From Candidatus Uhrbacteria bacterium (GTDB taxonomy: Bacteria > Patescibacteriota > Patescibacteriia > 2-12-FULL-60-25), in the NCBI GenBank assembly GCA_016222815.1, contig JACRQE010000004.1:1-64000 (forward strand): 64,000 bases of DNA, written 5' to 3'. The position numbers were made by a program, and so were the translations under genes. Each line of letters begins with the position of its first letter. The stretch's first letter is position 1. A model generated the notes under the pieces. That model did no database searches. It was not told where the DNA came from and saw nothing but the letters and a program-made list of their open reading frames with translations. Below, piece after piece: positions 1 to 64,000 of this stretch.

Positions 1-51
1 CAGATGGTACCTCGCGTAGTACACGCAGTGTGGCTGTTTCGAGAACTCCAT
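1..51 (-). CDS. tnpA: IS200/IS605-family TnpA transposase, N-terminal fragment cut by window edge
   Basis: Seventeen codons run off the left edge, starting at ATG 51. They read MEFSKQPHCVYYARYHL, which matches the conserved beginning of Y1 (HUH) single-strand transposases of IS200/IS605: a short acidic/basic start, then H-x-VY-x3-YHL. Known family members cut and rejoin single-stranded DNA at hairpin-bearing ends with one tyrosine. The HUH motif and the catalytic tyrosine lie outside the window. GGAG stands just before the start codon. The hairpin about 55 bases upstream is placed as expected for an IS left end. Too short to say whether the gene is intact. Confidence 0.72.
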   Translation of the reverse strand, partial: MEFSKQPHCVYYARYHL

Positions 52-140
52 AGCTCCGACACTGTACCAGATGCCAGGGCTCGTCGTCCGACGGAGGCTA
101 TCCACCCCCGGCCTGACGGCCGGGGTTCGTCGTCGGAAGT
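1..140 (-). mobile_element. Left end of an IS200/IS605-like insertion sequence
   Basis: The tnpA start is preceded on the minus strand by a perfect 8-bp hairpin, CCCCGGCC/GGCCGGGG with a 4-base loop, at 106-125. Related GACGACGA motifs flank it (around 81-90 and 127-136). IS200/IS605 ends carry such subterminal hairpins, which the transposase reads. The element lies just beyond the rplL terminator, a harmless insertion point. The exact outer boundary (about 126-144) is inferred, and the rest of the element is outside the window. Confidence 0.6.
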
Positions 141-142
141 AG

Positions 143-172
143 CAAAAGACGCCCTCTCGGGCGTCTTTCTTT
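143..172 (-). terminator. Terminator of the rplJ-rplL operon
   Basis: Perfect 10-bp stem AAAGACGCCC/GGGCGTCTTT with a 4-base loop at 145-168, read on the minus strand and ending in TTTT. It lies 15 bases after the rplL stop codon and is nearly symmetrical, so it could also stop plus-strand transcription. Confidence 0.85.
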
Positions 173-186
173 GAAAGCTCTGCGAT

Positions 187-588
187 TTATTTCAGGGTCG
201 CTTTGCCTCCGGCTTCCTCGATCTTCTTCTTGATGTCCTCGGCAGTCGCCTTGTCGGCGCCTTCCTTGACCATCTTCGGGGCGCCGTCCACCAGGTCCTT
301 GGCTTCCTTGAGCCCCAGACCCGTGACTTCGCGCACGACCTTGATCACGCCGATCTTGTTGCCACCGGCTTCGGTCAGCTCGACGTTGAATGAAGTCTTC
401 TCTTCCGCGGCGGCGGCACCTGCTCCACCAGCGGCGGCCATCATGACCGGAGCGGCGGCAGACACGCCGAATTTATCTTCCAGGACCTTGACCAGTTCGG
501 CCAAGTCCAACACCGACAACTTCTCGATGGTTTCGACGATGGCCTTGAATTTCTCAGGCACAACGACGTCTTTCTTTTCGTCAGACAT
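187..588 (-). CDS. rplL: 50S ribosomal protein L7/L12
   Basis: 133 residues, about the normal family length. The N-terminal dimerisation helices (residues about 10-45, ending [16 protein letters not shown]) are followed by an Ala/Gly-rich hinge (about 46-62). The C-terminal factor-binding domain carries [20 protein letters not shown], the surface that contacts translation GTPases. The protein forms the L10(L12)n stalk of the large subunit. It follows rplJ on the minus strand after a 54-bp gap that holds a GTAGGGGC-type palindrome (604-631). Upstream L10-leader control should regulate both genes. The L11 and L1 genes that often precede this pair are not adjacent. Confidence 0.98.
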
Positions 589-603
589 ATGTGTTGATTA
601 TTT

Positions 604-631
604 GTACGGGCGAATGGTCATTCGCCCCTAC
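604..631. repeat. GTAGGGGC-family palindrome, copy 1 (rplJ-rplL spacer)
   Basis: A 28-bp interrupted palindrome with ends GTACGGGC and GCCCCTAC and inner arms GAATG/CATTC. It occupies half of the short spacer between rplJ and rplL, so it is co-transcribed and would fold as a hairpin in the mRNA. Confidence 0.8.
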
Positions 632-642
632 CGATTAATTTC

Positions 643-1251
643 TTACGCTGCAGCCGGAGCTTCTGCGGCAGGGGCCACCGGAGCTTCAGGCGCTGATTCG
701 ACTGGCTTTTCCTCGACTTTGGGTTCTGCGACCGGAGCGGCAGGCGCTTCCAGGGCTTTGGATCCGCCATCCATGGATTCGCGGATGGCGTTCAAAACGC
801 GGACGAATGCGGATACCGGCGCGTAGATCGTGCCGACCACCTGACCCAGCAACTGCTGTCTGGACGGGAGTTTGGACAGGGCGATGACCTTATCGGCATC
901 CACCATCTGGCCTTCGAACAATCCGCCGACCAGCTTGATGGACGTCTCCTTGGTCATGTCGCCCAGGACTTTGGCCGGAGCCACTTCGTCCTCCAGGCCG
1001 AATGCGCCGCCCATCATGCCCGGGAACTTGCGCGCATCAAGGTCATAACCGGCCTCTTTGGCAGCCAGGGTAAAGAGCGTCTTCTTGGCTACCAAGTAAT
1101 CGACATTGGACTCGCGGGCCGCTTTACGCAGCTTGTCGGCTTGCGCCACCTTGAGTCCCTGATAATCTGCGAACACCACTGACTTAGCCTTCTTGAAGGC
1201 ATCGACCAGTTTGGCTTTCGCATCTTCCTTTTGCTTACGGGATTTTGGCAT
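643..1251 (-). CDS. rplJ: 50S ribosomal protein L10
   Basis: 202 residues. Residues 1-165 are the usual L10 domain: MPKSRKQKEDAKAKLVDAFK, then SVVFADYQGLKVAQADKLRK and the later LVGGLFEGQMVDADKVIALS. L10 binds 23S rRNA and anchors the L7/L12 dimers. The last 35 residues or so are an added Ala/Pro/Glu-rich low-complexity tail, making the protein longer than the usual 165-175 residues. The C-terminal helix that recruits L12 comes just before this tail. It is first in an operon with rplL and lies downstream of a clear L10-leader motif, so autogenous control is expected. Confidence 0.97.
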   Translation of the reverse strand: MPKSRKQKEDAKAKLVDAFKKAKSVVFADYQGLKVAQADKLRKAARESNVDYLVAKKTLFTLAAKEAGYDLDARKFPGMMGGAFGLEDEVAPAKVLGDMTKETSIKLVGGLFEGQMVDADKVIALSKLPSRQQLLGQVVGTIYAPVSAFVRVLNAIRESMDGGSKALEAPAAPVAEPKVEEKPVESAPEAPVAPAAEAPAAA

Positions 1252-1318
1252 AGTTTTTCAATTTCACGGTCTGGTTGACCAAACCGCTATTTTTCTTCTT
1301 TCGACCTTTAAAATAAAC

Positions 1319-1338
1319 ACCACAGGTTTCCTGTGGGT
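1319..1338 (-). terminator. Candidate attenuator hairpin in the rplJ leader
   Basis: Stem CCCACAGG/CCTGTGGT with a 3-base loop on the minus strand, followed by the U-rich TGTTTATTTT. It sits between the L10-leader motif and the rplJ start, where an attenuation terminator would be expected. Function is inferred from position. Confidence 0.5.
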
Positions 1339-1369
1339 CAATTCCGGCCGAAAAAATCGACTGGATTGG

Positions 1370-1426
1370 CTCCTCGGCAGGTAATTAAGCCCCTTTTTGG
1401 GTGGGACACCTGCTGTCTCAGGACCT
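1370..1426 (-). ncRNA. Ribosomal protein L10 leader
   Basis: On the minus strand this reads a G-rich start, then AGACAGCAGGTG, a short hairpin, GGGGCTTAATTACC and TGCCGAGG. These are the hallmark conserved strings of the L10 leader known from Firmicutes and other bacteria, where L10(L12)4 binds the leader and represses rplJ-rplL. It lies about 120-170 bases upstream of the rplJ start and just downstream of the promoter at 1440-1468. Confidence 0.85.
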
Positions 1427-1439
1427 TGAGTGTGCGGAA

Positions 1440-1468
1440 AGGTTAACAAAAGATGTTAAATAGGTCAA
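1440..1468 (-). promoter_or_regulatory. Promoter of rplJ-rplL
   Basis: Minus-strand TTGACC (1463-1468), a 17-bp spacer, then TAACCT (1440-1445). It stands directly upstream of the L10 leader and back to back with the plus-strand promoter at 1479-1507. Confidence 0.65.
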
Positions 1469-1478
1469 GAGCCCGGGT

Positions 1479-1507
1479 TTGACAGCCTCCCTCCCACGCC
1501 CCATGCT
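1479..1507 (+). promoter_or_regulatory. Promoter of the 89-residue protein gene
   Basis: TTGACA (1479-1484), a 17-bp spacer, CATGCT (1502-1507). Transcription would start about 30 bases before the ATG at 1544. Confidence 0.6.
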
Positions 1508-1543
1508 TGTCCCAGCCCTTTTTCCACGAAAGGCCGGTGCCAA

Positions 1544-1813
1544 ATGAAAATCACGATTGAAATCCCGGACAGTGCTCTGCCGGATATCGAGAGAATCATG
1601 GCCGAAACCGGCGCCAAAGATTTCAACACGCTCTTCTTCCGGGCCGTCAGCGTCTACCTCTATCTCTTCCGCCTGTTGCACCGAGGCATGCGTCTCGCCG
1701 TGCTCAATTTCGAACTCGAGATCGAAGGCCACCTCATCGACCTCCGCCTCTTTTCCAGGCTCTTCCGCAATGAAGAAAGCGGATCCGCAACCCCTCCCAA
1801 CGAGGAGAACTGA
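1544..1813 (+). CDS. Small protein of unknown function (89 aa)
   Basis: No family recognised. The first 45 residues (MKITIEIPDSALPDIERIMA, then ETGAKDFNTLFFRAVSVYLY) have a beta strand followed by two helices, the layout of a ribbon-helix-helix DNA-binding protein. That is a weak structural guess only. The rest is hydrophobic/helical with an acidic, Asn-rich end. Support as a real gene: a good promoter, a GAAAGG Shine-Dalgarno site before the ATG, and a terminator hairpin 24 bases after the stop. It is one of several stand-alone genes of this make-up in the window. Confidence 0.7.
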   Translation: MKITIEIPDSALPDIERIMAETGAKDFNTLFFRAVSVYLYLFRLLHRGMRLAVLNFELEIEGHLIDLRLFSRLFRNEESGSATPPNEEN

Positions 1814-1836
1814 ATGTATTCCTCGACCCCTAAACC

Positions 1837-1860
1837 TACCCGACGTCTCCGTCGGGTTTA
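1837..1860 (+). terminator. Terminator of the 89-residue protein gene
   Basis: Stem CCCGACG/CGTCGGG with loop TCTC, followed by TTTA. Confidence 0.75.
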
Positions 1861-1887
1861 TGGTCCTTACCCGTCCCATACGATGCC

Positions 1888-2574
1888 TTAGCTCAAGAAC
1901 GAAGTGTCCACGCAATATTTCTTCGGGTCCGCCGGGTCGATGGCAATCGTCACCTGCTTGTCGCGCACCGCGTCGGTCGGATCTTTCCAGAGCCTGTCGC
2001 TTTTGAACGTCCGACGCTCGCCGTTGTACTCTGCTTCGCACACGATGCGCCAAGCGCACTGCCTGTTGACGCGGACCGTACAATCACGCTCGATGCGTCC
2101 GCCAATTGCCGTGATTTTGACGCCTCTCTGCATCAACTCGGCGCAGTATCTCCTGCGTCTCCATGCCCAAACGACCGAGCCGATGCCGATCGATGAGAAT
2201 GTAAGCCCCAGAAAGCCTAAGATGCACGGACCTACCCACAGCGCGAAAAAGCTGTTTATCTCGGCGGTGTCGGGCTGCGCCGGATCGTACAAGACGTCGA
2301 CTTTTTGGCCGACCCTGTAGAATTTCCAGCTCGAAGACAGCGTAGACGTGAATTCCTGACTCGACCCGTCCGGCAAGGTGAACTTTATCCGCGGTGCGAA
2401 AGTGTCTGCGGATTTCTTGCTCGTGGATACGCGCCGCACCATCTCCAGCACCATGCCCTGCGACTTTTGGGATCGGTTGATGAACGACAACTCATGGTTG
2501 ATCCAATACCCGGTCCCGACCAGAGCGACAATCCCGACCACCGAAAAAAGATAAAATACGAATTTATTCGCCAT
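1888..2574 (-). CDS. DUF3592-type membrane protein
   Basis: About 228 residues. One membrane segment near the N-terminus (FVFYLFSVVGIVALVGTGYW) and a second around residue 115-140 (FFALWVGPCILGFLGLTF). Between them is the DUF3592 pattern: a beta-rich extracytoplasmic part with RIKFTLPDGS, then VGQKVDVLYDPAQPDTAEIN. The family is widespread but has no established function. ATG 2574 is chosen over a TTG 15 bases upstream because GGAG lies 6 bases before it. The start sits 2 bases after the UMP kinase stop, so the two are probably translated from one mRNA. The C-terminal part (about 145-228) is cytoplasmic or extracytoplasmic and unassigned. Confidence 0.85.
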   Translation of the reverse strand: MANKFVFYLFSVVGIVALVGTGYWINHELSFINRSQKSQGMVLEMVRRVSTSKKSADTFAPRIKFTLPDGSSQEFTSTLSSSWKFYRVGQKVDVLYDPAQPDTAEINSFFALWVGPCILGFLGLTFSSIGIGSVVWAWRRRRYCAELMQRGVKITAIGGRIERDCTVRVNRQCAWRIVCEAEYNGERRTFKSDRLWKDPTDAVRDKQVTIAIDPADPKKYCVDTSFLS

Positions 2575-2575
2575 A

Positions 2576-3268
2576 TCATTCTCCGTCAATCAATGTTCCT
2601 TTGAATTTTTTACCGTCCACGATCGCTTTGACGTTCTTGAGGTCATGTCCCGATGCTATCACCGCCTCCAATCCCCACTTCTGCGCCAACTTTGACGCTA
2701 TCGGATCGAAAGGCGCGTTCGCTCCCGGTGACCAGACATCCCCCACGATCTTACGGAAGTCTTTCCACGCGATGCGTTTGACCGCCACCGCATCATCGAA
2801 CCGTGCCGGATCCTTGTCATAGACCGCATCGATGTTGGTCAAATTGATCACCCGCTTTGCCCCGTACTTCCGCGCCAGTCTGACCGCCACGTAATCCGTA
2901 CTCCAACCCGGTTTCCATCCGGCCGCGATGAGCAGCGGTTCGGTCCAAGCCATGCGCTTAGTCGGGTCCTTGTTGACCCGCGGATTGGCGATATCCTTGA
3001 ACACCGTGCGGATAAGCTGTGCATTTAACCGCGTTGCATGTATCCCCAGCCAATCGGCGTCATCGTCATGGAGTTTCGCGATGCTCTTAGCCGCGTTCTG
3101 GTACTGCCGAGCCGTGTATCCCCCGCCGATCACGATGATGAACCTGCGTCCGGCTTTAACCTGCCCGCGGATGAACTTGTTGAGCTCGCGCAGGTAATCG
3201 ATGGCGATGCCGTCTTTCGGCACGACTAAAGACCCCCCGATCGAGATTACTATGGGAGTTTGGCTCAT
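2576..3268 (-). CDS. pyrH: UMP kinase, archaeal-type (amino acid kinase family)
   Basis: Phosphorylates UMP to UDP with ATP in pyrimidine synthesis. About 230 residues with the amino-acid-kinase fold: SIGGSLVVP near the start (phosphate loop), IIVIGGGYTARQY (second Gly loop), then KRVINLTNIDAVYDKDP and the late ASKLAQKWGLEAVIASGHD. The short N-terminus and the YDKDP motif fit the archaeal/CPR branch of PyrH better than the longer E. coli type. MSQTPIVIS (3268) is the best start by homology; an in-frame ATG at 3286 is possible. It lies between the YvlD-like gene and the DUF3592 gene with almost no spacing. Confidence 0.88.
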   Translation of the reverse strand: MSQTPIVISIGGSLVVPKDGIAIDYLRELNKFIRGQVKAGRRFIIVIGGGYTARQYQNAAKSIAKLHDDDADWLGIHATRLNAQLIRTVFKDIANPRVNKDPTKRMAWTEPLLIAAGWKPGWSTDYVAVRLARKYGAKRVINLTNIDAVYDKDPARFDDAVAVKRIAWKDFRKIVGDVWSPGANAPFDPIASKLAQKWGLEAVIASGHDLKNVKAIVDGKKFKGTLIDGE

Positions 3269-3290
3269 ATTAGGTAATCTTGCCATCAGC

Positions 3291-3632
3291 TCATTTCGTA
3301 TCAAATAGCCCGTTCACCAGCCATGACACAAGCCAAAACACGAGCGCTCCCCAAAAGGCGGCCCAAAAGTTCGCCACGTCAAAACCTTTGACGATGGACG
3401 ACGCCAACCAGAACATGAACGCGTTGATGACCAGCGTGAACAGGCCGAGCGTAAGGATATTCACCGGTAAAGTCAGGATGAGGAGGAGCGGTCGGATAAG
3501 CGCATTCACCAATCCGATTACGAGCGCCGCGATGAGCGCGCTCCAAAAATTAGCCACGTGCACTCCTGGCACGATATAGGCGGTAGCGATGACTGACAAA
3601 GCACTGATTAACCAACGAAGGATAAGATACAT
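3291..3632 (-). CDS. YvlD/phage-holin-4-family membrane protein
   Basis: About 113 residues, almost all hydrophobic, with four membrane helices. The repeated motif GVHVANFWSALIAALVIGLVNA and later GFDVANFWAAFWGALVF shows two homologous halves, typical of the YvlD/PF04020 family. The name holin comes from family naming; there are no phage genes nearby and the function in cells is unknown. Several in-frame ATGs precede MYLILRW, within a repetitive stretch rich in ATG/CATG, so the start is uncertain (3632, 3641 or 3665). Confidence 0.82.
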   Translation of the reverse strand: MYLILRWLISALSVIATAYIVPGVHVANFWSALIAALVIGLVNALIRPLLLILTLPVNILTLGLFTLVINAFMFWLASSIVKGFDVANFWAAFWGALVFWLVSWLVNGLFDTK

Positions 3633-3635
3633 AGC

Positions 3636-3713
3636 AGGCATCATGTAACATGTATCATGTGGCATCGAGCGGATCGGCCCAATGCTACATGCTATATGCT
3701 ATATGCTTAATAT
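3636..3713. repeat. CATG/GCTATATGCT-rich short-repeat spacer
   Basis: The xseB-to-YvlD spacer contains iterated near-palindromic words: CATGTAACATGTATCATGTG, then ATGCTACATG and ATGCTATATGCTATATGC. The iteration is visible directly; no function is apparent. It supplies several false ATG starts for the downstream gene. Confidence 0.5.
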
Positions 3714-3714
3714 T

Positions 3715-3921
3715 TCACGATTCATATTTCTTTTTTATCTCTTTGACTTTATTCTCTGCCGCGGCCAGCCTCTTCTTGAGCGCATCCGCAATCTCCATGG
3801 CGCGCTCGAATTTTGCCAGTCCCTGATCCAAATCCGTCTCTCCCCGTTCGAACCAAGCCGAAATCTCTTCGAGCTCTTTGAATCCTTTGGCTACGTCCAT
3901 GTCTTTTGTGTCTTTTTTCAT
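3715..3921 (-). CDS. xseB: Exodeoxyribonuclease VII small subunit
   Basis: 68 residues, the usual size. MDVAKGFKELEEISAWFERG, then ETDLDQGLAKFERAMEIADA and a Lys-rich helical end match XseB. It binds the XseA large subunit in several copies to form exonuclease VII, which degrades single-stranded DNA to oligonucleotides. It follows xseA on the minus strand, separated by a 90-bp spacer made largely of a family-2 palindromic repeat. Confidence 0.93.
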   Translation of the reverse strand: MKKDTKDMDVAKGFKELEEISAWFERGETDLDQGLAKFERAMEIADALKKRLAAAENKVKEIKKKYES

Positions 3922-3929
3922 ATATCGTT

Positions 3930-4002
3930 TGTCGTCCTGAACTTGTCGAAGGATTTTTTTAAAGGTCCTTCAACTGCGCTTCGCTTCGTTCAGGACGACG
4001 GA
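3930..4002. repeat. Family-2 palindromic repeat, copy A (xseA-xseB spacer)
   Basis: Left arm CGTCCTGAACTTGTCGAAGG and right arm reading back CCTTCAACTGC...GTTCAGGACG, with a T-rich centre. The arms are inverted copies of each other. Related copies occur at 4645, 9071, 9953 and 19085. Confidence 0.75.
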
Positions 4003-4011
4003 ATGATTTCT

Positions 4012-5271
4012 TCATAATAATTTCGGTTGCTGAATTCTCTCCCTGGTCCGAGTTATCTCCGCCCCTGCTTCCCCGTCATTCAACACGATCGAAACTTCCT
4101 GTCCGACCGCAAGTTTGGCGGCCGAAACAAGGCTATGGCCTTTGCCATCCCTAAGGATAGCATATCCTCGCTTCAGAACGCCCTTCGGATCCAGGGACTG
4201 CAGAAGCCGCATCTGGTTCACGAGTTCCCCCGACAAATCCATGAGCCAAGAATCCATCGTCGTCGAGATATTGCCCGTCGCCGCTTCCAACTCTGCCTTT
4301 CGTCCGGCCAACCATAAACCAGGTGAGGCGAAAGCTCGTTCGAGCGCAATCTGGCCCTGGTCCAATTCCTGGACAATCGAGGTTTCGACCCCCTGCAGAA
4401 GCGTTGCGAGCTCGTACAGCACATCTTTCCGATCCGGCACGAGGCGCCGCGCACAATCAGTCGGCGTCGAACCGCGCACGTCCGCCGCTTCTTCAGCCAA
4501 GGTGATATCGCGTTCATGCCCAATGGCCACCATGGTCGGGATACGCGAAGCGTGGATGGCGCGCACCACCCTTTCGTCATTGAACGCCATCAATTCCTCC
4601 AGTGACCCTCCACCACGTGTCATGACCAAGGCATCGTAATAGCTGTCGTCGTGAGCGGAGGCCGTCCGACGGCTGGAGTCGAATGACCTTTCTGAGGAAA
4701 TTGAGTTTGCCTGTTCAATCGCCGCCACGATCTCATTAGGCGCTTTTTCTCCCTGGACCAATACATGGTAAAGGTCTATCTCCAACCCTCCCCATCTTTC
4801 GTTCAGTATGCGGACGAAATCTCCGTAGGCCGCGCTATCCCGCGAAGCCACGAGCGCGATGCGTTGCGGGAACCGCGGCAGAACCCTCTTCCGCGCCTCA
4901 TCGAACAAACCTTCCTTCTCAAGCCGTAGGCGCAACAATGCCAGCGCTTTCTTGAGCGCTCCCTCACCGGCTAGTTCTATACGTTCCGCCGAAATGGAGA
5001 ATTTCCCGAACTTCGGGTAGATGCGCGGCAGACCGAACACCCGGATTTTCATCCCGTCCTCCACCGGTACGTTCAGGTTCCAGACCGGCATGAACACGTT
5101 GACCAGGGCTTTGTCATCCTTCAAGTCGAACGTCACCCACTGCCCCTGGCTGACCCTGTAACCCGATATTTCGCCTTCTACAGCGAATAATTCGCCCGAC
5201 AGGGTTTCCCTCAAGATACCGTTCACCACTTCTATGAACTCGCTGACTTGGATGACTTTCATCGCGCCCAT
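4012..5271 (-). CDS. xseA: Exodeoxyribonuclease VII large subunit with an internal repeat-derived insert
   Basis: 419 residues. The N-terminal OB-fold DNA-binding domain (about 1-105: VIQVSEFIEVVNGILRETLS, later VTFDLKDDKALVNVFM) is followed by the catalytic core: RIALVASRDSAAYGDFVRIL, VMTRGGGSLEELMAFNDERV, VAIGHERDITLAEEAADVRG and STPTDCARRL. A helical region and the short C-terminal domain with GYAILRDGKGHSLVSA follow. Between AIEQAN and YYDALVMTRGG there are about 20 extra residues (SERSFDSSRRTASAHDDS) encoded by a family-2 repeat. The reading frame is kept, so the protein is probably functional with a surface insert. Paired with xseB downstream. Confidence 0.95.
   Translation of the reverse strand: MGAMKVIQVSEFIEVVNGILRETLSGELFAVEGEISGYRVSQGQWVTFDLKDDKALVNVFMPVWNLNVPVEDGMKIRVFGLPRIYPKFGKFSISAERIELAGEGALKKALALLRLRLEKEGLFDEARKRVLPRFPQRIALVASRDSAAYGDFVRILNERWGGLEIDLYHVLVQGEKAPNEIVAAIEQANSISSERSFDSSRRTASAHDDSYYDALVMTRGGGSLEELMAFNDERVVRAIHASRIPTMVAIGHERDITLAEEAADVRGSTPTDCARRLVPDRKDVLYELATLLQGVETSIVQELDQGQIALERAFASPGLWLAGRKAELEAATGNISTTMDSWLMDLSGELVNQMRLLQSLDPKGVLKRGYAILRDGKGHSLVSAAKLAVGQEVSIVLNDGEAGAEITRTRERIQQPKLL
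4645..4695. repeat. Family-2 repeat inserted in frame within xseA (copy B)
   Basis: Plus-strand text CGTCGTGAGCGGAG, a small inner palindrome GCCGTCCGACGGC, then GGAGTCGAATGACC. It closely resembles intergenic copies at 3930 and 9953 (CTGAGCGAAGCGGAG...AGTCGAAAGACC). It encodes the extra XseA residues that break an otherwise conserved catalytic domain. Confidence 0.65.
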
Positions 5272-5298
5272 GGTATCCGGAATGCTCCCCAGATTCCA

Positions 5299-5324
5299 GT
5301 AGGGGCGGACCGATGCGTCCGCCC
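5299..5324. repeat. GTAGGGGC-family palindrome, copy 2
   Basis: GTAGGGGCGGAC, then a 4-base loop and GTCCGCCC. The outer TAC end is degenerate. It lies between the xseA start and the promoter at 5350. Confidence 0.65.
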
Positions 5325-5349
5325 TGGACCCTCCTGTCGCCCTAAGTTC

Positions 5350-5378
5350 TTGACGTCAGTAAAGTTTTAACTTATATT
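5350..5378 (+). promoter_or_regulatory. Promoter of the TIM-barrel-like gene
   Basis: TTGACG (5350-5355), a 17-bp spacer, TATATT (5373-5378). It lies 37 bases before the ATG at 5415. Confidence 0.75.
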
Positions 5379-5414
5379 CCGTGTTGCTCTTTTTTTTCGA
5401 ATCGTGAGGTGGAG

Positions 5415-6164
5415 ATGGAAAAACCGTACGTCGGGATCAAGGGGTTCACAACCCGGACCGAAGTCGAACGCGTGCTCACTGCCGCCCCCAAATTCAGCCA
5501 TGCCGTCATGGTCGGCATGCTCATGAACCAGTACGTGTTGGCCCACAAACAGGTCCCGCACCCCAAGCGCTATCCCGACATCCGCCGGCTCGGCGAGATC
5601 TTCATCAGCCATCCGCAAGCTTTGAATATGGTCTGTTACCAGAGCATCGCGCTGGACAGCCTGTTCGACCAGTTGAGCGAGATCCGCGAACGCGTCGGCC
5701 CCTGCCTCCAGGGCTTCCAGCTCGACCTGATCGAACCGCCGATGTCAGCGCTGGAACGCATCCGCCACGCCTGGCCTGAACTCAAGCTCTCGCTCCGCAT
5801 CAACCGCGAGATGTTCCGCAGATCCATGCACAGACCCGTGGCCTTAGCCAACACGGTCAGCGGATACGCCGGTTTGCTCGACTACGCTTTCGTGGACTTC
5901 ACGAACGGCGACGGCGTACCCTGCAGTCCGGACCTCCTGCGCAGCATCCTGTCTTACATGCGTCAGGCGGATATCCCATTCCGCTTGGGCATCGGCGGCG
6001 GCCTGGGCGTCTATACGCTCTCGCCGCTCAAGGCCCTGCTTCGGGAATTGCCCGACCTCTGTCTCGACGCCGACTTCCGCCTCCGCAACGACGATGACGA
6101 GCTGGACCTCGAGGCATCCGGCGAATTCCTCAACCGTGCCGCGCGCCTCCTGGCCGCGGACTGA
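5415..6164 (+). CDS. Putative TIM-barrel protein, phosphoribosylanthranilate-isomerase-like
   Basis: 249 residues. The start YVGIKGFTTRTEVERVL resembles the first strand-loop of TrpF. FQLDLIEPP sits where TrpF has its VQLHG strand, and GIGGGLGVYTLSPLKALL followed by LCLDADF resembles the late phosphate-binding strands of TIM barrels. The match is distant: key catalytic Cys/Asp positions cannot be assigned and there are no trp genes in the window, so a tryptophan role is doubtful. ATG 5415 is supported by GAGG five bases upstream (GTG 5409 is the alternative). Stand-alone gene with its own promoter and terminator. Confidence 0.7.
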   Translation: MEKPYVGIKGFTTRTEVERVLTAAPKFSHAVMVGMLMNQYVLAHKQVPHPKRYPDIRRLGEIFISHPQALNMVCYQSIALDSLFDQLSEIRERVGPCLQGFQLDLIEPPMSALERIRHAWPELKLSLRINREMFRRSMHRPVALANTVSGYAGLLDYAFVDFTNGDGVPCSPDLLRSILSYMRQADIPFRLGIGGGLGVYTLSPLKALLRELPDLCLDADFRLRNDDDELDLEASGEFLNRAARLLAAD

Positions 6165-6166
6165 AA

Positions 6167-6196
6167 AAAGCCCCTGCGATCTGCCAGGGGCTTTGT
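6167..6196 (+). terminator. Shared terminator between convergent genes
   Basis: AAGCCCCTG/CAGGGGCTT stem (6169-6193), with A-rich left and T-rich right flanks, so it can serve both the plus-strand gene and the minus-strand CapA-like gene. Confidence 0.8.
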
Positions 6197-6197
6197 G

Positions 6198-7388
6198 TTA
6201 TGGGCTTGATATCGTTCCCCTTTTTATCTCGTCCGCCAGCTTCGTGTCCGAAATCTCGGCCAACCTGTCCAACCTCGTCTGCCTTTCTGTACCGGTCAAA
6301 AGAAACGGCTGGCTTTTTTCGATCTTGATCGGGAATAACTTCAGCTCACTCGCATTTTCCGCCACGTCCAAGCCGACCGCTAAACCGTAATTCGTCTCTT
6401 TGGACCAATCCTGGTCGAAAATGAAATTGCCCAGCGAATAGACGATGGGTTTACCGCGATAGACCTCGACCGATTCCATCCAGTGCGGATGCCCGCCGAT
6501 GACCGCTGAAGCTCCGCGCTCGATGAACCAATGCGCCAACGAGACCTGGCTTGTGGTCGGTTTGGCTTTGTACTCGTTTCCCCAATGCATGCACACGATT
6601 ACGAAGTCCGCTTGCCGCAAAGCTTTATCCAACACGCCTTCTGCCGTCTTCTTGTTCAGACGCACATCAGTGTCGTTGAACCCTATGAATGCGAATTTGC
6701 GCCCCGAACTCTCCAAGATTCCCATGGACGATGTCGCGTCCTGTCTGGTTTGATCGCCGAATGCGCCGATTCCCGCCTTAGCCAAGTGCTGCAGCGACTC
6801 CTCCGCCCCATCCCGGCCCTGGTCCAAGGTATGGTTATTGGCTTGGGACACGGCATCGAAACCGACATCCTTCAGCACCGGGAGTACCGCGGGATTGAAA
6901 GAAAAAACGATCGATTTGGTTGACGCATGTTTGGTCTTGTTGACCGGTCCCTCCAGGTTGCCGATCACCAGATCATACTCGCCCATGACGCCGTTCTTCA
7001 GGTTCCCGATACGCCGGAATGGATAATCGAATCCTCCTCCGGCTTTGGAACGCGTCGCCACTGTCCGGTCGAACATCATGTCGCCCACGAACAGGATCGT
7101 CGTGGTCGGACTCATCAACGAAATATTCCGCAGTCCGGCCTCCGGCAACGAGCCGGAATAGTTTTTCTGGATTTGAGCCTGGACATCCTCATACGGTTCC
7201 TCGACGGAATCGATTTTCTCGCTCGAACCGACCAGAGCCTGCTGTGGATAAACCAAAATCAGCATCCCCAGGCTTGCGCCGATGCTGATTGCCATTACGG
7301 CAGAAATTACCCCCAAAAATGACAACCGAATCACGCGGTACGAAGTACGATGTATGGAACTCGTTTTCTTTAAATGGCGCTTTGCCAT
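6198..7388 (-). CDS. CapA-family metallophosphoesterase-like protein (poly-gamma-glutamate/capsule type)
   Basis: About 396 residues. An N-terminal basic stretch and membrane anchor (VISAVMAISIGASLGMLILV) are followed by the CapA domain: LFVGDMMFDRTV, NLEGPV, NNHTLDQGRDG, VCMHWGNEY, GASAVIGGHPHWMES and IVYSLGNFIFDQ. These Asp/Asn/His motifs match the calcineurin-like metal site of CapA proteins. In Bacillus CapA works in poly-gamma-glutamate export; here the substrate is unknown and no capB/capC are present. ATG 7388 (MAKRHLKK) is chosen; it overlaps the upstream gene by 19 bases. Confidence 0.88.
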   Translation of the reverse strand: MAKRHLKKTSSIHRTSYRVIRLSFLGVISAVMAISIGASLGMLILVYPQQALVGSSEKIDSVEEPYEDVQAQIQKNYSGSLPEAGLRNISLMSPTTTILFVGDMMFDRTVATRSKAGGGFDYPFRRIGNLKNGVMGEYDLVIGNLEGPVNKTKHASTKSIVFSFNPAVLPVLKDVGFDAVSQANNHTLDQGRDGAEESLQHLAKAGIGAFGDQTRQDATSSMGILESSGRKFAFIGFNDTDVRLNKKTAEGVLDKALRQADFVIVCMHWGNEYKAKPTTSQVSLAHWFIERGASAVIGGHPHWMESVEVYRGKPIVYSLGNFIFDQDWSKETNYGLAVGLDVAENASELKLFPIKIEKSQPFLLTGTERQTRLDRLAEISDTKLADEIKRGTISSP

Positions 7389-7804
7389 AACTGTAATATC
7401 CACCAATACACAGCCGCCCAAGCCACGTATGTCATCAGCAGGTCGAGTGGGAACCAGACATCTTCGTTGATTCCGAAAAGTCCATGGCCTTCGATCGGCA
7501 TGACCACGCCGCCCATGAAAATAGTCACGACGAGTCCCCACTCCAAAACCGAAATGATGCCCAAGTCCGCGAATATCCCCAGGCTATACAAGAACAGGAA
7601 CAGCCCGCCGAAAGCCGCGGTCAGCAGCATATGGACCAGTACGCCCAGTACATGCGCCTCACGCCGCGTGATCTCCCGTCCGAAGACATGCGGCACATCC
7701 AGATCGCGCACGAAATTCCCGGCCCCCACGTACGGCGCCAGATGCGAAAGGAAGAGCATGATCGCGCCGGCGATTGCCCCGGCAGCCAAACCGAATGTGA
7801 ACAT
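7370..7804 (-). CDS. Four-helix membrane protein of unknown function
   Basis: 144 residues with four predicted membrane helices (about 2-22, 52-75, 78-104 and 118-140) and short loops containing HVFGREITRREAH and MPIEGHGLFGINEDVWFPLD. No family recognised with confidence. Its layout suggests a small integral protein acting with neighbours. It lies between the GerMN-like gene (2-bp gap) and capA (overlap), so the three form one operon. Confidence 0.8.
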   Translation of the reverse strand: MFTFGLAAGAIAGAIMLFLSHLAPYVGAGNFVRDLDVPHVFGREITRREAHVLGVLVHMLLTAAFGGLFLFLYSLGIFADLGIISVLEWGLVVTIFMGGVVMPIEGHGLFGINEDVWFPLDLLMTYVAWAAVYWWILQLWQSAI

Positions 7805-7806
7805 AT

Positions 7807-8769
7807 TTATGGTTGGAGAATGTCTTCCGTGCGTCCGTTGATGGAGATTATCGGTTTGATGCCATTATTATCGCCGATATTCGCCCAAGTCGTTTCTATT
7901 TGCGACCGAATATTCGTTACGCGACATGAACCGCCGACTCCGCGCTCCAAAGCTTCATCAAAATCCAAAATCGTCCGCCCATCCTGTTGGCCGAAGATTT
8001 CTGGCAAGCCCATGCCTTCTGGGATATTCGTAAAATAACCCTGTGACTTCTCCCACGGGGTCGGACCACGGAGGAGCTCGTTCATGGTTATCGTCCAATT
8101 CGCAGGACCTCCAGCTACGACTTTATGTTTGACCGGATAAACCTTTGAGCAATCAAGCATGCTCGGATCCTTTTTCGTGTTGCCCCAGTAAACCGTCACT
8201 TCTTGCGTTGAGGTCGCAAGTGTCACCGGGATCACGACGACGTGGATCGGCATTCCGTCCTTGGCCGAAGCCTCAAAAATATTCAGGGTGCCAGTGGCCA
8301 AGCTCGGCGTCCGATTGAAGAATCCTGTTACCTTGAAAGGACCTGGGATTCCGGCGTCAGGGCTATTCACGTAAGCGTTTCCTCTGGCTATTTCCAAATC
8401 ATCGGACTGTACGACTGACCACGAAATCATATTCTCGAATGCAGTGCTCGTGCCATGGAAAAAGAAACCGTTCATCAATAAACCTTCTTCAGCCCCGAGA
8501 TCATCCCAAACCACGCTCGTCACCCCGTCAGTACTTTTATACTCCCGCACCACAGGAACCGGTATCGGCCTATTCCCGACGTCGATCTTCAACGGCTCAT
8601 CTGTCTTTACCGGTGCTTTTTGTTCTTCGGTTCCTGTTTGCGTCTTTTCCTCGATTGCCGGCGCCCTGCTCCACATCCACTGGTTCCGTAAATTGATGGC
8701 GATCGCCAAACTCGCCGCCACTCCGAGGATGGCAAGCAAAAAGATGATGGGCGTGAATCGTTGGTTCAT
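7807..8769 (-). CDS. Membrane-anchored Gmad2/GerMN-domain protein
   Basis: 320 residues. An N-terminal membrane segment (FTPIIFLLAILGVAASLAIA) precedes a Pro/Glu linker. An Ig-like Gmad2 domain follows, about residues 95-195 (GFFFHGTSTAFENMISWSVV, GNAYVNSPDAGIPGPFKVTG), then a GerMN domain, about 205-320 (VTVYWGNTKKDPSMLDCSKV, MNELLRGPTPWEKSQGYFTN, ILDFDEALERGVGGSCRVTN). Both domains are known from spore-germination and cell-surface lipoproteins such as GerM. In non-sporing bacteria they occur in envelope proteins of unclear function, so no sporulation role is implied. The next upstream gene ends 2 bases away. Confidence 0.88.
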   Translation of the reverse strand: MNQRFTPIIFLLAILGVAASLAIAINLRNQWMWSRAPAIEEKTQTGTEEQKAPVKTDEPLKIDVGNRPIPVPVVREYKSTDGVTSVVWDDLGAEEGLLMNGFFFHGTSTAFENMISWSVVQSDDLEIARGNAYVNSPDAGIPGPFKVTGFFNRTPSLATGTLNIFEASAKDGMPIHVVVIPVTLATSTQEVTVYWGNTKKDPSMLDCSKVYPVKHKVVAGGPANWTITMNELLRGPTPWEKSQGYFTNIPEGMGLPEIFGQQDGRTILDFDEALERGVGGSCRVTNIRSQIETTWANIGDNNGIKPIISINGRTEDILQP

Positions 8770-8770
8770 A

Positions 8771-9013
8771 TTATTTTTTCGTCGGTGGGGAACTTATCAG
8801 CATATAATTCTCGGATGTTGCCGTTCCGCCTTCCACGGTCACAGCTTCATCGGCCGACAGGCTCGGCACGCCCAACCCCATACTTGTCGGTACGGATAAC
8901 GTAGCACGAGGCACGCCTGCATCTTCCGTCGGTTTCCAACTGAACCATGCGGCGCCAACAAATAACATCGCCGCTACAAAAGCGATGACCGCGAATATTT
9001 TCCAGCTATTCAT
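8771..9013 (-). CDS. Small membrane-anchored secreted protein (80 aa)
   Basis: An N-terminal signal anchor (IFAVIAFVAAMLFVGAAWFS) is followed by a short Thr/Ser/Val-rich extracytoplasmic tail without cysteines. No family recognised. It directly precedes the GerMN-type gene with a 1-bp gap, so the two are probably expressed together. Confidence 0.7.
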   Translation of the reverse strand: MNSWKIFAVIAFVAAMLFVGAAWFSWKPTEDAGVPRATLSVPTSMGLGVPSLSADEAVTVEGGTATSENYMLISSPPTKK

Positions 9014-9070
9014 GCAACCAGAGTAGCTTAAAACGCGCTTTTTTGGAAGGCGTCACACATCTCCCGTTTA

Positions 9071-9128
9071 TCGTCCTGAACGAAGTCGAAGTATCTTTAA
9101 TAAGGGTCTTTCGACAAGTTCAAGACGA
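9071..9128. repeat. Family-2 palindromic repeat, copy C
   Basis: Left arm CGTCCTGAACGAAGTCGAAG; right arm TCTTTCGACAAGTTCAAGACGA, its inverted copy, about 20 bases later. It fills the gap between the 80-aa gene and the end of the cyclophilin gene. Confidence 0.75.
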
Positions 9129-9141
9129 CAAAAATCTAAAT

Positions 9142-9903
9142 TTATTTGGTCTTCTCGATCGTAGCCGCGATGATCTTGTCCCCAACCTCAATTTTGTTCA
9201 CGATATCCATGCCCTTTACCACATTGCCGAAAACCGAAAATTGCTTCGGCAAGGTCTGGCTGTCTTCTTTCATGATGAAGAATTGCGAACCGTTGGTGCC
9301 GGGACGCATCGTGTTGGCCATAGCCACCGTCCCCTGTTTGTAATAATCGATGTTCACCGGATCGTCTTCGAACATGTAGCCGGGACCGCCCGTACCCCAG
9401 AAGGCTTGCGGTACGTTCGGATCCTTGGTCTGCGGATCACCGGCCTGGACCACGAACCCTGGCTCCACGCGGTGGAAGATTATCCCGTCGTAGAACTTAT
9501 GCTCCACCAGATACGCGAAGTTCGATGCCGCGCGCGGCCCCTCTTTGCCGAGGAGCTCGAACACGATCTCTCCTTTTGTGGTTTTGAGATGGACGTACTT
9601 ATCCGTAATCTCCGCCGTCGGTTTGATTCCCGGGAACGCCAGCTTCTCAGGCGCTTGCGGTGCGGTCGTGGTTGTTTGTTCCATAGTTGTTTGGGTTGGT
9701 GTAGCGGTCATTGTCTGTTGGGCTTCAGGTTGCGCCGGAGTTTGTTCCGATGATGCCTGCGGCGGAGTCAATCCGGCATCAGAGGCGGAACTTTGCTGGT
9801 TTTGGTATTTGTCGAGTGACACGGGCGAATCCGAAGGCTTGCAACCCTGACCCATCGCGGTCAAAGAAGCCGCAGCAATCAATAGTATATGTATTTTTTT
9901 CAT
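9142..9903 (-). CDS. Peptidyl-prolyl cis-trans isomerase, cyclophilin-type lipoprotein
   Basis: 253 residues. A lipoprotein signal (MKKIHILLIAAASLTAMGQG followed by Cys) predicts lipidation at Cys21. A Gln/Thr/Pro-rich linker (about 25-90) precedes a cyclophilin domain (about 100-253) with the family motifs FYDGIIFHRVEPGFVVQAGD, GPGYMFEDD, GTVAMANTMRPGTNGSQFFI and FSVFGNVVKGMDIVNKIE. It would assist folding of secreted proteins at the outer face of the membrane. His/Arg/Gln/Phe active-site positions are visible. A family-2 repeat lies on each side of the gene (9071 and 9953). Confidence 0.93.
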   Translation of the reverse strand: MKKIHILLIAAASLTAMGQGCKPSDSPVSLDKYQNQQSSASDAGLTPPQASSEQTPAQPEAQQTMTATPTQTTMEQTTTTAPQAPEKLAFPGIKPTAEITDKYVHLKTTKGEIVFELLGKEGPRAASNFAYLVEHKFYDGIIFHRVEPGFVVQAGDPQTKDPNVPQAFWGTGGPGYMFEDDPVNIDYYKQGTVAMANTMRPGTNGSQFFIMKEDSQTLPKQFSVFGNVVKGMDIVNKIEVGDKIIAATIEKTK

Positions 9904-9952
9904 AGCTCGGACATTTTAGCAGAACTCCTTATGAATACAAATGTACTGCAGT

Positions 9953-9990
9953 TATCCTGAGCGAAGCGGAGCGCAGTCGAAAGACCTCCG
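9953..9990. repeat. Family-2 repeat, copy D (half element)
   Basis: ATCCTGAGCGAAGCGGAGCG then CAGTCGAAAGACC, matching one arm of the repeat. It lies right after the metK stop codon. Confidence 0.65.
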
Positions 9991-9991
9991 T

Positions 9992-10981
9992 TTACATCTC
10001 CCACGGCAATCCTCCCTGCCCGGCGAATCCCCAACGCGCCGCATCGCTGTTCAGTCCCGGCCTCCACCACTCTTTGGCCACGCGCCGCAAATCAAGCTCG
10101 CGCAAATCCATTTGTGATGTCAGATCCCGTCCCTGACCGTCACGTGCCGTGACTTTCGTCGGTATTTTTTCTCCTGGCATGTAGACCGCACTGACCAAAG
10201 CGGCTTTGGCTCCGGCTTTCACCAGCTTGCGCGCCGCGGCGCGGACCAACCACGCCCCGGCTTTGGTCGGGTGGTGGATATCCCTTCCGATGCCCGCATC
10301 CACGGAGGGCAGTGGCTGGCCATAAGCCGCGAAATGTTTGCCCGAACCTCCGCAAGCATGGACCAAACTCCGCGCTTCATGCGGGCCCAGCTCATTTACT
10401 TTGACCCTCAAACCCATAGCCAGACCATCAGCCAGTCCGAGCAGTTGTTCCCGCGCCGTCTCCAACGGAAAATTCCCATGTTCGATCAGCATGTGCATCG
10501 AATCCGGCTCCGAGCCGTCTGCCGATACTTCAACTTCGCCGTCTGCGCCCATCCAATACCATGCTTCATCGCTTTGCCGCTTGTCCTCCAAAGCCTTTGC
10601 GACGCGCAATGATGTCGCTAAAGTCTTAGGCAGCATCTCCGGCGTCTCATCCGTGGCATATCCCGTAACCGTGACCGGCAAATCCAATCCGTTCAGCATC
10701 CTTTCGGTCTGCTGCGGCGAAACCGCTTCTAATGCCACGAAGGGTTCCATCTCCGCGACCAACCCAAGTCCTCCAAGAGTCCTCTGGATAAGCCCGGCCA
10801 CATCGAAATCCGCCAAACTCCGCACGTCGCCGCACACGAAAATCGCCCCACGTCCGCCGGTCACATGAACTTGCATCCGGGTCTCGGGGTCGCGTTTCAG
10901 GTATTCGTCCACGATAGCCTCGGCCACCAAATCGCAGGCTTTATCCGGATGTCCCGGCAGTTTTGTCCTAGCTGATCTCAT
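9992..10981 (-). CDS. metK: Reduced S-adenosylmethionine synthetase-like protein
   Basis: 329 residues against about 380-400 for usual MetK. Conserved parts are GHPDKACDLVAEAIVDEYL with the catalytic His, the FVCGDVRS strand, GYATDETPEMLP, KVTARDGQG-like motifs and a late HPTKAGAWLVRAAARKLVKA. The usual GAGDQG motif before GYATDETPE is absent, and GGGAFSGKD is reduced to a GIGRD-like string. Known MetK makes SAM from methionine and ATP. This could be a divergent active enzyme of a reduced genome or a related protein that has lost activity. SAM is needed by the methyltransferase-like protein encoded next door. Confidence 0.8.
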   Translation of the reverse strand: MRSARTKLPGHPDKACDLVAEAIVDEYLKRDPETRMQVHVTGGRGAIFVCGDVRSLADFDVAGLIQRTLGGLGLVAEMEPFVALEAVSPQQTERMLNGLDLPVTVTGYATDETPEMLPKTLATSLRVAKALEDKRQSDEAWYWMGADGEVEVSADGSEPDSMHMLIEHGNFPLETAREQLLGLADGLAMGLRVKVNELGPHEARSLVHACGGSGKHFAAYGQPLPSVDAGIGRDIHHPTKAGAWLVRAAARKLVKAGAKAALVSAVYMPGEKIPTKVTARDGQGRDLTSQMDLRELDLRRVAKEWWRPGLNSDAARWGFAGQGGLPWEM

Positions 10982-11012
10982 GGCCCCACCCTAGCAGGCT
11001 GGCCCTTGTTTT

Positions 11013-12449
11013 TCAAGGCTTTCGGCCGCCCGCGAACCTGATTAGCGGCTTTGGATAGCGGATGAAAGTCACGCCGAATTGGCCCTTGAAACGGCTGAAT
11101 CCGCGCCAAGACCAGGGATCTCCCCAGCTCCAGAACAGGTCGAAATCCGCAAACCGTAAACTCCTGCTCAAACAGCGCCCAAACCAGGCGTCAACTAAAC
11201 CAACACCGACCGATGTCCGCTTGGTTTCCGGCAACATGAACGAAGCGATATGCACCGATTGGTTGGCTTCCGGGATATCGAGCGCCGCCAATCCCGCAAT
11301 CAAGTTTCCTACTTCGCCGAACGCGCCAAAAAAAACCATGCGCTCGCCGTGCCGCTTAATCTTTTTCTCCACCAATCTGGCTTGGAATGTTTTAAGTTCG
11401 ATTTTCACCGACGGCGAACGATAAGCTTCTAAAAATTCCCGGCCCGTTATCTCATGGATATCCATCCCCTCTTTCAACCACCGCTCCCGATGGCGCTGCG
11501 CGTGCGCGGTCCAACTCGCCCAATACGGATCCGTCTCCCGTAAATCCGCGAACCCGGTCACGTTCGGATTCATCTGGATCCACGACCGATGCCAGCCGTT
11601 CGGCTTGTCCGTCCGCGTTATCGGTTGCCAAATCACCAGGCGCCGCGGTCCGTGCGGATCTATCTGCGGTTCGATATCGCTTGTGTAACCTTCGAAGTTG
11701 AACGGACCATGCTTCCATCGCGTCCCCGCACAGCCGGCGTTCCCGGATGTTCCGACCATCTTCTCGCTTCCGCACTCGCGCTCCAAAAAATCTCTTACTC
11801 CCCGATATGGCACATAACCATCAGGCAGAGCTTCTCCGACCCGACCGCGGCCGAAATGTCTGTAGAGCGCCAAACCGTTGTACAGATACTTCCACGAACC
11901 ATGTCGCGACAACGAGACGTCAAACAGCGCCAGTTCTTCTGGTTCGCGGTAATAATTCACGATGACATGTCCGTCGCGCTCCAGCTTCTCAGCGATCTTC
12001 TGCACGAAACCCGAATCGCGGATGATTTTCGCCGTGTGCCCGGCCACAAACAAATCCCAAATTATCAAATCGAACTTTGAATCCAACCGCGGCAAAATCT
12101 CAGCCGCATCACCGAGCAAAATTTCGGGTTTGCAGTCAGCCGGATACATCTTCAACCGTTTCGCAATCCCGACCATCACCGGATCGATCTCGACGACCGT
12201 GATCCGACTCTTGGGGAATCGTTTATGCAGTGGTCCGAGGCACCCGCCAGCGCCTAAACCCAAAACCAAAATTTTTTTGATGCCGTTCATCGGCACTCGC
12301 CGAACCGCCTTCTTCCACATCTTGGTGATGTATTCGCCGCTCTGCAGGATTCCACCCGCCGATACATCCCACGAACCGAAAAGTCTACGGCACTCGATCT
12401 TGCCGTTGAACTCCGATTCGACGCCGAACGCCTCGTGGAACCAGCTCAT
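11013..12449 (-). CDS. Spermidine-synthase-like methyltransferase domain fused to an acyltransferase-like domain
   Basis: About 478 residues. Residues about 5-215 look like a polyamine-synthase/SAM-dependent Rossmann domain: ILQSGEYITKMWKKAV, VLVLGLGAGGCLGPL, TVVEIDPVMVGIAKRLKMYP, LLGDAAEIL and FDLIIWDLFV. A middle linker with several Cys/Trp follows. Residues about 290-478 resemble a GNAT/FemAB-like fold (RHRERWLKEGMDIHEITGRE, MVFFGAFGEVGNLIAGLAAL), by secondary-structure feel only. The start at 12449 lies one base after the uvrD stop. No substrate can be named, and neither activity is certain. Confidence 0.65.
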   Translation of the reverse strand: MSWFHEAFGVESEFNGKIECRRLFGSWDVSAGGILQSGEYITKMWKKAVRRVPMNGIKKILVLGLGAGGCLGPLHKRFPKSRITVVEIDPVMVGIAKRLKMYPADCKPEILLGDAAEILPRLDSKFDLIIWDLFVAGHTAKIIRDSGFVQKIAEKLERDGHVIVNYYREPEELALFDVSLSRHGSWKYLYNGLALYRHFGRGRVGEALPDGYVPYRGVRDFLERECGSEKMVGTSGNAGCAGTRWKHGPFNFEGYTSDIEPQIDPHGPRRLVIWQPITRTDKPNGWHRSWIQMNPNVTGFADLRETDPYWASWTAHAQRHRERWLKEGMDIHEITGREFLEAYRSPSVKIELKTFQARLVEKKIKRHGERMVFFGAFGEVGNLIAGLAALDIPEANQSVHIASFMLPETKRTSVGVGLVDAWFGRCLSRSLRFADFDLFWSWGDPWSWRGFSRFKGQFGVTFIRYPKPLIRFAGGRKP

Positions 12450-12450
12450 A

Positions 12451-14616
12451 CTACAGCTCATCCACATCGCGCAAGAATGATTTCGGTTTCGGCTTGTCGT
12501 TCGTCAAATTCGATTTCCAGACCGTCTGACTTCCGCCTGGTTTGAAGTTCCCGTCTCCCCCAATCTCAATCGCCGGTTCGTCATATCCATCGTCCCAACT
12601 CCAACCATCATGACTTTTGGCATTTGACATCTGACTTCTGCCATAATTGCCCGCTTCCCTCAATTCCATGAATTCAAGCAACCTTGGCGAGAGTTCCTCG
12701 ATGAACAGCGACGGTTGGTTCAAAGTCAGCGTATCGAAACCCGATGTCAGCGGATATGCGAGGAAGAGTCGACTGCGCGCCCGCGTCACCGCCACATAGA
12801 ACAACCTCCGCTCTTCTTCCAATCCGCCTTCTTCGGACATCGCTCTCCGGTTCGGGAATGCCGAATCCGCCAAGTGGATGATGAACACCGTGTCCCACTC
12901 CAACCCTTTAGCCTGATGGATGGTCGAGAGGATGAGCCGCTCATCGTCGCGCTTCCCGGATTTTTCACGACCAGCCACGACTTCGTCATACAGCGCGATG
13001 TCCGAGAGGAACGTCGTGGCGTCGTGATAGTTCTCGGCGAACAAGACGAGCTGTTCCACATCTTCGAGACGGTCGCGCCAATCCGGATATTCGCGTTCCA
13101 AGTAATCATGATACGAAGAATCAAGTACGGCCTTAAGCATGAGCGATGGCGTAGGTGCGTGTTGTAGAACCTCGCGTTCCACCTGTTCGAAGTCGTTCCA
13201 ACCGATGGCCGCCTTGGTCGAGAGCAAACCGGCTACATCCGCATCCAGGATTTTCTTCAGGTCATCCGCGCCTTTGACTTTGGAGATAATTTTTGAAGCC
13301 GTGGTCGCGCCGATGCCGGTCTGGAGGTTCAACACGCGCAACCACGCCGCCTCGTCCTGCGGGTTATGCGCCACGCGGACATAGGCCAAAGCGTCTTTGA
13401 TATGGGCACGCTCGAAGAACTTCATGCCGCCGCGGTACTCGTACGGCACGTCGCGCCGCATGAGTTCGAATTCCAATGCCTGCGAATGCGCGGATGAACG
13501 GAACAACACGGCCATGTTGCCAAGTGCCGTGCCTTTAGACCGGAGCTCAAACACTTGCTCGGCCACGAACTGCGCTTCCTGCCGCGCCGAAGCCGCCGAG
13601 ACCATGATCGGTTTCCGCCCTTTGTCGCGCACGGCCACAAGATCCTTCTGGAACTGTCCGGCGTTGTGCGCCAATGATTCATTCGCCAAATCCAAAATCT
13701 CCGGAGCCGACCGGTAGTTGGTCAGCAGTTTGAATATCTTGCATCCCGGCCACTCGGTCGGGAAACTCAAGATATTGCGCACGTCAGCGCCGCGGAAAGC
13801 ATAGATGGACTGCGCATCATCCCCCACTACCATCACGTTGCGATGGCTATGCGCCAAACCATGGACCAGTGCGGCTTGGATGGCATTCGTATCCTGATAT
13901 TCGTCCACCAAAATATATTTGAACTGCGCCGCCAGCCTGCGTCCGATATCCGGATCGTCCACGAGCGCAAGCCAGTTCGCGAGCAGATCATCAAAGTCCA
14001 TGGCGTTCGCCGCTTTCTTGCGCCGCGTATACTCCTCGCCGATTTCTTTCACCTCGCCGGCGAACGGCACAAAATTCGGATGTTTGAACTCCAGCGCGTC
14101 CTCGACCTGTGTCAGTGTGTTGCGGCAAAAGGAGAGCACGTTCTGCACCACGGCCGCGGTCGGGAACCGGCGCGCTTTCGGATCTATCTTCATTTCTTTC
14201 ATCACGGCCTTAATCAAACTCGCCGCATCCTCCTGGTCCAGGATGGTGAAGCTTGGCGAATAACCCAAACTACTCGCATACGAGCGCAAGATGCGGTTAG
14301 CCGTCGAATGGAATGTCCCGCCCCAGATGCCGCGTTCTTCCTGCCCGATGAGCAGGGCCACACGCTGCAGCATCTCGCGCGCTGCTTTGTTGGTGAAGGT
14401 CAACAAAAGAATCGAAGCAGGATCCACGCCTTGTTCCAAAAGATAAGCCACACGATAAGTCACAACCCGCGTCTTGCCCGATCCCGCACCAGCCAAAACC
14501 AAACACGGCCCGTCACCCTGCATGACCGGTTCGATCTGCTCCTGGTTCAATTCAGCCAGATATTCGATTTTCCTGCCCGCCGAACGACCTCCGCCGCTCA
14601 AGATGAATTCCGACAT
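12451..14616 (-). CDS. uvrD: UvrD/PcrA-type ATP-dependent DNA helicase
   Basis: 721 residues, superfamily 1A. Q-motif LNQEQIEPV, Walker A LAGAGSGKTRVVTYR, motif Ia LTFTNKAAREM, Walker B ILVDEYQDTNAIQ, motif III VVGDDAQSIYAFRGAD, motif IV NYRSAPEIL, motif V STIHQAKGLEWDTVFI and motif VI FYVAVTRARSRLFL are all present. It unwinds DNA 3' to 5' in excision and mismatch repair. The C-terminal tail (about 660-721) is low complexity. Part of it (GRSQMSNAKSHD) is encoded by CAGAAGTCAGATGTCAAATG, a string of the type often seen as intergenic repeats. One gene downstream overlaps its end closely. Confidence 0.95.
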   Translation of the reverse strand: MSEFILSGGGRSAGRKIEYLAELNQEQIEPVMQGDGPCLVLAGAGSGKTRVVTYRVAYLLEQGVDPASILLLTFTNKAAREMLQRVALLIGQEERGIWGGTFHSTANRILRSYASSLGYSPSFTILDQEDAASLIKAVMKEMKIDPKARRFPTAAVVQNVLSFCRNTLTQVEDALEFKHPNFVPFAGEVKEIGEEYTRRKKAANAMDFDDLLANWLALVDDPDIGRRLAAQFKYILVDEYQDTNAIQAALVHGLAHSHRNVMVVGDDAQSIYAFRGADVRNILSFPTEWPGCKIFKLLTNYRSAPEILDLANESLAHNAGQFQKDLVAVRDKGRKPIMVSAASARQEAQFVAEQVFELRSKGTALGNMAVLFRSSAHSQALEFELMRRDVPYEYRGGMKFFERAHIKDALAYVRVAHNPQDEAAWLRVLNLQTGIGATTASKIISKVKGADDLKKILDADVAGLLSTKAAIGWNDFEQVEREVLQHAPTPSLMLKAVLDSSYHDYLEREYPDWRDRLEDVEQLVLFAENYHDATTFLSDIALYDEVVAGREKSGKRDDERLILSTIHQAKGLEWDTVFIIHLADSAFPNRRAMSEEGGLEEERRLFYVAVTRARSRLFLAYPLTSGFDTLTLNQPSLFIEELSPRLLEFMELREAGNYGRSQMSNAKSHDGWSWDDGYDEPAIEIGGDGNFKPGGSQTVWKSNLTNDKPKPKSFLRDVDEL

Positions 14617-14648
14617 GCCGCCATCTTAGCCCAGGTACGTGGATTATT

Positions 14649-14676
14649 GTAGGGGCACGGTGTGCCGTGCCCCTAC
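14649..14676. repeat. GTAGGGGC-family palindrome, copy 3
   Basis: Perfect 28-bp element: GTAGGGGCACGG, 4-base loop, CCGTGCCCCTAC. It lies between the divergent uvrD and DUF4349 genes and overlaps the probable promoter region. Confidence 0.85.
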
Positions 14677-14703
14677 CCGCGATTTCTGCTATCCTATCCC
14701 CAT

Positions 14704-15711
14704 ATGCCTCCAAATCCTTCTTCCTCATCGGCCCGGCCGCATACGCTCCGGACCATAATTTTGACGGCCATCGCGACTGTCGCCGTATTGGCCGTCGTCA
14801 TATTCATTTTAGCCTGGAATTCATCCAGCGGTTCTATCGGCGTGACCGGCATGATGCAGAGCAACGATTCCGTAAGCAGCGAAGCCGCTGTGGATTACGG
14901 TGTCGCGACCAAACGATCTGCCGTCTCTATGGGCATGGTCTCTCCGGCCTCGCCCGAAATGATGCCCTCGCCCATGCCTCCGATCTATGATGGCGGCGCC
15001 ACCATCGAGGATCGCCAAAAAGTCGGCGATAAGATAATCCGCACCGGCAACTTGGACCTGCGGGTCGATGATGCCGAAAAACGGATGACCGAAGCCAAAG
15101 CCCTGGCCAAACAGTTCGGCGGTTTCGTGGACAGCTCCAACCTCATAGACAACGGCGGCGTCAAGACCGGCTACATCACGGTCCGCGTCCCATCCGAAAA
15201 ATATGAGGAACTGATCAGCGCCGCCAAAAAATTGGCCGTGCTCGTGCTGTCCGAGAACTCTAATTCCGAGGATGTCACCGCCCAGTATGTCGACCTGGAT
15301 GCCCGCCTCAAGACAGCCAAGGCCGAAGAGGCGCAATACCTCGAGATCCTGAAACAGGCCAAGACCGTCGAGGACACGCTCAAGGTCACGCAAGCATTGA
15401 GCCAGGTCCGGAGCACGATCGAACAACTGCAAGGCCAGCTCCGTTATCTGACCGACCGCACTGATTTCTCGACCCTGACCATCAGCCTGACCGAACAGAC
15501 CAAAATCCAGGCGCCAACCAAACTCTGGAAACCGCTCGAGACCATCCGCCAGGCGTTCCAGGGATTGATCATCGTCCTGCAGGGTTTCGTGGACTTCCTC
15601 ATCGGCCTGGCCATCTACGGCATCGGCTTCATCCTGCCCATCATCCTGCTCGTCTGGCTCGCCTACCGCTTAGTCCGATGGCTCATCGGCAAGGTCCATC
15701 GCAAGAAGTAA
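14704..15711 (+). CDS. DUF4349 membrane protein
   Basis: 335 residues. An N-terminal anchor (IILTAIATVAVLAVVIFILA) and a Ser/Met/Pro-rich linker precede the DUF4349 domain (about 105-275): KIIRTGNLDLRVDDAEKRMT, GGFVDSSNLIDNGGVKTGYI, VRVPSEKYEELISAAKKLAV, a coiled-coil part with DARLKTAKAEEAQYLEILKQ, and ISLTEQ. A second membrane helix (about 295-325) ends in a basic tail. Function of the family is unknown; a membrane-stress or envelope role is guessed. ATG 14704 is preceded by TATCCTAT at a distance that could give a nearly leaderless mRNA. Confidence 0.88.
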   Translation: MPPNPSSSSARPHTLRTIILTAIATVAVLAVVIFILAWNSSSGSIGVTGMMQSNDSVSSEAAVDYGVATKRSAVSMGMVSPASPEMMPSPMPPIYDGGATIEDRQKVGDKIIRTGNLDLRVDDAEKRMTEAKALAKQFGGFVDSSNLIDNGGVKTGYITVRVPSEKYEELISAAKKLAVLVLSENSNSEDVTAQYVDLDARLKTAKAEEAQYLEILKQAKTVEDTLKVTQALSQVRSTIEQLQGQLRYLTDRTDFSTLTISLTEQTKIQAPTKLWKPLETIRQAFQGLIIVLQGFVDFLIGLAIYGIGFILPIILLVWLAYRLVRWLIGKVHRKK

Positions 15712-15728
15712 AAATTGATTAGATTAGG

Positions 15729-15763
15729 AAAAGCCCTCCGATGGTCACCGGAGGGCTTTTTAG
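15729..15763 (+). terminator. Shared terminator between convergent genes
   Basis: AAAAGCCCTCCG/CGGAGGGCTTTTT stem with an 8-base loop, T-rich on both readings. Confidence 0.85.
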
Positions 15764-15768
15764 GAGTG

Positions 15769-17073
15769 TCAAATGCAACGTGCGGCGCGCAGTAGGTTGG
15801 ACTTGGCCATCTGCCAGTCGTCCTTCTTGAGTGCGGCTTGCGCCGTACCTAGGTACATCTCGACGTCTTCTTTGATGGACCGACGGAGCTCATCATCCCG
15901 GCACTTCTCCCGAACCTTCTGGCGGATTAGCTTCAGTTCGTCTTCGATCTTTCCGAACAGAAGCGGTGCCGCCGCGCGCGTGATGACGATCGGACCCTTG
16001 GTGAAGGTCCCGTTCTTGCCGCGTTCGCGCTTGATTAGACGCCGCAACCTCTCGAGCAGGATCGAGAGAGGCAGGATAACCTTCATCTGGAGATCGTCCA
16101 GGGCGAAAATCCAGCGGATTCCCCGCCGAAGCTTGCGCAAGAGCGACATGAGGCCGGCCCGGTTGGCTTCGCGGCATAGCCTGATTGCGCTCTTCAGTTC
16201 GCGCACCACGTGAGCCGCGTTCTTGCAGAAAGGCCGGATGCGGATGCTCGAGAATACCTCGAGGAACCGCTTGAGCCTGCTTTCTGCGGCTTCGAGCCCC
16301 TCGTTTCCGCGCGTCTCCGACAGCAGGCACTCGAAACCGCTGGACAAACTGGCGCTGGTGTCGAAGACCTGTTCGGGACCGCCCGGCTTCTCCGGAGTCG
16401 CGCGCATCGAGAGCATGGACCACAGCAACGAGTATTGGTGCAGGTGTTCCACGATCATGTCCGAGACCTGTTTGGTCCGCACCATCTCGCGGTTCCTGAT
16501 CGCTTGGGCGTTCTTGAGCCGCTTGCGGAATCTCCCGTTGGCGCCGCCGCTCTGCATGGCCTTGGCCATCGGATTGATCTTGCCCGTGCTGTCTGTGAGG
16601 TCGAGCGTCTCGGCCATCATCTCACGCGCCGCGACCTTCTCTCCGTCACGGACCGCGGACAACGATTCGACCCTCGCCGCTTGCGATTCCAGGCTGTCGG
16701 TCAATTCCTGGATGCTCATTGCCCGGTAGTCGAGCATGATGGTCGAAAAATCGGCGGCTTCGGCGATCCTCTGCCGCATCTCCTCAACCTCGAATTCCTC
16801 GGTCAGGATGACATGTTCGCCCGCCGCTTGGAGCAGGTAGGCGTCGTCGTGATGGGCATGCGTCGCATCACCGTCCGTCCTGTCTTCCAGCTCCCTGTTC
16901 GGCCGCCAGAACGAACCCGCTTTGATCTTGGCGTCCTGCGTCTTGCGTTTGGGACGCAACATGGGCTGCTTCTCCAGCATGAGTAAGTCGCCCCAAACCA
17001 ATACGCCCATATCGCACGTCAGGCTGCCGCCGCCGTTGTTGACCGTCCTTTTCTCGACCTTGAAATCAATCAT
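15769..17073 (-). CDS. Helical protein of unknown function (434 aa)
   Basis: No family recognised. A beta-like start (MIDFKVEKRTVNNGGGSLTC) is followed by an almost wholly alpha-helical, very Arg/Lys/Glu-rich body with heptad-like stretches (about 110-170 and 250-430). It contains HAHHDDAYLL (about 73-82) and no membrane segment, so it is probably a cytoplasmic scaffolding or nucleic-acid-associated protein; this is a guess. Strong AAGGAG Shine-Dalgarno 8 bases before the ATG, a TTGACT-17-TAGATT promoter, and a terminator shared with the convergent gene. Single-gene unit. Confidence 0.8.
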   Translation of the reverse strand: MIDFKVEKRTVNNGGGSLTCDMGVLVWGDLLMLEKQPMLRPKRKTQDAKIKAGSFWRPNRELEDRTDGDATHAHHDDAYLLQAAGEHVILTEEFEVEEMRQRIAEAADFSTIMLDYRAMSIQELTDSLESQAARVESLSAVRDGEKVAAREMMAETLDLTDSTGKINPMAKAMQSGGANGRFRKRLKNAQAIRNREMVRTKQVSDMIVEHLHQYSLLWSMLSMRATPEKPGGPEQVFDTSASLSSGFECLLSETRGNEGLEAAESRLKRFLEVFSSIRIRPFCKNAAHVVRELKSAIRLCREANRAGLMSLLRKLRRGIRWIFALDDLQMKVILPLSILLERLRRLIKRERGKNGTFTKGPIVITRAAAPLLFGKIEDELKLIRQKVREKCRDDELRRSIKEDVEMYLGTAQAALKKDDWQMAKSNLLRAARCI

Positions 17074-17130
17074 CCGTCCAGCTCCTTTGTGGGGTTGGAA
17101 CTTCGCTGTCTCTTATCGAAGGAACGTCTG

Positions 17131-17159
17131 AATCTAGTCCGAATCAACAAAAAAGTCAA
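17131..17159 (-). promoter_or_regulatory. Promoter of the 434-aa gene
   Basis: Minus-strand TTGACT (17154-17159), a 17-bp spacer, TAGATT (17131-17136). Confidence 0.75.
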
Positions 17160-17217
17160 GCTTCGTGCATTAAAATCCTCATAATTTAGCTAAGATGCAG
17201 AATAGCAACGGTCAAGC

Positions 17218-17223
17218 TATACT
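17218..17223 (+). promoter_or_regulatory. -10 box implying a leaderless mRNA for the 272-aa gene
   Basis: TATACT ends 9 bases before the ATG at 17233, so transcription should begin at or within a base or two of the start codon. No clear -35 box and no Shine-Dalgarno site are seen. Confidence 0.55.
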
Positions 17224-17232
17224 TTTTAGCAT

Positions 17233-18051
17233 ATGCCTGACAGTGAACGACCCCAAGCTATACCGAATGCGGAGGAACAGGAAAAAAACGCTGACCTTCA
17301 GAGATTCAGATCCGGTGTATTGACCGTCTTAGGTGGACTAAACCTTCTTCAAGCTACAGGATCGGAACAAGCATCAGCGCTTGCACGCTACCTCAAAGAA
17401 GCTGACCGTGACTCGGCGATCGCGACTGATGAAAAAGATATCGACGAGCTATCAGATGATCTCAGTTCCTATACTGGAGCTAATCTCCCTGAATACGCGG
17501 CTCAACGCATTTTAGCTATGCTGGATAAGGAGGGTAGATATTCAGACAAAAAACAATATCAAGAAAAAATAGCCGTCCGTAAGAATGCTCTGCGCGGCTT
17601 CAAGATGTTTCCAGGAAATTTCGCATTCTCTTACGGTTTTGAACCTAAGATGAAGATGGCGCACATCCATCTGACTAATCCGTACATAGAAAAAGGCCAC
17701 GATGTCACGTCCGGCGCCTCCGGTGTCGCCGCACTGCGTATGTTCCTGAAAGGCCTCAAACAATTCGCGGACGAAGTCGTCACCCAAAATCCTGACATGG
17801 AGACGATCACCGCGACGTCCGTCATACTGTCACGTCCTGAATTTGTAAGTTTCTTGGAGAAACTCGGCTTCGGCAACACCGGCGAGATGGACGCGGAATT
17901 CCGTAAACGCCACTTCAAGGACGAAAAACGACCGGTCATGGGTACGGTCGCGACACGTGAGTCTTTTCTCGCCGCCATGAAAGACATGGATTTCAAGAAA
18001 CTCCAAGCTGAAGCGCTAAAAGTGTTGCGCGCCGCCAAATCCGAAGACTGA
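17233..18051 (+). CDS. Protein of unknown function (272 aa)
   Basis: No family recognised. A hydrophilic, acidic, helical N-terminal half (about 1-105, EADRDSAIATDEKDIDELSD) precedes a mixed region (FKMFPGNFAFSYGFEPKMKM, AHIHLTNPYIEKGHD). The part around SGVAALRMFLKGLKQFADEV and TATSVILSRPEFVSFLEKLG recalls a GNAT acetyltransferase second half, but the acetyl-CoA loop is not clear. No membrane segment. It probably starts from a leaderless transcript. It converges on mltG with an 8-bp gap and no evident terminator. Confidence 0.8.
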   Translation: MPDSERPQAIPNAEEQEKNADLQRFRSGVLTVLGGLNLLQATGSEQASALARYLKEADRDSAIATDEKDIDELSDDLSSYTGANLPEYAAQRILAMLDKEGRYSDKKQYQEKIAVRKNALRGFKMFPGNFAFSYGFEPKMKMAHIHLTNPYIEKGHDVTSGASGVAALRMFLKGLKQFADEVVTQNPDMETITATSVILSRPEFVSFLEKLGFGNTGEMDAEFRKRHFKDEKRPVMGTVATRESFLAAMKDMDFKKLQAEALKVLRAAKSED

Positions 18052-18058
18052 TTGGCTA

Positions 18059-19081
18059 CTACTCCCCGTACGCTTTGTACCGGTTCTGTTTATGTTCCTC
18101 CAGCGTCTTGGCGTAATAACTCTTACCCGCATCGTCGTGTAGATAGTAGAGATAATCCGTGGCCGTGGGATGCAAAGCCGCCTCGATTGATTCCAGGCTC
18201 GGATTGCATATCGGACCCGGCGGCAGGCCTTTGTGTTTGTAGGTGTTGTACGGCGAATCCACATCCAGATCCTTAAGCACCGGCCGCGCTCTCCCGGCTC
18301 CCGTGACATAGTTCACGGTCGCGTCCGATTGGAGCAACATCCCCTTCTTAAGACGGTTGAGGTAAATCCCAGCCACGATTTTCCGATCATCCGCCCCAGC
18401 CGCCTCCTTCTCCACGATCGAAGCCAAAATCATCACATCCCGGAAATCTCTTCCTTGTTTGACCGCTTCTTCAGCCATGCCCTTTGTCCTGTCTTCAAAA
18501 ACAGTCAGCTGCTTCTCGATCAGCGCCAGCGGCAGTTGGTCGCGCCAAACCCGGAACGTTTCCGGAAAAAGATAACCTTCGAGCGTCGCGTCAACCGGCA
18601 GTTTTTCCAGAAAAGGGAAAGTCGTGCGCAATTCTGTTGAGAATGGTTGCTTGGCGTTGCCGGTCAAGGCGTAAAAATCTTCGACTTTGGTTTTGTACCC
18701 AGCCAAAACCTCGGCCTCTTGCGTCAGGCTTAAACCTTCGATGATCCTGATTTCGACTTCGTCCCGTTGCGGACCGCGGAAGATAGTCCGCGCGATGCTG
18801 CGATAGCTGTCTTTCAGGAAAAGGTCATACTCACCGGCGCGCGGCTTGTCGGCCGACTTGTCGAAATAAGCATACATCCGATATCCGAATTCCGAATCTA
18901 TCAACCCCTCTTTTTTGAGCTCTTGCGCCATCCGGGAAGCGTCCCAATCCTCGCCGATGGTTATCTTTTTTGTCGCATAAGGTTCGCCCGGCGTCGCCAA
19001 CCACGCCCGCGGCACGAACCAGGCCAAAAAAGCTCCGGCGCCGATCAAGAGGACGCCGAGGAAGAAGAGGATTTTTTTCAT
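18059..19081 (-). CDS. mltG: Endolytic murein transglycosylase MltG
   Basis: 340 residues. An N-terminal membrane anchor (ILFFLGVLLIGAGAFLAWFV) is followed by a LysM-like part and the YceG domain. Family motifs: IIEGLSLTQEAEVLAG, LEGYLFPETFRV, VMILASIVEKEA with the catalytic Glu, VAGIYLNRLKKGMLLQSDAT, SPYNTYKHKGLPPGPICNPS and YLYYLHDD. MltG cuts nascent peptidoglycan strands and sets glycan length at the membrane outer face. Its ATG overlaps the PAP2 stop (ATGA), so the two are translationally coupled, and both act on cell-wall or lipid-carrier metabolism. Confidence 0.95.
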   Translation of the reverse strand: MKKILFFLGVLLIGAGAFLAWFVPRAWLATPGEPYATKKITIGEDWDASRMAQELKKEGLIDSEFGYRMYAYFDKSADKPRAGEYDLFLKDSYRSIARTIFRGPQRDEVEIRIIEGLSLTQEAEVLAGYKTKVEDFYALTGNAKQPFSTELRTTFPFLEKLPVDATLEGYLFPETFRVWRDQLPLALIEKQLTVFEDRTKGMAEEAVKQGRDFRDVMILASIVEKEAAGADDRKIVAGIYLNRLKKGMLLQSDATVNYVTGAGRARPVLKDLDVDSPYNTYKHKGLPPGPICNPSLESIEAALHPTATDYLYYLHDDAGKSYYAKTLEEHKQNRYKAYGE

Positions 19082-19623
19082 AGCTTTCGTCCTGAAGACC
19101 TTTTAAGGTCTTGTCGATCCAATTGGAGATGGATTATTTTAACCAAACAAAAACTCAAACATCCGACGAGAATCCCGCCCAGGATATCTGTTGGATAATG
19201 CGCGCCTGCCGCAATCCGTCCGAACGCGACCAGCGCGGCGATCAAAAATGACACATAGCCCAAATCGCGCCGCGCCGCGAAGAACGCACATGCCATGGCC
19301 ACGGCCGTTGCAGTATGTCCGGAAGGGAATGACAGGTTGAGCGGCGGCGGAATCAGAAGCCACACATCCGGCAACGTCATATACGGCCGCAACCTGCCCA
19401 CAAAGACCGCGATGGCCGTGGTCAGCAAAAGCGCCAAACCCGCAGCCCAAGCCGCTTCGATGACGCCATGCGACTCCTTTTTCCGATGCGAAACCATCAG
19501 GATGGCCGCAGGAATCGCGTTGAGATAAATAGCCCACCGCGCCAAAAACACAGCCAATTGCTGCGTCTCGTAGGTCGAAAGCATGGCCTGCTGGATATTG
19601 CGCACGATATCCGCTTCAATCAT
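19078..19623 (-). CDS. PAP2-family membrane phosphatase with a repeat-derived C-terminus
   Basis: About 181 residues with five or six membrane helices. Acid-phosphatase motifs: KKESHGVIEA region, LSFPSGHTATAVAMACAFF and GRIAAGAHYPTDILGG (catalytic His residues). Probable substrates are undecaprenyl pyrophosphate or lipid phosphates, as for BacA-independent PAP2 phosphatases. The last residues (DRQDLKRSSGRKL) are encoded by a family-2 repeat arm that also carries the inner palindrome AAGACCTTAAAAGGTCTT. ATG 19623 is taken over GTG 19629. Overlaps mltG by 4 bases. Confidence 0.9.
   Translation of the reverse strand: MIEADIVRNIQQAMLSTYETQQLAVFLARWAIYLNAIPAAILMVSHRKKESHGVIEAAWAAGLALLLTTAIAVFVGRLRPYMTLPDVWLLIPPPLNLSFPSGHTATAVAMACAFFAARRDLGYVSFLIAALVAFGRIAAGAHYPTDILGGILVGCLSFCLVKIIHLQLDRQDLKRSSGRKL
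19085..19118. repeat. Family-2 repeat, copy E, forming the 3' end of the PAP2 gene
   Basis: CGTCCTGAAG, inner palindrome ACCTTTTAAGGT, then CTTGTCGATCC. The outer parts match the left arm of copies A and C (CGTCCTGAAC...TTGTCGAAGG) with an inner palindrome inserted. Confidence 0.5.
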
Positions 19624-19687
19624 GGACACAGGATAGCATATGCTCGCCGCCCTGTGTCATGGGCCAATAAAATCAACGTTTCAGTGG

Positions 19688-19693
19688 TATAAT
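19688..19693 (+). promoter_or_regulatory. -10 box of the secreted protein gene at 19725
   Basis: Perfect TATAAT. No good -35 box is seen 17 bp upstream. It excludes an in-frame ATG at 19692, which overlaps the box, and supports ATG 19725. Confidence 0.6.
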
Positions 19694-19724
19694 GCCAATT
19701 AACCAAGTAATTCTTAGCCTAAAT

Positions 19725-20585
19725 ATGCAAAAATTGATTACCTACCTCAAAGTCGCCGCTATCAGCGGCACAGTCGTCCTGTTAAGCGTTCCTTTCGCCA
19801 TGGAGGCCGCAATGCCCCAACCGGCCGGTTCGGTCTACAACCAAGCCGCATATAACTACTATCAGCCGGGCGAAACCGTGAGCGAGGGCTCGGCCTTCGT
19901 GGCCATGCCGCTCAAAGGCGTCCGCATCAAAGACCTGCAAGGCGCTGACCAGGGCAGTCTGCGCATCAGCCAGGTCATGTCATTCCCGCAAGACCGCAAC
20001 TGGCTCGTGTTCATGGTGACCATCGAACCCGCTTTCAGCTCGCCCGATATGCCCACGACCTACAAAGTCTTCCGTTACAATCTCTCGACCAATCAGCTCC
20101 AGCGCATCTACCGATTCACGACGGAAAAAAGTTTCGAGACGAGTTACAGTCTCGTCGGTTTCGACGGTGTGAAACTCGTTGTCAGCAGCACTGGCTATGA
20201 CAACAGCCCCGGACCGTGCTTCAACGCATGGAGCAAGGACTCAGGTATCGCCTATAAGTACCTCGATATGCGCTCTCCCTGGAAAGGCCTGAAGGAATAT
20301 CAGGTTCCAGCCGCCCTGACCAAGCAAGGCGAACGGGAAAGCAAGCTCTGCCAACTCGAGATGGAGATCGGTGACATCAAACAGTACTGCACGGGCAACG
20401 TGAAAGCCGTCGCTTCCTGCGGCATGTATGTCCAGACCGTTTCCAGCCTGCCGACCGGCAACATGTCCTTCACCTTCGTCGAGGACAAAACAGTCACGAA
20501 CTGCCCGATGAATCCGGCCAGCCAGAGCCAAGACTGCAAGAACATCCTGAAGGTCTGCACGCCCTTGGTCGAATGCTCCCAGTGA
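19725..20585 (+). CDS. Secreted protein of unknown function (286 aa)
   Basis: A signal peptide (MQKLITYLKVAAISGTVVLL, cleavage near MEAA) leads into a mature domain with beta-strand pattern. It has a KVFRYNLSTNQLQRIYRFTT segment and a SLVGFDGVKLVVSSTGYDNS segment, as in WD/kelch-like sensor proteins. Seven or eight cysteines in the C-terminal half (including SCGM, NCPMN, DCKN, VCTPLVEC) suggest disulfides outside the cell. No family recognised. Stand-alone gene with a -10 box and strong terminator. Confidence 0.82.
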   Translation: MQKLITYLKVAAISGTVVLLSVPFAMEAAMPQPAGSVYNQAAYNYYQPGETVSEGSAFVAMPLKGVRIKDLQGADQGSLRISQVMSFPQDRNWLVFMVTIEPAFSSPDMPTTYKVFRYNLSTNQLQRIYRFTTEKSFETSYSLVGFDGVKLVVSSTGYDNSPGPCFNAWSKDSGIAYKYLDMRSPWKGLKEYQVPAALTKQGERESKLCQLEMEIGDIKQYCTGNVKAVASCGMYVQTVSSLPTGNMSFTFVEDKTVTNCPMNPASQSQDCKNILKVCTPLVECSQ

Positions 20586-20589
20586 CGAA

Positions 20590-20618
20590 AACATCCCGCT
20601 TCGGCGGGGTGTTTTTTA
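20590..20618 (+). terminator. Intrinsic terminator
   Basis: ACATCCCGC, TTCG loop, GCGGGGTGT, then six T. A strong hairpin; it also overlaps the 3' end of nth on the other strand. Confidence 0.9.
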
Positions 20619-21260
20619 TTTCTCGGGTTTCGGCGTCTTGGGTTTGAACGCGCACCACTTTGCTACAGGGCACATCCAGCACTTCGGCTTCTTGCCGCCG
20701 ACGCAAATCTCGCGCCCGAACCGCACCATGGTCCGGTTCACATCACCCCACAGTTTCTCCGGAACGATTTTCTTGATATCCTCCTCGACTTTCTCCGGCG
20801 TCTTGCCTTTTGACCAACCCAACCGATGAGCGATGCGGAAAACGTGCGTATCGACAGCAACCGCCGGGACGTTGAAGCAAACAGCCAAGATGCAACTCGC
20901 CGTCTTCCTTCCCACACCGGGCAAAGTCACGAGCTCATCCATATTCCGCGGCACTTTGCCGCCGAAGTCTTTCAGAATTTTTTGCGCCAGCGCTTTCGCT
21001 GACTTCGCCTTATTGCGATATAGCCCAATTGTGTTTATGGACTTCTCGATATCGCGGACGTCAGCCGCCGCCAACTTTTTCCAATCCGGAAACTTCTTCC
21101 GGAACCCAGGAAACATCTTCAGGACCTGGACGTCAGTCGTGCGCGCCGAAAAAATCGTAGCCAACAGCGAATCCTCCGGATTCCCCAAATCCATATCCGC
21201 TTTTTGCGGAAAACATTTTTTCAAAGCCCTAACGATCAGGGCATTCTTATCCATCTCCAT
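20616..21260 (-). CDS. nth: Endonuclease III (HhH-GPD DNA glycosylase/AP lyase)
   Basis: 214 residues. Removes oxidised pyrimidines in base excision repair. Motifs: LLATIFSARTTDVQV, the helix-hairpin-helix LVTLPGVGRKTASCILAVCF with the catalytic Lys, and VAVDTHVFRIAHRLGW with the catalytic Asp. The C-terminal 4Fe-4S loop has four cysteines (CVGGKKPKCWMCPVAKWC). The first gap is C-x7-C, one residue longer than the usual C-x6-C. It lies downstream of the structured region at 21320-21704 and of mutM, another oxidative-damage glycosylase. Confidence 0.93.
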   Translation of the reverse strand: MEMDKNALIVRALKKCFPQKADMDLGNPEDSLLATIFSARTTDVQVLKMFPGFRKKFPDWKKLAAADVRDIEKSINTIGLYRNKAKSAKALAQKILKDFGGKVPRNMDELVTLPGVGRKTASCILAVCFNVPAVAVDTHVFRIAHRLGWSKGKTPEKVEEDIKKIVPEKLWGDVNRTMVRFGREICVGGKKPKCWMCPVAKWCAFKPKTPKPEK

Positions 21261-21319
21261 TAACTGATTGTGTCATTTTAATCTAAAATCATCAATAAAA
21301 TACTTACCCAGATAGCATT

Positions 21320-21704
21320 ACAGCAGGAACGAGTGTTCCTGCTGTAGTGTGGCGGTCAAGCCACGAGCGGTCATAAGGGCCCGTAACATCAGCTGGAGGA
21401 TAACCTTGTGGGGCATGCCAGATTTGTAGACCTGGCTTCTTTTTGGCCACCGTTTTCACGGGACCTTGGAGGGTCGGCACAGGAGTTCTGCTCCTGTCGA
21501 TAATACCTTCCGTCCATTTCCGAGAACCCATCATCGTTGGTTCACGCCTTTGCTCGGACTGGCGTTGTTGCACCTTCCAAACCATTGCGGACACGGGCCT
21601 TGGCCCGTTGAGGACCTGTCGGGACCGACATTTCCTCGAAGTAGAGTCAGTGTTCAGTGTGTGCGGGTGACATGCGAAGGTCAGTCCTCCTTCCAACCTT
21701 GCGC
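21320..21704 (-). ncRNA. Candidate structured non-coding RNA, about 385 nt, unknown class
   Basis: A 500-bp gap between mutM and nth holds no convincing gene. A near-perfect promoter on the minus strand (21710-21738) would start RNA near 21704. The RNA can form many local hairpins: GCGCAAGGT/ACCTTCGC at the 5' end with AAGGAGG in the loop, GAGGA-TGTCG/CGACA-TCCTC, ACGGGC/GCCCGT, ACGCC/GGCGT, ACAGGAG/CTCCTGT, CCGT-GAAA-ACGG, GCCAGGT/ATCTGGC, GTGGC/GCCAC, and a final 11-bp ACAGCAGGAAC/GTTCCTGCTGT (21320-21345). The minus strand is open in one frame, but that frame starts inside the promoter. Conserved strings of RNase P RNA, tmRNA and SRP RNA were looked for and not found. Confidence 0.5.
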
Positions 21705-21709
21705 GAAAA

Positions 21710-21738
21710 TGTATATCACCAATATAGCCCCCTGTCAA
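21710..21738 (-). promoter_or_regulatory. Strong promoter upstream of the candidate ncRNA
   Basis: Minus-strand TTGACA (21733-21738), a 17-bp spacer, TATACA (21710-21715). Among the best promoter matches in the window, with no protein start downstream. Confidence 0.75.
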
Positions 21739-21761
21739 GAGGCGCTACTTAAAACTAAAAT

Positions 21762-22613
21762 CTATTTCTGGCACGTCGGGCAATAATGCGTGCTCCTCTG
21801 CCCGATGACGATGCGTTTGATGGGCGTACCGCAGTCGCGGCATTCCTCCCCTTTCCGTCCATAGACGCGCAAAAAATCCAGGAACTTCCCTTTGCGTCCG
21901 CTAGCATCCACATAATCATTCGCGCTTGTCCCTCCGAGTTCGATGGATTCGCACAACACTTTCTGGATTTCTTTTCCGAGTTTAAGACGTTCTTCTCTGG
22001 TCAACGAGCCTAATCGCCGAGTCGGTCTTATCTTGGCGCGGTGCAAAGCTTCGTCTGCGTAGATATTCCCGACTCCTGCGATGACTTCCTGATTCAAGAG
22101 CGCTACCTTAACCATCCGCGTCTTCGGTGTCTTGAGCCTGTCTGCCAATTCTTCGGCACGCGCCTCCAGCGGCTCCGGTCCGTAACACGCCAACACGGAC
22201 TTCAGTTCCGGGGCTTGGACGAATTTCACGAACCCAAACTTCCGCACGTCCGACCAGACCAAATATTCTGTACGGGCGTGTGCCACACGCCCCGGGCGCA
22301 TAGCATGCGCCCCTACGAAGCAGAACATGGCACTGTCGTGTTTCTTCGGTTCGTATTTCCCGTCCACGAACACGAACCTGCCGGTCATCTTGAGATGCGC
22401 CAACATGGCCGTACCGTCCGTAAAATTCCAGACCAGCAGTTTGGCGCGCCGTGAGATGCTTTTGATTTTTTTGCCCGCGATCGTAACCACAAACTTCTTG
22501 CCCTTTGGAAACTCTCGCCCTGACCGAAAAAGCGTGACTTTCGTCACGGTCTTCCCATGCAGCTTCGCATCAAGCTGTCGTCGTATGGTTTCGACTTCCG
22601 GAAGTTCAGGCAT
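21762..22613 (-). CDS. mutM: Formamidopyrimidine-DNA glycosylase with an in-frame palindromic insert
   Basis: 283 residues. It excises 8-oxoguanine and related lesions and cuts the abasic site. The N-terminal catalytic PELPEVETIRR (Pro2, Glu3), LAHLKMTGRF, VWSDVRKFGFVKF, and the helix-two-turn-helix part LLNQEVIAGVGNIYADEALH are present. The C-terminal zinc finger (CRDCGTPIKRIVIGQRSTHY then CPTC) is complete. Between SAMFCF and TEYLVWSD, where the family has a short DG-type turn, stand about 15 extra residues (VGAHAMRPGRVAHAR). They are encoded exactly by a double GTAGGGGC-type palindrome (22270-22316). The reading frame and all catalytic motifs are kept, so the enzyme is probably active. Confidence 0.96.
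   Translation of the reverse strand: MPELPEVETIRRQLDAKLHGKTVTKVTLFRSGREFPKGKKFVVTIAGKKIKSISRRAKLLVWNFTDGTAMLAHLKMTGRFVFVDGKYEPKKHDSAMFCFVGAHAMRPGRVAHARTEYLVWSDVRKFGFVKFVQAPELKSVLACYGPEPLEARAEELADRLKTPKTRMVKVALLNQEVIAGVGNIYADEALHRAKIRPTRRLGSLTREERLKLGKEIQKVLCESIELGGTSANDYVDASGRKGKFLDFLRVYGRKGEECRDCGTPIKRIVIGQRSTHYCPTCQK
22270..22316. repeat. Double GTAGGGGC-family palindrome inside mutM, copy 4
   Basis: Two fused units: GTACGGGCGTGTG-CCACACGCCCC and GGGCGCATAGCATGCGCCC-CTAC. Outer ends match the intergenic copies. The element is read through in frame by mutM. Confidence 0.85.
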
Positions 22614-22636
22614 AACCTACTCTTCTTCTCTATTTA

Positions 22637-22731
22637 GTTAATCTGATATTGCATATTCCGCCGCGAGGACTGTCTGAGCCCCGTCCGACGGGGCGAGTTC
22701 CGCAGCAAGGAATGTGCAATGTCAGATTAAC
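22637..22731. repeat. MITE-like element with 23-bp inverted ends between mutM and gpmI
   Basis: Left end GTTAATCTGATATTGCATAT-TCC (22637-22659) is the inverted copy of the right end GGAATGTGCAATGTCAGATT-AAC (22709-22731), with 2 mismatches in 23. The 49-bp centre holds GACTGTCTGAGCCCCG and CGGGGCGAGTTCCGCAGC with an inner palindrome. The right end contains the gpmI stop codon (TGA, 22724-22722). It looks like a miniature mobile or structured element. Confidence 0.75.
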
Positions 22732-24296
22732 GGCTTCCCCGTCATTTCCGGCGGTTGCGGCAGTTCCAACAATTTCAGGATGGTTGGCGCCACGTCCCCC
22801 AACATGCCGACCGGTGTCGTCATCGAAAGGTCGCCGCCTATCACATCGCCGATCGGCGCGCGCATGCCTTCGAACTGTTTGCCGATGATGAGGAGCGGCA
22901 CCGGATTGGTCGAGTGTTCCTTGTCCATGTCTCCGGTCATCAGGTTCTTCACCTCCTCGGCGTTGCCATGGTCGGCTGTGACGAGCGTCACCCCGCCTAC
23001 GGCCAAAGCCGCATCCACGATCATGCCCATGGCCTTATCCGCTGCTTCGCAGGCTGTGACCGTCGCTTGTTCGTCTCCGGTGTGTCCCACCATATCCGGA
23101 CTGGCGAAATTCAGGATTATCAGGTCATACGTATTCTTGGCGATCTCTTCCACCACTTTTTCCGCGATCAAAAGCGTCGACATCTCCGGAGCTTTATCAT
23201 AAGTCGAAACGCGAGGACTCGGGATGATGACGCGGTCCTCACCCGGATATTCGTTCTCCACCATGCCGTTCATGAAGAAAGTCACGTGCGCGTATTTTTC
23301 CGTCTCCGCGATGTGCAGTTGCTTAAGGCCTGCTTCGGACACCACCTTGGCCAGGCAATTCTCAATCAGTTGCGGCGGATATGCGACCTGGACCGGCAAG
23401 TCTTTTTCATATTCGGTCATGGTCACGAACACCAAATCCTTGAACTGCGCACGTGGGAACTTCTCGAAGCTCGGCAGCACGAACGCTTTGGTTATTTCCC
23501 GGGCGCGGTCCGGACGGAAGTTGAAGAAAATGACCGAATCCCCGTCTTTGATGGTGGCCACCGGCTTGCCGCCTTTTTCGATGACCGTCGGAGGTATCTG
23601 TTCGTCGTAAATCTTCTGGTCGTAAAAATGCTGGATCGCCTCTTCGGCCGACGGTGCCATCACGTCCGCCTTGCCCAGGGTCATGGCTTCGTACGACTTT
23701 TGGATGCGGTCCCAACGGTTATCGCGGTCCATGGCCCAATATCGTCCGGCCAAACTGGCGATCCGTCCGACCTTGCATTGTTGCATCTTCGTCTCCAGCT
23801 CACGGATGAAACCGATGCCGCTGTTGTAGATTGTGTCGCGGCCATCAAGGAACGCATGGACGAAAACCCGATCGAACTTCTGCCGTGCGCACAAGTCCAG
23901 AAAGGCGTGCAGATGGGCGTCCGATGCATGCACGTTGCCGGGGCTGACGAGCCCCATCAAGTGCAGGCTCCCCTTGGTTTTTTTGCAATGTTCGATGGCC
24001 TCCAAAAAAGCCTTATTGGAATAGAATTCGCCGTTCTCGATCGAAAAGCTGATGCGCGGCATGCTTTGGAAGAAGATGCGGCCTGCCCCGATAGTCAAAT
24101 GTCCCACCTCCGAATTCCCCATCTCGCCCCACGACAAACCCACTGCCGAACCCGACGCCAACACCGTCATGGCCGGATAGCTTTCCACGTATTTCTTGAA
24201 ATTCGGCATCTTGGCCTCGGCGATGGCATTGCCCTCGGCCGGAGGCGCCACGCCGAAGCCGTCCAGGACGATGAGGGTGATTGGTTTAGGATGCAT
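22722..24296 (-). CDS. gpmI: 2,3-bisphosphoglycerate-independent phosphoglycerate mutase, copy 1
   Basis: 524 residues, usual length about 510. Interconverts 3- and 2-phosphoglycerate with two Mn ions. Metal and catalytic motifs: IVLDGFG, MGNSEVGHLTIGAG with the phospho-Ser, VHAFLDGRDT, GRYWAMDRDNRW, FNFRPDRAREIT, FASPDMVGHTGD, VTADHGNAEE and KEHSTNPVP. All ligand positions appear intact. The final residues Leu-Ile and the stop are encoded by the adjoining inverted-repeat element. It overlaps the second gpmI-like gene by 11 bases. Confidence 0.96.
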   Translation of the reverse strand: MHPKPITLIVLDGFGVAPPAEGNAIAEAKMPNFKKYVESYPAMTVLASGSAVGLSWGEMGNSEVGHLTIGAGRIFFQSMPRISFSIENGEFYSNKAFLEAIEHCKKTKGSLHLMGLVSPGNVHASDAHLHAFLDLCARQKFDRVFVHAFLDGRDTIYNSGIGFIRELETKMQQCKVGRIASLAGRYWAMDRDNRWDRIQKSYEAMTLGKADVMAPSAEEAIQHFYDQKIYDEQIPPTVIEKGGKPVATIKDGDSVIFFNFRPDRAREITKAFVLPSFEKFPRAQFKDLVFVTMTEYEKDLPVQVAYPPQLIENCLAKVVSEAGLKQLHIAETEKYAHVTFFMNGMVENEYPGEDRVIIPSPRVSTYDKAPEMSTLLIAEKVVEEIAKNTYDLIILNFASPDMVGHTGDEQATVTACEAADKAMGMIVDAALAVGGVTLVTADHGNAEEVKNLMTGDMDKEHSTNPVPLLIIGKQFEGMRAPIGDVIGGDLSMTTPVGMLGDVAPTILKLLELPQPPEMTGKPLI

Positions 24297-25860
24297 ATAA
24301 TAAACTCTTTCCCGTCATTTCCGCAGGCTTCTCCACGCCCAAAAGCCAGAGGATCGTCGGTGCCACATCCGCCAGCGTTCCCGATTTCCGGTGTTTCCAA
24401 CGCTTAGCCGATGGTCCGGCGACCAAGAAGGGCACGGGGTCAGGATTATGTTCAGTGTCGGCGCCGCCGTGCGGGGAATGCATATGTTCGATATTCCCGT
24501 GGTCCGATGTGACGATGAGCATCCCGTTCTTTTTCTGGAGCTTCTTCCAGACTACGCCGAGCGCGTCGTCCAACGCTTCGCATGCTTTGATGCCCGCCTG
24601 CAAGTTACCCGTATGCCCTACCATGTCGGCGTTGGCGAAATTAGCCAGGATAAAATCATAATCACCGTCCAAGGCCGCGGCAATCCGGTTAGCCAGCTCA
24701 TCAGAGCGCATGCGCGGCGCATGGTCGTAACGCGCCACACGTTGGCTCGGTACGCGGATACGCTCTTCGCCGAAACGCGGCCTATCGAAACCGCCGTTCA
24801 GGAAATATGTGACTTGCGAAAATTTTTCGGACTCCGCAGCATACAGCTGTCTGCGGTAACGCAGCGCTTCGACCAGGGTGCCTAAGACTTCACGGTGCGG
24901 ATAAGCCGCGACCACGCTGTCCAAATCCTTGCCGAATTCTGTCAACGACACGAACAACAGGTCTTTCCTGATGGCGAGCCGGCCGAACGCATGCGGTTCG
25001 TTGGCTTCAAAATTACGCATCACGAATGGCTTGGTCAGCTGGCGCGCGCGGTCCGTACGCAAATTCCAAAAAACGATCGCATCATGGTCCGATACCGGAG
25101 CGACGCAGGTGTTGTTTTGGCAAATCACGGTCGGGGTGATGAACTCGTCGCTTTCTCCGCGGTTATATGCTTCGGTGATGGCTCGGATCGGCGATTCGGC
25201 CATGATACCTTCGCCTGAAGTTATGGCCGCATACGCCAAAGCGGTCCTTTCCCAAAATCGGTTGCGATCCATGGCATAAAACCGCCCCATGATGGTCGCT
25301 ATCACGAAATTCCTGGGTAATTGCTTTTCCAGCTCGGCTACAAGATGGGCCGCATGGAACGGAGGCGTATCGCGTCCGTCCGTGAAAAGATGCAGGGCTA
25401 CGCGAGGCAGGCGCATGCCCGAAGCGAACCTGATCAGCGCTTTGACGTGGTTCGGCGATGCATGACCGCTCCGGCCGTTGGTCAGGAGCCCCATCAGATG
25501 GAGCGTGCTCTTATGCCTGATGCAATGCGCTGCCGCCTGCAGCAAGGCCGGATTATTCTCGAACTTATGCGAAGTTATGTCGCGGTCTATCACGACCTGG
25601 TCGGATTCCAGCGGTCTGCCTGCTCCTATGGTCGCATGGCCGGCCTCGGAATTTCCCGGCTGCCCGGCTGGCAGACCGACTGCCGTACCGTCAGCCTTAA
25701 GCTGTGCTGTGGAATAAGTTTTATGGAGCTTGTCCCAAACCGGCATTTTGGCCTGCTTGACCGCATTGCCGAAATCATCGTCGGATATGCCGAATCCATC
25801 CCAAATCAATACCGCCAAAGGACCCCTGGTTCTTGGGTTTTGGGTCTTTTTATGTGCCAT
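24286..25860 (-). CDS. gpmI: 2,3-bisphosphoglycerate-independent phosphoglycerate mutase, divergent copy 2
   Basis: About 524 residues; well diverged from copy 1 but with every metal or catalytic motif: LIWDGFGISD, PGNSEAGHATIGAG, LHLFTDGRDT, GRFYAMDRNRFW, WNLRTDRARQLT, FANADMVGHTGN, VTSDHGNIEHM and TEHNPDPVPF. It is probably an active enzyme or has a changed substrate preference. The start MAHKKTQN (25860) is chosen; upstream in-frame codons read poorly. First of a tandem pair, ending 11 bases inside copy 1. Confidence 0.93.
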   Translation of the reverse strand: MAHKKTQNPRTRGPLAVLIWDGFGISDDDFGNAVKQAKMPVWDKLHKTYSTAQLKADGTAVGLPAGQPGNSEAGHATIGAGRPLESDQVVIDRDITSHKFENNPALLQAAAHCIRHKSTLHLMGLLTNGRSGHASPNHVKALIRFASGMRLPRVALHLFTDGRDTPPFHAAHLVAELEKQLPRNFVIATIMGRFYAMDRNRFWERTALAYAAITSGEGIMAESPIRAITEAYNRGESDEFITPTVICQNNTCVAPVSDHDAIVFWNLRTDRARQLTKPFVMRNFEANEPHAFGRLAIRKDLLFVSLTEFGKDLDSVVAAYPHREVLGTLVEALRYRRQLYAAESEKFSQVTYFLNGGFDRPRFGEERIRVPSQRVARYDHAPRMRSDELANRIAAALDGDYDFILANFANADMVGHTGNLQAGIKACEALDDALGVVWKKLQKKNGMLIVTSDHGNIEHMHSPHGGADTEHNPDPVPFLVAGPSAKRWKHRKSGTLADVAPTILWLLGVEKPAEMTGKSLLYAS

Positions 25861-25961
25861 ACGTACCAACCAGAATAACCCCCCGTCACTCTCCGGACAA
25901 GCATCCATCTAATAGCTGAACTTAGCCAAAGGCTCAATCAGGCCATTTTGTCGGTTTACTC

Positions 25962-25990
25962 TTGACAAAATCGCATTTTTAGTGTAAGTT
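25962..25990 (+). promoter_or_regulatory. Promoter of the Zn-ribbon membrane protein gene
   Basis: TTGACA (25962-25967), a 17-bp spacer, TAAGTT (25985-25990). Confidence 0.75.
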
Positions 25991-26093
25991 CACCTATTCC
26001 TTTTGGTGCACCTGCATCCGAAGGATGGCTGATTTTAAGCCAAGAACATTGACAATCCGTCCCCTACCCGGGACCAACACCGAGGTTTTTGCG

Positions 26094-27674
26094 ATGACCG
26101 CTCCCATTGATGAAAATGACGACGACATCATCGACGAGGAAGACGACGAGTCTGACGACGACGATGATCAAGATGATGATGTAGACACCGGTTGGACCAA
26201 CGATGACGAACCAGACGAGGAGAATTCCATGGACGAAACGACCGAGAAGCCCGTGACCAAGCCCGTTTCCACCCCTGCCAAGCCCGCTGCTCGCCGCGTC
26301 GCTCGCGGATTGCTCGGCGCGCAGAGCGTGGCCAAGGCCGTTGCCTCTGCCAAACCGACTGTCCAGGCCGCCGTGCCCCCGCCCGTTGTCCAGCCGGCCC
26401 CCAAGCCGGATCTGGCCAAGGACGGTATCGCGTTCACCGAGGAAGCGTTCAACGCCTTCCTCGCCGCCCAAGGCATCGACGCCGCGACCCATCCCTTCGC
26501 CCAGCTCAAGGTCTGGGGAGGAGTGATCGCGAAGAAGGCCAAGGACGCCCTGGAAACCGGCACCTCGCCGGTGGACGCCTGGAACAGCGCCGTGAAGCAT
26601 GTCGCGGACATGATTCCGCAGATGCTCGCGGCCAAGAAGCTGGACGAAGCGACCGCCTCGAAGATCCAGGCCGTGATTCGCTACTTCATCGAGACGCTCA
26701 AGGCCATCGAAGCAGCTGAAGCCGCCAAGGTGAAGCCGAGCAGGATCGAGGAGCCCAAGCAGGTGTCGGCCAAGAAGACCGCCGTCGGCATGGCGCCTCC
26801 CCCCAAGGCCGAAGTGGCCAAGGACGAGACACCTAAGGCTCCCACCATCACCTGCCCCAAGTGCGGCAAGGAAAACCCGGTCGGGCACAGGCACTGCCTG
26901 CCCTGCGGCACGCTGCTCAAGTCCGAGGATCCCAAGTCCACGGCTCCTGTAACGGTCCAGCCCGAGGTCACCAAGTCCCGAGCAACGGATCCGAACGCAG
27001 CGACCGAGCTGCACACGCCCGCCCCCGGATCTTCCCCGACCCCGTCAGTTCCGTCCACCAACGGTGAGCGTTCGACCATCACGCCCGAACAAAGGGCCTT
27101 GGTCGCAGCCGCCGCCGCCAGCATCCCGGACGAGCAATCGGTCAGCTACCGCCCGGCCCCCCAGTCGCCAAAGCCGCCTGAAGCACCGGCAGCGCCGCTG
27201 CCTCCGCCCGCATGGTGCGTACCGACTCCCCAGCCCGCAGCCCCTGTCGCTCCCCCGGCACCGCGCGTCGGATACGTCCCCCCTCCGGCAGCAATTCCCC
27301 CCTCGCCCCCGGCTGCACCGGCTCCCCAGCCAGCGCCGCCCGCCGTCGCCCAGAAGTCCAACAAACTCCTGGTAGTCGCGGTCTGCATCCTCGGCTTGAT
27401 TGCGGCGATCCTGGTCTGGCACTTCGTGGTCGCCCCCCAAGTCATGCAGGCCACTCCCCAACAGCCTGTCGCGACCGCGGCCGTCTCCCCGAGCGAGACC
27501 TGCACCAAGGTCACGGATGCCTTGGTCAAGCAGTACTACGGACAGAGCAAGGCCTCGGAGTTCAGCCTAGCTGAACGCCCCGGCGTTCGCCTCATCTGCG
27601 CAGGGAAACTGGTCTACAAGAACCCGACCACGGGCTTGTACGACATCCGCCCCTGTCAGATCTGCTACAAGTGA
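26094..27674 (+). CDS. Acidic/proline-rich protein with zinc ribbon and one membrane span
   Basis: About 526 residues. Order: a very acidic stretch (about 5-50, DEEDDESDDDDDQDDD); an Ala/Pro/Lys linker; a helical globular region (about 110-210, FNAFLAAQGIDAATHPFAQL); a zinc ribbon CPKCGKENPVGHRHCLPCG (about 260); and a long Pro/Ala-rich segment with PPPAP-like repeats. A membrane helix LLVVAVCILGLIAAILVWHF (about 440) is followed by an outer domain of about 65 residues with four cysteines. No family recognised as a whole. ATG 26094 has GAGG 8 bases upstream; the alternative ATG 26025 lacks proper spacing. Single-gene unit with promoter and terminator. Confidence 0.75.
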   Translation: MTAPIDENDDDIIDEEDDESDDDDDQDDDVDTGWTNDDEPDEENSMDETTEKPVTKPVSTPAKPAARRVARGLLGAQSVAKAVASAKPTVQAAVPPPVVQPAPKPDLAKDGIAFTEEAFNAFLAAQGIDAATHPFAQLKVWGGVIAKKAKDALETGTSPVDAWNSAVKHVADMIPQMLAAKKLDEATASKIQAVIRYFIETLKAIEAAEAAKVKPSRIEEPKQVSAKKTAVGMAPPPKAEVAKDETPKAPTITCPKCGKENPVGHRHCLPCGTLLKSEDPKSTAPVTVQPEVTKSRATDPNAATELHTPAPGSSPTPSVPSTNGERSTITPEQRALVAAAAASIPDEQSVSYRPAPQSPKPPEAPAAPLPPPAWCVPTPQPAAPVAPPAPRVGYVPPPAAIPPSPPAAPAPQPAPPAVAQKSNKLLVVAVCILGLIAAILVWHFVVAPQVMQATPQQPVATAAVSPSETCTKVTDALVKQYYGQSKASEFSLAERPGVRLICAGKLVYKNPTTGLYDIRPCQICYK

Positions 27675-27687
27675 CCCACCTTCGACC

Positions 27688-27724
27688 CCCACACCAATCT
27701 TCTCGGTGTGGGGGTTTCGCTTTT
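27688..27724 (+). terminator. Terminator of the Zn-ribbon membrane protein gene
   Basis: CCCCACACC/GGTGTGGGG stem, then TTTCGCTTTT. Confidence 0.85.
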
Positions 27725-27736
27725 AAAACAACATAG

Positions 27737-27764
27737 ATACGGGCGAATAATCATTCGCCCCTAC
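27737..27764. repeat. GTAGGGGC-family palindrome, copy 5
   Basis: ATACGGGCGAATAATCATTC then GCCCCTAC. On the minus strand its GTAG end gives the TAG stop codon of the RNHCP gene. Confidence 0.85.
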
Positions 27765-28075
27765 ATAATTTTTTTGACAGACAATTTCAGGATTTCTTCG
27801 TAGTCATCATCAGGCGCCGATTTGTTTTTCCTGGTGTGTCCGCACTTCACGCACCGCTGGGTGATGACATATCCGTCTTTCACGACCTCAATCCCCACAG
27901 GCATCATCAAACCGCCGCACTCCGCCGCCCGATCACCCGGATTCACGTCCACGTGTTTGCTCCACAAACATTTCGGACAATGGTTAGTGAAACCCGAACC
28001 TTTGACTTCAAATCCACAATGTCCGCAGACAAAGTCTTCGACCACCCGCGTGAATTTTTTTGACTTCTTATCCAT
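27761..28075 (-). CDS. RNHCP-domain zinc-binding protein
   Basis: 104 residues. DFVCGHCGFEVKGSG, then TNHCPKCLWSKHVDVNPGDR matches the RNHCP domain, named for its R-N-H-C-P motif. A second Cys pair (QRCVKCGHTRKNKSAPDDD) makes two zinc sites likely. The family is small and of unknown function, probably RNA- or protein-binding. The gene is neatly enclosed by two nearly identical palindromes: copy 6 ends two bases before its ATG, and copy 5 provides its TAG stop. Confidence 0.9.
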   Translation of the reverse strand: MDKKSKKFTRVVEDFVCGHCGFEVKGSGFTNHCPKCLWSKHVDVNPGDRAAECGGLMMPVGIEVVKDGYVITQRCVKCGHTRKNKSAPDDDYEEILKLSVKKIM

Positions 28076-28077
28076 AG

Positions 28078-28105
28078 GTACGGGCGAATGATCATTCGCC
28101 CCTAC
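28078..28105. repeat. GTAGGGGC-family palindrome, copy 6
   Basis: GTACGGGCGAATGATCATTC then GCCCCTAC. Differs from copy 5 at two positions. It supplies the TAG stop codon of metG (28104-28102) and lies just upstream of the RNHCP start. Confidence 0.85.
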
Positions 28106-29712
28106 GATATCAATCTCGGGAACAAAACCTCTCCCGGATGCAACTCGGTACCCGGAACCAAACCGCCCCACTTCTTCAATTCTTCGATTCCTTTCGCCTT
28201 CTCGACATCTGGGTCCTGCCCCAGTTGACGGATTATGCCATTCGCCACGTTCGGCATGATAGGTTCGACCATCCAGGCGTACTGGCGGCATGCCTCAAGT
28301 AACGCATACAACACAATCGCCGTCTTTTCCGGATCTTCTTTGAAAAGCTTGAACGGCTGAGTCTGTTCCACGAGTTTGTTCGCCGCCGTGAGCGATGCGC
28401 CGTCCGAGTTCCACACCTGGTCAAGCAACAAATCCAACCGCGCCGCTTCAATATGTTTTTCGGCTTCTGACCACAAGCCAGCCAGCCCTTCCGCTCCGTC
28501 CCATACCGTGTCGTCCATGCCTTCCCCAGCGGCTTCGACATCGGTCTGCGGGACTTTCCCATCGAAATATTTTGCGCTCATTGCGATGACGCGGTTCACC
28601 AGGTTGCCGAGCCGGTTCCCCAGATCGCTGGCATAGCGTTCTTCGAGACGTTTGGTGGAAAAATCGCCGTCCTCGCCGAACGGGATTTCGCGCAGCAAAA
28701 AGTAGCGCACCGCGTCGAACGGATATTTCTTCGCCAAATCCAGCGGATCCACCGCATTGCCCAAAGATTTGCTGATTTTTTGTCCATCGATGGTGAAGAA
28801 CCCGTGGGCGTAGACGCGTTCCGGCAAAAGCGCCGAGCCGTCTTCCGCTTGCAGCAATCCATCCGACTTGGCCGCACTCATGATCATAGCAGGCCACAAC
28901 GCGCAGTGGAATTTGATGATGTCCTTGCCCACCAGATGGAGCGACGCCGGCCACCACTTGCGGAACATCTCGTCATCTGTCCCGTAACCCACGGCCGTCA
29001 TGTAGTTAATGAGCGCATCGAACCAGACGTAGATCCTTTGGCTGTCGTCACCCGGAACCGGGATGCCGCACGAAAGTTTCTTCGATTCGCGCGATATCGA
29101 GAGGTCGTCGAAGGCGCTTTCCACATAGCTCCGGATTTCGTTCTGTCGGCTCTGCGGCTGCACGAACTCCGGTTTGTCGCGGTACAGATCAAGGAGCTGC
29201 TGCTTATAATTCGAAGCACGGAAAAAATAGTTCTCCTCGCTGACCTTCTCGAGTGGCCGGTTCGGATGGAGCGGGCACTTGCCGTCCAAGAGGTCGGTCG
29301 GCGTCTTGAACTCCTCGCAACCCACGCAGTATTCGCGTTCGTAGGTCGCTTTGTTGATATCTCCCGATTTTTCGACAGCGCGCCAAAACCGTTCCACGCC
29401 GCGATGGTGCCGCTCCTCCGTGGTCCGGATGAAATCGTCGAAAGAGATTCCAAGCTCGCGCCACGTCCTCTTCCAGACTTCGGCCATGGAATCCAAATAT
29501 GCCTGCAAATCGTCCACTCCGGCCTTGGCCGCGGCTTCCAGGTTTTTCTGGCTGTTTTCGTCCGTGCCGGTCAAAAAGTAAGTCGGTATCTGCCGCAGGC
29601 GATGCGCCCTAGCCAATGCGTCGGCTGCGATTGTCGTGTACGCCGAACCCACGTGCGGCTTGTCGTTCACGTAGTAAATGGGTGTCGTGATGTAGAATTT
29701 CCGTTTGTCCAT
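28102..29712 (-). CDS. metG: Methionyl-tRNA synthetase
   Basis: 536 residues, class I. MDKRKFYITTPIYYVNDKPH carries the HIGH-like PHVGSAY motif; TGTDENSQK, a zinc-type CP insert (YCVGCEEFKTPTDLLDGKCP), WFDALINYMTAVGY and the KMSKS-like QKISKSLGN follow. A helical anticodon-binding domain (about 385-520) ends the protein; there is no C-terminal tRNA-binding EMAP-like domain. The ATG at 29712 fits the family start. Six bases separate it from the FecR-type gene, and its stop codon lies in palindrome copy 6. Confidence 0.96.
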   Translation of the reverse strand: MDKRKFYITTPIYYVNDKPHVGSAYTTIAADALARAHRLRQIPTYFLTGTDENSQKNLEAAAKAGVDDLQAYLDSMAEVWKRTWRELGISFDDFIRTTEERHHRGVERFWRAVEKSGDINKATYEREYCVGCEEFKTPTDLLDGKCPLHPNRPLEKVSEENYFFRASNYKQQLLDLYRDKPEFVQPQSRQNEIRSYVESAFDDLSISRESKKLSCGIPVPGDDSQRIYVWFDALINYMTAVGYGTDDEMFRKWWPASLHLVGKDIIKFHCALWPAMIMSAAKSDGLLQAEDGSALLPERVYAHGFFTIDGQKISKSLGNAVDPLDLAKKYPFDAVRYFLLREIPFGEDGDFSTKRLEERYASDLGNRLGNLVNRVIAMSAKYFDGKVPQTDVEAAGEGMDDTVWDGAEGLAGLWSEAEKHIEAARLDLLLDQVWNSDGASLTAANKLVEQTQPFKLFKEDPEKTAIVLYALLEACRQYAWMVEPIMPNVANGIIRQLGQDPDVEKAKGIEELKKWGGLVPGTELHPGEVLFPRLIS

Positions 29713-29717
29713 AATTT

Positions 29718-31754
29718 TCAATAGATGGTGTACGTCCCGGGATATTGCTGTGTCGGCGGCTTGCCCAAATTCGGCTGCAACGCCGGATCCAGCACGATTG
29801 TGAACATCAGGCTCCCGAAGACCGTGACGCCGTTTTCGGTATAGTTGCACGTCGCCGAAACATCGCCCGTCCCGGACAAGGACTGCAGGCGCTGGTTCGT
29901 GACCATGGCCAGCCGCTGATCCGAAGTCAGCCAACCGCACTGATAAGTGATATCCGACGTCGAACCGTCAGAATACTCTGCCATGGCCTGCAGCGCCACG
30001 CTTTGTCCGGTCGTGATGGTCGTCGGCCCGAGCGCGCTGACTTTTAGTGACATGAGTTTCTTGGCCGCTTTATCCACGCTGATGGTGGTTTTTGCGACGC
30101 GCGTCATGCCTCCGATATCAGTTGTCCCATACAAGACTATGGATCCGTCTTTAGCCGGATAAAAGATCCGTCCGTCGATTTTTCCGTCCGTGGGCAAACC
30201 CGGGTTGAATCTCGCCTGGGCCGTCAGGTCATTCGTCGTCCCGTCAGGGCATGTACCGCTCAACGCCAAAGTGACGGCATCGCCGACCTTCGCTCCCCTT
30301 TCAGGCCTGGCTGTCAAAGTGACGCTCCGATAATTGCAGGCCGCCGGCTGGATCTGAGCTGCGTTCATCGTCGGATTCGCGACAGTCGTCGGCTTTATGG
30401 TTGTGGTCTGAACCGGTACCGAAGTCTGTTTTTCCGGCTCGCTCGCGTCTCCTGCTTCTGCGGCAGGCTGTTCGCTCTGCGTCGAAGTCGTTTCGACGGT
30501 CGACGACGCAGGACTGCCGATATCCAACAACGCCAATGCGTTGCGGTCCAGCACATATCTGACCGCTTCGGTCATGTCTTCGGTCTTTGCCAAATCATCC
30601 CTGACTTGGCCGACCTGATCCTTCAACCAGTCCTCGTTCGACCGGTCTTCATTATCCCACGCCTTGAACATCCCTTCGCCCAAACCGATCAAACGCGCAT
30701 CTATGCTCCCGGCTTTGCCGTCATCCAACAAAAATTTCCTCAAATCTTCCAAGCTGTCGAGTTTATGACCGCCTGGATCACCAAACTTCTTTGCCACCTC
30801 CGGATGACGTGCCAGTTGCAGAGCAAGCCTGACTTGACCAAGCAGTCTTTCGTGTTCTCCCGGGTCGTCCATCATGCCCAAAAAATCCTTGTCGAACCGC
30901 GAATTCCGACCTAATGCCAATGCCGCCACCCTGCGTCTGGCATAATATCCAGCCAAATGCTTCGCCCCATCACCCGCAAACCCGAGATGCACATCCTCGG
31001 ATAATTCAGTCAGCCATTCAGGCGCCGGCTTTTGCATTCTCCCAAAGCGAATCGCGACTTCTTCGGCTAAAGCTTTGTCGAATGTTTCATCCAGCTTCCG
31101 ATTCACCTCAGCCCAAGTATCTGTCGAATTTAAATCGCGCAGATAGCGGAGCGCTCCGTCGTCTCCAAAACTCCCCATCCGCCCCTGGCGTACGAACACG
31201 CCATTCCCGCCCGTAACCGGTGCCGACTCGACTACGCCTTGATTGACCATGACTTCGGTACTCGTACCCGCCAATCCGACGCCGAACGCCGTCCCGCGGA
31301 CCGTGGAAACTACATTATCAGTCCTGACTTCGAAAGCCGCTTCGGGCCCGAAGAGTTTCAGCACCCGCGACCATACGCGTCCTGTCTCCACCCTTAATTT
31401 GATGATTGATTGCGTCACGCTCGAAGGATCGGCAGGCACAGCCTCCACGGTCAACGTCGTCGCCGGATCCAACCGCGTTACGCCGCTGTCTCCCCAACGG
31501 ATCTCCGCCTCGCCTCCCACATCGGTCTTGATGGAATCGCCGATTTGCACTTCGGTCGCTGTTTCCACTGTTATCCAATCTGCCGTATCCCGACGCTTCA
31601 CCTCTACCGAAGGCTTCGATACCTCCAGCCTGATTTGCGGCACGTCTTCCGATGCCACCGCACCGAGCGACCAGAACCAAACCATGAAAGCCAAAAAAAC
31701 CGCAACTATGAGCGTCCCGATAAACCATTTGATGCGTTTGTCCATACGCCACAT
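29718..31754 (-). CDS. Membrane-anchored FecR-domain protein with C-terminal Ig-like domain
   Basis: 678 residues. An N-terminal anchor (WFIGTLIVAVFLAFMVWFWS) is followed by a FecR domain (about 45-190: GDSIKTDVGGEAEIRWGDSG, VETGRVWSRVL, VRTDNVVSTVRGTAFGVGLA). A helical region comes next (about 215-400; repeated Arg/Ala/Leu pattern, LGFAGDGAKHLAGYYARRRV), then a Thr/Pro/Glu linker. About residues 470-678 form bacterial Ig-like domains (KKLMSLKVSALGPTTITTGQ, VALQAMAEYSDGSTSDITYQ). Classic FecR relays iron-citrate signals to FecI sigma factors; no sigma factor or TonB receptor is nearby, so a structural or sensing role is more likely. Start at 31754 or 31745. Confidence 0.85.
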   Translation of the reverse strand: MWRMDKRIKWFIGTLIVAVFLAFMVWFWSLGAVASEDVPQIRLEVSKPSVEVKRRDTADWITVETATEVQIGDSIKTDVGGEAEIRWGDSGVTRLDPATTLTVEAVPADPSSVTQSIIKLRVETGRVWSRVLKLFGPEAAFEVRTDNVVSTVRGTAFGVGLAGTSTEVMVNQGVVESAPVTGGNGVFVRQGRMGSFGDDGALRYLRDLNSTDTWAEVNRKLDETFDKALAEEVAIRFGRMQKPAPEWLTELSEDVHLGFAGDGAKHLAGYYARRRVAALALGRNSRFDKDFLGMMDDPGEHERLLGQVRLALQLARHPEVAKKFGDPGGHKLDSLEDLRKFLLDDGKAGSIDARLIGLGEGMFKAWDNEDRSNEDWLKDQVGQVRDDLAKTEDMTEAVRYVLDRNALALLDIGSPASSTVETTSTQSEQPAAEAGDASEPEKQTSVPVQTTTIKPTTVANPTMNAAQIQPAACNYRSVTLTARPERGAKVGDAVTLALSGTCPDGTTNDLTAQARFNPGLPTDGKIDGRIFYPAKDGSIVLYGTTDIGGMTRVAKTTISVDKAAKKLMSLKVSALGPTTITTGQSVALQAMAEYSDGSTSDITYQCGWLTSDQRLAMVTNQRLQSLSGTGDVSATCNYTENGVTVFGSLMFTIVLDPALQPNLGKPPTQQYPGTYTIY

Positions 31755-31825
31755 TTAAGCCTAAAAAACTCGGTTTGGCAACTAAAATCCACTCTCATCC
31801 CACGGCTTGACCGGGGGACCTGACA

Positions 31826-32239
31826 CTAAACTTCCGTCTTCCCGATCTTAAGCAGCATGGCCGCCTGTGCTGCCGTCACCGGCTGGACGGTCAGACGCGC
31901 CTGGCTCACCAGAGGCATCACGGACAAACCGTAGGTATTCCTGATTTCCTCCAGGCTGATGACGCGGTTCAAAGGCTTCACTGCTTTGATCTTTATGGCC
32001 GACCAGTCCCCGCTCTCCGCCGTCGGATCCGGAAAAGCTTCGCCGGCCACCTGGGCTATGCCCACAACCATGCGCTCTTCGCCAGCATTATAGAAAAACA
32101 CCAAATCCCCGGACTTCATCTCCCGGAGGTTGTTCCGTGCCTGGTAATTCCTTACGCCGTCCCACACCGCCTCGCCCTCGGCTTCGAGCTTTTCCCAGCT
32201 ATAATCCGATGGTTCTGATTTGATTAGCCAATGGTTCAT
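31826..32239 (-). CDS. EVE-domain protein
   Basis: 137 residues, whole EVE domain: MNHWLIKSEPSDYSWEKLEA, GVRNYQARNNLREMKSGDLV, FFYNAGEERMVVGIAQV, PLNRVISLEEIR, and LVSQARLTVQPVTAAQAAML. EVE belongs to the PUA/YTH-like group that binds modified bases in DNA or RNA; related human THYN1 is a 5-formylcytosine-binding candidate. The target here is unknown. Stand-alone, minus strand, with no clear promoter seen. Confidence 0.93.
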   Translation of the reverse strand: MNHWLIKSEPSDYSWEKLEAEGEAVWDGVRNYQARNNLREMKSGDLVFFYNAGEERMVVGIAQVAGEAFPDPTAESGDWSAIKIKAVKPLNRVISLEEIRNTYGLSVMPLVSQARLTVQPVTAAQAAMLLKIGKTEV

Positions 32240-32290
32240 AAGTCTGACTGAAAGATAGCATTAATCTTTCCTTTAAACTACCATATCCGC

Positions 32291-32620
32291 ATGTCATCAC
32301 TGCATATCGACGCCATCCAGCCACTAGCCCCTGGGATCCAGCCGATCGACCGGAAAACGGCCATCATGTTAGCCATCGAAGCCGGCGGCTGGACCATCTC
32401 GCCCGACACCTCGACTGTCAGCAAAGAATATAAAGCTGAAAATTTCGCCGCTGCCCTGAACCTCGTGAACCTCATCGGAAGCCTGGCCCTGGCCCAAAAA
32501 TATTACCCTGAAATCCAGCTAAACGGCACGACCGTCAAGATCAGCATCACCTCGCCCGAAATCAAAGGACTGTCCCGGAACGATTTCATCCTGGCCGCCA
32601 AGATCACACGCTTGATCTGA
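32291..32620 (+). CDS. Pterin-4a-carbinolamine dehydratase-like protein lacking the HHP motif
   Basis: 109 residues with the DCoH/PhhB alpha-beta fold: WTISPDTSTVSKEYKAENFA (central strand/helix), NLVNLIGSLALAQKYYPEIQ and VKISITSPEIKGLSRNDFIL. The family's catalytic (E/K)-x-HHP motif is replaced by KYYP, so dehydratase activity is doubtful; a structural or dimerisation role is possible. TTTAAACT lies 10-17 bases before the ATG, suggesting a nearly leaderless mRNA. Its 3' end overlaps the convergent CrtC/AttH-like gene by 17 bases. Confidence 0.75.
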   Translation: MSSLHIDAIQPLAPGIQPIDRKTAIMLAIEAGGWTISPDTSTVSKEYKAENFAAALNLVNLIGSLALAQKYYPEIQLNGTTVKISITSPEIKGLSRNDFILAAKITRLI

Positions 32621-33575
32621 TGAGTTCCACCGCCTGCTCCAGGAGGAGCGAATAAGTCTTGCCGGGCAGCCCGTTCAACTCCAGGAAACCCTGCCCCGAA
32701 ACTTTCTTGCCGTCGATCGTCCCGTTGGTTTCGATCGGCCCCTCCCAATATCTGAACGGTCCATGGATCATCTCTTGCTCCGCGATGCGCACTCGGCAAT
32801 CCAGGTGGATCTTGGCCGTCGGAATATCGATCGTCCACGCCGTGGGATAAGCTGTATCCGATTTCGGGCTTTTCCACGGTTTGCCCACATGGCTGAATTT
32901 GATATCCGGATAAACTTCCAAGCTTCCGTCCGGCCTTGAAATCGTGGCCGAACGCGACTTGGTTTTCTTGCCGTATTCGAAACACATGATGTCCGTACCG
33001 TCGTCGAGCTGGAAACAGAACCAAGTCCAGGCGTGCTCATCGTTGAACGTCAGCGGACTCCATTGGTGGTCCATCCACGACAGTCCCGTGACCGGAATCC
33101 AACCGTCTTTGGTTTTCAGTTTCCCGTCCGTCATGAGCCGCGTCAGCGAATAGCACTTGGTGGTCGATGTCCCGAGATCCATGGATCCGGAACCGCCGGC
33201 CAAAAGCGGTTTCTTGTTTGAGACCAATCCCAGATCGAATTCCGTAGTCGTGATGCGGAAACTATTTTCGCCCGTCTTCTCGACCGAAAAGTCGTCGCCT
33301 GATTTCGCCTTGAACTTCCTGTCCGCGAAACTGCCTCTATCCAAACCCGTCCAAAAAGTCTTGAAGTACGATTTGAAAATCAGCTTGGACAGGTCGGATA
33401 TTTGCCAATGCATGAAATACACATCCTTGATCCCGAAAAAACCTGCTTTGAACAAAGCCATCATGTAAGCGTATTCGTGGCCGTCCTTATCCTTCAGATG
33501 GCCGTTCCAGTACCACCATTCCACCGGATCAGCTTGCGGCCCTTCATGCCGCGCTGGGTTAAGTTTGCTTTGCAT
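32604..33575 (-). CDS. CrtC/AttH-type lipocalin-like hydratase domain protein
   Basis: 323 residues. EWWYWNGHLKDKDGHEYAYM, VYFMHWQISDLS, WIPVTGLSWMDHQWSPL and HAWTWFCFQLDDGTDIM match the two-lipocalin AttH/CrtC fold (carotenoid 1,2-hydratase group). Conserved residues such as the EWWY motif and SWMDHQWG-like motif are present. CrtC hydrates carotenoid end groups; other family members are uncharacterised secreted proteins. No signal peptide is seen here, and no carotenoid genes lie nearby, so the substrate is unknown. Confidence 0.85.
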   Translation of the reverse strand: MQSKLNPARHEGPQADPVEWWYWNGHLKDKDGHEYAYMMALFKAGFFGIKDVYFMHWQISDLSKLIFKSYFKTFWTGLDRGSFADRKFKAKSGDDFSVEKTGENSFRITTTEFDLGLVSNKKPLLAGGSGSMDLGTSTTKCYSLTRLMTDGKLKTKDGWIPVTGLSWMDHQWSPLTFNDEHAWTWFCFQLDDGTDIMCFEYGKKTKSRSATISRPDGSLEVYPDIKFSHVGKPWKSPKSDTAYPTAWTIDIPTAKIHLDCRVRIAEQEMIHGPFRYWEGPIETNGTIDGKKVSGQGFLELNGLPGKTYSLLLEQAVELIRSSV

Positions 33576-33678
33576 GGTGGAAATTTAGCATAAAAGACCC
33601 AGGCCGGCACGGATCCAGTGGTCGCTCTTCCATGTAATTTTAGCCCACATCCTGCGTTTTACTGTGGTCATCCAACCA

Positions 33679-33707
33679 TTGACAAAACCGCCAATTTCTG
33701 CTAAATT
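33679..33707 (+). promoter_or_regulatory. Promoter of the VanW gene
   Basis: TTGACA (33679-33684), a 17-bp spacer, TAAATT (33702-33707). Confidence 0.8.
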
Positions 33708-33723
33708 ATCTCTTCGTTTGAAT

Positions 33724-34542
33724 ATGAGCATCGCTAAACGCTATCCCCGTATCGCCCCGGTTTGCGCCCTGGGCCTGCAAGCCAAACGCCGTTTGGCTTG
33801 GCATTTGAATTCCAAGAAATACGCCGGCCGTCGCACTGCTTTTCAGCTGCCGGTCGTCATCTTTCGCCATCAGTCGGTCCTTATCCGCAAGCTTGGGAAC
33901 GCCGACCTCCGTCTCCAGCGCAACAAGGTGACCAACCTGAAGCTCGCGGCTCGCAGGATCAATTCCGTGACCATCCGCCCAGGCGAGACGTTTTCTCTCT
34001 GGAAACTCGTGGGTCGTCCGACGGCCCGCAAAGGTTATGTCGAAGGTCTGCTCCTGGCTAACGGCGAAGTCACGTCGGGCATCGGCGGCGGTTTGTGCCA
34101 GATGGCCAACCTCCTGCACTGGATGTTCCTGCATACCCCGCTCACCGTGACCGAAAAATTCCACCACGGTTTCGACGCCTTCCCGGATTCCGGCCGCACC
34201 GTCCCCTTCGGCACCGGCGCCACACTTTTCTACAATTACGTTGACCTGCAGTGCCACAACCCGACCGACCAGACATTCCAGATCACGGTCTGGGTCACTG
34301 ACGAACACCTGAAAGGCGAAATCCGTTCGGACCGCGACATCCCGGAGCGCTACCATATCATCGAACGCGACCACCGCTTCCTGCGCCGTGCCGCTGACGG
34401 CAAACACTTCCGCGCCAACCGCATCTTCCGCGAACGCCGCGAGACATCCACCGGCCGTCCGCTCGGCGAGGAATTGCTCATGGACAACTTCTGCGAAATG
34501 AAATACGAACCGCCGGCCGAAGCTGTAGTCGAAACGATTTGA
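33724..34542 (+). CDS. VanW-family protein
   Basis: 272 residues. The VanW core: RINSVTIRPGETFSLWKLVG, RPTARKGYVEGLLLANGEVT, SGIGGGLCQMANLLHWMFLH and THRTVPFG-type GATLFYNYVDLQ. VanW is an accessory product of some vancomycin-resistance operons, but the family is broad and its role unknown. No van genes are nearby and no signal peptide is evident. The C-terminal tail is Arg/Glu-rich (FRANRIFRERRETSTGRPLG). The start follows promoter spacing; no strong Shine-Dalgarno site. Single-gene unit with own promoter and terminator. Confidence 0.92.
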   Translation: MSIAKRYPRIAPVCALGLQAKRRLAWHLNSKKYAGRRTAFQLPVVIFRHQSVLIRKLGNADLRLQRNKVTNLKLAARRINSVTIRPGETFSLWKLVGRPTARKGYVEGLLLANGEVTSGIGGGLCQMANLLHWMFLHTPLTVTEKFHHGFDAFPDSGRTVPFGTGATLFYNYVDLQCHNPTDQTFQITVWVTDEHLKGEIRSDRDIPERYHIIERDHRFLRRAADGKHFRANRIFRERRETSTGRPLGEELLMDNFCEMKYEPPAEAVVETI

Positions 34543-34576
34543 AAAACTCCCCCGTTATCCACCGGGGGAGTTTTCA
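34543..34576 (+). terminator. Terminator of the VanW gene
   Basis: AAAACTCCCCC stem pairing with GGGGGAGTTTT; nearly symmetrical, so it could also act for the convergent minus-strand gene. Confidence 0.85.
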
Positions 34577-34579
34577 TAT

Positions 34580-35533
34580 CTATTCCATCGGCTCGACGCT
34601 CGTGACCGGCTTCCTTTCGAAACACTGATATTCCGGATTCCCTTCCACTCCGCAAGTCCCTTCCTCCGTCAATGGAACTTTTGACGAATACACGCTGGCC
34701 TCCAGATCCAAGTTCGGCGCCCAGCTCAAATCAGCGACCGATTCACCGCTAGCCATAGAGTTAAAAAGGAACAGGCTCTTTGTATACGAAGAACCTGTCT
34801 TGAGCTTACCGACTTGCGAGACCGCATCATTCACCACATCGTAGACCGCGATTGTTTTTGCCTCAAGCTTCTCGTCTGTCGTGCCGATTTGGGCGATATA
34901 CCGCTGGTCCGGAGAAATCACGTAATCCAACCTGCGTCCCGAAAAGAACGATACTTTAGCCTGGGTGAATTTCTTCGCTGTTGGATCGAATGCATAAACC
35001 GGACCCACGCTTGGCGGCTCGTAGATGACGAAGTAGGCTTTGGGGCTTCCTTTCGGTTCCAATATCAACAACACGCTGTCGCAAGCCGCATCCATCCCCG
35101 CTTTAACCACATCCTCAACCACAACGCTGGTCGTGCCGTCGGCATTCACCTTCGCCAGCTGCGTCCGTCTGATATCGCGGTTCACCTCATGTCCGACGCA
35201 TTCCAAACGGTAATGGGGACTCGCTATCTTATAATCCGCATTCCTGACAGTCCAATCTCCATTCCAAATTTCAAGTTCCGGTTCTGTTGCCGGTTTTGCA
35301 TCCGGCAATTCCGTCCGTGTCGTCGTCGCCTTAGATGCAGTCGCTTCGGCCAATCTTTTTGTCTGCGCATCCAGCAGTTCCAGCTTGGTCGCCGCCAATT
35401 CGTCTTTCAGCAATTTCGCATCCTGTCGCTGGAGCCACAAAGCGACCACGAGTATGCTCAAGGTCACGACCGAAGCGATCGTCACGACCGGCCAGATGGA
35501 TGCCATCGATTCTTGTTGTTCCATATCCGTCAT
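34580..35533 (-). CDS. Membrane-anchored protein of unknown function (317 aa)
   Basis: A cytoplasmic acidic start, one membrane helix (IWPVVTIASVVTLSILVVAL), a coiled-coil (about 37-70, AKLLKDELAATKLELLDAQT), a Thr-rich linker and a beta-propeller-like outer domain (RLDYVISPDQRYIAQIGTTD, TIAVYDVVNDAVSQVGKLKT). Four cysteines are present, two of them in the last 20 or so residues. No family recognised. Its ATG overlaps the stop of the C39-like gene (ATGA), so the two are coupled and may act together at the membrane. Confidence 0.8.
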   Translation of the reverse strand: MTDMEQQESMASIWPVVTIASVVTLSILVVALWLQRQDAKLLKDELAATKLELLDAQTKRLAEATASKATTTRTELPDAKPATEPELEIWNGDWTVRNADYKIASPHYRLECVGHEVNRDIRRTQLAKVNADGTTSVVVEDVVKAGMDAACDSVLLILEPKGSPKAYFVIYEPPSVGPVYAFDPTAKKFTQAKVSFFSGRRLDYVISPDQRYIAQIGTTDEKLEAKTIAVYDVVNDAVSQVGKLKTGSSYTKSLFLFNSMASGESVADLSWAPNLDLEASVYSSKVPLTEEGTCGVEGNPEYQCFERKPVTSVEPME

Positions 35534-36345
35534 TTTATCACTTCGGTCTTGGCCGAGGTGAAAATCACCCGTACCGGACCATCCGTTGTCCTGGTCTTAG
35601 CCACATAATCATGGATGCTCGCCATGAAATGCGCGTATTCATACCGCTTGCCGGCGCCCTCCTTTTCGTCGCCGTCGTCGTTCGTGATGAACTCCCCCGT
35701 CTCATCGTCATACCCGATGACCACCAGCATGTGGTAGAACGAACCCGTGGCCAAAAAAGGCGTATTCGGATTGCCCAACTCTTTGCCGTGATTAAGCGTG
35801 ATCACCGGACGGCCGGCAGCGACCTCTTTTTTGATGTCCTCAAGCGTAGGGTCAGTCACTACCACAGCCGTGAAATCCATTATCTGGTTCGCGATATATG
35901 CCGTCCGCGCCGCATCCGAATTGGCGTTCGATCCCCAGTTCTTATCCTGGTACCGGAACAATTCAGTCATCCTGGTCTTGGCCGCTTGGACCGACATCGT
36001 GGTATTGCCCCGGTAAAACTCTTCGGCCATGACGAGACTCGCCTCTTCGCAGGCATTTTTCCAGGGTCCGCTCCAATCTCCGCCCGGCGCCTCGGGGACA
36101 AAGGGCACTTCAAGTTCCACCTGCTTCGGCAAAGCCTCTTGCGTTGCCACCGGTTTCTTCTGGACTACTGCAGGTTTGCTTGAGGTGGTGTTTCCGATTT
36201 TCGACGATGTCGCCGTCTGTTCGGTCTTTATCACCGCCCCGTCATCACCCGGCAGCTTGATGCGCGGATCCAAAAATCGATAAGACGCCAATCCCACGAC
36301 AGTCAGCATGGCGGCGATTATCAAACCTAGAATCGCTTGGTTCAT
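35530..36345 (-). CDS. Membrane-anchored C39-like cysteine peptidase
   Basis: 271 residues. An N-terminal anchor (ILGLIIAAMLTVVGLASYRF) and linker precede a peptidase C39-like domain (about 80-270): VPFVPEAPGGDWSGPWKNAC with the candidate catalytic Cys in NACEEAS, the His in SFYHMLVVIGYDDETGE, and Asp/Asn in FITNDDGD. The family includes papain-fold peptidases that process bacteriocin leaders or act outside the cell. There is no ABC transporter here, so leader peptide processing is not supported. First gene of a coupled pair. Confidence 0.88.
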   Translation of the reverse strand: MNQAILGLIIAAMLTVVGLASYRFLDPRIKLPGDDGAVIKTEQTATSSKIGNTTSSKPAVVQKKPVATQEALPKQVELEVPFVPEAPGGDWSGPWKNACEEASLVMAEEFYRGNTTMSVQAAKTRMTELFRYQDKNWGSNANSDAARTAYIANQIMDFTAVVVTDPTLEDIKKEVAAGRPVITLNHGKELGNPNTPFLATGSFYHMLVVIGYDDETGEFITNDDGDEKEGAGKRYEYAHFMASIHDYVAKTRTTDGPVRVIFTSAKTEVIK

Positions 36346-36384
36346 GTGGACATATTACCCCAACCTGGCGTCAGTATCTAGTCT

Positions 36385-36413
36385 TGACATTGGGCAAAAT
36401 TCTTGCTAAGCCA
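36385..36413 (+). promoter_or_regulatory. Promoter of the Zn-finger protein gene
   Basis: TTGACA, a 17-bp spacer, TAAGCC: a perfect -35 with a weak -10. Followed by a GAGGA Shine-Dalgarno site before ATG 36446. Confidence 0.6.
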
Positions 36414-36445
36414 TCCACAGAACCTTCAACTCGAGGACTTAGCCC

Positions 36446-36937
36446 ATGGAAACAACCGTAGACCGAAAAAGCACCTACTTCGTGACGGCAGCAGCCGATA
36501 CAAGCCTCAAGTGTCACGCATGCGGCAACAAAACCTGCCGCCGCGACTACTCCGCCATCCAGATCCGCATCGCCGGATTCTCTGTCTCTGCCATGGTGCC
36601 TTCCAAGCGCTGCATGGTTTGCCGCACCAGCCGGATCGGCGCGACCGACCTGAACTTCGTGGAACTCGCGGCCGTATCCGAACTTCTGACGCGCGGCATC
36701 CGCGGCCACGAAATCCTGGATGCGTCCAAATCCGCACTCGGTCTCCTGCGTCTTGACCTGGCCAACATCCTCAAGATGCAGCGCGACGACCTGGCTATGG
36801 TCCTGCGTGGCGAGGCTGACCTGAAACCAAAGCAGTGGGTCAAGGTGGTCGACCTCGTCCAAGGTTCCGTTTACCGGTACCTGCGATACCGCCAACCCAT
36901 CCCGCTTCGCGTAACCAAGCCGCGCATCAAGAAGTAG
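36446..36937 (+). CDS. Putative zinc-finger regulator, YgiT/MqsA-like layout
   Basis: 163 residues. An N-terminal zinc ribbon made by CHACGNKTC and CMVC (about 23-60), then a helical half (LLTRGIRGHEILDASKSALG, LLRLDLANILKMQRDDLAMV, LRGEADLKPKQWVKV) with the length and pattern of a helix-turn-helix. This resembles MqsA/YgiT antitoxin or DUF-type regulators, but no toxin gene is next to it, so a toxin-antitoxin role is not supported. Good promoter, GAGGA Shine-Dalgarno and terminator. No closer family recognised. Confidence 0.7.
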   Translation: METTVDRKSTYFVTAAADTSLKCHACGNKTCRRDYSAIQIRIAGFSVSAMVPSKRCMVCRTSRIGATDLNFVELAAVSELLTRGIRGHEILDASKSALGLLRLDLANILKMQRDDLAMVLRGEADLKPKQWVKVVDLVQGSVYRYLRYRQPIPLRVTKPRIKK

Positions 36938-36949
36938 TCCTCCTTTCCC

Positions 36950-36983
36950 ACGTCCGCCCCCACCGGCGGACGTTCTGTTTTTG
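36950..36983 (+). terminator. Terminator of the Zn-finger gene
   Basis: ACGTCCGCC/GGCGGACGT stem with a 6-base loop, then TCTGTTTTTG. Confidence 0.85.
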
Positions 36984-37160
36984 AAAAGATACTTATTTTT
37001 CGAATGGCATGCACCTGTGGATAACTTTCACAAAAAAACTCAATCTAACAAAAATCATGCTATAATTCCTGACATAAGCAATATTTTACTAAAATTATCC
37101 CGATTAATATTTGGGATACTTAACAAGTGAAGAAAGTATGGCTACAAAATTTTATCCAAA

Positions 37161-38996
37161 TTGAGATACGTTCCAGCTCTGCTGTTCGTACTCATGCTTG
37201 CGCCGACCGCGCACGCAGCCACGACGCCCTCACTTGGCTTTGCTGCAACCTACGGTGTCCTAAGTAGCACCTACACCAACACGACGGTGACCACCATCAA
37301 CGGCGATGTCGGTTTTACCACCGGTCCGGCTGTCGCCCCCCTGGGTGTACATACTAACTATGGATCAGGTGCTCCATATGCCACAGCGGGCATTGATCAA
37401 GGCAGCGCACTTACCGCCCTAGCCGCCCAACCCTGTACTTTCACTTTCGCACCCGGTCCCATCGACCTCTCAACTGATATCACACACGGCCCAGTCGGCG
37501 TTTATACCCCAGGCGTATATTGCAGCACCGGTGCCATGAATATAGGTGGTCCTTTGACGCTCAATGGCAGCGGCACCTACATCTTCAGGCCTGTCGGCGC
37601 GCTGACTTCGACAGCCGGCGCAGTCGTAACCTTAACAGGAACATCAGCCTGCGATGTATTCTGGACACCTTCAGCGGCCACTACTCTGGCGGCTAACACC
37701 ACCTTTTTTGGGACCGTAATAGACAATTCAGGAATAACCGTTGGCGCAAACACCACTTGGACCGGTCGAGCCCTTGCCTTCAGCGGAACTGTCACGACTG
37801 ACACAGACACCATCACCGTTCCGACTTGCGTAGTCGTACCCCCTCCGTCATCAGGAGGCCCCATGACCCCTCCGCTCATCAACGTCAGGAAAGTCCCGAC
37901 CCCCCTGGCTTTGCCCAACGGTCCGGGTCCCGTCACCTATAACTACACCGTCACCAATCCCGGCAGGATCCCGATCCATACTGTCACGCTCACCGACGAC
38001 CAATGCAGCAACGTAGCCTACCTTTCCGGCGACACCAACCTGGACTCACTTCTGGATATCAGCGAAACTTGGCTCTACAGATGTTCCACGACGTTGACGC
38101 AAACGACGGTCAACTACGCCACGGCGCGCGGCATCGGCAACGATATGGCAGCCGTGGATACGGCCATCGCCGAGGTCATCGTCGGCGTAGCAGTCATACC
38201 TCCACTGATCCACATCGTGAAGACGCCTGAACCGCTCGCCTTGCCATTTAACGGCGGCAATGTGGTCTATACCTACAAAGTCACCAACCCGGGCACAGTC
38301 GCACTTACCGGGGTTACCGTGACCGACAACAAATGCGCCAGTGTTACCCGCGTTTCCGGAGACATTAATACGGATTCCATGCTCCAGTCTACCGAGACGT
38401 GGACTTACACCTGCAGCATGAACGTCCCCACTTCAATGACCAATACGGCCGTCGCCACCGGCCATGCCAATGGCTTGACCGCCATCGATACGGCTATCGC
38501 CTCGGTTGTCGTAGAGGGCGCACCGCTCCCACCGCTGATTCACATCATCAAAAAAGCCAACCCAATCATCCTGCCGGCCAGCGGCGGCTGGGTGGATTAC
38601 ACCTATGCCGTAACCAATCCCGGGACTGTCGCGCTCCAAAACGTGCTGGTGACGGATGATAAGTGCAACGGTTTGGCACGCGTCACCGGAGATAATAACG
38701 GCAACGCTTTGCTCGATATCAACGAAACATGGTCCTACTCATGCCGCAAATACATCGAATACACGACCTTGAACACCGCCACGGCCCAAGGCAGCGCCAA
38801 CGGCCTGACGGTCTCCGATATCGCCATCGCCAACGTGGCTGTCGCTCCAGCCCTGATCCCGCCGGCGCCAAAACTACCCAACACCGGCTTCGGTCCGGTT
38901 GACGGTTGGGTATCCTGGCTCATCGCAGCTGCCGGAATCTTCGTCGGAGGCACGCTCCTCTTCGCCCTAAGCAAACGAAACTCCCTATCCAAGTAA
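37161..38996 (+). CDS. LPXTG surface protein: DUF3494 (ice-binding-like) domain plus three DUF11-type repeats
   Basis: 611 residues from TTG 37161. A signal peptide (RYVPALLFVLMLAPTAHAAT) leads into a DUF3494 beta-helix domain (about 25-225: GFAATYGVLSSTYTN, GVYTPGVYCSTGAMNIGGPL). Three repeats of about 88 residues follow (NVRKVPTPLALPNGPGPVTY; VKTPEPLALPFNGGNVVYTY; IKKANPIILPASGGWVDYTY), each with VTDDKC-like and NETWSYSC-like strings. The C-terminus has the sorting signal LPNTG, a hydrophobic span and a KR tail. It should be exported and linked to the wall by the sortase encoded next. The DUF3494 family includes ice-binding adhesins; here adhesion is a guess. The start is odd: see findings. 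Confidence 0.9.
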   Translation: MRYVPALLFVLMLAPTAHAATTPSLGFAATYGVLSSTYTNTTVTTINGDVGFTTGPAVAPLGVHTNYGSGAPYATAGIDQGSALTALAAQPCTFTFAPGPIDLSTDITHGPVGVYTPGVYCSTGAMNIGGPLTLNGSGTYIFRPVGALTSTAGAVVTLTGTSACDVFWTPSAATTLAANTTFFGTVIDNSGITVGANTTWTGRALAFSGTVTTDTDTITVPTCVVVPPPSSGGPMTPPLINVRKVPTPLALPNGPGPVTYNYTVTNPGRIPIHTVTLTDDQCSNVAYLSGDTNLDSLLDISETWLYRCSTTLTQTTVNYATARGIGNDMAAVDTAIAEVIVGVAVIPPLIHIVKTPEPLALPFNGGNVVYTYKVTNPGTVALTGVTVTDNKCASVTRVSGDINTDSMLQSTETWTYTCSMNVPTSMTNTAVATGHANGLTAIDTAIASVVVEGAPLPPLIHIIKKANPIILPASGGWVDYTYAVTNPGTVALQNVLVTDDKCNGLARVTGDNNGNALLDINETWSYSCRKYIEYTTLNTATAQGSANGLTVSDIAIANVAVAPALIPPAPKLPNTGFGPVDGWVSWLIAAAGIFVGGTLLFALSKRNSLSK

Positions 38997-39718
38997 AAAC
39001 GACAAAAAAGAGAAAGACACAGGCCAAGAGCCGGACGAAAGCTCGTCCGGCTCTTTGGCATAACGCTTCGCCTGCCGTTAAAAAATCCATTTCCCTGCTT
39101 GCGCCAGCGGCCTACATCTTTGCCGTAGTCATCCTGTTCCAATTTTTTACCGTCCAAATCGTCCTTGGCTTTTATGGCAAACCCGCGAGAGCTGAAATCG
39201 TTAGTACAAATCCGGTCCGCACATATAAAGCGGCGGCTGCCAATCCGCAAACTGGCGCACAGGCTAAAATAAACCTTCCGGTGCGGCTTAAAATCCCCAA
39301 CCTCAAAATCAGCACGCCCATCCGCAGCGTAGGGCTCACATCCACAGGAGCCATGGGTATCCCGAAACTTCCCAGCGAAACAGCCTGGTACATGTACGGC
39401 CCTAAACCCGGTGAAATCGGTAGCGCCGTCATTGCAGGCCACGTGAACTGGTATAGCGGCGCTAAAGGCGTTTTTGAGCGTATCAACACCCTGAAACCCG
39501 GCGACATCATCACCGTGCAGGATGACAAGGGCCTGATAACGTCATTCGCCGTAAGCACGACCCGCTCCATCGGAGAGAAAGAGGACGCCACGAGTGTGTT
39601 CCGTTCTTATGATGGCAAAGCCCATTTGAATCTCGTGACCTGCTCCGGCATCTGGAACAAAAAGACCAGGAGCTATTCGAAAAGGTTTGTGGTTTTCGCG
39701 GAAAAAATCAACAAATGA
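38906..39718 (+). CDS. Sortase (class E/D-like) without a normal start codon
   Basis: A membrane segment (LAPAAYIFAVVILFQFFTVQ) precedes a sortase beta-barrel: KINLPVRLKIPNLKISTPIR, SAVIAGHVNW with the catalytic His, LNLVTCSGIW with the Cys, and SYSKRFVVFAE with the Arg. It should cut LPNTG of the preceding protein and attach it to the wall. No ATG, GTG or TTG occurs in frame between TTG 38906 and the membrane segment. The start is therefore either TTG 38906, which overlaps the surface-protein gene by 91 bases, or a rarer codon such as ATT 39089. Start coordinate uncertain. Confidence 0.85.
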   Translation: MGILAHRSCRNLRRRHAPLRPKQTKLPIQVKTTKKRKTQAKSRTKARPALWHNASPAVKKSISLLAPAAYIFAVVILFQFFTVQIVLGFYGKPARAEIVSTNPVRTYKAAAANPQTGAQAKINLPVRLKIPNLKISTPIRSVGLTSTGAMGIPKLPSETAWYMYGPKPGEIGSAVIAGHVNWYSGAKGVFERINTLKPGDIITVQDDKGLITSFAVSTTRSIGEKEDATSVFRSYDGKAHLNLVTCSGIWNKKTRSYSKRFVVFAEKINK

Positions 39719-39724
39719 ACTGAC

Positions 39725-40036
39725 CGCGCCGTCATCACGGCTTGACCGACGTGTTCCTCAAAAACGAATAATCCGCCCCGAGAAGAAGGGCGGATGGCGG
39801 AGGCTGAGGCGCGGTGGAGTCATCGAGCAGCTCGTTACGAGCCCTCGGGGCAGTGGGCTACTGGTCGCAAGAACCAGCAGCGGAAGGAAATGATGTGTGC
39901 CGCTACAGGTGTAGCAAGGCGGGCGCGCATGATCCACCTCGATGCCTAAAACCCGTAAAACGGCATTCCCTCGTTGACTGCGAGTTCCTGCCCGGCACGT
40001 CAGGTCACGGCACGAAATGGTCATTGACAGCATATC
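39725..40036 (+). other. Gap between sortase and the 202-aa gene; possibly structured RNA
   Basis: No gene is convincing in this 310-bp stretch. On the plus strand a TTGACC box (39743-39748) with an AT-rich area 18-19 bases later precedes a run of hairpins: ATCCGCCC/GGGCGGAT, GCTCG/CGAGC, CTGGT/ACCAG, AGCGG/CCGCT with a 16-base loop, and CTAC/GTAG. The promoter of the 202-aa gene lies at its end (40024 onward). An RNA gene or a long leader is possible; no known RNA class was recognised. Confidence 0.3.
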
Positions 40037-40052
40037 ATGGCTCGTTTAGGCT
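40024..40052 (+). promoter_or_regulatory. Promoter of the 202-aa protein gene
   Basis: TTGACA (40024-40029), a 17-bp spacer, TAGGCT (40047-40052). Confidence 0.6.
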
Positions 40053-40081
40053 TGCCACGCACCTTCAACCGGAGAATCCCA

Positions 40082-40690
40082 ATGGCCGAACCAACCGTCG
40101 ACCACCCAATCGTCCGCGTCGTCTGCAGGAGCCTCTCGCCCATGCTCCAAGATTTCAACTTCTGCATGGTCTCTACCGATCGCATGACGGGAAAATGGCG
40201 CAAGCAGTACGAGGAACTGCCGCGCAGGAATCGCGCGTCGTTCACGCTCTATCGCGGACCGAAAGGTGAACTCGGCATCTCCTTCGAGATGTTGAACGCC
40301 GCTTTGCGTCATGCGATGGCGGAACAGAAAAAAAGAGGGATTGAACCAGTCATCATCAGCATGCCGTTCGATGACTTCATCCCCTTCGACGCTGATTCGC
40401 TCCACCCTGACTGGGATCATCCGACTGAATCGAAAAACAACATCCGCGATGGTTGGGTACCGGATGTTCGGGCGACTCGCCAAGGGAAAAGTACGCGAGC
40501 GAAATTTCCCACTTGGGGATTCACGGCCCATGTTCACGTCCCGTCCGTAGACGAAAAATCTCTCGAGGCGGTACGCATCTTGTTCAACTACGCCGGCCTC
40601 TTGTTTGGCCTTGGCGCCTATCGCCCCTCCCAAGGCGGTCCCTTCGGCACTTTCACGGTAAAAGAAGTCGCGGCAGAAACGCCGAAATGA
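40082..40690 (+). CDS. Protein of unknown function (202 aa)
   Basis: Soluble and mixed alpha/beta, with no membrane segment. Notable: an N-terminal strand region (HPIVRVVCRSLSPMLQDFNF), a central PVIISMPFDDFIPFDADSLH, and a Gly-rich end LGAYRPSQGGPFGTFTV. That last motif is reminiscent of some phage and RNA-binding proteins, but not enough to name a family. ATG 40082 has GGAG 7 bases upstream. Own promoter and terminator: another single-gene unit. No phage genes surround it. Confidence 0.75.
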   Translation: MAEPTVDHPIVRVVCRSLSPMLQDFNFCMVSTDRMTGKWRKQYEELPRRNRASFTLYRGPKGELGISFEMLNAALRHAMAEQKKRGIEPVIISMPFDDFIPFDADSLHPDWDHPTESKNNIRDGWVPDVRATRQGKSTRAKFPTWGFTAHVHVPSVDEKSLEAVRILFNYAGLLFGLGAYRPSQGGPFGTFTVKEVAAETPK

Positions 40691-40719
40691 ACTTCCAACA
40701 TCCTCCAATCCCGTCCGCC

Positions 40720-40750
40720 CTCCCCGGCGGACGTTATGTTTTCATATACA
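40720..40750 (+). terminator. Terminator of the 202-aa gene
   Basis: CGTCCGCC/GGCGGACG stem, then TTATGTTTTC. Confidence 0.85.
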
Positions 40751-40780
40751 AAAATACCCCCATCGCTGGGGATATTTTTC
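40750..40780 (-). terminator. Terminator of the tRNA transcript
   Basis: Minus-strand ATATCCCC, a 7-base loop, GGGGTAT, then TTTTTG. It lies right after the tRNA CCA end. Confidence 0.75.
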
Positions 40781-40858
40781 TGGCGGGTCGGAAGGGATTC
40801 GAACCCTCGATCTTCTCCGTGACAGGGAGACGTGTTAACCGGGCTACACCACCGACCC
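40781..40858 (-). tRNA. tRNA-Asp (GTC)
   Basis: Full cloverleaf on the minus strand: acceptor GGGTCGG/CCGACCC, D-arm with GTAGCCCGGTTAACAC, anticodon arm TCTCC-CTGTCAC-GGAGA giving GTC, T-arm GAGGG-TTCGAAT-CCCTT, and an encoded CCA. A terminator hairpin follows. The tRNA-like copy at 40883-40954 is upstream in the same transcript. Confidence 0.95.
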
Positions 40859-40882
40859 ATGATATCTTCAATTTTAATCTAC

Positions 40883-40954
40883 GAACTTGAGATTCGAACC
40901 CTCGATCTCCCCGGTGTCCACCGGGGCGTGTTAACCGGGCTACACCACCGACCC
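40883..40954 (-). pseudogene. Degenerate tRNA copy derived from tRNA-Asp
   Basis: The 5' half is identical to the neighbouring tRNA-Asp (GGGTCGGTGGTGTAGCCCGG onward), and the T-loop GAGGGTTCGAATC is kept. But the 3' acceptor strand (AAGTTCG) does not pair with GGGTCGG, the T-stem is broken, and no CCA follows. The anticodon arm is different and has an 8-base loop GTGGACAC closed by CCCCG/CGGGG. Most likely a partial duplicate; a functional unusual tRNA is unlikely because of the open acceptor stem. Confidence 0.65.
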
Positions 40955-40974
40955 AGGGTGGCTCAAATTGTGAG

Positions 40975-41006
40975 CGTATATTGCCCGACTTCCTCGAATT
41001 CGTCAA
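40975..41006 (-). promoter_or_regulatory. Promoter of the tRNA transcript
   Basis: Minus-strand TTGACG (41001-41006), then AATATA (40977-40982, 18-bp spacer) or TATACG (40975-40980, 20-bp spacer). It lies about 20 bases upstream of the tRNA copy. Confidence 0.55.
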
Positions 41007-41044
41007 CCCCGCATTTAGCCTGACGAAAGCCCGTTAAAATAGTC

Positions 41045-41310
41045 TTCCGAAAAGAAAAACCCCGCCCTGGTAATAGCGCGGAGTCTTTCCCTCGTTTGCA
41101 CGTTCGGTTTTATCCGAAGTGGTCCCATGATGCCATGGACTCAAAGGGAATGCAAGCCCTGCCGTTCGCAAACGGCGGGGCAAGCCACTCCCGTTTTAGG
41201 CCCTTACAATCGCCAATAAACACGGTAATCCCGGGGTATTAGAAGCGGCTGGATCCATTCCATGTTCCGACCAAAACGATGTTAACTCCGCGGAGTTTTC
41301 CACAACCCTA
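41045..41310 (-). ncRNA. Candidate structured RNA downstream of ppsA
   Basis: The 300-bp gap between the ppsA stop and the tRNA promoter holds no gene. The minus strand has a large hairpin GGGA...GCCC-GCCGTT-TGCG-AACGGC-GGGC...TCCC (about 41140-41190), a TTCGG/CCGAA hairpin, and a terminal CTCCGC/GCGGGG stem followed by TTTTTC (about 41055-41085). A weak TTAACA-17-TGGAAT promoter could start it near 41260. It could be a roughly 200-nt regulatory RNA (6S-like length) or only the ppsA 3' untranslated region with terminator. No known class recognised. Confidence 0.4.
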
Positions 41311-41324
41311 AAGATGATTATTCT

Positions 41325-43751
41325 CTACTTTTTCATCTTCAACTCGGTCTGCGCAACCCGTTTCGCCATCTTGATGACCGAATCAGGATTGAGCGAAATA
41401 CTGTCTATGCCTTGGCGCACCAAGAATTCCGTGAACTCCGGGAAATCAGATGGCGCTTGCCCGCAGATTCCGACTTTGATTTTTTTCTTCTTGGCGACTT
41501 TGATGACATGTTCGAGCGACATGAGCACCGCCGGACTCAATTCATCATACAAGCGGCTGACCAACGCCGAGTCGCGGTCCACGCCGAGCGTCAGCTGCGT
41601 CAGGTCATTCGAACCGATGGAGAATCCGTCGAACAACTCGGCGAATTCATCGGCCAAGATGATGTTCGACGGGATTTCGACCATCACATAAACCTTGAGT
41701 CCGTCTTTGCCACGCTTGAGTCCGGCCTTGGCCATGGCGGTGAGCACCTTCTTCCCCTCCTCCGGCGTGCGGCAGAACGGAATCATGGCCACCACGTTCT
41801 TGAGCCCCATCTCGTCGCGCACTTTCTTGATGGCTGCGCATTCGAGCGCGAATGCCTCGGCGTATTTCCCTTCGTAATACCGCGAGGCACCGCGCCAGCC
41901 GATCATCGGATTCGCTTCCTGCGGTTCATACCCCTCACCGCCGATGAGTTTGGCGTACTCGTTGGTCTTGAAATCCGAAGTACGTACGATGACTTCGTGC
42001 GGATAAAAAGCCGCGCCCAGCATCCCGATGCCTTCGGCCAACTTGTCCACGAAGTATCTGCTCTTGTCGCGGTAGCCAATGGTCAATTCTTCGATTTTAT
42101 TTTTTAAATCTTCATCCTCAAGTTTCTTGAAATTCATCAGCGCTAACGGATGGATTTTGATGTAATCCGTGAATATGAATTCCGTCCGCGCCAACCCCAC
42201 GCCGGATTGCGGCAGGAAAGAGTACTCGAAGGCCTGTTCCGGCACCGCCAGGTTCAGCATGATGCGGGTCTTGGTCGCTTTCAGGCCTTTTACCCTCTGA
42301 CGGCTTATCTTGAACCGCAATTTCCCCTGATACACCCTGCCCGTCTCGCCTTCGGCGCATGATACAGTCAAATCCTGTCCATTCTTCAGCGACTTGATGC
42401 CGTCCCCCACGCCGACCACGGCCGGCGTCCCCAACTCGCGGCTCACGATAGCCGCATGGCAGGTCCTCCCGCCGCTCGCGGTCACGATGGCCGCTGCGCG
42501 TTTCATGATCGGCACCCAATCCGGATCCGTCATCTCCGCGACCAGGACCTCGCCATCTTTGAAGGACGACATTTCTGCCGCGCTTTTGATGAGATGCGCT
42601 TTGCCGGTCGCGATCTTCGAGCCGATGGCCAAACCCTCGGCCAAGACTTTAGAGCGTTTCTCCAGCTCGTAATCCACGATGACATCCAAATCCTTCCTGG
42701 CCTGCACGGTCTCGGGACGGGCCTGGACGATGAACAGCTCCCCGGTCTTGCCGTCTTTTGCCCATTCGATGTCCATCGGCCTGTCCGTCTTGGCCAGCTT
42801 GGAATAATACTTTTCGATTTGCATCCCCCACCGCGCCAGTTTCAGGATCTCATCGTCGTTCAGGCACGGCCGTTCGCGATCCGCCGTCGGGACGGCCGCA
42901 GTCTTGGTCGGCGATGTCCCCTCAAGGCTGTAGATTATCTTGGTTTCCTTGCTCCCCAGTTTCCGTCCGATGATCGGCCGGTAGCCTTGGGCCAGCGTCG
43001 ACTTGTGGACGTAGAACTGATCGGGCGTGACCTTCCCCTGCACCACGCTTTCACCCAAGCCCCAGGCCGCGTTTATGATGATCACTTCGCGGAAACCGGT
43101 CTCCGTATCGATGGTGAACATGACCCCGGCAGACGCCAAATCGGACCTCACCATGCGCTGGACGCCGACCGACAGCGCCACTTTCATATGATCGAAGCCT
43201 TGCTCGACGCGATAGACAATCGCCCGGTTGGTGAAGAGCGAAGCCATGCACCGCTTGACCGCGTCCAACAGCGCCTCATTGCCTTTGATGTTGAGGAACG
43301 ATTCCTGCTGGCCGGCGAATGATGCGCCCGGTAAATCTTCGGCCGTGGCCGAAGACCGGACCGCTACCTCGCACGAGCTCTTTCCGGTGCACAGCTTGGC
43401 ATATGATTTGACGACTTGCCTGGCCAGGTCTTTCGGGATTTCCGCATCCAAGATCATGCCTCTGACCCGTGCTCCGCGCGCTTCCAGTTCGTTGATGTCT
43501 TTGATGTCCAAGCCCTTCAGCGCCGCGGTGATCGGCTTGCGGAGATCGGCAGCATCCAAAAAGCGCCAATAAGCCTCGGCCGTGGTCGCGAAACCGTCCG
43601 GGATGGGGACGCCTCGCGGCCGGAGCTTGCGGTACATTTCTCCGAGCGACGCGTTCTTGCCCCCGACCTGGGCGACCTTGCCCAAATCCAACCGCGAGAA
43701 CGGCAGGACCAACGGACCCGCAGCCGCATTACCATCTTTTTTGGTGGCCAT
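41325..43751 (-). CDS. ppsA: Phosphoenolpyruvate synthase
   Basis: 808 residues, usual length about 790. It makes phosphoenolpyruvate from pyruvate and ATP. The N-terminal ATP-grasp domain (VGGKNASLGEMYRKL, VRSSATAEDLPGASFAGQQE, AAWGLGESVVQG) is followed by the phospho-His domain (GGRTCHAAIVSRELGTPAVV) and the PEP-binding barrel (GVGLARTEFIF, IPFCRTPEEGKKVLTAMAKA, VMVEIPSNIILADEFAELFD, GSNDLTQLTLGVDRDS, ICGQAPSDFPEFTEFLV). All catalytic residues seem present. With pyk on the same strand nearby, it allows both directions of the PEP-pyruvate step. MATKKDG (43751) is chosen as the start; upstream codons are out of family. Confidence 0.96.
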   Translation of the reverse strand: MATKKDGNAAAGPLVLPFSRLDLGKVAQVGGKNASLGEMYRKLRPRGVPIPDGFATTAEAYWRFLDAADLRKPITAALKGLDIKDINELEARGARVRGMILDAEIPKDLARQVVKSYAKLCTGKSSCEVAVRSSATAEDLPGASFAGQQESFLNIKGNEALLDAVKRCMASLFTNRAIVYRVEQGFDHMKVALSVGVQRMVRSDLASAGVMFTIDTETGFREVIIINAAWGLGESVVQGKVTPDQFYVHKSTLAQGYRPIIGRKLGSKETKIIYSLEGTSPTKTAAVPTADRERPCLNDDEILKLARWGMQIEKYYSKLAKTDRPMDIEWAKDGKTGELFIVQARPETVQARKDLDVIVDYELEKRSKVLAEGLAIGSKIATGKAHLIKSAAEMSSFKDGEVLVAEMTDPDWVPIMKRAAAIVTASGGRTCHAAIVSRELGTPAVVGVGDGIKSLKNGQDLTVSCAEGETGRVYQGKLRFKISRQRVKGLKATKTRIMLNLAVPEQAFEYSFLPQSGVGLARTEFIFTDYIKIHPLALMNFKKLEDEDLKNKIEELTIGYRDKSRYFVDKLAEGIGMLGAAFYPHEVIVRTSDFKTNEYAKLIGGEGYEPQEANPMIGWRGASRYYEGKYAEAFALECAAIKKVRDEMGLKNVVAMIPFCRTPEEGKKVLTAMAKAGLKRGKDGLKVYVMVEIPSNIILADEFAELFDGFSIGSNDLTQLTLGVDRDSALVSRLYDELSPAVLMSLEHVIKVAKKKKIKVGICGQAPSDFPEFTEFLVRQGIDSISLNPDSVIKMAKRVAQTELKMKK

Positions 43752-43765
43752 AGTGTTTTGGATTT

Positions 43766-44815
43766 TCACTTGAACGGATTCTGGGGCGTTACCTGCTCGC
43801 ACATCCCGTCGATTTCCTCGCCCGTGAACATGCCTTTGAGCAGCCCTTTGAGTATCTTCTTCTTCGTCGCCGCGTCCCACAAGGCATCGGGACCGCCCGG
43901 CGGTTTGTTCTCTGACCAAGCGGCAAAAATATCGGCCAAACGTTTGAGCGGGACTTTGACCAGCACGATATCCTCAATCCGCGAGCCGCTCTGTAACGCG
44001 CGGATTTTCGCTTCCTGGAGTTTTTTGAGTTTCCGTGCCCGTCGGCTGGCGATTGTGAACTGTATGCCGATCATCTTATCGTCTTCCGAACCCTCCACCG
44101 CCACGCCACGTCTCCTGAGTTTTACCCTGATTAGGAAATCCGAACTCAGCTCGATGTCCTCATAGACATTTGAAGTCTCGATCTCGAACGGTAGCTGGCC
44201 GTCGAGCGAAAGCTTGCGCAAGAACGAATAGACCATGCGCTCGGCCAAATGGCCCTGCTGGCTCATGCCTTCGCGGTCTTTTATTAATCCGTTGTAACCG
44301 CCCTTGAACCGCGGATTCGTCATATCGCTCTGCTGTTTGTCTATGGCGATCTGCCGGTCCAATTCCCGCCGCAAAAGACGCTTGGCTTTTTCGATGAAAT
44401 ATTTCTTGCGCACTGACCGCGGGACCGTCTCGGAATCCAGTACGTATTCCACATCCCAGATGCCGTCGGTCAAAAGCGCCCCCAGGCTCACCGGTTCGCT
44501 TGTCCCATCCGATTTTTCCCACACATAATACTGCCCGTTGAACTTGATGCGCCGGGCGCCCGGTTCGAACTCTTGTTCTTTAGCGTCGATGCCCTTGAGC
44601 CGGGATTCCAGCCATTCTATTATGCGTTGTTTCTCTTTTTGCAGAGCCAGGATCTGACGCACGTTCTCAGGCTTCAATCCGCGTCTTTCCGCGATCCACT
44701 CCAAACCCAACTCATCATAAAAACGCAGATAGGATTCGGTCGCATCTTCGGCGCCCGGTTTCCTGATGGCTTGCCGCCTGACTTCCTTGAGCGCCTGTTT
44801 GAATCCCGGTTCCAT
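43766..44815 (-). CDS. Conserved-looking protein of unknown function (349 aa)
   Basis: A helical N-terminal third (about 1-70) precedes an alpha/beta core (KFNGQYYVWEKSDGTSEPVS; GHLAERMVYSFLRKLSLDGQ; PFEIETSNVYEDIELSSDFL; MIGIQFTIASRRARKLKKLQ). The order HLAER, SSDFL, IQFTI could be read as a PD-(D/E)xK-like nuclease core (E, D, Q-x-T), but this is weak. There is no signal or membrane segment. It lies between pyk and ppsA with gaps under 20 bases, hence the same operon, though no metabolic function is apparent. Confidence 0.8.
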   Translation of the reverse strand: MEPGFKQALKEVRRQAIRKPGAEDATESYLRFYDELGLEWIAERRGLKPENVRQILALQKEKQRIIEWLESRLKGIDAKEQEFEPGARRIKFNGQYYVWEKSDGTSEPVSLGALLTDGIWDVEYVLDSETVPRSVRKKYFIEKAKRLLRRELDRQIAIDKQQSDMTNPRFKGGYNGLIKDREGMSQQGHLAERMVYSFLRKLSLDGQLPFEIETSNVYEDIELSSDFLIRVKLRRRGVAVEGSEDDKMIGIQFTIASRRARKLKKLQEAKIRALQSGSRIEDIVLVKVPLKRLADIFAAWSENKPPGGPDALWDAATKKKILKGLLKGMFTGEEIDGMCEQVTPQNPFK

Positions 44816-44822
44816 GTTCTTT

Positions 44823-46271
44823 TCAGACTTTCCTGATTTCGACGAGGTTGACCCTGCCCGAGACTCCGACCGGATCGCCGGCCACGATGATCAGGTCTTC
44901 GCCTTTGTTGATTTTCTTGGATTTCTTGAGGTAACCGAGCGACCTTTCCACCAATTCTTCCACGCTCTGGCATTTGGGCAGCATGAACGGCACCACACCC
45001 CAAGATAAGTTGAGTTGGCGCTGGACTCGTTCATCGTCGGTCGCGACGAAAATCGGCAATTCCGGACGATGTCGGCTAACCAATCTGCCCGTGTCACCCG
45101 ACATCGAAGCCACCAAAATCCCTTTCGCGCCCACATCCTTGGCCAGGATCTTGGCCACCTGGGACACCGCCTCATCCGTGGTCTGCTTCTTCTTGTTTTC
45201 GAACGGATTTTCCAGATCATCATAATGCGAGGACTCGGTCTCGCGGATGACCTTGGCCATGGTTTCGACCGATTCCAAAGGATGCTTGCCGCTCGCCGTC
45301 TCGCCCGAAAGCATGACTGCATCCGTATGGTCGATGACCGCGTTGGCGATGTCCGAAACCTCGGCGCGCGTCGGCCTGGGGTTGCGGATCATGGAATCCA
45401 GCATCTGGGTGGCCACGATGACCGGCTTGGCCGCGGCCAGGCATTTGTCTATCAACCGCTTCTGGATGAGCGGCACTTCCTCGGCCCGCATCTCGATGCC
45501 CAAATCGCCGCGCGCCACCATGATGCCATCGACCGCTTCGATTATCTCGTCGATGTTCTCTACGGCTTCGCCTTTCTCGATTTTGGCGATTATCCGTATC
45601 GGATGGTCGATGCCGCTCTCGATGTCCAGTTCCTCTTCGTATTGTTTTATCAGGAAACGCAAATCGAAAATATCTTTGGCGGTGCGCACGAAGCTCAATG
45701 CCACCCAATCCACGTTCTGGGAAATACCGAACTTCACGTCATCCTTGTCCTTATCGCTCATGGCCGAAGCCGAAACCGCTGTTTCCGGAAGGTTCATGCC
45801 CTTATGCGACAACAAAACACCGCCGTCGATGATTTCGCACGTCACATCCTGTCCCTGGACCGACAGTACCCGGCCGGCCAACAAACCATCATCGAACAAC
45901 AGGCGTTCGCCCGGTTTCACGTCCTCGTGCAGCTTGGCATAAGTCACCGGCAGTTTGCGCGGAATGTCGGCTTCGCCCGTAGTGAACACGACCTTATCGC
46001 CGGTTTTCAACGTCACGCCCTCCGGCGGCAGCTCACCGACCCGGATTTTCGGTCCCTGCAGGTCCTGTAGGATGGCTATCGGCTCTTCCATCTCCCGCGA
46101 AATCGCGCGTATCTTTTCGATCATCTTGGCATGGTCTTCATGCGTCCCATGCGAAAAATTCAAACGTGCCACGTTCATCCCGGCTTTGACCAATTCCCCT
46201 ATCTGTTCAGCGGTATTCGAGGCCGGTCCCAGTGTACACACGATCTTAGTCCGTTTTATCGGTTTTGGCAT
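44823..46271 (-). CDS. pyk: Pyruvate kinase
   Basis: 482 residues. It converts phosphoenolpyruvate and ADP to pyruvate and ATP. Motifs: TKIVCTLGPASNTAEQIGEL, MNVARLNFSHG, ILQDLQGPKIRVGEL, the active-site IIAKIEKGEAVENIDEI, GIMVARGDLGIEM, VIVATQMLDSMI and TRAEVSDIANAVIDHTDAVM. The C-terminal domain ends VNLVEIRKV. The start MPKPIKRTKIV (46271) is taken; an upstream in-frame extension is not typical. First gene of a minus-strand set with the 349-aa protein gene and ppsA. A GTAGGGGC palindrome stands 40 bases upstream. Confidence 0.97.
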   Translation of the reverse strand: MPKPIKRTKIVCTLGPASNTAEQIGELVKAGMNVARLNFSHGTHEDHAKMIEKIRAISREMEEPIAILQDLQGPKIRVGELPPEGVTLKTGDKVVFTTGEADIPRKLPVTYAKLHEDVKPGERLLFDDGLLAGRVLSVQGQDVTCEIIDGGVLLSHKGMNLPETAVSASAMSDKDKDDVKFGISQNVDWVALSFVRTAKDIFDLRFLIKQYEEELDIESGIDHPIRIIAKIEKGEAVENIDEIIEAVDGIMVARGDLGIEMRAEEVPLIQKRLIDKCLAAAKPVIVATQMLDSMIRNPRPTRAEVSDIANAVIDHTDAVMLSGETASGKHPLESVETMAKVIRETESSHYDDLENPFENKKKQTTDEAVSQVAKILAKDVGAKGILVASMSGDTGRLVSRHRPELPIFVATDDERVQRQLNLSWGVVPFMLPKCQSVEELVERSLGYLKKSKKINKGEDLIIVAGDPVGVSGRVNLVEIRKV

Positions 46272-46311
46272 ATTGACCCCAATTGTACCTGCGGCGCTAA
46301 TCCATAGCAAA

Positions 46312-46340
46312 GTAGAGGCGGGTTTCAAACACGCCCCTAC
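46312..46340. repeat. GTAGGGGC-family palindrome, copy 7
   Basis: GTAGAGGCGGGTTTCAAACA then CGCCCCTAC; imperfect inner pairing. It lies between the htrA stop and the pyk start. Confidence 0.65.
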
Positions 46341-46356
46341 AAGTTACAAGTTTCTT

Positions 46357-47604
46357 TTATTCCGTTTTCAATTCTTCAAGCTTCAACGTCACTTCTTTCT
46401 CCTCTCCGGCATGCGAAATCTTGAGTTTTATCTCGTCTCCTACAACGTGGCGGCCGATGAGCGAAGACAGCGAATGCCCGTCCTCAACCTTCACCCCGTC
46501 GATTTCCAAGATGATGTCGTTTTCTTTTATTCCGGCTTTATCCGCCGGACTTCCCGGAGATACGGCCAGTTCGCTCTTCTGGTTGCCGCGCACGACCAAA
46601 GCGCCGTAATCGACTTTGAGCTGGTTGTTCTTTACATATTCGGGCGTCACCATGACATACCTCACGCCCATGTACGGCCTGACGATGTGCCCGAACTTTT
46701 GGATGCTGTCCAGGTCTCTCTTCACGGCCGACGCCGGTATGGCGAAACCCAATGACTGCCCGCGGTCCGAGACCGCCGTGTTGATGCCTACGACTTTCCC
46801 GCCCAAATCCAATAGTGGTCCGCCGGAATTCCCAGGATTGATGGCTGCGTCGGTCTGGATAGCCTCATCTATGACCTCCGTGCCTGCGCCATTGCCCGCC
46901 ACGATCCTTCGGTTCAAGCCGGAAATCACGCCGCGCGTCACCGTGTTGTTGAACTGGTCCAGGGCATTGCCGATGGCGATGACCGATTGGCCCGGCTGTA
47001 ATCCGTCAGAATCCCCGACCGAAAGATACGGGAAATCGCTGCCTTCGACTTTCAGGAACGCCAAGTCAAGCACCGGATCCACGGCCACCACTTTGGCCGG
47101 ATACGTCTTGCCCGAAAAAGTCCTGACTTTGAATTCCAATTTGTCCTCGGCGACTTGCGAATTCTGAACCACGTGCTTGTTGGTCGCGATCAACCCGTCT
47201 GCGGTCACGAAAAATCCCGATCCCCCGGCTATCTGTACCGTGCCCGTGGCTGAACCCCGGACCGGCTGCTGTTCCGGCATCGGGCTGAATAAACCGCTGA
47301 ACGGGTCATACTGGATGCTGTTCCTGGCCTGTTTTTGCACTGGCGCAAGGACCGCAACGGCCACGACCGCCGCCTGGCTGCGCTTGACTACGCTAACCGC
47401 CTCATCGCTGTCGGAAGCGACAAATGATCGAGGTTGTGCGCTCACCGGTTGCGGTGCCTGCTTTTTCACGAATAATCCCGCAGGGAAGACATCTTGGAAT
47501 TGCGGAGCGAACCATGTCAGGGCAAAAAATACGCCCGTACTGACCAGGATGGCGGTCACAGCAGACGCCGCGACCGAAACAAGGAGATTGTTTTTTTCTG
47601 TCAT
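46357..47604 (-). CDS. htrA: HtrA/DegP-type membrane-anchored serine protease
   Basis: 415 residues. An N-terminal anchor (VSVAASAVTAILVSTGVFFA) and linker precede a trypsin-like domain with catalytic His (GLIATNKHVVQNS), Asp (DPVLDLAFLKVEG) and Ser (INPGNSGGPLLDL), then one PDZ domain (about 320-415, SPADKAGIKENDIILEIDGV). It degrades or refolds damaged extracytoplasmic proteins. One PDZ fits DegS/HtrA of monoderms rather than two-PDZ DegP. ATG 47604 is chosen because MTEKNNLL gives the short basic n-region. It follows nrdR on the same strand. Confidence 0.95.
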   Translation of the reverse strand: MTEKNNLLVSVAASAVTAILVSTGVFFALTWFAPQFQDVFPAGLFVKKQAPQPVSAQPRSFVASDSDEAVSVVKRSQAAVVAVAVLAPVQKQARNSIQYDPFSGLFSPMPEQQPVRGSATGTVQIAGGSGFFVTADGLIATNKHVVQNSQVAEDKLEFKVRTFSGKTYPAKVVAVDPVLDLAFLKVEGSDFPYLSVGDSDGLQPGQSVIAIGNALDQFNNTVTRGVISGLNRRIVAGNGAGTEVIDEAIQTDAAINPGNSGGPLLDLGGKVVGINTAVSDRGQSLGFAIPASAVKRDLDSIQKFGHIVRPYMGVRYVMVTPEYVKNNQLKVDYGALVVRGNQKSELAVSPGSPADKAGIKENDIILEIDGVKVEDGHSLSSLIGRHVVGDEIKLKISHAGEEKEVTLKLEELKTE

Positions 47605-47647
47605 ATCTTGTGGATTAATTGTTCTTGATTCAAAAATACGGCTTGGC

Positions 47648-48163
47648 TCAAATCTTGAGCCTATTCCCTTCATCTACGACTGTTTTTTCCTTTTTGGTTC
47701 CTTTTTTTCTGGACCGCGCATTCAAAGACTCCAATTCGCGTGTGAACGACTCGATGTCCGCGAACTGGCGATAGACCGAAGCGAAGCGGATATACGCGAT
47801 TTCATCAAAACTCTTCAACCTGTCCATCACGATTTCGCCGATTTCCCGGCTGGTCAATTCATCCGTTTTTTTCCGTTGGATATCCCGCTCGATCCCGTTC
47901 AGCAGCGTCCTGAAAGCCGAGTCCGTGTATGGCCGTTTCTGCAATGAACGCCTTATCCCCTGCGAAAGTTTGTCGCGCGAATACGTTTCGCGTCCTCCGT
48001 CCCGTTTCACCACGGTCAAATCCAAAAGCTCCACCTCTTCGCCGGTGGAAAAACGATAACTGCACTTTTCGCATTCCCGGCGCCGCCGAATAGCCGAACC
48101 TTCGGCAGAGAGCCGCGTATCGATGACTTTTGTGTCTGTATGGCCGCACACGGGACAATGCAT
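47648..48163 (-). CDS. nrdR: Transcriptional repressor NrdR
   Basis: 171 residues. An N-terminal zinc ribbon (MHCPVCGHTDTKVIDTR, later RRRECEKCSYRFSTGEEVEL) and an ATP-cone domain (VVKRDGGRETYSRDKLSQGI, RRSLQKRPYTDSAFRTLLNG) are complete. In other bacteria NrdR represses ribonucleotide reductase genes by sensing dATP/ATP. No nrd genes are in the window. The basic tail (RSRKKGTKKEKTV) is longer than usual. It lies between ftsZ and htrA. Confidence 0.96.
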   Translation of the reverse strand: MHCPVCGHTDTKVIDTRLSAEGSAIRRRRECEKCSYRFSTGEEVELLDLTVVKRDGGRETYSRDKLSQGIRRSLQKRPYTDSAFRTLLNGIERDIQRKKTDELTSREIGEIVMDRLKSFDEIAYIRFASVYRQFADIESFTRELESLNARSRKKGTKKEKTVVDEGNRLKI

Positions 48164-48220
48164 AAAAAAGCTTGAAGCTCGAAACTTAAAGCCTAATCAT
48201 TTGAGCTTTAACCTATCTTA

Positions 48221-49567
48221 TCACATCATCTTCTTACGGATGAAAGCCGGAATCTCCAGTTCCTCGTCTTCGGTCTTGGCCTGGGGCAAACGCGAGACCG
48301 GCGCTGCCGTAGGCCTGGCCGGCTGGACCGGTGAATAATTCGGCGCTTGGACATGCGGCTGGACCGCTGCCGGGACCGCATCCGGTTGACGCATCGGCGG
48401 CACCTCTTTAGGTTCGTTCACGACTTGGGGAGGCGCGCTCTGGACGGTCGGCGGCGCTTCGTACTGACGGATATCCTGGGACCTCGAAGGCATTGCTTGA
48501 GGCGTAGCCGGTATGTGTCTACCGGAAAAAGAGACGTGCTCCAAAGGTTCAGCCTGCTGTCTGGTTGTGGTGAACGCCCCGGACACGAATGCCGACTTTT
48601 TCGGTTGGCTCTGCCTGACGTCGAAACCTGTAGCGATGACCGTGACCTTCACCTCGTCCTTCAGGCCCTCGTCGATGATGGCGCCGAAGATGACTTTGGC
48701 GCTCGGATCCGCCGATTGGGTGATGACCTTGGCCGCTTCCGAAACCTCGAACATGGCCAAGTTGGATCCGCCTGTGATGGTAAAGAGGATACCCTTGGCT
48801 CCGTCAATCGACACTTCAAGCAAGGGTGAAGCAATCGCATTTTTCGCTGCCTCCGCAGACCGATTTTCTCCGCTGCCGCGTCCGATACCCATCAAGGCCG
48901 AACCGCGGTTCGACATGATGGCCCTCACATCCGCGAAGTCGACGTTGATGAGCCCTGGTACGGTTATCAATTCGGAGATTCCCTGGACGCCCTGCCGCAA
49001 TACGTCATCTACGATCTCGAACGCATCCAGGAGCGAAGTCTTTCGGTCAATGATCTGCAACACGCGGTCGTTTGGGATGGTGATTATGGTATCCACGACT
49101 TCAGACAGCTTCTCGTGTGCACCGTCCGCTATGACCCTGCGTTGCGCCCCTTCGAAAGCGAAAGGTCGGGTGACTACCGCCACGGTCAAAGCCCCCATCT
49201 CCTTGGCCATCTCCGCCACCTTCGGCGCTGCGCCTGAACCTGTACCGCCTCCCAAGCCGCAGGTAATGAACACCATATCAGCGCCTTTGAGCAATTCTTT
49301 GATCTCATTCTGGCTCTCTTCGGCAGCCCGCGCCCCGATTTCCGGATCCATACCTGCACCCAAACCGCGCGTCACGGTCTTGCCGATATGAAGCTTGGAC
49401 TGGGCTTGCGAGTGGTGCAGCGCCTGGACGTCCGTATTCATGGCGATGAACTCTACGCCGCGGATTTTCGAAGCAATCATCCGGTTGATTGCCGAACCGC
49501 CGGAGCCGCCAACGCCGACGACTTTGATTTTGGCGAATGTTTCGATTTCAGGTTTGATTTCAGCCAT
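48221..49567 (-). CDS. ftsZ: Cell division protein FtsZ
   Basis: 448 residues, longer than the usual 380-400 because of a long Pro/Gln/Val-rich C-terminal linker (about 325-425). The GTPase core: [40 protein letters not shown] (tubulin signature), and VTVIATGFD in the second domain. The conserved C-terminal peptide ([15 protein letters not shown]) that binds FtsA is present. It polymerises at midcell to form the division ring. It has its own promoter (49632-49660) downstream of ftsA. Confidence 0.98.
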
Positions 49568-49631
49568 ATGTTATTGAGTACATTCTGTACCCAGAAGTGG
49601 CTCTATTGAGCCAATAAATGTATCTTTATCG

Positions 49632-49660
49632 AGCATACTTAACTCGACTTACCGAGTCAA
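49632..49660 (-). promoter_or_regulatory. Promoter of ftsZ
   Basis: Minus-strand TTGACT (49655-49660), a 17-bp spacer, TATGCT (49632-49637); about 65 bases before the ftsZ ATG. Confidence 0.75.
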
Positions 49661-49688
49661 GTTTAACTGTCAACTCCTAACACTCAAA

Positions 49689-49716
49689 ACTCCCCTCCTG
49701 GTTTAGGAGGGGCTGG
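49689..49716 (-). terminator. Terminator of the ftsA-ending operon
   Basis: Minus-strand CCCCTCCT, 5-base loop, AGGAGGGG, then AGTTTTGAG. The neighbouring GGGGGTGGTGG makes the whole resemble another dispersed intergenic motif. Confidence 0.65.
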
Positions 49717-49753
49717 GGGTGGTGGCCTAAAAAATTCTACGCCAGTTTTCGCT

Positions 49754-51028
49754 TTACGGTATGAAGGACTTAAAAATCTTCTTTATCGGATTTCCGATCT
49801 TGCCCAACAGCGCTCCCCCCTTCATGCCCATATTCGACATGCTAATCTTGGCGGCTCCGTCTTCTTTCCTTTCGTTCTCATAGGTCCACAGCACCAATCC
49901 GACTGCCGTGCTGTAACACGGATCTTGGATGAGTTCCGGCATGGAGCTCGGAGCGGTCGTCATGCCATAAGCGCAGGGCAAACGCAGGACCCTCTTGCCG
50001 ACTTCCACCATACCCGGAAGTTTGGCTCCCCCGCCTGACAAAACTATGCCTGCCGGCAGCATTCCCTCGCGTCCGATCTTCTTCAGCTCCTGGTCCACTT
50101 TCTCGAAAATCTCCTCGGCCCTGGCTTCCACGATCTCAGCGATAAAGCGCAACGGCACCAACTCGTTCTGGTCAACGCCGTAATCCGCCAAATCGATTTC
50201 CGACCCCCGCTTAGGCAATGCCTCGGCGTTCGCCGTTCCGTGGATAATCTTTATCTTTTCCGCCGCTTCAAATGACACCCGCAAGCCGATGGCAATGTCG
50301 GACGTGATATGGTCCGCGCCTATCGGCAAGGTCACCGTGCGCAACAGTTCACCGTTTTCGTAGATAGCCAAACCCGTGGTCGAGGCTCCGATGTTCAAGA
50401 CGCACACCCCGAGCTCGCGTTGCCGCGGCGAAGTCACTGCGTCAGCCGTAGCCAGCGGTGAAAATACGAGATACGAGATATCCAATCCGGTCCGGAACAC
50501 GGCCTTAGTCACGTTCCTGACATGCGACGATAAACCCTGGACGATAAGTGCATCCACTTCCAGGCGTATGCCTTGCATGCCAATCGGATCTTTAATGCCC
50601 AATTGCCCATCCACGGAAAAACTCCGCGGCAGGATATGCAGTATCTCCTGGTTAGCCGGATTGATGAACGACTTGGCCGCTTCGATGGCTCTGGCGACGT
50701 CTTCCGGCCTGATTTCACCATCAGACCGCGAAACGCCAATGACGCCCTTCGCTTCCTGTGAACTGATCGCCACCCCTCCGATACCCACCGTAGCTTCATT
50801 AAAAGGCATCCCGACCATGCGCTCAGCCTGTTCCAGGCACGCCGAAATCGCGCTGACCGCGTCCTCAAGCGAACTTACTCCGCCCTTCGCGATGCCTTGC
50901 GACGGCACCTCGACGGCTCCGATGAAATTCAAACTCGTCCGTTTGTCCTGCGTTAAGCCTACTTGCCCAACAGCCAAACGGATGCGGGATGATCCCAAAT
51001 CGAGTCCGACAATGAGGCGATCTTTCAT
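49754..51028 (-). CDS. ftsA: Cell division protein FtsA
   Basis: 424 residues, actin-like ATPase that tethers FtsZ to the membrane. Motifs: LIVGLDLGSSRIRLAVGQV (phosphate 1), LGVCVLNIGASTTGLAIYEN (phosphate 2), PAGIVLSGGGAKLPGMVEVG (adenosine). The 1C domain (about 90-165) is present, and the amphipathic C-terminal helix IGNPIKKIFKSFIP fits membrane binding. The start overlaps the dgkA stop (ATGA). Last gene of the operon coming from the large surface protein. Confidence 0.96.
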   Translation of the reverse strand: MKDRLIVGLDLGSSRIRLAVGQVGLTQDKRTSLNFIGAVEVPSQGIAKGGVSSLEDAVSAISACLEQAERMVGMPFNEATVGIGGVAISSQEAKGVIGVSRSDGEIRPEDVARAIEAAKSFINPANQEILHILPRSFSVDGQLGIKDPIGMQGIRLEVDALIVQGLSSHVRNVTKAVFRTGLDISYLVFSPLATADAVTSPRQRELGVCVLNIGASTTGLAIYENGELLRTVTLPIGADHITSDIAIGLRVSFEAAEKIKIIHGTANAEALPKRGSEIDLADYGVDQNELVPLRFIAEIVEARAEEIFEKVDQELKKIGREGMLPAGIVLSGGGAKLPGMVEVGKRVLRLPCAYGMTTAPSSMPELIQDPCYSTAVGLVLWTYENERKEDGAAKISMSNMGMKGGALLGKIGNPIKKIFKSFIP

Positions 51029-51399
51029 AGGGTACCAAGGACGATTCCCAGATAAGGCCAAAAAACCATTAACCCGACGATTAATGCGAAAATAGACGCT
51101 ACCAAAACCGCTCCCGCCATCAGGTCTTTGACATCCCTGACGTATGGATGAAGCCGCGGTTTGAACAAATCCACCAACCTCTCGACCGTACTGTTCAGTA
51201 ATTCTAGCACAAGAACGGCACTCGTCGCCACTAGCAGGATTATCCTCTCCCAGGAACGGAACGGCACCAAACAAACCAGCAATATCACTACCATGGCGAC
51301 AGCGACCTGGATGCGGAAACTGCGTTCGCTCGCGAAAGCCAATCTCAACCCGCGCCATGCATGGCTGAAGCTCGTTTGGACGCCTTTAAGCCATTTCAT
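51025..51399 (-). CDS. dgkA: Diacylglycerol/undecaprenol kinase
   Basis: About 124 residues with three membrane helices. Family motifs: HAWRGLRLAFASERSFRIQV, then AVLVLELLNSTVERLVDLFK (metal-binding Glu/Asn), HPYVRDVKDLMAGAVL. Gram-positive members phosphorylate undecaprenol for wall synthesis, the likelier role here. MKW at 51399 gives the ATGA overlap with ybeY; ATG 51408 is possible. Its own stop overlaps the ftsA start. Confidence 0.93.
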   Translation of the reverse strand: MKWLKGVQTSFSHAWRGLRLAFASERSFRIQVAVAMVVILLVCLVPFRSWERIILLVATSAVLVLELLNSTVERLVDLFKPRLHPYVRDVKDLMAGAVLVASIFALIVGLMVFWPYLGIVLGTL

Positions 51400-51833
51400 A
51401 AACCGCATGCTTTGATTATCTTTTCCTGCTTAGCGAACATCGTTTTCTCATCTTTTGCCGTTGCATGATCGAATCCCAATAGATGCAGCACCCCATGCAC
51501 CAACACCCTCAGCATCTGCTGTGGATAAGGAACGCCGTTTTTCGCTGAATCACGTTTGACGAAAATTGGGCAAATGAAGATATCCCCTATCCCGGGTTTA
51601 TTCTTTGTCATACCCGGGAACTCTGCCGGGCTAAAAGACAAAACATCTGTCGGAACTGATTTGCCGCGGTATCTCTTGTTCAGAGACTTCATCTTAGCCT
51701 CTGTCACGAACACCAAACCCAAACCCTCTACGCCCTTTTTGTTCTTTACCTTAAGCGCAAGCCTGACGGCCCTGTCCGCCAGGGTTTTCGGTAAAACAGT
51801 CGGCCAGCGGCCAAAGTGGCTGATTTCCGTCAT
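51396..51833 (-). CDS. ybeY: Endoribonuclease YbeY
   Basis: 145 residues. The zinc-binding motif VLVHGVLHLLGFDHATAKDE matches HGxLHLxGyDH, and NKRYRGKSVPTDVLSFSPAE is the second family motif. YbeY acts in 16S rRNA 3'-end maturation and ribosome quality control. Coupled by ATGA overlaps to the gene before and to dgkA after. Confidence 0.96.
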   Translation of the reverse strand: MTEISHFGRWPTVLPKTLADRAVRLALKVKNKKGVEGLGLVFVTEAKMKSLNKRYRGKSVPTDVLSFSPAEFPGMTKNKPGIGDIFICPIFVKRDSAKNGVPYPQQMLRVLVHGVLHLLGFDHATAKDEKTMFAKQEKIIKACGL

Positions 51834-53164
51834 GGTGTTGTGGACTCCTGGGCAGGTTGAGTCGGAGTTTCAGGCGCTGTCCCTGTCGTTTGGGGGAAAA
51901 CCGCTTCCGGCAGATTCACCTGGCCCGTGGATGTGGCCGACGGCTCGAACGGTAATGACGCGCTTCCGGCTGGGACGTTGATGACCGGCAAACCACTCAG
52001 CACCAACGAATTCAACATCATGTAATATGTGGTCCTGAAGTTGATGAATGTCTGACCATCCAGGTCGTAAGTGAAAGTGAATATCTTGTTGCCCCAGGGT
52101 ATGTACGTCGTCAGCATATCCACCCCGATTATCCCATCATAACCGTGTTTGGAACGATATTTCAGGATAAGGCTCTCGTTGACATCCGGATGCCTTGAGA
52201 GATACCAGGCCAGCACTCCCTGGTTATTCGGGTTATCCTCAACCACGAGCTTGAATGTCTCGCCATGGCCGGTATCAACAGTCGCCTGCGAGCCATCGGC
52301 CGAAGCGCCGGTCATGTTCCAACTCTTGGGGATAAGCATGTTCCAGCCGATCGATCCGCTGATCGATTTGACCAAATCCGAGCCCTCGAGTTTGGCCGGA
52401 GCTTTGCCGAAAGGATTGTACAGGTTATACACCTCGTTGCCGTCCAAGAATCCATCACCGTCCGTATCCGGGTTGTGCGAATCCGTACCGAACAACACCT
52501 CTTCGAGGTCAGTCAAACCGTCGGAATCCGAATCCAATCCCGCTGGCGGAAGTTTCGGCTGTTCAGGAGGCGGAGGAGGCAAATTGGGTACCGTGGCTGA
52601 AGCTTCATTTGAAGCCGGCGAATCACCCGTTTGGTTCAGGGCAAAAATCCGATAGCGATAGCTCTTGCCTGGTTGGACCGAACTGTCTATGAACGACGTG
52701 CTGTTAGGCGGCAAACTTGTCACTCCCTGGAATATCCCCTGTTCGTCCGCGCGCTCCAGACGGAAGCCGTTCTCGTTGGATGCGGAATCGATCCATGCAA
52801 TCGAAGCGCTTTGCGGATTGGTCGATGTAGCCGTCAAATCGCTTGGCGCGGTCGGCAACGGTTCAGGTGCCGGGGGTTCCGGCGTCTCAGGCTGTTGTAC
52901 GATCGGCTGTTGCACGACCGGAGGGAATAACAAATCCCGATTAAGATAAACGAATACGCCGCCTGCACCCAAAAGCAAAATCACCACCGCCAGGATTATT
53001 GGCAAAGCGTGGCTCTTTTTAGGCTGCTCCAAAGGTGCGGCCACCGGGGGAACAGCGTCCGGTATTTTAGCTTTAAGTGCGGCACCGTAAAACTTATCGG
53101 GAATCACGACGATCTCCGGTTCGCTCGCGGGCGCATTGGTGGACGTGGGCTGGACCTCTGGCAT
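51830..53164 (-). CDS. Membrane-anchored protein with fibronectin type III and thrombospondin-3-like Ca repeats
   Basis: 444 residues. A cytoplasmic Pro-rich start (about 1-52), membrane helix (ALPIILAVVILLLGAGGVFV), Pro-rich linker, and a fibronectin-III-like domain (about 105-190, SDLTATSTNPQSASIAWIDS). Calcium-type DSDSDGLTDLEEVLFG and NPDTDGDGFLDGNEVYNL follow, then a C-terminal alpha/beta domain with IGWNMLIPKSWNMTGASADG. The C-terminal domain is shared with the next upstream gene (53172-54248): a paralogous pair. Ligand unknown; stop overlaps ybeY start. Confidence 0.88.
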   Translation of the reverse strand: MPEVQPTSTNAPASEPEIVVIPDKFYGAALKAKIPDAVPPVAAPLEQPKKSHALPIILAVVILLLGAGGVFVYLNRDLLFPPVVQQPIVQQPETPEPPAPEPLPTAPSDLTATSTNPQSASIAWIDSASNENGFRLERADEQGIFQGVTSLPPNSTSFIDSSVQPGKSYRYRIFALNQTGDSPASNEASATVPNLPPPPPEQPKLPPAGLDSDSDGLTDLEEVLFGTDSHNPDTDGDGFLDGNEVYNLYNPFGKAPAKLEGSDLVKSISGSIGWNMLIPKSWNMTGASADGSQATVDTGHGETFKLVVEDNPNNQGVLAWYLSRHPDVNESLILKYRSKHGYDGIIGVDMLTTYIPWGNKIFTFTYDLDGQTFINFRTTYYMMLNSLVLSGLPVINVPAGSASLPFEPSATSTGQVNLPEAVFPQTTGTAPETPTQPAQESTTP

Positions 53165-53171
53165 AGATCGG

Positions 53172-54248
53172 CTATTTTACCGGGGCTTTTTGGAAGGAAT
53201 TCAGCAACGTCGCATACACTGCACGATAATCATAACTCGTAGCTCCGTTCAAATCGTAAACCACGGAAATGATTGTACCATCAATGTCCAGATACGTCGT
53301 TAGCCCGTCTGTGCTCTGATAGGCATCCAAACCCGTCTTAAGCTTCAATGGATGCAGATTCGCGTCCCCCGTCGCCGGAATCGTAAGCCAGACATGCAAA
53401 GCTTGATTACCTGGATTCGGTCTGTTCGTGATGCTGAACCGCGCCACTGTTCCAGTATTGACCGATACTGATTGCGGTACGTTCAAATCGGGTTGGACGC
53501 TCCAACCGCTCGGCAATAGATACCTGAAAGCCTCGAAATCGAACCAGGCCATACGTTGCGATGAAGCCAGAGGAGCGCCTTTAACGAGCGGATCGTACAG
53601 GTTCCTGACTTCAACTCCGTCTTCGTAATTATTCCCGTTCGAATCTTTGATACTCACACTCGTCCCAAACAAAGCTTCTTCGGCATCCGTCAAACCATCG
53701 CTATCCATATCCAGACCCTCTGTCGGCGTTACGGCTACCGGAGTCTCTATTGTGGTTTGCTCGGTCCCGGTCGGCGTTTCCGGCTGTGCCGGCAATTCAG
53801 GCGTCGGGATGTTCGATCCTGGCGGTGGTGTCGTGACCGGTTGTTCAGGCAGGACCGGTGGCTGTTCCACGATTTCCGTAGGTTGCGTCGGCGTGCTCGA
53901 ATCCGGCACCACCGTCGTCGGCGTCAAAGGCTGTTTGCCCTGGAGCAGATACCAAATCCCGTAGCCTACACCTCCCAGGACAATCAAGCCGGCCACGGCG
54001 ATGCCCGCGATCATCAACCAATTGCGCTTCGGTCCGGCTTCCAGGATTTCCGGCATAGCCTCGCCCATCGGCGCCTCACCGCTCATCTCCAAACCCTTGA
54101 AGATGTCTTCGGGTTCCTTTTTGACCTGTCCTGCCACTTGAGGCATCACAGGCGCAGCCGCGTTCGACGCGGTAGGCATGGCTGGCGGAGCCGCGTTCGA
54201 CGGGAGCGTGGGTTCAACCGGCAAATTTGGGGGTACGGAATCGAACAT
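53172..54248 (-). CDS. Membrane-anchored paralogue with Ca-binding repeat
   Basis: 358 residues. A Pro-rich cytoplasmic start with an EDIFKGLEM patch precedes a membrane helix (WLMIAGIAVAGLIVLGGVGY), a Thr/Pro-rich linker (about 110-185), then LDMDSDGLTDAEEALFGTSV and KDSNGNNYEDGVEVRNLYDP. The C-terminal domain (FRYLLPSGWSVQPDLNVPQS, TTYLDIDGTIISVVYDLNGA) corresponds to the same domain of the downstream neighbour. ATG 54248 is chosen; upstream codons are atypical. 7 bases from the downstream gene; part of one operon. Confidence 0.88.
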   Translation of the reverse strand: MFDSVPPNLPVEPTLPSNAAPPAMPTASNAAAPVMPQVAGQVKKEPEDIFKGLEMSGEAPMGEAMPEILEAGPKRNWLMIAGIAVAGLIVLGGVGYGIWYLLQGKQPLTPTTVVPDSSTPTQPTEIVEQPPVLPEQPVTTPPPGSNIPTPELPAQPETPTGTEQTTIETPVAVTPTEGLDMDSDGLTDAEEALFGTSVSIKDSNGNNYEDGVEVRNLYDPLVKGAPLASSQRMAWFDFEAFRYLLPSGWSVQPDLNVPQSVSVNTGTVARFSITNRPNPGNQALHVWLTIPATGDANLHPLKLKTGLDAYQSTDGLTTYLDIDGTIISVVYDLNGATSYDYRAVYATLLNSFQKAPVK

Positions 54249-54255
54249 ATGATTT

Positions 54256-54582
54256 TTATTGGTTAGTGATCTCAAATATCCCGTTATCCATCTGTTCGGC
54301 AGTAGGTTCAATCGGTATCGGTATCGGTGGGTCGCCTTTCTTCCAAGCCTGTTTGAACGGCACGTCCTCAATCTTCGTATACGGCCTTATTTTTGCGCTT
54401 GTCGAGGTACTCGTCTTACCCGCTGTCCCTGTAACTATCGGCCTGGCCGTCGGCATCGTGACCGCCAGTCCCGAATCAGGAATCGGCGCACTCCGAGACC
54501 GCAGGAATAAAATAGTAACTATCATGGCGCCAATGCCGATGACCAAGATTCCAGAATAGATGAGTATCTGCTTCTTTTCCAT
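54256..54582 (-). CDS. Small single-span membrane protein (108 aa)
   Basis: A membrane helix close to the N-terminus (ILIYSGILVIGIGAMIVTIL) and a Ser/Thr/Pro-rich outer part with KIEDVPFKQAWKKGDPPIPI. No family recognised. It lies between the giant surface protein and the Ca-repeat pair with gaps of 3-7 bases, so it is probably part of the same surface complex or its export. Confidence 0.8.
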   Translation of the reverse strand: MEKKQILIYSGILVIGIGAMIVTILFLRSRSAPIPDSGLAVTMPTARPIVTGTAGKTSTSTSAKIRPYTKIEDVPFKQAWKKGDPPIPIPIEPTAEQMDNGIFEITNQ

Positions 54583-54585
54583 ACT

Positions 54586-57500
54586 TTAATTATGCACCGC
54601 TCCAAAGGTCTTATGGAACCAATCGTTATCCGGGAACGTACAGGTCGGAGACGGATCCCACGTCATGCCGCTTGGGCACGTGTTGGGTCCGGTATTCAAA
54701 CCCCGCTCCTGACAGCCGACGTAGCACCAATGGCCGCCGCCCTGGTACATGCCATTCCAATACGCCGCTCCATCCGGGACGCTGATGTTGGATGGACCGA
54801 TTGGGGTTGCCGTGTTTGAAGGGTACGTCACGGACGTTGAACCGAATGCGTTCTTCTTCTCGAATTCGCCTTTAGCCGGATCCAAATCTGTGATGTGCCA
54901 ATATTGTCCGCTGCCGGTCTGCGTCTGGACGATCTCAAGGCTATCCCCGACTGCCAAATAGGCTTTCAGGCCCTTGGTCTTGACCATGTTCGATACATCA
55001 CCATCAAGGTTCCACAGATAGAATCCGATTTTGCCTGTATTGAACGGTACATAATTGACATACGAGGTTATCGGACCGAACTGGACGCCTCGACAGTTTT
55101 CCCAATTCGGACCGTCCGAGCATCCACCCGTCTTGTTCGGATCTGCATGCGTGATATCCGCACCGCAAGCGAGGCAGTCCGCATCATTCTTCGTCTTGCA
55201 GAAATCTACGGTTTTACCTTTACCCTGGTTCAGGAGACACTGCACCTTACCCTCGACCGGACAATCCTGCCCGCTGTTCGATGTAGCCGGATCATATGAC
55301 CAACCAGGCAATTTCTCACCTGCTTTATGCAGACATATCGCCCTGTTATAGGGAGCATCGCCCAAATCCCAATTGCCTTCAACCCCCGGCCTGAACGGAT
55401 TGATGTCGCGCGTGCAATGATGGCCATCTGCGGTCGGCTCGGGCCAATTGCAGGTATTCCAGGTTTTTTCGGTCGCATTACCGCTCGATCCGGGGATGGT
55501 AAAGCCCCTCGGCAAGATTGTGTGCAGCGTTATGTTCCCGATCTGACCGAAGGAATTCCAATTGACCGCTACATATGCCCGGCCATTCTCCGGCCTCGGG
55601 AAAAGGTAGATTTCTCCTTTGGGGATCTTCTGCTTATACGTCGTCCAAGAGAAGATGTCGCTTGTGTAGGGGTGGTAACCGCCCAATGCCCCTTCATCCA
55701 GATCGTAGTCCATGTTGAATGTCGGAGCATTTCCTTCGTAGCAGCCTCCCTGCGGCCGCGTTGTGACGCCGGTGCAGACGTTATCGTCGTACATGTCCAC
55801 GACCAACCTATAACTGTCGCATGCGACATTGAAATTCACCGCCTTGAACGTGAACCAACCATTCGCATCAGTGAAAGCCTCATCCGTCTTGATGCCTTTA
55901 TACATGAGCGACACGCGCGCATTGGGCACAACCTGCAGGAACACCGCGTCCCAAACCCGACCCTCAATCACCCCCGTGCCCGTCTCTTCACTGCATTTCT
56001 TGCATCCGCCGTATTGGCAGGTATTGGCGCATGTCGCAAGCCCCAACCAACCATAATCATATCCCAGCTGTTTGCAGGTCACGGCCACATTGTTTTGCGT
56101 CAAACCGTCTTTGCCGTCGCACTGTTCCGGCCCGTTCTTGATGCCATCGCCGCAGTAGCCTCCGGCCGAAGCCAGCCATTTGCAGGATTGCGAACATGAG
56201 AGACAGCTGGAGTTGTAATCCGCATTGCATGTCGGCGAACCGTTCTGCAGGCCGTTGTCACATTCCTCCACTGCGGCATTCAGGAAGCCGTCGCCGCACA
56301 CGTTCTTCCGGCATGATTTAAGGCACGCCTTGTTGTCCCCATTATTCCCTCCGTCGTCGCACTCTTCATTCGCGTCCTTGATGCCGTCCCCGCATGCTCC
56401 GACCGGGACGCACTCCGTCCAGCAGTTCCACTGGCAGGCGCTGGATGAGCCCGGCGCCTTGCAAGTCCGCACATGCTGGGTTTCGCGCTTGATGCCGTCG
56501 GTCCCGGTGTAAGTCAGTCCGGCGCAAGATGCGAATACCGAATGCTTCTTGCCGTCGTCGTACTTCATGTTGCTCATGGCGTTCGCCCCGCTGCATGTCG
56601 TATTTGGCGTACCCGGCAACGGAATGACTGGCTGATTTTGCCCGATCTGCAGAGGTATGATCGTATTCTGTTGCTGTCCAATCTTCTGTAGCTGTATCAG
56701 GTTGTAATATGTCTGGGTATTTATCTGCGGATCGGATTTTAACTTGGTGTAGTTCAACGGCGCGGCTTCTGCGCTTGGGATCAGCAAGTGGTCAAGCACG
56801 CTGGCCGCGATGTCTTTTCCGGTCGTAGCCAAATTCTTGTACCACTCTATCCCATGCCCATTCATGGCCACGGCCGTGCTTCCGCATTCGACGTTGGTCG
56901 CGCAATCCGCATCCGTGTCGCACGGCGTGCTTGTTCCGACGCACATGGCTTTAGGCGTCTGTTCTGATTGGCCGTCGCACTGTTCAGATCCGTTGACCAT
57001 CTGGTCGCCGCAATACGGGCCTATGCCCTTACAGTCGAAGCTGCATGTGTTGGTGTTAAGTTTATCGCTCCACTTGCCGTTATCAGCCCCTTGATCGCAC
57101 GTCTCACCTGCATCCATCATGCCGTTGCCGCAATAACCGCCGTATCCCTGGCAACCCACTGCGCAATGGCCATATGACCCGTTCAATACGCCATCGTCGC
57201 ACGCTTCGGCAGCCACACAGTCAGCATTGCCCGAACAGTCTACATTTGTAATACAACCCTGCACCGCATTATTCGAACAATGCTTGTCGATGCGCCCGTT
57301 GCCGCACTTCTGGTCGGCGACGCACTGCGGATGCTTTGGATCGATATCGTATTTCGTGCAGGCCGTACACGATGTCTGCTGGTGACCTGGTTCATTTTGT
57401 GCTGTAGTACATGATTTTGACCCGGTCTCCCCCAATTCGCAAAACTCTCCAGTATTCAGCACCCCGTCGCCGCAGACGCCCTTCTCGGCCAAAGCCACGT

Positions 57501-60500
57501 TATTGCAGATATCAGCGTATTTGAACGTCCCGCCGATCGGCCTGCAGACATCCTTGACTGACGGCACGTCCTGACAGGCATCGTTCGGGGCATTGCACAC
57601 CGCGGCATCAGCCGTGCAGTCCTGGCCGCCGACCTTGCAGACCTTGCAATTCGCGGGATTACTGCAGGTCCGGCACAGGTAATCCTGCTTGTTGCCCTGG
57701 GCATCCATGCAATACCGATCGTTGTTCGCGCATTTATACATGACCGTCGGTAATTTCGGATACCACCAATCCGTCTGCTGTGCAGTCTGCGGTTTGACCT
57801 CGAATTCAGAAGACAACTCGTACTGCGTCCCGCCGGCGAATGATTGGTATTGGTACAGCCGCGAGACCGAGAACGGATTGGCAGAATCGTATTGCGGGCA
57901 AATATACTGGAAATTCTTGGGATTCCAACATGTTGCCGGGTCGATATCTGCGTTCTTCACCCACGAACCGTTCACGAGCGAACCGCCTTGGCAGGTCTGG
58001 TCTGTCGCCTGTCCGGCGCACTCGCTGTTTGCTTGGCACGGTTTGCCGTCCTCGCAGCGTCCGCACGTCACGAAGCGGTTCACCGGATCCTTGGGCCAGG
58101 CGTTCGCCCCCGTGCTTAACTCTTCGGTCCACGACTTCCAGATGGAGTTGGACAATCCTTTGATGAAAGTCCCGGCCGTCAACTGCGGATATGTCCCGGG
58201 CTGGGAACCGAGTTTCTTGATGATGCTCTGGAAATCTGCCATGCGGACCGTGTCCCGCGCCATCTTTGCCTTGTTCGAATCGCAGAACAGCATCTTCCCC
58301 GCCTCTTGGGCTACGCACTCGTAATCCGCTGAACAAGTTATCGGTTGATGCTCATCGGTCAGATACACGTCGCTGCTCGAGTATTGGTTGCCGTTTACCA
58401 CGTGGCAGGTGTTGCTCTGGCCGTTGATGTTTATGTTGAACGCCAGGTACTTGACCATCTGGTTGTATATCTCAAGCGTTTCCGGTTTGGCGTCAGGATT
58501 GTGCGAGATGACGTAGATGTTCGAATAGATGGAACCCGCAACATCCGGCTGGTTGGCCGCCGCGATGTACAAAGTATTGTCGTCCTGCAATGCCGGGTAA
58601 CCGTCGACTAAAGTTTGTTTCGGATTGCCCAAGAAACCCTTTGACGCATACCACTCTGCCGGCGACAGATGCATCGGATTCTCAGCGATGCGCACGCCGA
58701 TGCCGTCGGTCTTGAGGTCCGGCCTGTCAGCCCCGAAAGTGAACAGGTATTGGCGCAGGATGCCGTTCACCTGATCGATTTGGGTCCTCGGCACCGGATT
58801 TATAGCCAAAGCCGGCAAATCATCATTTTGCTTATGTTCGACCCCTGCATCCCTGCAATACATGGTCGAGAAATTATAGAACAGCACCTTATTGATTATC
58901 GGATCCGGATTGGTGAAGGTATTGCTCTGCAGGTTGCTGACGGCCTTACCATGCGCCCAAGCGTTGTTGGTCCAGGTCAAGGAATCCTGGAACGGCATGT
59001 CACCCAACGCCGGCCACGGATTCTCGCAGACCAATACCACGACCGGAGCCGATCCGTAGACCGTAGCGCTGGTCGAACTCGGTACGTTTATCGTGTCGTT
59101 CGTGATCTTAATCCCGGCAGTCAGGATGGCCGTACCGTTGAGCTGCGTGGATGCGCTCGGTTGCTGCGTCACGAAACAGGATTTCTGTGCTTCGGGCAAA
59201 GTGAAGCTTCCGCAGTACCAGACTAAATCCTTGTTGTTCGACGTCCAAGGCTGCCATGTCCATTGGTATTCAGCGGTCGAACTTAGCGGTATAGCCTGTC
59301 CGTTTGCGATGGATTGCGGTTGGGCATCGAAGAACCTCTCTTCCGGCACATTCCCAGGGTTATTGAACAGGAAAGGATGTTCTTGGCCCTCCACCTCCGG
59401 CGGTTTATGCAGACCCGTCGTATCCGAGATGGTGATGACGTTTATGGCGCAAATCTTGTCGTTCGTGGTGAATTCCCAGGTTCTATCGCCGTCATGCACC
59501 ACGCCCGTCTTGGTCTTTATGCCCTTTCGGTTGTTTTTGTCGGTATTGTCATCCAGTTTGTCGTCGCCCGTCAGTCTCACGCGATAAGTCGTGTTCGGAG
59601 CCAATGCATGGTCCAGGTTGAACCCGAACTTGGTCGTGCCGTTCGGGTTGCCCAAAGGCGCCAGCTGTCCGGTCACGCCGCCCACGCAGAATTTCTCGGC
59701 TACCGCCGGTCCGCCCATGATCCAATTGACGAGTTTGTGCCAATAGTAGACTACCTTGTTCCACAAACCGGACTTAGGCGTTTCCGCAACTGCTATTTCC
59801 TTAGTCCCATCCGGACACTTTGGATCGCTGGTCTTCAAATCTACCTGGAAGTTGTTCACCACCGAGGACGAATCCATCACATCCCCAAAGTCCAGCGTTA
59901 CCTGCACGTTCCGGCAGATGCCCGATCCGGTCGGATAATTATTGGTTAGATACGGCCGACGGCGGCAGCAGCCAAACGCGTCCAAGCCCCGCGGATTATT
60001 CTGGTCATCATCCTTACAGCTCGATTCGTCCGTATACCCGCATTGCAGTCCATATGTCGATTTGCCGGTTTGGTCCATGAGCACCGCGCTCAAGGTCGAT
60101 GATGACCTTCCTGTTTCCTCATCCGGCTCCTTCAGGCCGACGATATAGGCCAACTGCATCCTGTCCACCACATCCGGCACGATACCGTACTTTTTCTTCA
60201 TGACCGCATTCAAGACGGTCGAACTCAAAGGACCGGGATCCTGTGCGTAAGCTTGGGGATACTTGATCTCATCCGCCACCTTGTCCGAGGACGCACCCAC
60301 TTCGCACTGTTCGCCTGCCTCCAAGATGCCGTTGCCGCAGAAACTTGGCGACAAGGTCTTAGCAGCCGAAGAATAGGCCGGAGACGAACCCTGGAACAGA
60401 CAAATTTTACTGCATCCTGTGAGTCCGTTCAGCGGTCCGTCATCGCAATCCTTGCCGATTTCCATGAGTCCATTGCCGCAACAATTCTTGGTCTCCCCTG

Positions 60501-63500
60501 CCGTGCAGGCCAGGACACCCGTATGCAGGCAAAGCGCAGGGTCACACCCCAACGGGAATTGCGGCTCGCCGTTCACGAGTTTGCCTTCGCAAGTCTCCCC
60601 GGGTTCCAGTTTTCCGTTGCCGCACACGGCCGCCAAGAAATTACCCGATTGCGAGCCCTCATGCAGACAAGACGAACTACAACCGTCGCCATCCGTCACG
60701 TTCCCGTCGTCGCAATCCTTGCCGTCGCCCAGGACATCCGAATTGCCGCACGTACTCTTGCCGGCTTGGGCGCCCAGATGGCGGCAACTGGCCGAACATC
60801 CGCGGTAGTCATGCATAGTGCATGTGCCGTGGGCCGTCTCGCACGCCAGTTTGGACGGTGCATCGTTGCATGGGGAGAATTCCGGGACCGGAGACGTATC
60901 CGTAGCAGAGCTGCCGCCCACGCACGTCAATCCGAAGTCGCAAGCCTCCCCTTTCTGTACGTCAACCGTACCGTTCCCGCAGGTTCCGCCGACGGTTGAG
61001 AGCGCCACCGGTTTGAACAGGCATTTGTTCGCATCGCACATATCCGCCCCGTCTATCGATGGTTCGCATTCTTCGCCTGCTTTTGCCCCTGGTGCGAATT
61101 GAGTGCACGCATCCCCTTTCGGGGTAACACCCGTCGTCTGACCGGGCGGTGTCTTGCAAAAGTTGGTGTCCGTTGTCTCGATTACGCCGTTTCCGCAAAC
61201 CGCTACTTTGCCATACAATCCTCCGGCTCCGGTCGCCAGGCAGTTGGCCGTGCATCCAAGAGGCAGCTTGCTCCGGTCAGTCTTCACGAAATCATTATCA
61301 ATCTTGAAGAAATCAGCCACCAATGCGTCGCTCGTGCTCCATTGCGCTCCGCCCGTGATCACCAGTTTCTGGCCGTTCGGATCGCATTCATCGGCTTTGC
61401 CGAATGGCGTGGCGATGAAAGCCTGCCGTCCGTCCACGCTTGTCTCGAATTTTTCGACCGGTATCACGTCCACGCGGTCAGCTTTGCAGAACGCATCCGC
61501 CCCGGTCTTCACCCTGAATTTCCATACGAATCCGTTCGGATGGTTGGTCCCGGTCATGGGCACGCCGTTCAACCCTTTGATGCCCGTGTTCTCGTGCGTC
61601 TGTGGATCCACCGCGTTCGGACCGCCACGTAAAAGCACGAAGTAGAAAGCCCCGGGTTCGAACACGGCGTGGTCGATCTCGATATCCGTTCCTCCGACCA
61701 GATTGATGCCTGTCGCCTGGATCGGTGGGTCAAGCTCGGATTCGTAGCAATTTTCGTTATGGCATTTGCGGATCACGATATTCCCCGGCTTGGATACGCT
61801 GGCCGCATCCAATTTGCTCGAGAACATCGCCCAAACCAGCGCGTTGCTGCAGGCGATATTGCAGTCCGGTCCGTGTGCCGTCACCTGTGGGGGCAAAAAG
61901 TTAACGAACATACGCCCCGTTCCCTTGAGCGAAGTCTGGACCAGCGCCGCGTTGATATCCACCGGCACATCCCCTGTCTCCGAATTGCCCATGCCTTTCT
62001 GTACGCATTTTCCGTAGCCGTTGCCTGCCTGGTCGTTCGAAATCGAGCCGCGCGTGTCCCCGGCTGACCACGCCCAGTTGAACAGATCGCAATTCAGGAC
62101 GATGCATTTATCGTTGACGTCAGTCGGCACCGCTTCATACGGTTCGGTCACGCCCGTCTCATGGAATGTGAACGGATTCGGCACCACGTTGACCGCTCCT
62201 ATCTGCGTCGGTTCCGTGCTGGCGCGCGTTTTGAATCTGAAACAGTAGCCCAGCGCTTCGTTATTCGGCCCTTTACCGCAACTCGCCATCTCGATCATGT
62301 TGGCGCCGGTCTCGCCCTTGCCTTTCACGTTCGTGGATACGATGACCGAGTAGGTGGAGCTGGTGTCGAGTTTGATCGAAGGCTTGAGCGTCACCACGTC
62401 CTGCTGGTCGTTTTCGGCCACCAGGCTCAAGGCGAATTCCGCGGCTTGGGTCTTGGCGCACGGGTTGCTCCCCGTGTCCGTGCATTTCAGGATCTTGAAG
62501 TTAGCCGGAATCACCGAAGATTGTTCCAGCTTCTGCGAAAAACGCATCTTTATCGCCGCATCAATCGGCGCCTGGTCCCCGCCCGCCCGCCCGATCCAAG
62601 GCGAAGGCGACGGCGTTGGAGCCGGCGTCTGTTCCGGTGCGCACTGTTCGATGACATATGGCGCCAACGGGATAAGCCCCGTGGACATCTGCCAGGCGAA
62701 TTCGGCCTTGGTTGAGACGGCCTCGCACGTGTCGTTGATGGACTTGCACTGGCCGCTGGCGCAACACTGGAACTTGTCCGGTGGTCCGCAGACCTCCGGT
62801 GCTTCGTTGCAGTTCTTGACCTGGAAGTTCATGCTGTTCGATTTTTGCGCCTGGGCGATGATGGTTACCGGGCCGGTCATGGCGTTCTTGGGCACGCTGG
62901 TCTTGACCGACTGGTTGGTGTTCGAATCCACAGCCGCGTTCTTGCTCGACGAGAAAGTCACGAGCGGTTTGTCGAAGCCGAAACGGTCGCCGTAGATATT
63001 CACCGGCGTACCCTCCGGACCGATCGCCGGATCTATGGCACAGATGCCGGGCTTGGGTTGGAGCTTGGTGTCGATCTGGAATTCAAGGCTGTTCGATTCT
63101 TTGCCGTCAGCCCGTTTGACCTTTACCTGGTATGTCCCGTCCGCCGTAGGTTGATTGTTCTTGAACACGGAAGGGACTTTGATCACGATGTTATCGTCGC
63201 GCCAAAAACCGGCCGCGCAAGCTGGCGGAAAAGACGTATCGCCCACCGCCTCCAATCCCTGTCCCTGGAAGATGACTGTCCCGACGTTGTATCCGAAATA
63301 TTTTCCGGACAGCGTGATGTATTCCTGCTGGGGTCCTGTCGCCGGTCCGATAGCCGCCAGTTGCGGTCCTTGTCCCAAATCCTTTTCCAGCACTTCGAAC
63401 TCCACGGCATTGCTCGCGCCTTGACCGGTCAGAACTTTGACCTGGTACGGACCCGTGTTGACCACCGGAATCTTGAAATGGGCTTTTGCGTCAGACCAGG

Positions 63501-64000
63501 GTGAGGCGCTCAACTGGCGGTCGTCCGAACCGAACCAAATCTTGCCCTGGGTGTTGCCGAAACCCGCGCCGATGGCATCCACCTCCATGCCCACCGTGTT
63601 CGCTTCTGGTTGGATGGCGCACAAACCCGGGTGGATGGAATTATCTACAAGGTAATCGGCGATCTTCGGGCCTGGATCCGTATCCGTCCTGTCCGTCAAT
63701 CCGCTGCTCGAGTTTTTTATCGAAATCGGTCCGGAAACCGCCCCCTCCGGTACGGCCACGATGGCCTGGGTGTTGGTCCACACTTTGGAGCCCAAATTCA
63801 CGCAAGCCTGCGGAGCTACAGCGACTTTATCGTCGGCCGGCGAGGGTCCTCCGAGGAACGTAATCGTCCCAGGCAAAATGCCGAAATTGATGCCCGAGAG
63901 CGTGACGAATGTCCCGGCTTTTCCATTCAAAGGTTCCACGGCTTTTATCACCGGGTTCTCCACGCATTTGCCGTTCTGGCAAAAACCCGAACTGCATTGG
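54586..64000 (-). CDS. Giant Cys-rich multidomain surface protein, 5' end outside the window
   Basis: Open to the right edge: at least 3,138 residues. The start is missing (a GTG at 63963 lies in frame within CSSGFCQNGKCVENPV, so it is not the real start). Order from the visible N-side: four or more IPT/TIG domains (about 1-400), Cys-rich linkers, Big_5/SbsA-type Ig-like domains (about 450-600, 690-830 and 1340-1500), and many Cys-rich repeats of the CGNG-x(n)-E-x-CDDG type (myxobacterial-like). Long beta-rich regions follow, then another CGDG repeat array (about 2150-2700) and a carboxypeptidase-regulatory-like domain (about 2740-2800). No C-terminal membrane segment or LPXTG is seen; it may be secreted or bound through its neighbours. 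Confidence 0.9.
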   Translation of the reverse strand, partial: QCSSGFCQNGKCVENPVIKAVEPLNGKAGTFVTLSGINFGILPGTITFLGGPSPADDKVAVAPQACVNLGSKVWTNTQAIVAVPEGAVSGPISIKNSSSGLTDRTDTDPGPKIADYLVDNSIHPGLCAIQPEANTVGMEVDAIGAGFGNTQGKIWFGSDDRQLSASPWSDAKAHFKIPVVNTGPYQVKVLTGQGASNAVEFEVLEKDLGQGPQLAAIGPATGPQQEYITLSGKYFGYNVGTVIFQGQGLEAVGDTSFPPACAAGFWRDDNIVIKVPSVFKNNQPTADGTYQVKVKRADGKESNSLEFQIDTKLQPKPGICAIDPAIGPEGTPVNIYGDRFGFDKPLVTFSSSKNAAVDSNTNQSVKTSVPKNAMTGPVTIIAQAQKSNSMNFQVKNCNEAPEVCGPPDKFQCCASGQCKSINDTCEAVSTKAEFAWQMSTGLIPLAPYVIEQCAPEQTPAPTPSPSPWIGRAGGDQAPIDAAIKMRFSQKLEQSSVIPANFKILKCTDTGSNPCAKTQAAEFALSLVAENDQQDVVTLKPSIKLDTSSTYSVIVSTNVKGKGETGANMIEMASCGKGPNNEALGYCFRFKTRASTEPTQIGAVNVVPNPFTFHETGVTEPYEAVPTDVNDKCIVLNCDLFNWAWSAGDTRGSISNDQAGNGYGKCVQKGMGNSETGDVPVDINAALVQTSLKGTGRMFVNFLPPQVTAHGPDCNIACSNALVWAMFSSKLDAASVSKPGNIVIRKCHNENCYESELDPPIQATGINLVGGTDIEIDHAVFEPGAFYFVLLRGGPNAVDPQTHENTGIKGLNGVPMTGTNHPNGFVWKFRVKTGADAFCKADRVDVIPVEKFETSVDGRQAFIATPFGKADECDPNGQKLVITGGAQWSTSDALVADFFKIDNDFVKTDRSKLPLGCTANCLATGAGGLYGKVAVCGNGVIETTDTNFCKTPPGQTTGVTPKGDACTQFAPGAKAGEECEPSIDGADMCDANKCLFKPVALSTVGGTCGNGTVDVQKGEACDFGLTCVGGSSATDTSPVPEFSPCNDAPSKLACETAHGTCTMHDYRGCSASCRHLGAQAGKSTCGNSDVLGDGKDCDDGNVTDGDGCSSSCLHEGSQSGNFLAAVCGNGKLEPGETCEGKLVNGEPQFPLGCDPALCLHTGVLACTAGETKNCCGNGLMEIGKDCDDGPLNGLTGCSKICLFQGSSPAYSSAAKTLSPSFCGNGILEAGEQCEVGASSDKVADEIKYPQAYAQDPGPLSSTVLNAVMKKKYGIVPDVVDRMQLAYIVGLKEPDEETGRSSSTLSAVLMDQTGKSTYGLQCGYTDESSCKDDDQNNPRGLDAFGCCRRRPYLTNNYPTGSGICRNVQVTLDFGDVMDSSSVVNNFQVDLKTSDPKCPDGTKEIAVAETPKSGLWNKVVYYWHKLVNWIMGGPAVAEKFCVGGVTGQLAPLGNPNGTTKFGFNLDHALAPNTTYRVRLTGDDKLDDNTDKNNRKGIKTKTGVVHDGDRTWEFTTNDKICAINVITISDTTGLHKPPEVEGQEHPFLFNNPGNVPEERFFDAQPQSIANGQAIPLSSTAEYQWTWQPWTSNNKDLVWYCGSFTLPEAQKSCFVTQQPSASTQLNGTAILTAGIKITNDTINVPSSTSATVYGSAPVVVLVCENPWPALGDMPFQDSLTWTNNAWAHGKAVSNLQSNTFTNPDPIINKVLFYNFSTMYCRDAGVEHKQNDDLPALAINPVPRTQIDQVNGILRQYLFTFGADRPDLKTDGIGVRIAENPMHLSPAEWYASKGFLGNPKQTLVDGYPALQDDNTLYIAAANQPDVAGSIYSNIYVISHNPDAKPETLEIYNQMVKYLAFNININGQSNTCHVVNGNQYSSSDVYLTDEHQPITCSADYECVAQEAGKMLFCDSNKAKMARDTVRMADFQSIIKKLGSQPGTYPQLTAGTFIKGLSNSIWKSWTEELSTGANAWPKDPVNRFVTCGRCEDGKPCQANSECAGQATDQTCQGGSLVNGSWVKNADIDPATCWNPKNFQYICPQYDSANPFSVSRLYQYQSFAGGTQYELSSEFEVKPQTAQQTDWWYPKLPTVMYKCANNDRYCMDAQGNKQDYLCRTCSNPANCKVCKVGGQDCTADAAVCNAPNDACQDVPSVKDVCRPIGGTFKYADICNNVALAEKGVCGDGVLNTGEFCELGETGSKSCTTAQNEPGHQQTSCTACTKYDIDPKHPQCVADQKCGNGRIDKHCSNNAVQGCITNVDCSGNADCVAAEACDDGVLNGSYGHCAVGCQGYGGYCGNGMMDAGETCDQGADNGKWSDKLNTNTCSFDCKGIGPYCGDQMVNGSEQCDGQSEQTPKAMCVGTSTPCDTDADCATNVECGSTAVAMNGHGIEWYKNLATTGKDIAASVLDHLLIPSAEAAPLNYTKLKSDPQINTQTYYNLIQLQKIGQQQNTIIPLQIGQNQPVIPLPGTPNTTCSGANAMSNMKYDDGKKHSVFASCAGLTYTGTDGIKRETQHVRTCKAPGSSSACQWNCWTECVPVGACGDGIKDANEECDDGGNNGDNKACLKSCRKNVCGDGFLNAAVEECDNGLQNGSPTCNADYNSSCLSCSQSCKWLASAGGYCGDGIKNGPEQCDGKDGLTQNNVAVTCKQLGYDYGWLGLATCANTCQYGGCKKCSEETGTGVIEGRVWDAVFLQVVPNARVSLMYKGIKTDEAFTDANGWFTFKAVNFNVACDSYRLVVDMYDDNVCTGVTTRPQGGCYEGNAPTFNMDYDLDEGALGGYHPYTSDIFSWTTYKQKIPKGEIYLFPRPENGRAYVAVNWNSFGQIGNITLHTILPRGFTIPGSSGNATEKTWNTCNWPEPTADGHHCTRDINPFRPGVEGNWDLGDAPYNRAICLHKAGEKLPGWSYDPATSNSGQDCPVEGKVQCLLNQGKGKTVDFCKTKNDADCLACGADITHADPNKTGGCSDGPNWENCRGVQFGPITSYVNYVPFNTGKIGFYLWNLDGDVSNMVKTKGLKAYLAVGDSLEIVQTQTGSGQYWHITDLDPAKGEFEKKNAFGSTSVTYPSNTATPIGPSNISVPDGAAYWNGMYQGGGHWCYVGCQERGLNTGPNTCPSGMTWDPSPTCTFPDNDWFHKTFGAVHN

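Follow-up and report, generated by a model that had tools for sequence, protein, structure and literature searches.

How a dispersed palindrome could come to lie in frame within the gene of a DNA-repair enzyme, and what it would do to that enzyme, is the question raised by this locus. The gene is mutM (formamidopyrimidine-DNA glycosylase), on the minus strand at 21762..22613 of the window, the 64,000-nt stretch of DNA that was analysed. The first-pass annotation, made from the letters of the window, had placed a palindrome in frame inside mutM, and we find the ORF list to agree, as the gene is open from end to end (283 aa) and the palindrome occupies exactly 47 nt at 22270-22316 (minus strand), where it encodes VGAHAMRPGRVAHAR(T). 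The captured loop of the protein reads VGAHAMRPGRVAHART and stands between MFCF and EYLVWSDVRKFG; by the ORF list and Pfam, MutM is otherwise intact.

The mutM insert is a dimer of GTAG-tagged REPs

Folded as single-stranded DNA, the 47-nt element forms two 8-bp hairpins separated by one base, with an unpaired GTAG before the first and an unpaired GTAC after the second. The first hairpin spans 22294..22312 (arms 22312-22305 and 22301-22294) and the second 22274..22292 (arms 22292-22285 and 22281-22274), both on the minus strand and each with a 3-nt loop. The fold has a z of -4.3, and 1 of 200 shuffles was equally good. Two palindromic units with ends that match dispersed copies had been described from the window, and the counts confirm this description: GTAGGGGC is observed 8 times in the window versus 1.16 expected, with no shuffle reaching 8, and genome-wide GTAGGGGCG occurs 81 times versus 15 for the reversed control. 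Searching with the complete palindrome pattern yields 58 oriented matches, against 0 for the reversed-pattern control. Two matches to GTAGGGGC inside genes, at L133 (4525) and L151 (1526), are attributed to chance and are not palindromes.

In the genome under study (G000; 8 contigs), 33 copies have exact ends. The monomers measure 27-29 nt, apart from one of 36 nt, the inverted dimers are 46-50 nt long, and stem types are few throughout. The window holds 28-nt monomers of the form GTAG...GTAC at 604..631 (minus strand; outside any credible gene) and at 28078..28105 (minus strand), and one of the form GTAG...CTAC at 14649..14676 (plus strand; intergenic). Degenerate copies lie at 5299..5326 (plus strand; right end degenerate), upstream of where a minus-strand gene probably starts, at 27737..27764 (minus strand; a monomer with a degenerate GTAC end), and at 46312..46340 (minus strand), just upstream of a pyruvate-kinase-like ORF. 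With an unpaired GTAG tag beside a short stem-loop, a dispersed multicopy family that includes inverted dimers, and a RAYT-like gene with associated REPs in the same genome, the mutM element belongs, as a dimer, to the GTAG-tagged REPs, mobile palindromes of a known class. No strict insertion target was found among the 33 exact-ended REPs, the flanks of which are A/T-rich and lack only A at position -1 (0/33).

A RAYT-like ORF carries REPs of its own

The RAYT-like ORF of G000 lies in L142 (1229-1744) and matches NF047646 with an E value of 8e-16 and 58 bits, below the curated cut-off of 80. It has the HUH motif PNHFHG, one REP inside, and a second REP at its 3′ end whose GTAG gives the stop codon. 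Pfam Y1_Tnp detects only IS200-like fragments at contig ends in G000, the REP-bearing RAYT being below the Pfam threshold. From the known association of the two, it is presumably the RAYT that moves the REPs. RAYT-like ORFs with in-frame GTAG/GTAC-tagged REP sequence were also seen beyond L142, at L165, L230, L231, L232, L234 and L236; together with L142 these ORFs come from about six genera of the family and have the REP in the loop directly after the HUH motif, and the NF047646 match breaks at this same point in several further genomes. Such a REP is possibly a cis-acting element carried by its own transposase gene. The contig ends in L001, L002, L003 and L004 (C7, C1, C8 and C3) lie within IS200-like Y1 transposase copies, which probably caused the assembly breaks at these four ends.

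The enzyme fold is predicted to be retained around the insert

The Pfam domains Fapy_DNA_glyco, H2TH and zf-FPG_IleRS all score above cut-off in MutM. In agreement with the earlier reading that catalytic and zinc-finger residues are kept, MutM has P2, E3, K58, R124-F126-G127, N183, C258 and C278, which are invariant across 38 relatives (39 aligned sequences), as well as C261 and C281, which are nearly invariant. Comparison with the mutM of G028 gives a pN of 0.18 and a pS of 0.68, and a pN/pS of ~0.12 that is indicative only, with synonymous sites near saturation; at the level of sequence comparison these values support purifying selection on mutM.

The AlphaFold2 model of MutM is a confident Fpg fold (mean pLDDT 95.5) in which the insert lies between strands 93-100 and 115-122, and the pLDDT drops to about 66 at residues 101-110. 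That the insert might be a loop had been raised earlier, and is borne out by this dip between two strands. The best PDB match of the model is 1r2y (TM 0.88), and the nearest solved structures are MutM-DNA complexes. MutM is predicted to be a standard Fpg in which the insert forms a hairpin loop modelled at low confidence, and we infer that the REP-bearing enzyme would be catalytically active. At the same site the PDB homologue 1L1T (Geobacillus) reads FCFTDGSELRYRDVRKFG, a turn of few residues, and most MutM proteins of the family likewise have a turn of few residues there.

The MutM site is filled differently in relatives

The segment had been expected to be unique to this genome, which did not prove to be so. 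Relatives from the same genus (G001, G002 and G003) and from other genera (G006 and G028) were compared, and in two of them, G006 and G002, a GTAG REP occupies this position of MutM as well. In G006, the site reads GTAGGGGC...GCCCGTAC with other stem bases and a nested segment, and in G002, a contig begins within a palindrome ending GCCCGTAC at the same place. The opposite pattern, with a homologous, palindrome-free 15-residue loop in all close relatives, was not found either, most having the short turn. When the order was searched for a REP beside the MutM DxRxFG motif, the window was the sole match, as this family is the only one in the order and the element of G006 exceeds the gap of the pattern by 2 nt.

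The mutM loop of G003 contains an unrelated dispersed repeat, CGTACCGCGTACC, with 33 matches in G003 versus 1 in the control. G028 has a long MutM loop that is not a dispersed repeat and has structure at chance level (z -0.45), and on these two grounds it was rejected as a decayed REP. Where this closest homologue might have shown the ancestral empty site of the G000 mutM, it has another long loop. The MutM of G028 (L006) has about 74% identity to that of G000 and is its sister with 100/99 support; a transfer of mutM between genera (G028 versus G000) is suggested.

In-frame REPs occur in thirteen genes

A genome-wide search for further in-frame copies, as proposed earlier, adds twelve ORFs to mutM. 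The hosts are mutM, a Y-family DNA polymerase (dinB-type), leuS, valS, smc, gyrB, guanylate kinase (gmk), a UvrD/PcrA-type helicase, a sugar-phosphate nucleotidyltransferase, three glycosyltransferases and the RAYT. The REPs are read in the VGA.. frame in 10/13 cases and in the GRG.. frame in 3/13, and never in the TAG-stop frame (0/13). Eleven of the 33 exact-ended REPs lie within these thirteen ORFs, the leuS and gyrB copies having a degenerate end. In the uvrD-type gene, removal of the 27-nt element from the G000 sequence leaves a gap-free match to G002, where the site is empty, which shows a clean insertion without target duplication.

Several of these loops are occupied by other repeats in sister species. 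CGTACC repeats take the place of the G000 REP in the leuS loop of G003 and, in G001 as well as G003, in the nucleotidyltransferase loop and the uvrD-type loop; in G003 all three of these loops carry the repeat that is also in its mutM loop, CGTACCGCGTACC. In nine 100-nt loops of G003, 4 CGTACC loci are seen versus 0.014 expected (~25 loci, 1.6-Mb genome), a rough, hand-made estimate that is conditional, as the loops were picked because G000 has a REP there. The presence of unrelated repeats in the same loops argues that tolerance, and not a transposase target, sets the position. CGTACC(N)CGTACC is a second dispersed short repeat, often in tandem, with 28 matches in G000, 33 in G003 and 0-1 in the control, and it stands in frame within loops of several enzymes in G001 and G003.

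The GTAG REPs in the Y-family polymerase loop of G000 and G002 lie at an identical nucleotide position and between matching flanks, yet their stems differ, two compensated pair changes included; the loop of G003, G001 and G028 holds a different palindrome of CCCGGACTTGATCCGGGATCC type. This palindromic repeat is of a third kind; it lies in frame in L199 (G003), L200 (G001) and L204 (G028) and reads VIPDFIRDSE. In gyrB, a single REP with the same degenerate GAAG end is present in G000 and G002, which indicates, from sequence, that a REP lying in frame can be passed on when species split.

Origin of the mutM insert

The best explanation of these observations, to which we assign a probability of roughly 0.85, is that a few tolerant loops capture small mobile repeats neutrally, with selection as the filter. 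A non-autonomous GTAG-tagged REP dimer, moved by the resident RAYT, would have inserted in the beta-hairpin turn of MutM, and the frame-keeping insertion would have persisted as a flexible loop at the surface that affects the enzyme hardly or not at all, since two of the three frames of the 47-nt element are free of stops and extra residues are tolerated in the turn. We infer that the mutM insert is neutral. Mobile REPs would insert at many places, with those that break a frame or a fold then removed; the same filter, acting genome-wide, would leave a few tolerant core-enzyme loops that are refilled across species by unrelated small repeats, so that the same loops are filled repeatedly. What counts against capture is the length of the element, as 47 is not divisible by 3 and the present mutM frame thus also needed a 1- or 2-nt adjustment at a junction.

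A strong rival, which may be combined with the main account for those carriers that share a nucleotide position (mutM and the Y-family polymerase), is inheritance with stem exchange. The three MutM REPs ending GCCCGTAC could be one old insertion rather than three events, inherited by G000, G002 and G006, with the stem alone exchanged later (REP-for-REP or by arm copying). The left boundary TTY|GTAGGGGC common to G000 and G006 and the right end common to all three speak for this, as do the position and flanks shared by the dinB-type REPs of G000 and G002 despite their different stems, and the probably inherited gyrB copy. G001 and G003, of the same genus, are however without a GTAG REP in mutM, the MutM tree places G002 and G006 without resolution, and the right-end reading frame differs between G000 and G006, such that we rate a single ancestral insertion at somewhat less than an even chance. 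A more speculative and rather unlikely extension is that core-enzyme loops are long-lived landing pads in which the occupant repeat is swapped for a REP or an unrelated repeat with the frame kept, the RAYTs keeping their own internal REP within the exchange; if so, small repeats would continually supply reduced genomes with new protein loops.

Selective value of the insert, as an expression-tuning mRNA or DNA hairpin, a gyrase binding site or a useful protein loop, would fit the strong hairpins of the mutM element, the RNA and gyrase roles proposed for REPs and their recurrence in repair genes (PMC3733652). We regard it as improbable, as the REP hosts are unrelated enzymes, the loops of sister species hold other repeats or nothing, and the MutM loop is predicted to be flexible. 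Far less credible still is an artefact of assembly or binning: the G000 assembly is fragmented and the G002 contig breaks exactly at the palindrome, yet the insert lies inside a 104-kb contig, in frame and with coding signal on both sides, and the independent genome G006 shows the same arrangement.

Relation to known palindromic repeats

Rickettsia RPE had been put forward as the precedent, and this holds for the capture of small palindromes in frame, which RPE show in many proteins; as to family, the mutM element is a GTAG-tagged REP with a RAYT, and RPE are only an analogue. R. conorii RPE sequences are reported to end in CGTC, not GTAG, and CGTC repeats are without a dedicated transposase (PMC3733652), whereas the mutM element ends in GTAG and GTAC, lacks the CGTC end and is unrelated in sequence. 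The claim that no such case is described for this lineage stands in part: our literature search, of partial coverage, found no paper on REPs in Patescibacteria, although GTAG-tagged REPs inside ORFs, including DNA-repair genes and tRNA synthetases, were published by Di Nocera, De Gregorio and Rocco in 2013, who also described recB of two Xanthomonas species as carrying distinct REPs at nearly the same position (PMC3733652).

The present family resembles those REPs (PMC3733652) in its GTAG ends, 20-50 nt palindromes, dimers, RAYT association, GTAG as stop codons, and copies within DNA-repair genes and tRNA synthetases. It differs in its Patescibacteria host, in that 1/3 of exact-ended copies are intragenic, in mutM as a host, in the filling of the same loops by unrelated repeat families, and in REPs inside RAYT ORFs. 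The REPINs/REPs of Pseudomonas fluorescens SBW25 are likewise paired palindromes presumed to be mobilised in trans by a RAYT, but there only 14/1,067 REP core 16-mers overlap genes (PMC3116915). As far as checked, the new elements are the lineage, the high intragenic share, the loops with unrelated repeats in sister species, and the in-frame REPs in RAYT ORFs of several genera.

'Extragenic' palindromes thus need not be extragenic, as about 1/3 of the copies with exact ends lie in translated sequence, and several of the hosts are enzymes usually regarded as essential. The occurrence of unrelated repeats in the same loops of sister species provides natural replicates for the insertion tolerance of protein sites. 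The set also bears on whether new protein sequence can come from selfish DNA. This question has been raised for Rickettsia, but empty and filled sites have seldom been available together to test it.

Other repeats in the window

Eight degenerate 43-nt repeats, TCGCACTGTTC...GCCGCA, lie at 56110-60629 and resemble repeated Cys-rich motifs of a large minus-strand protein. An inverted pair of a TCCTGAACTTGTCGAAGGA-type repeat is found at 3928-3953 and 9107-9132, the copy at 3928-3953 being close to where a small minus-strand ORF probably begins.
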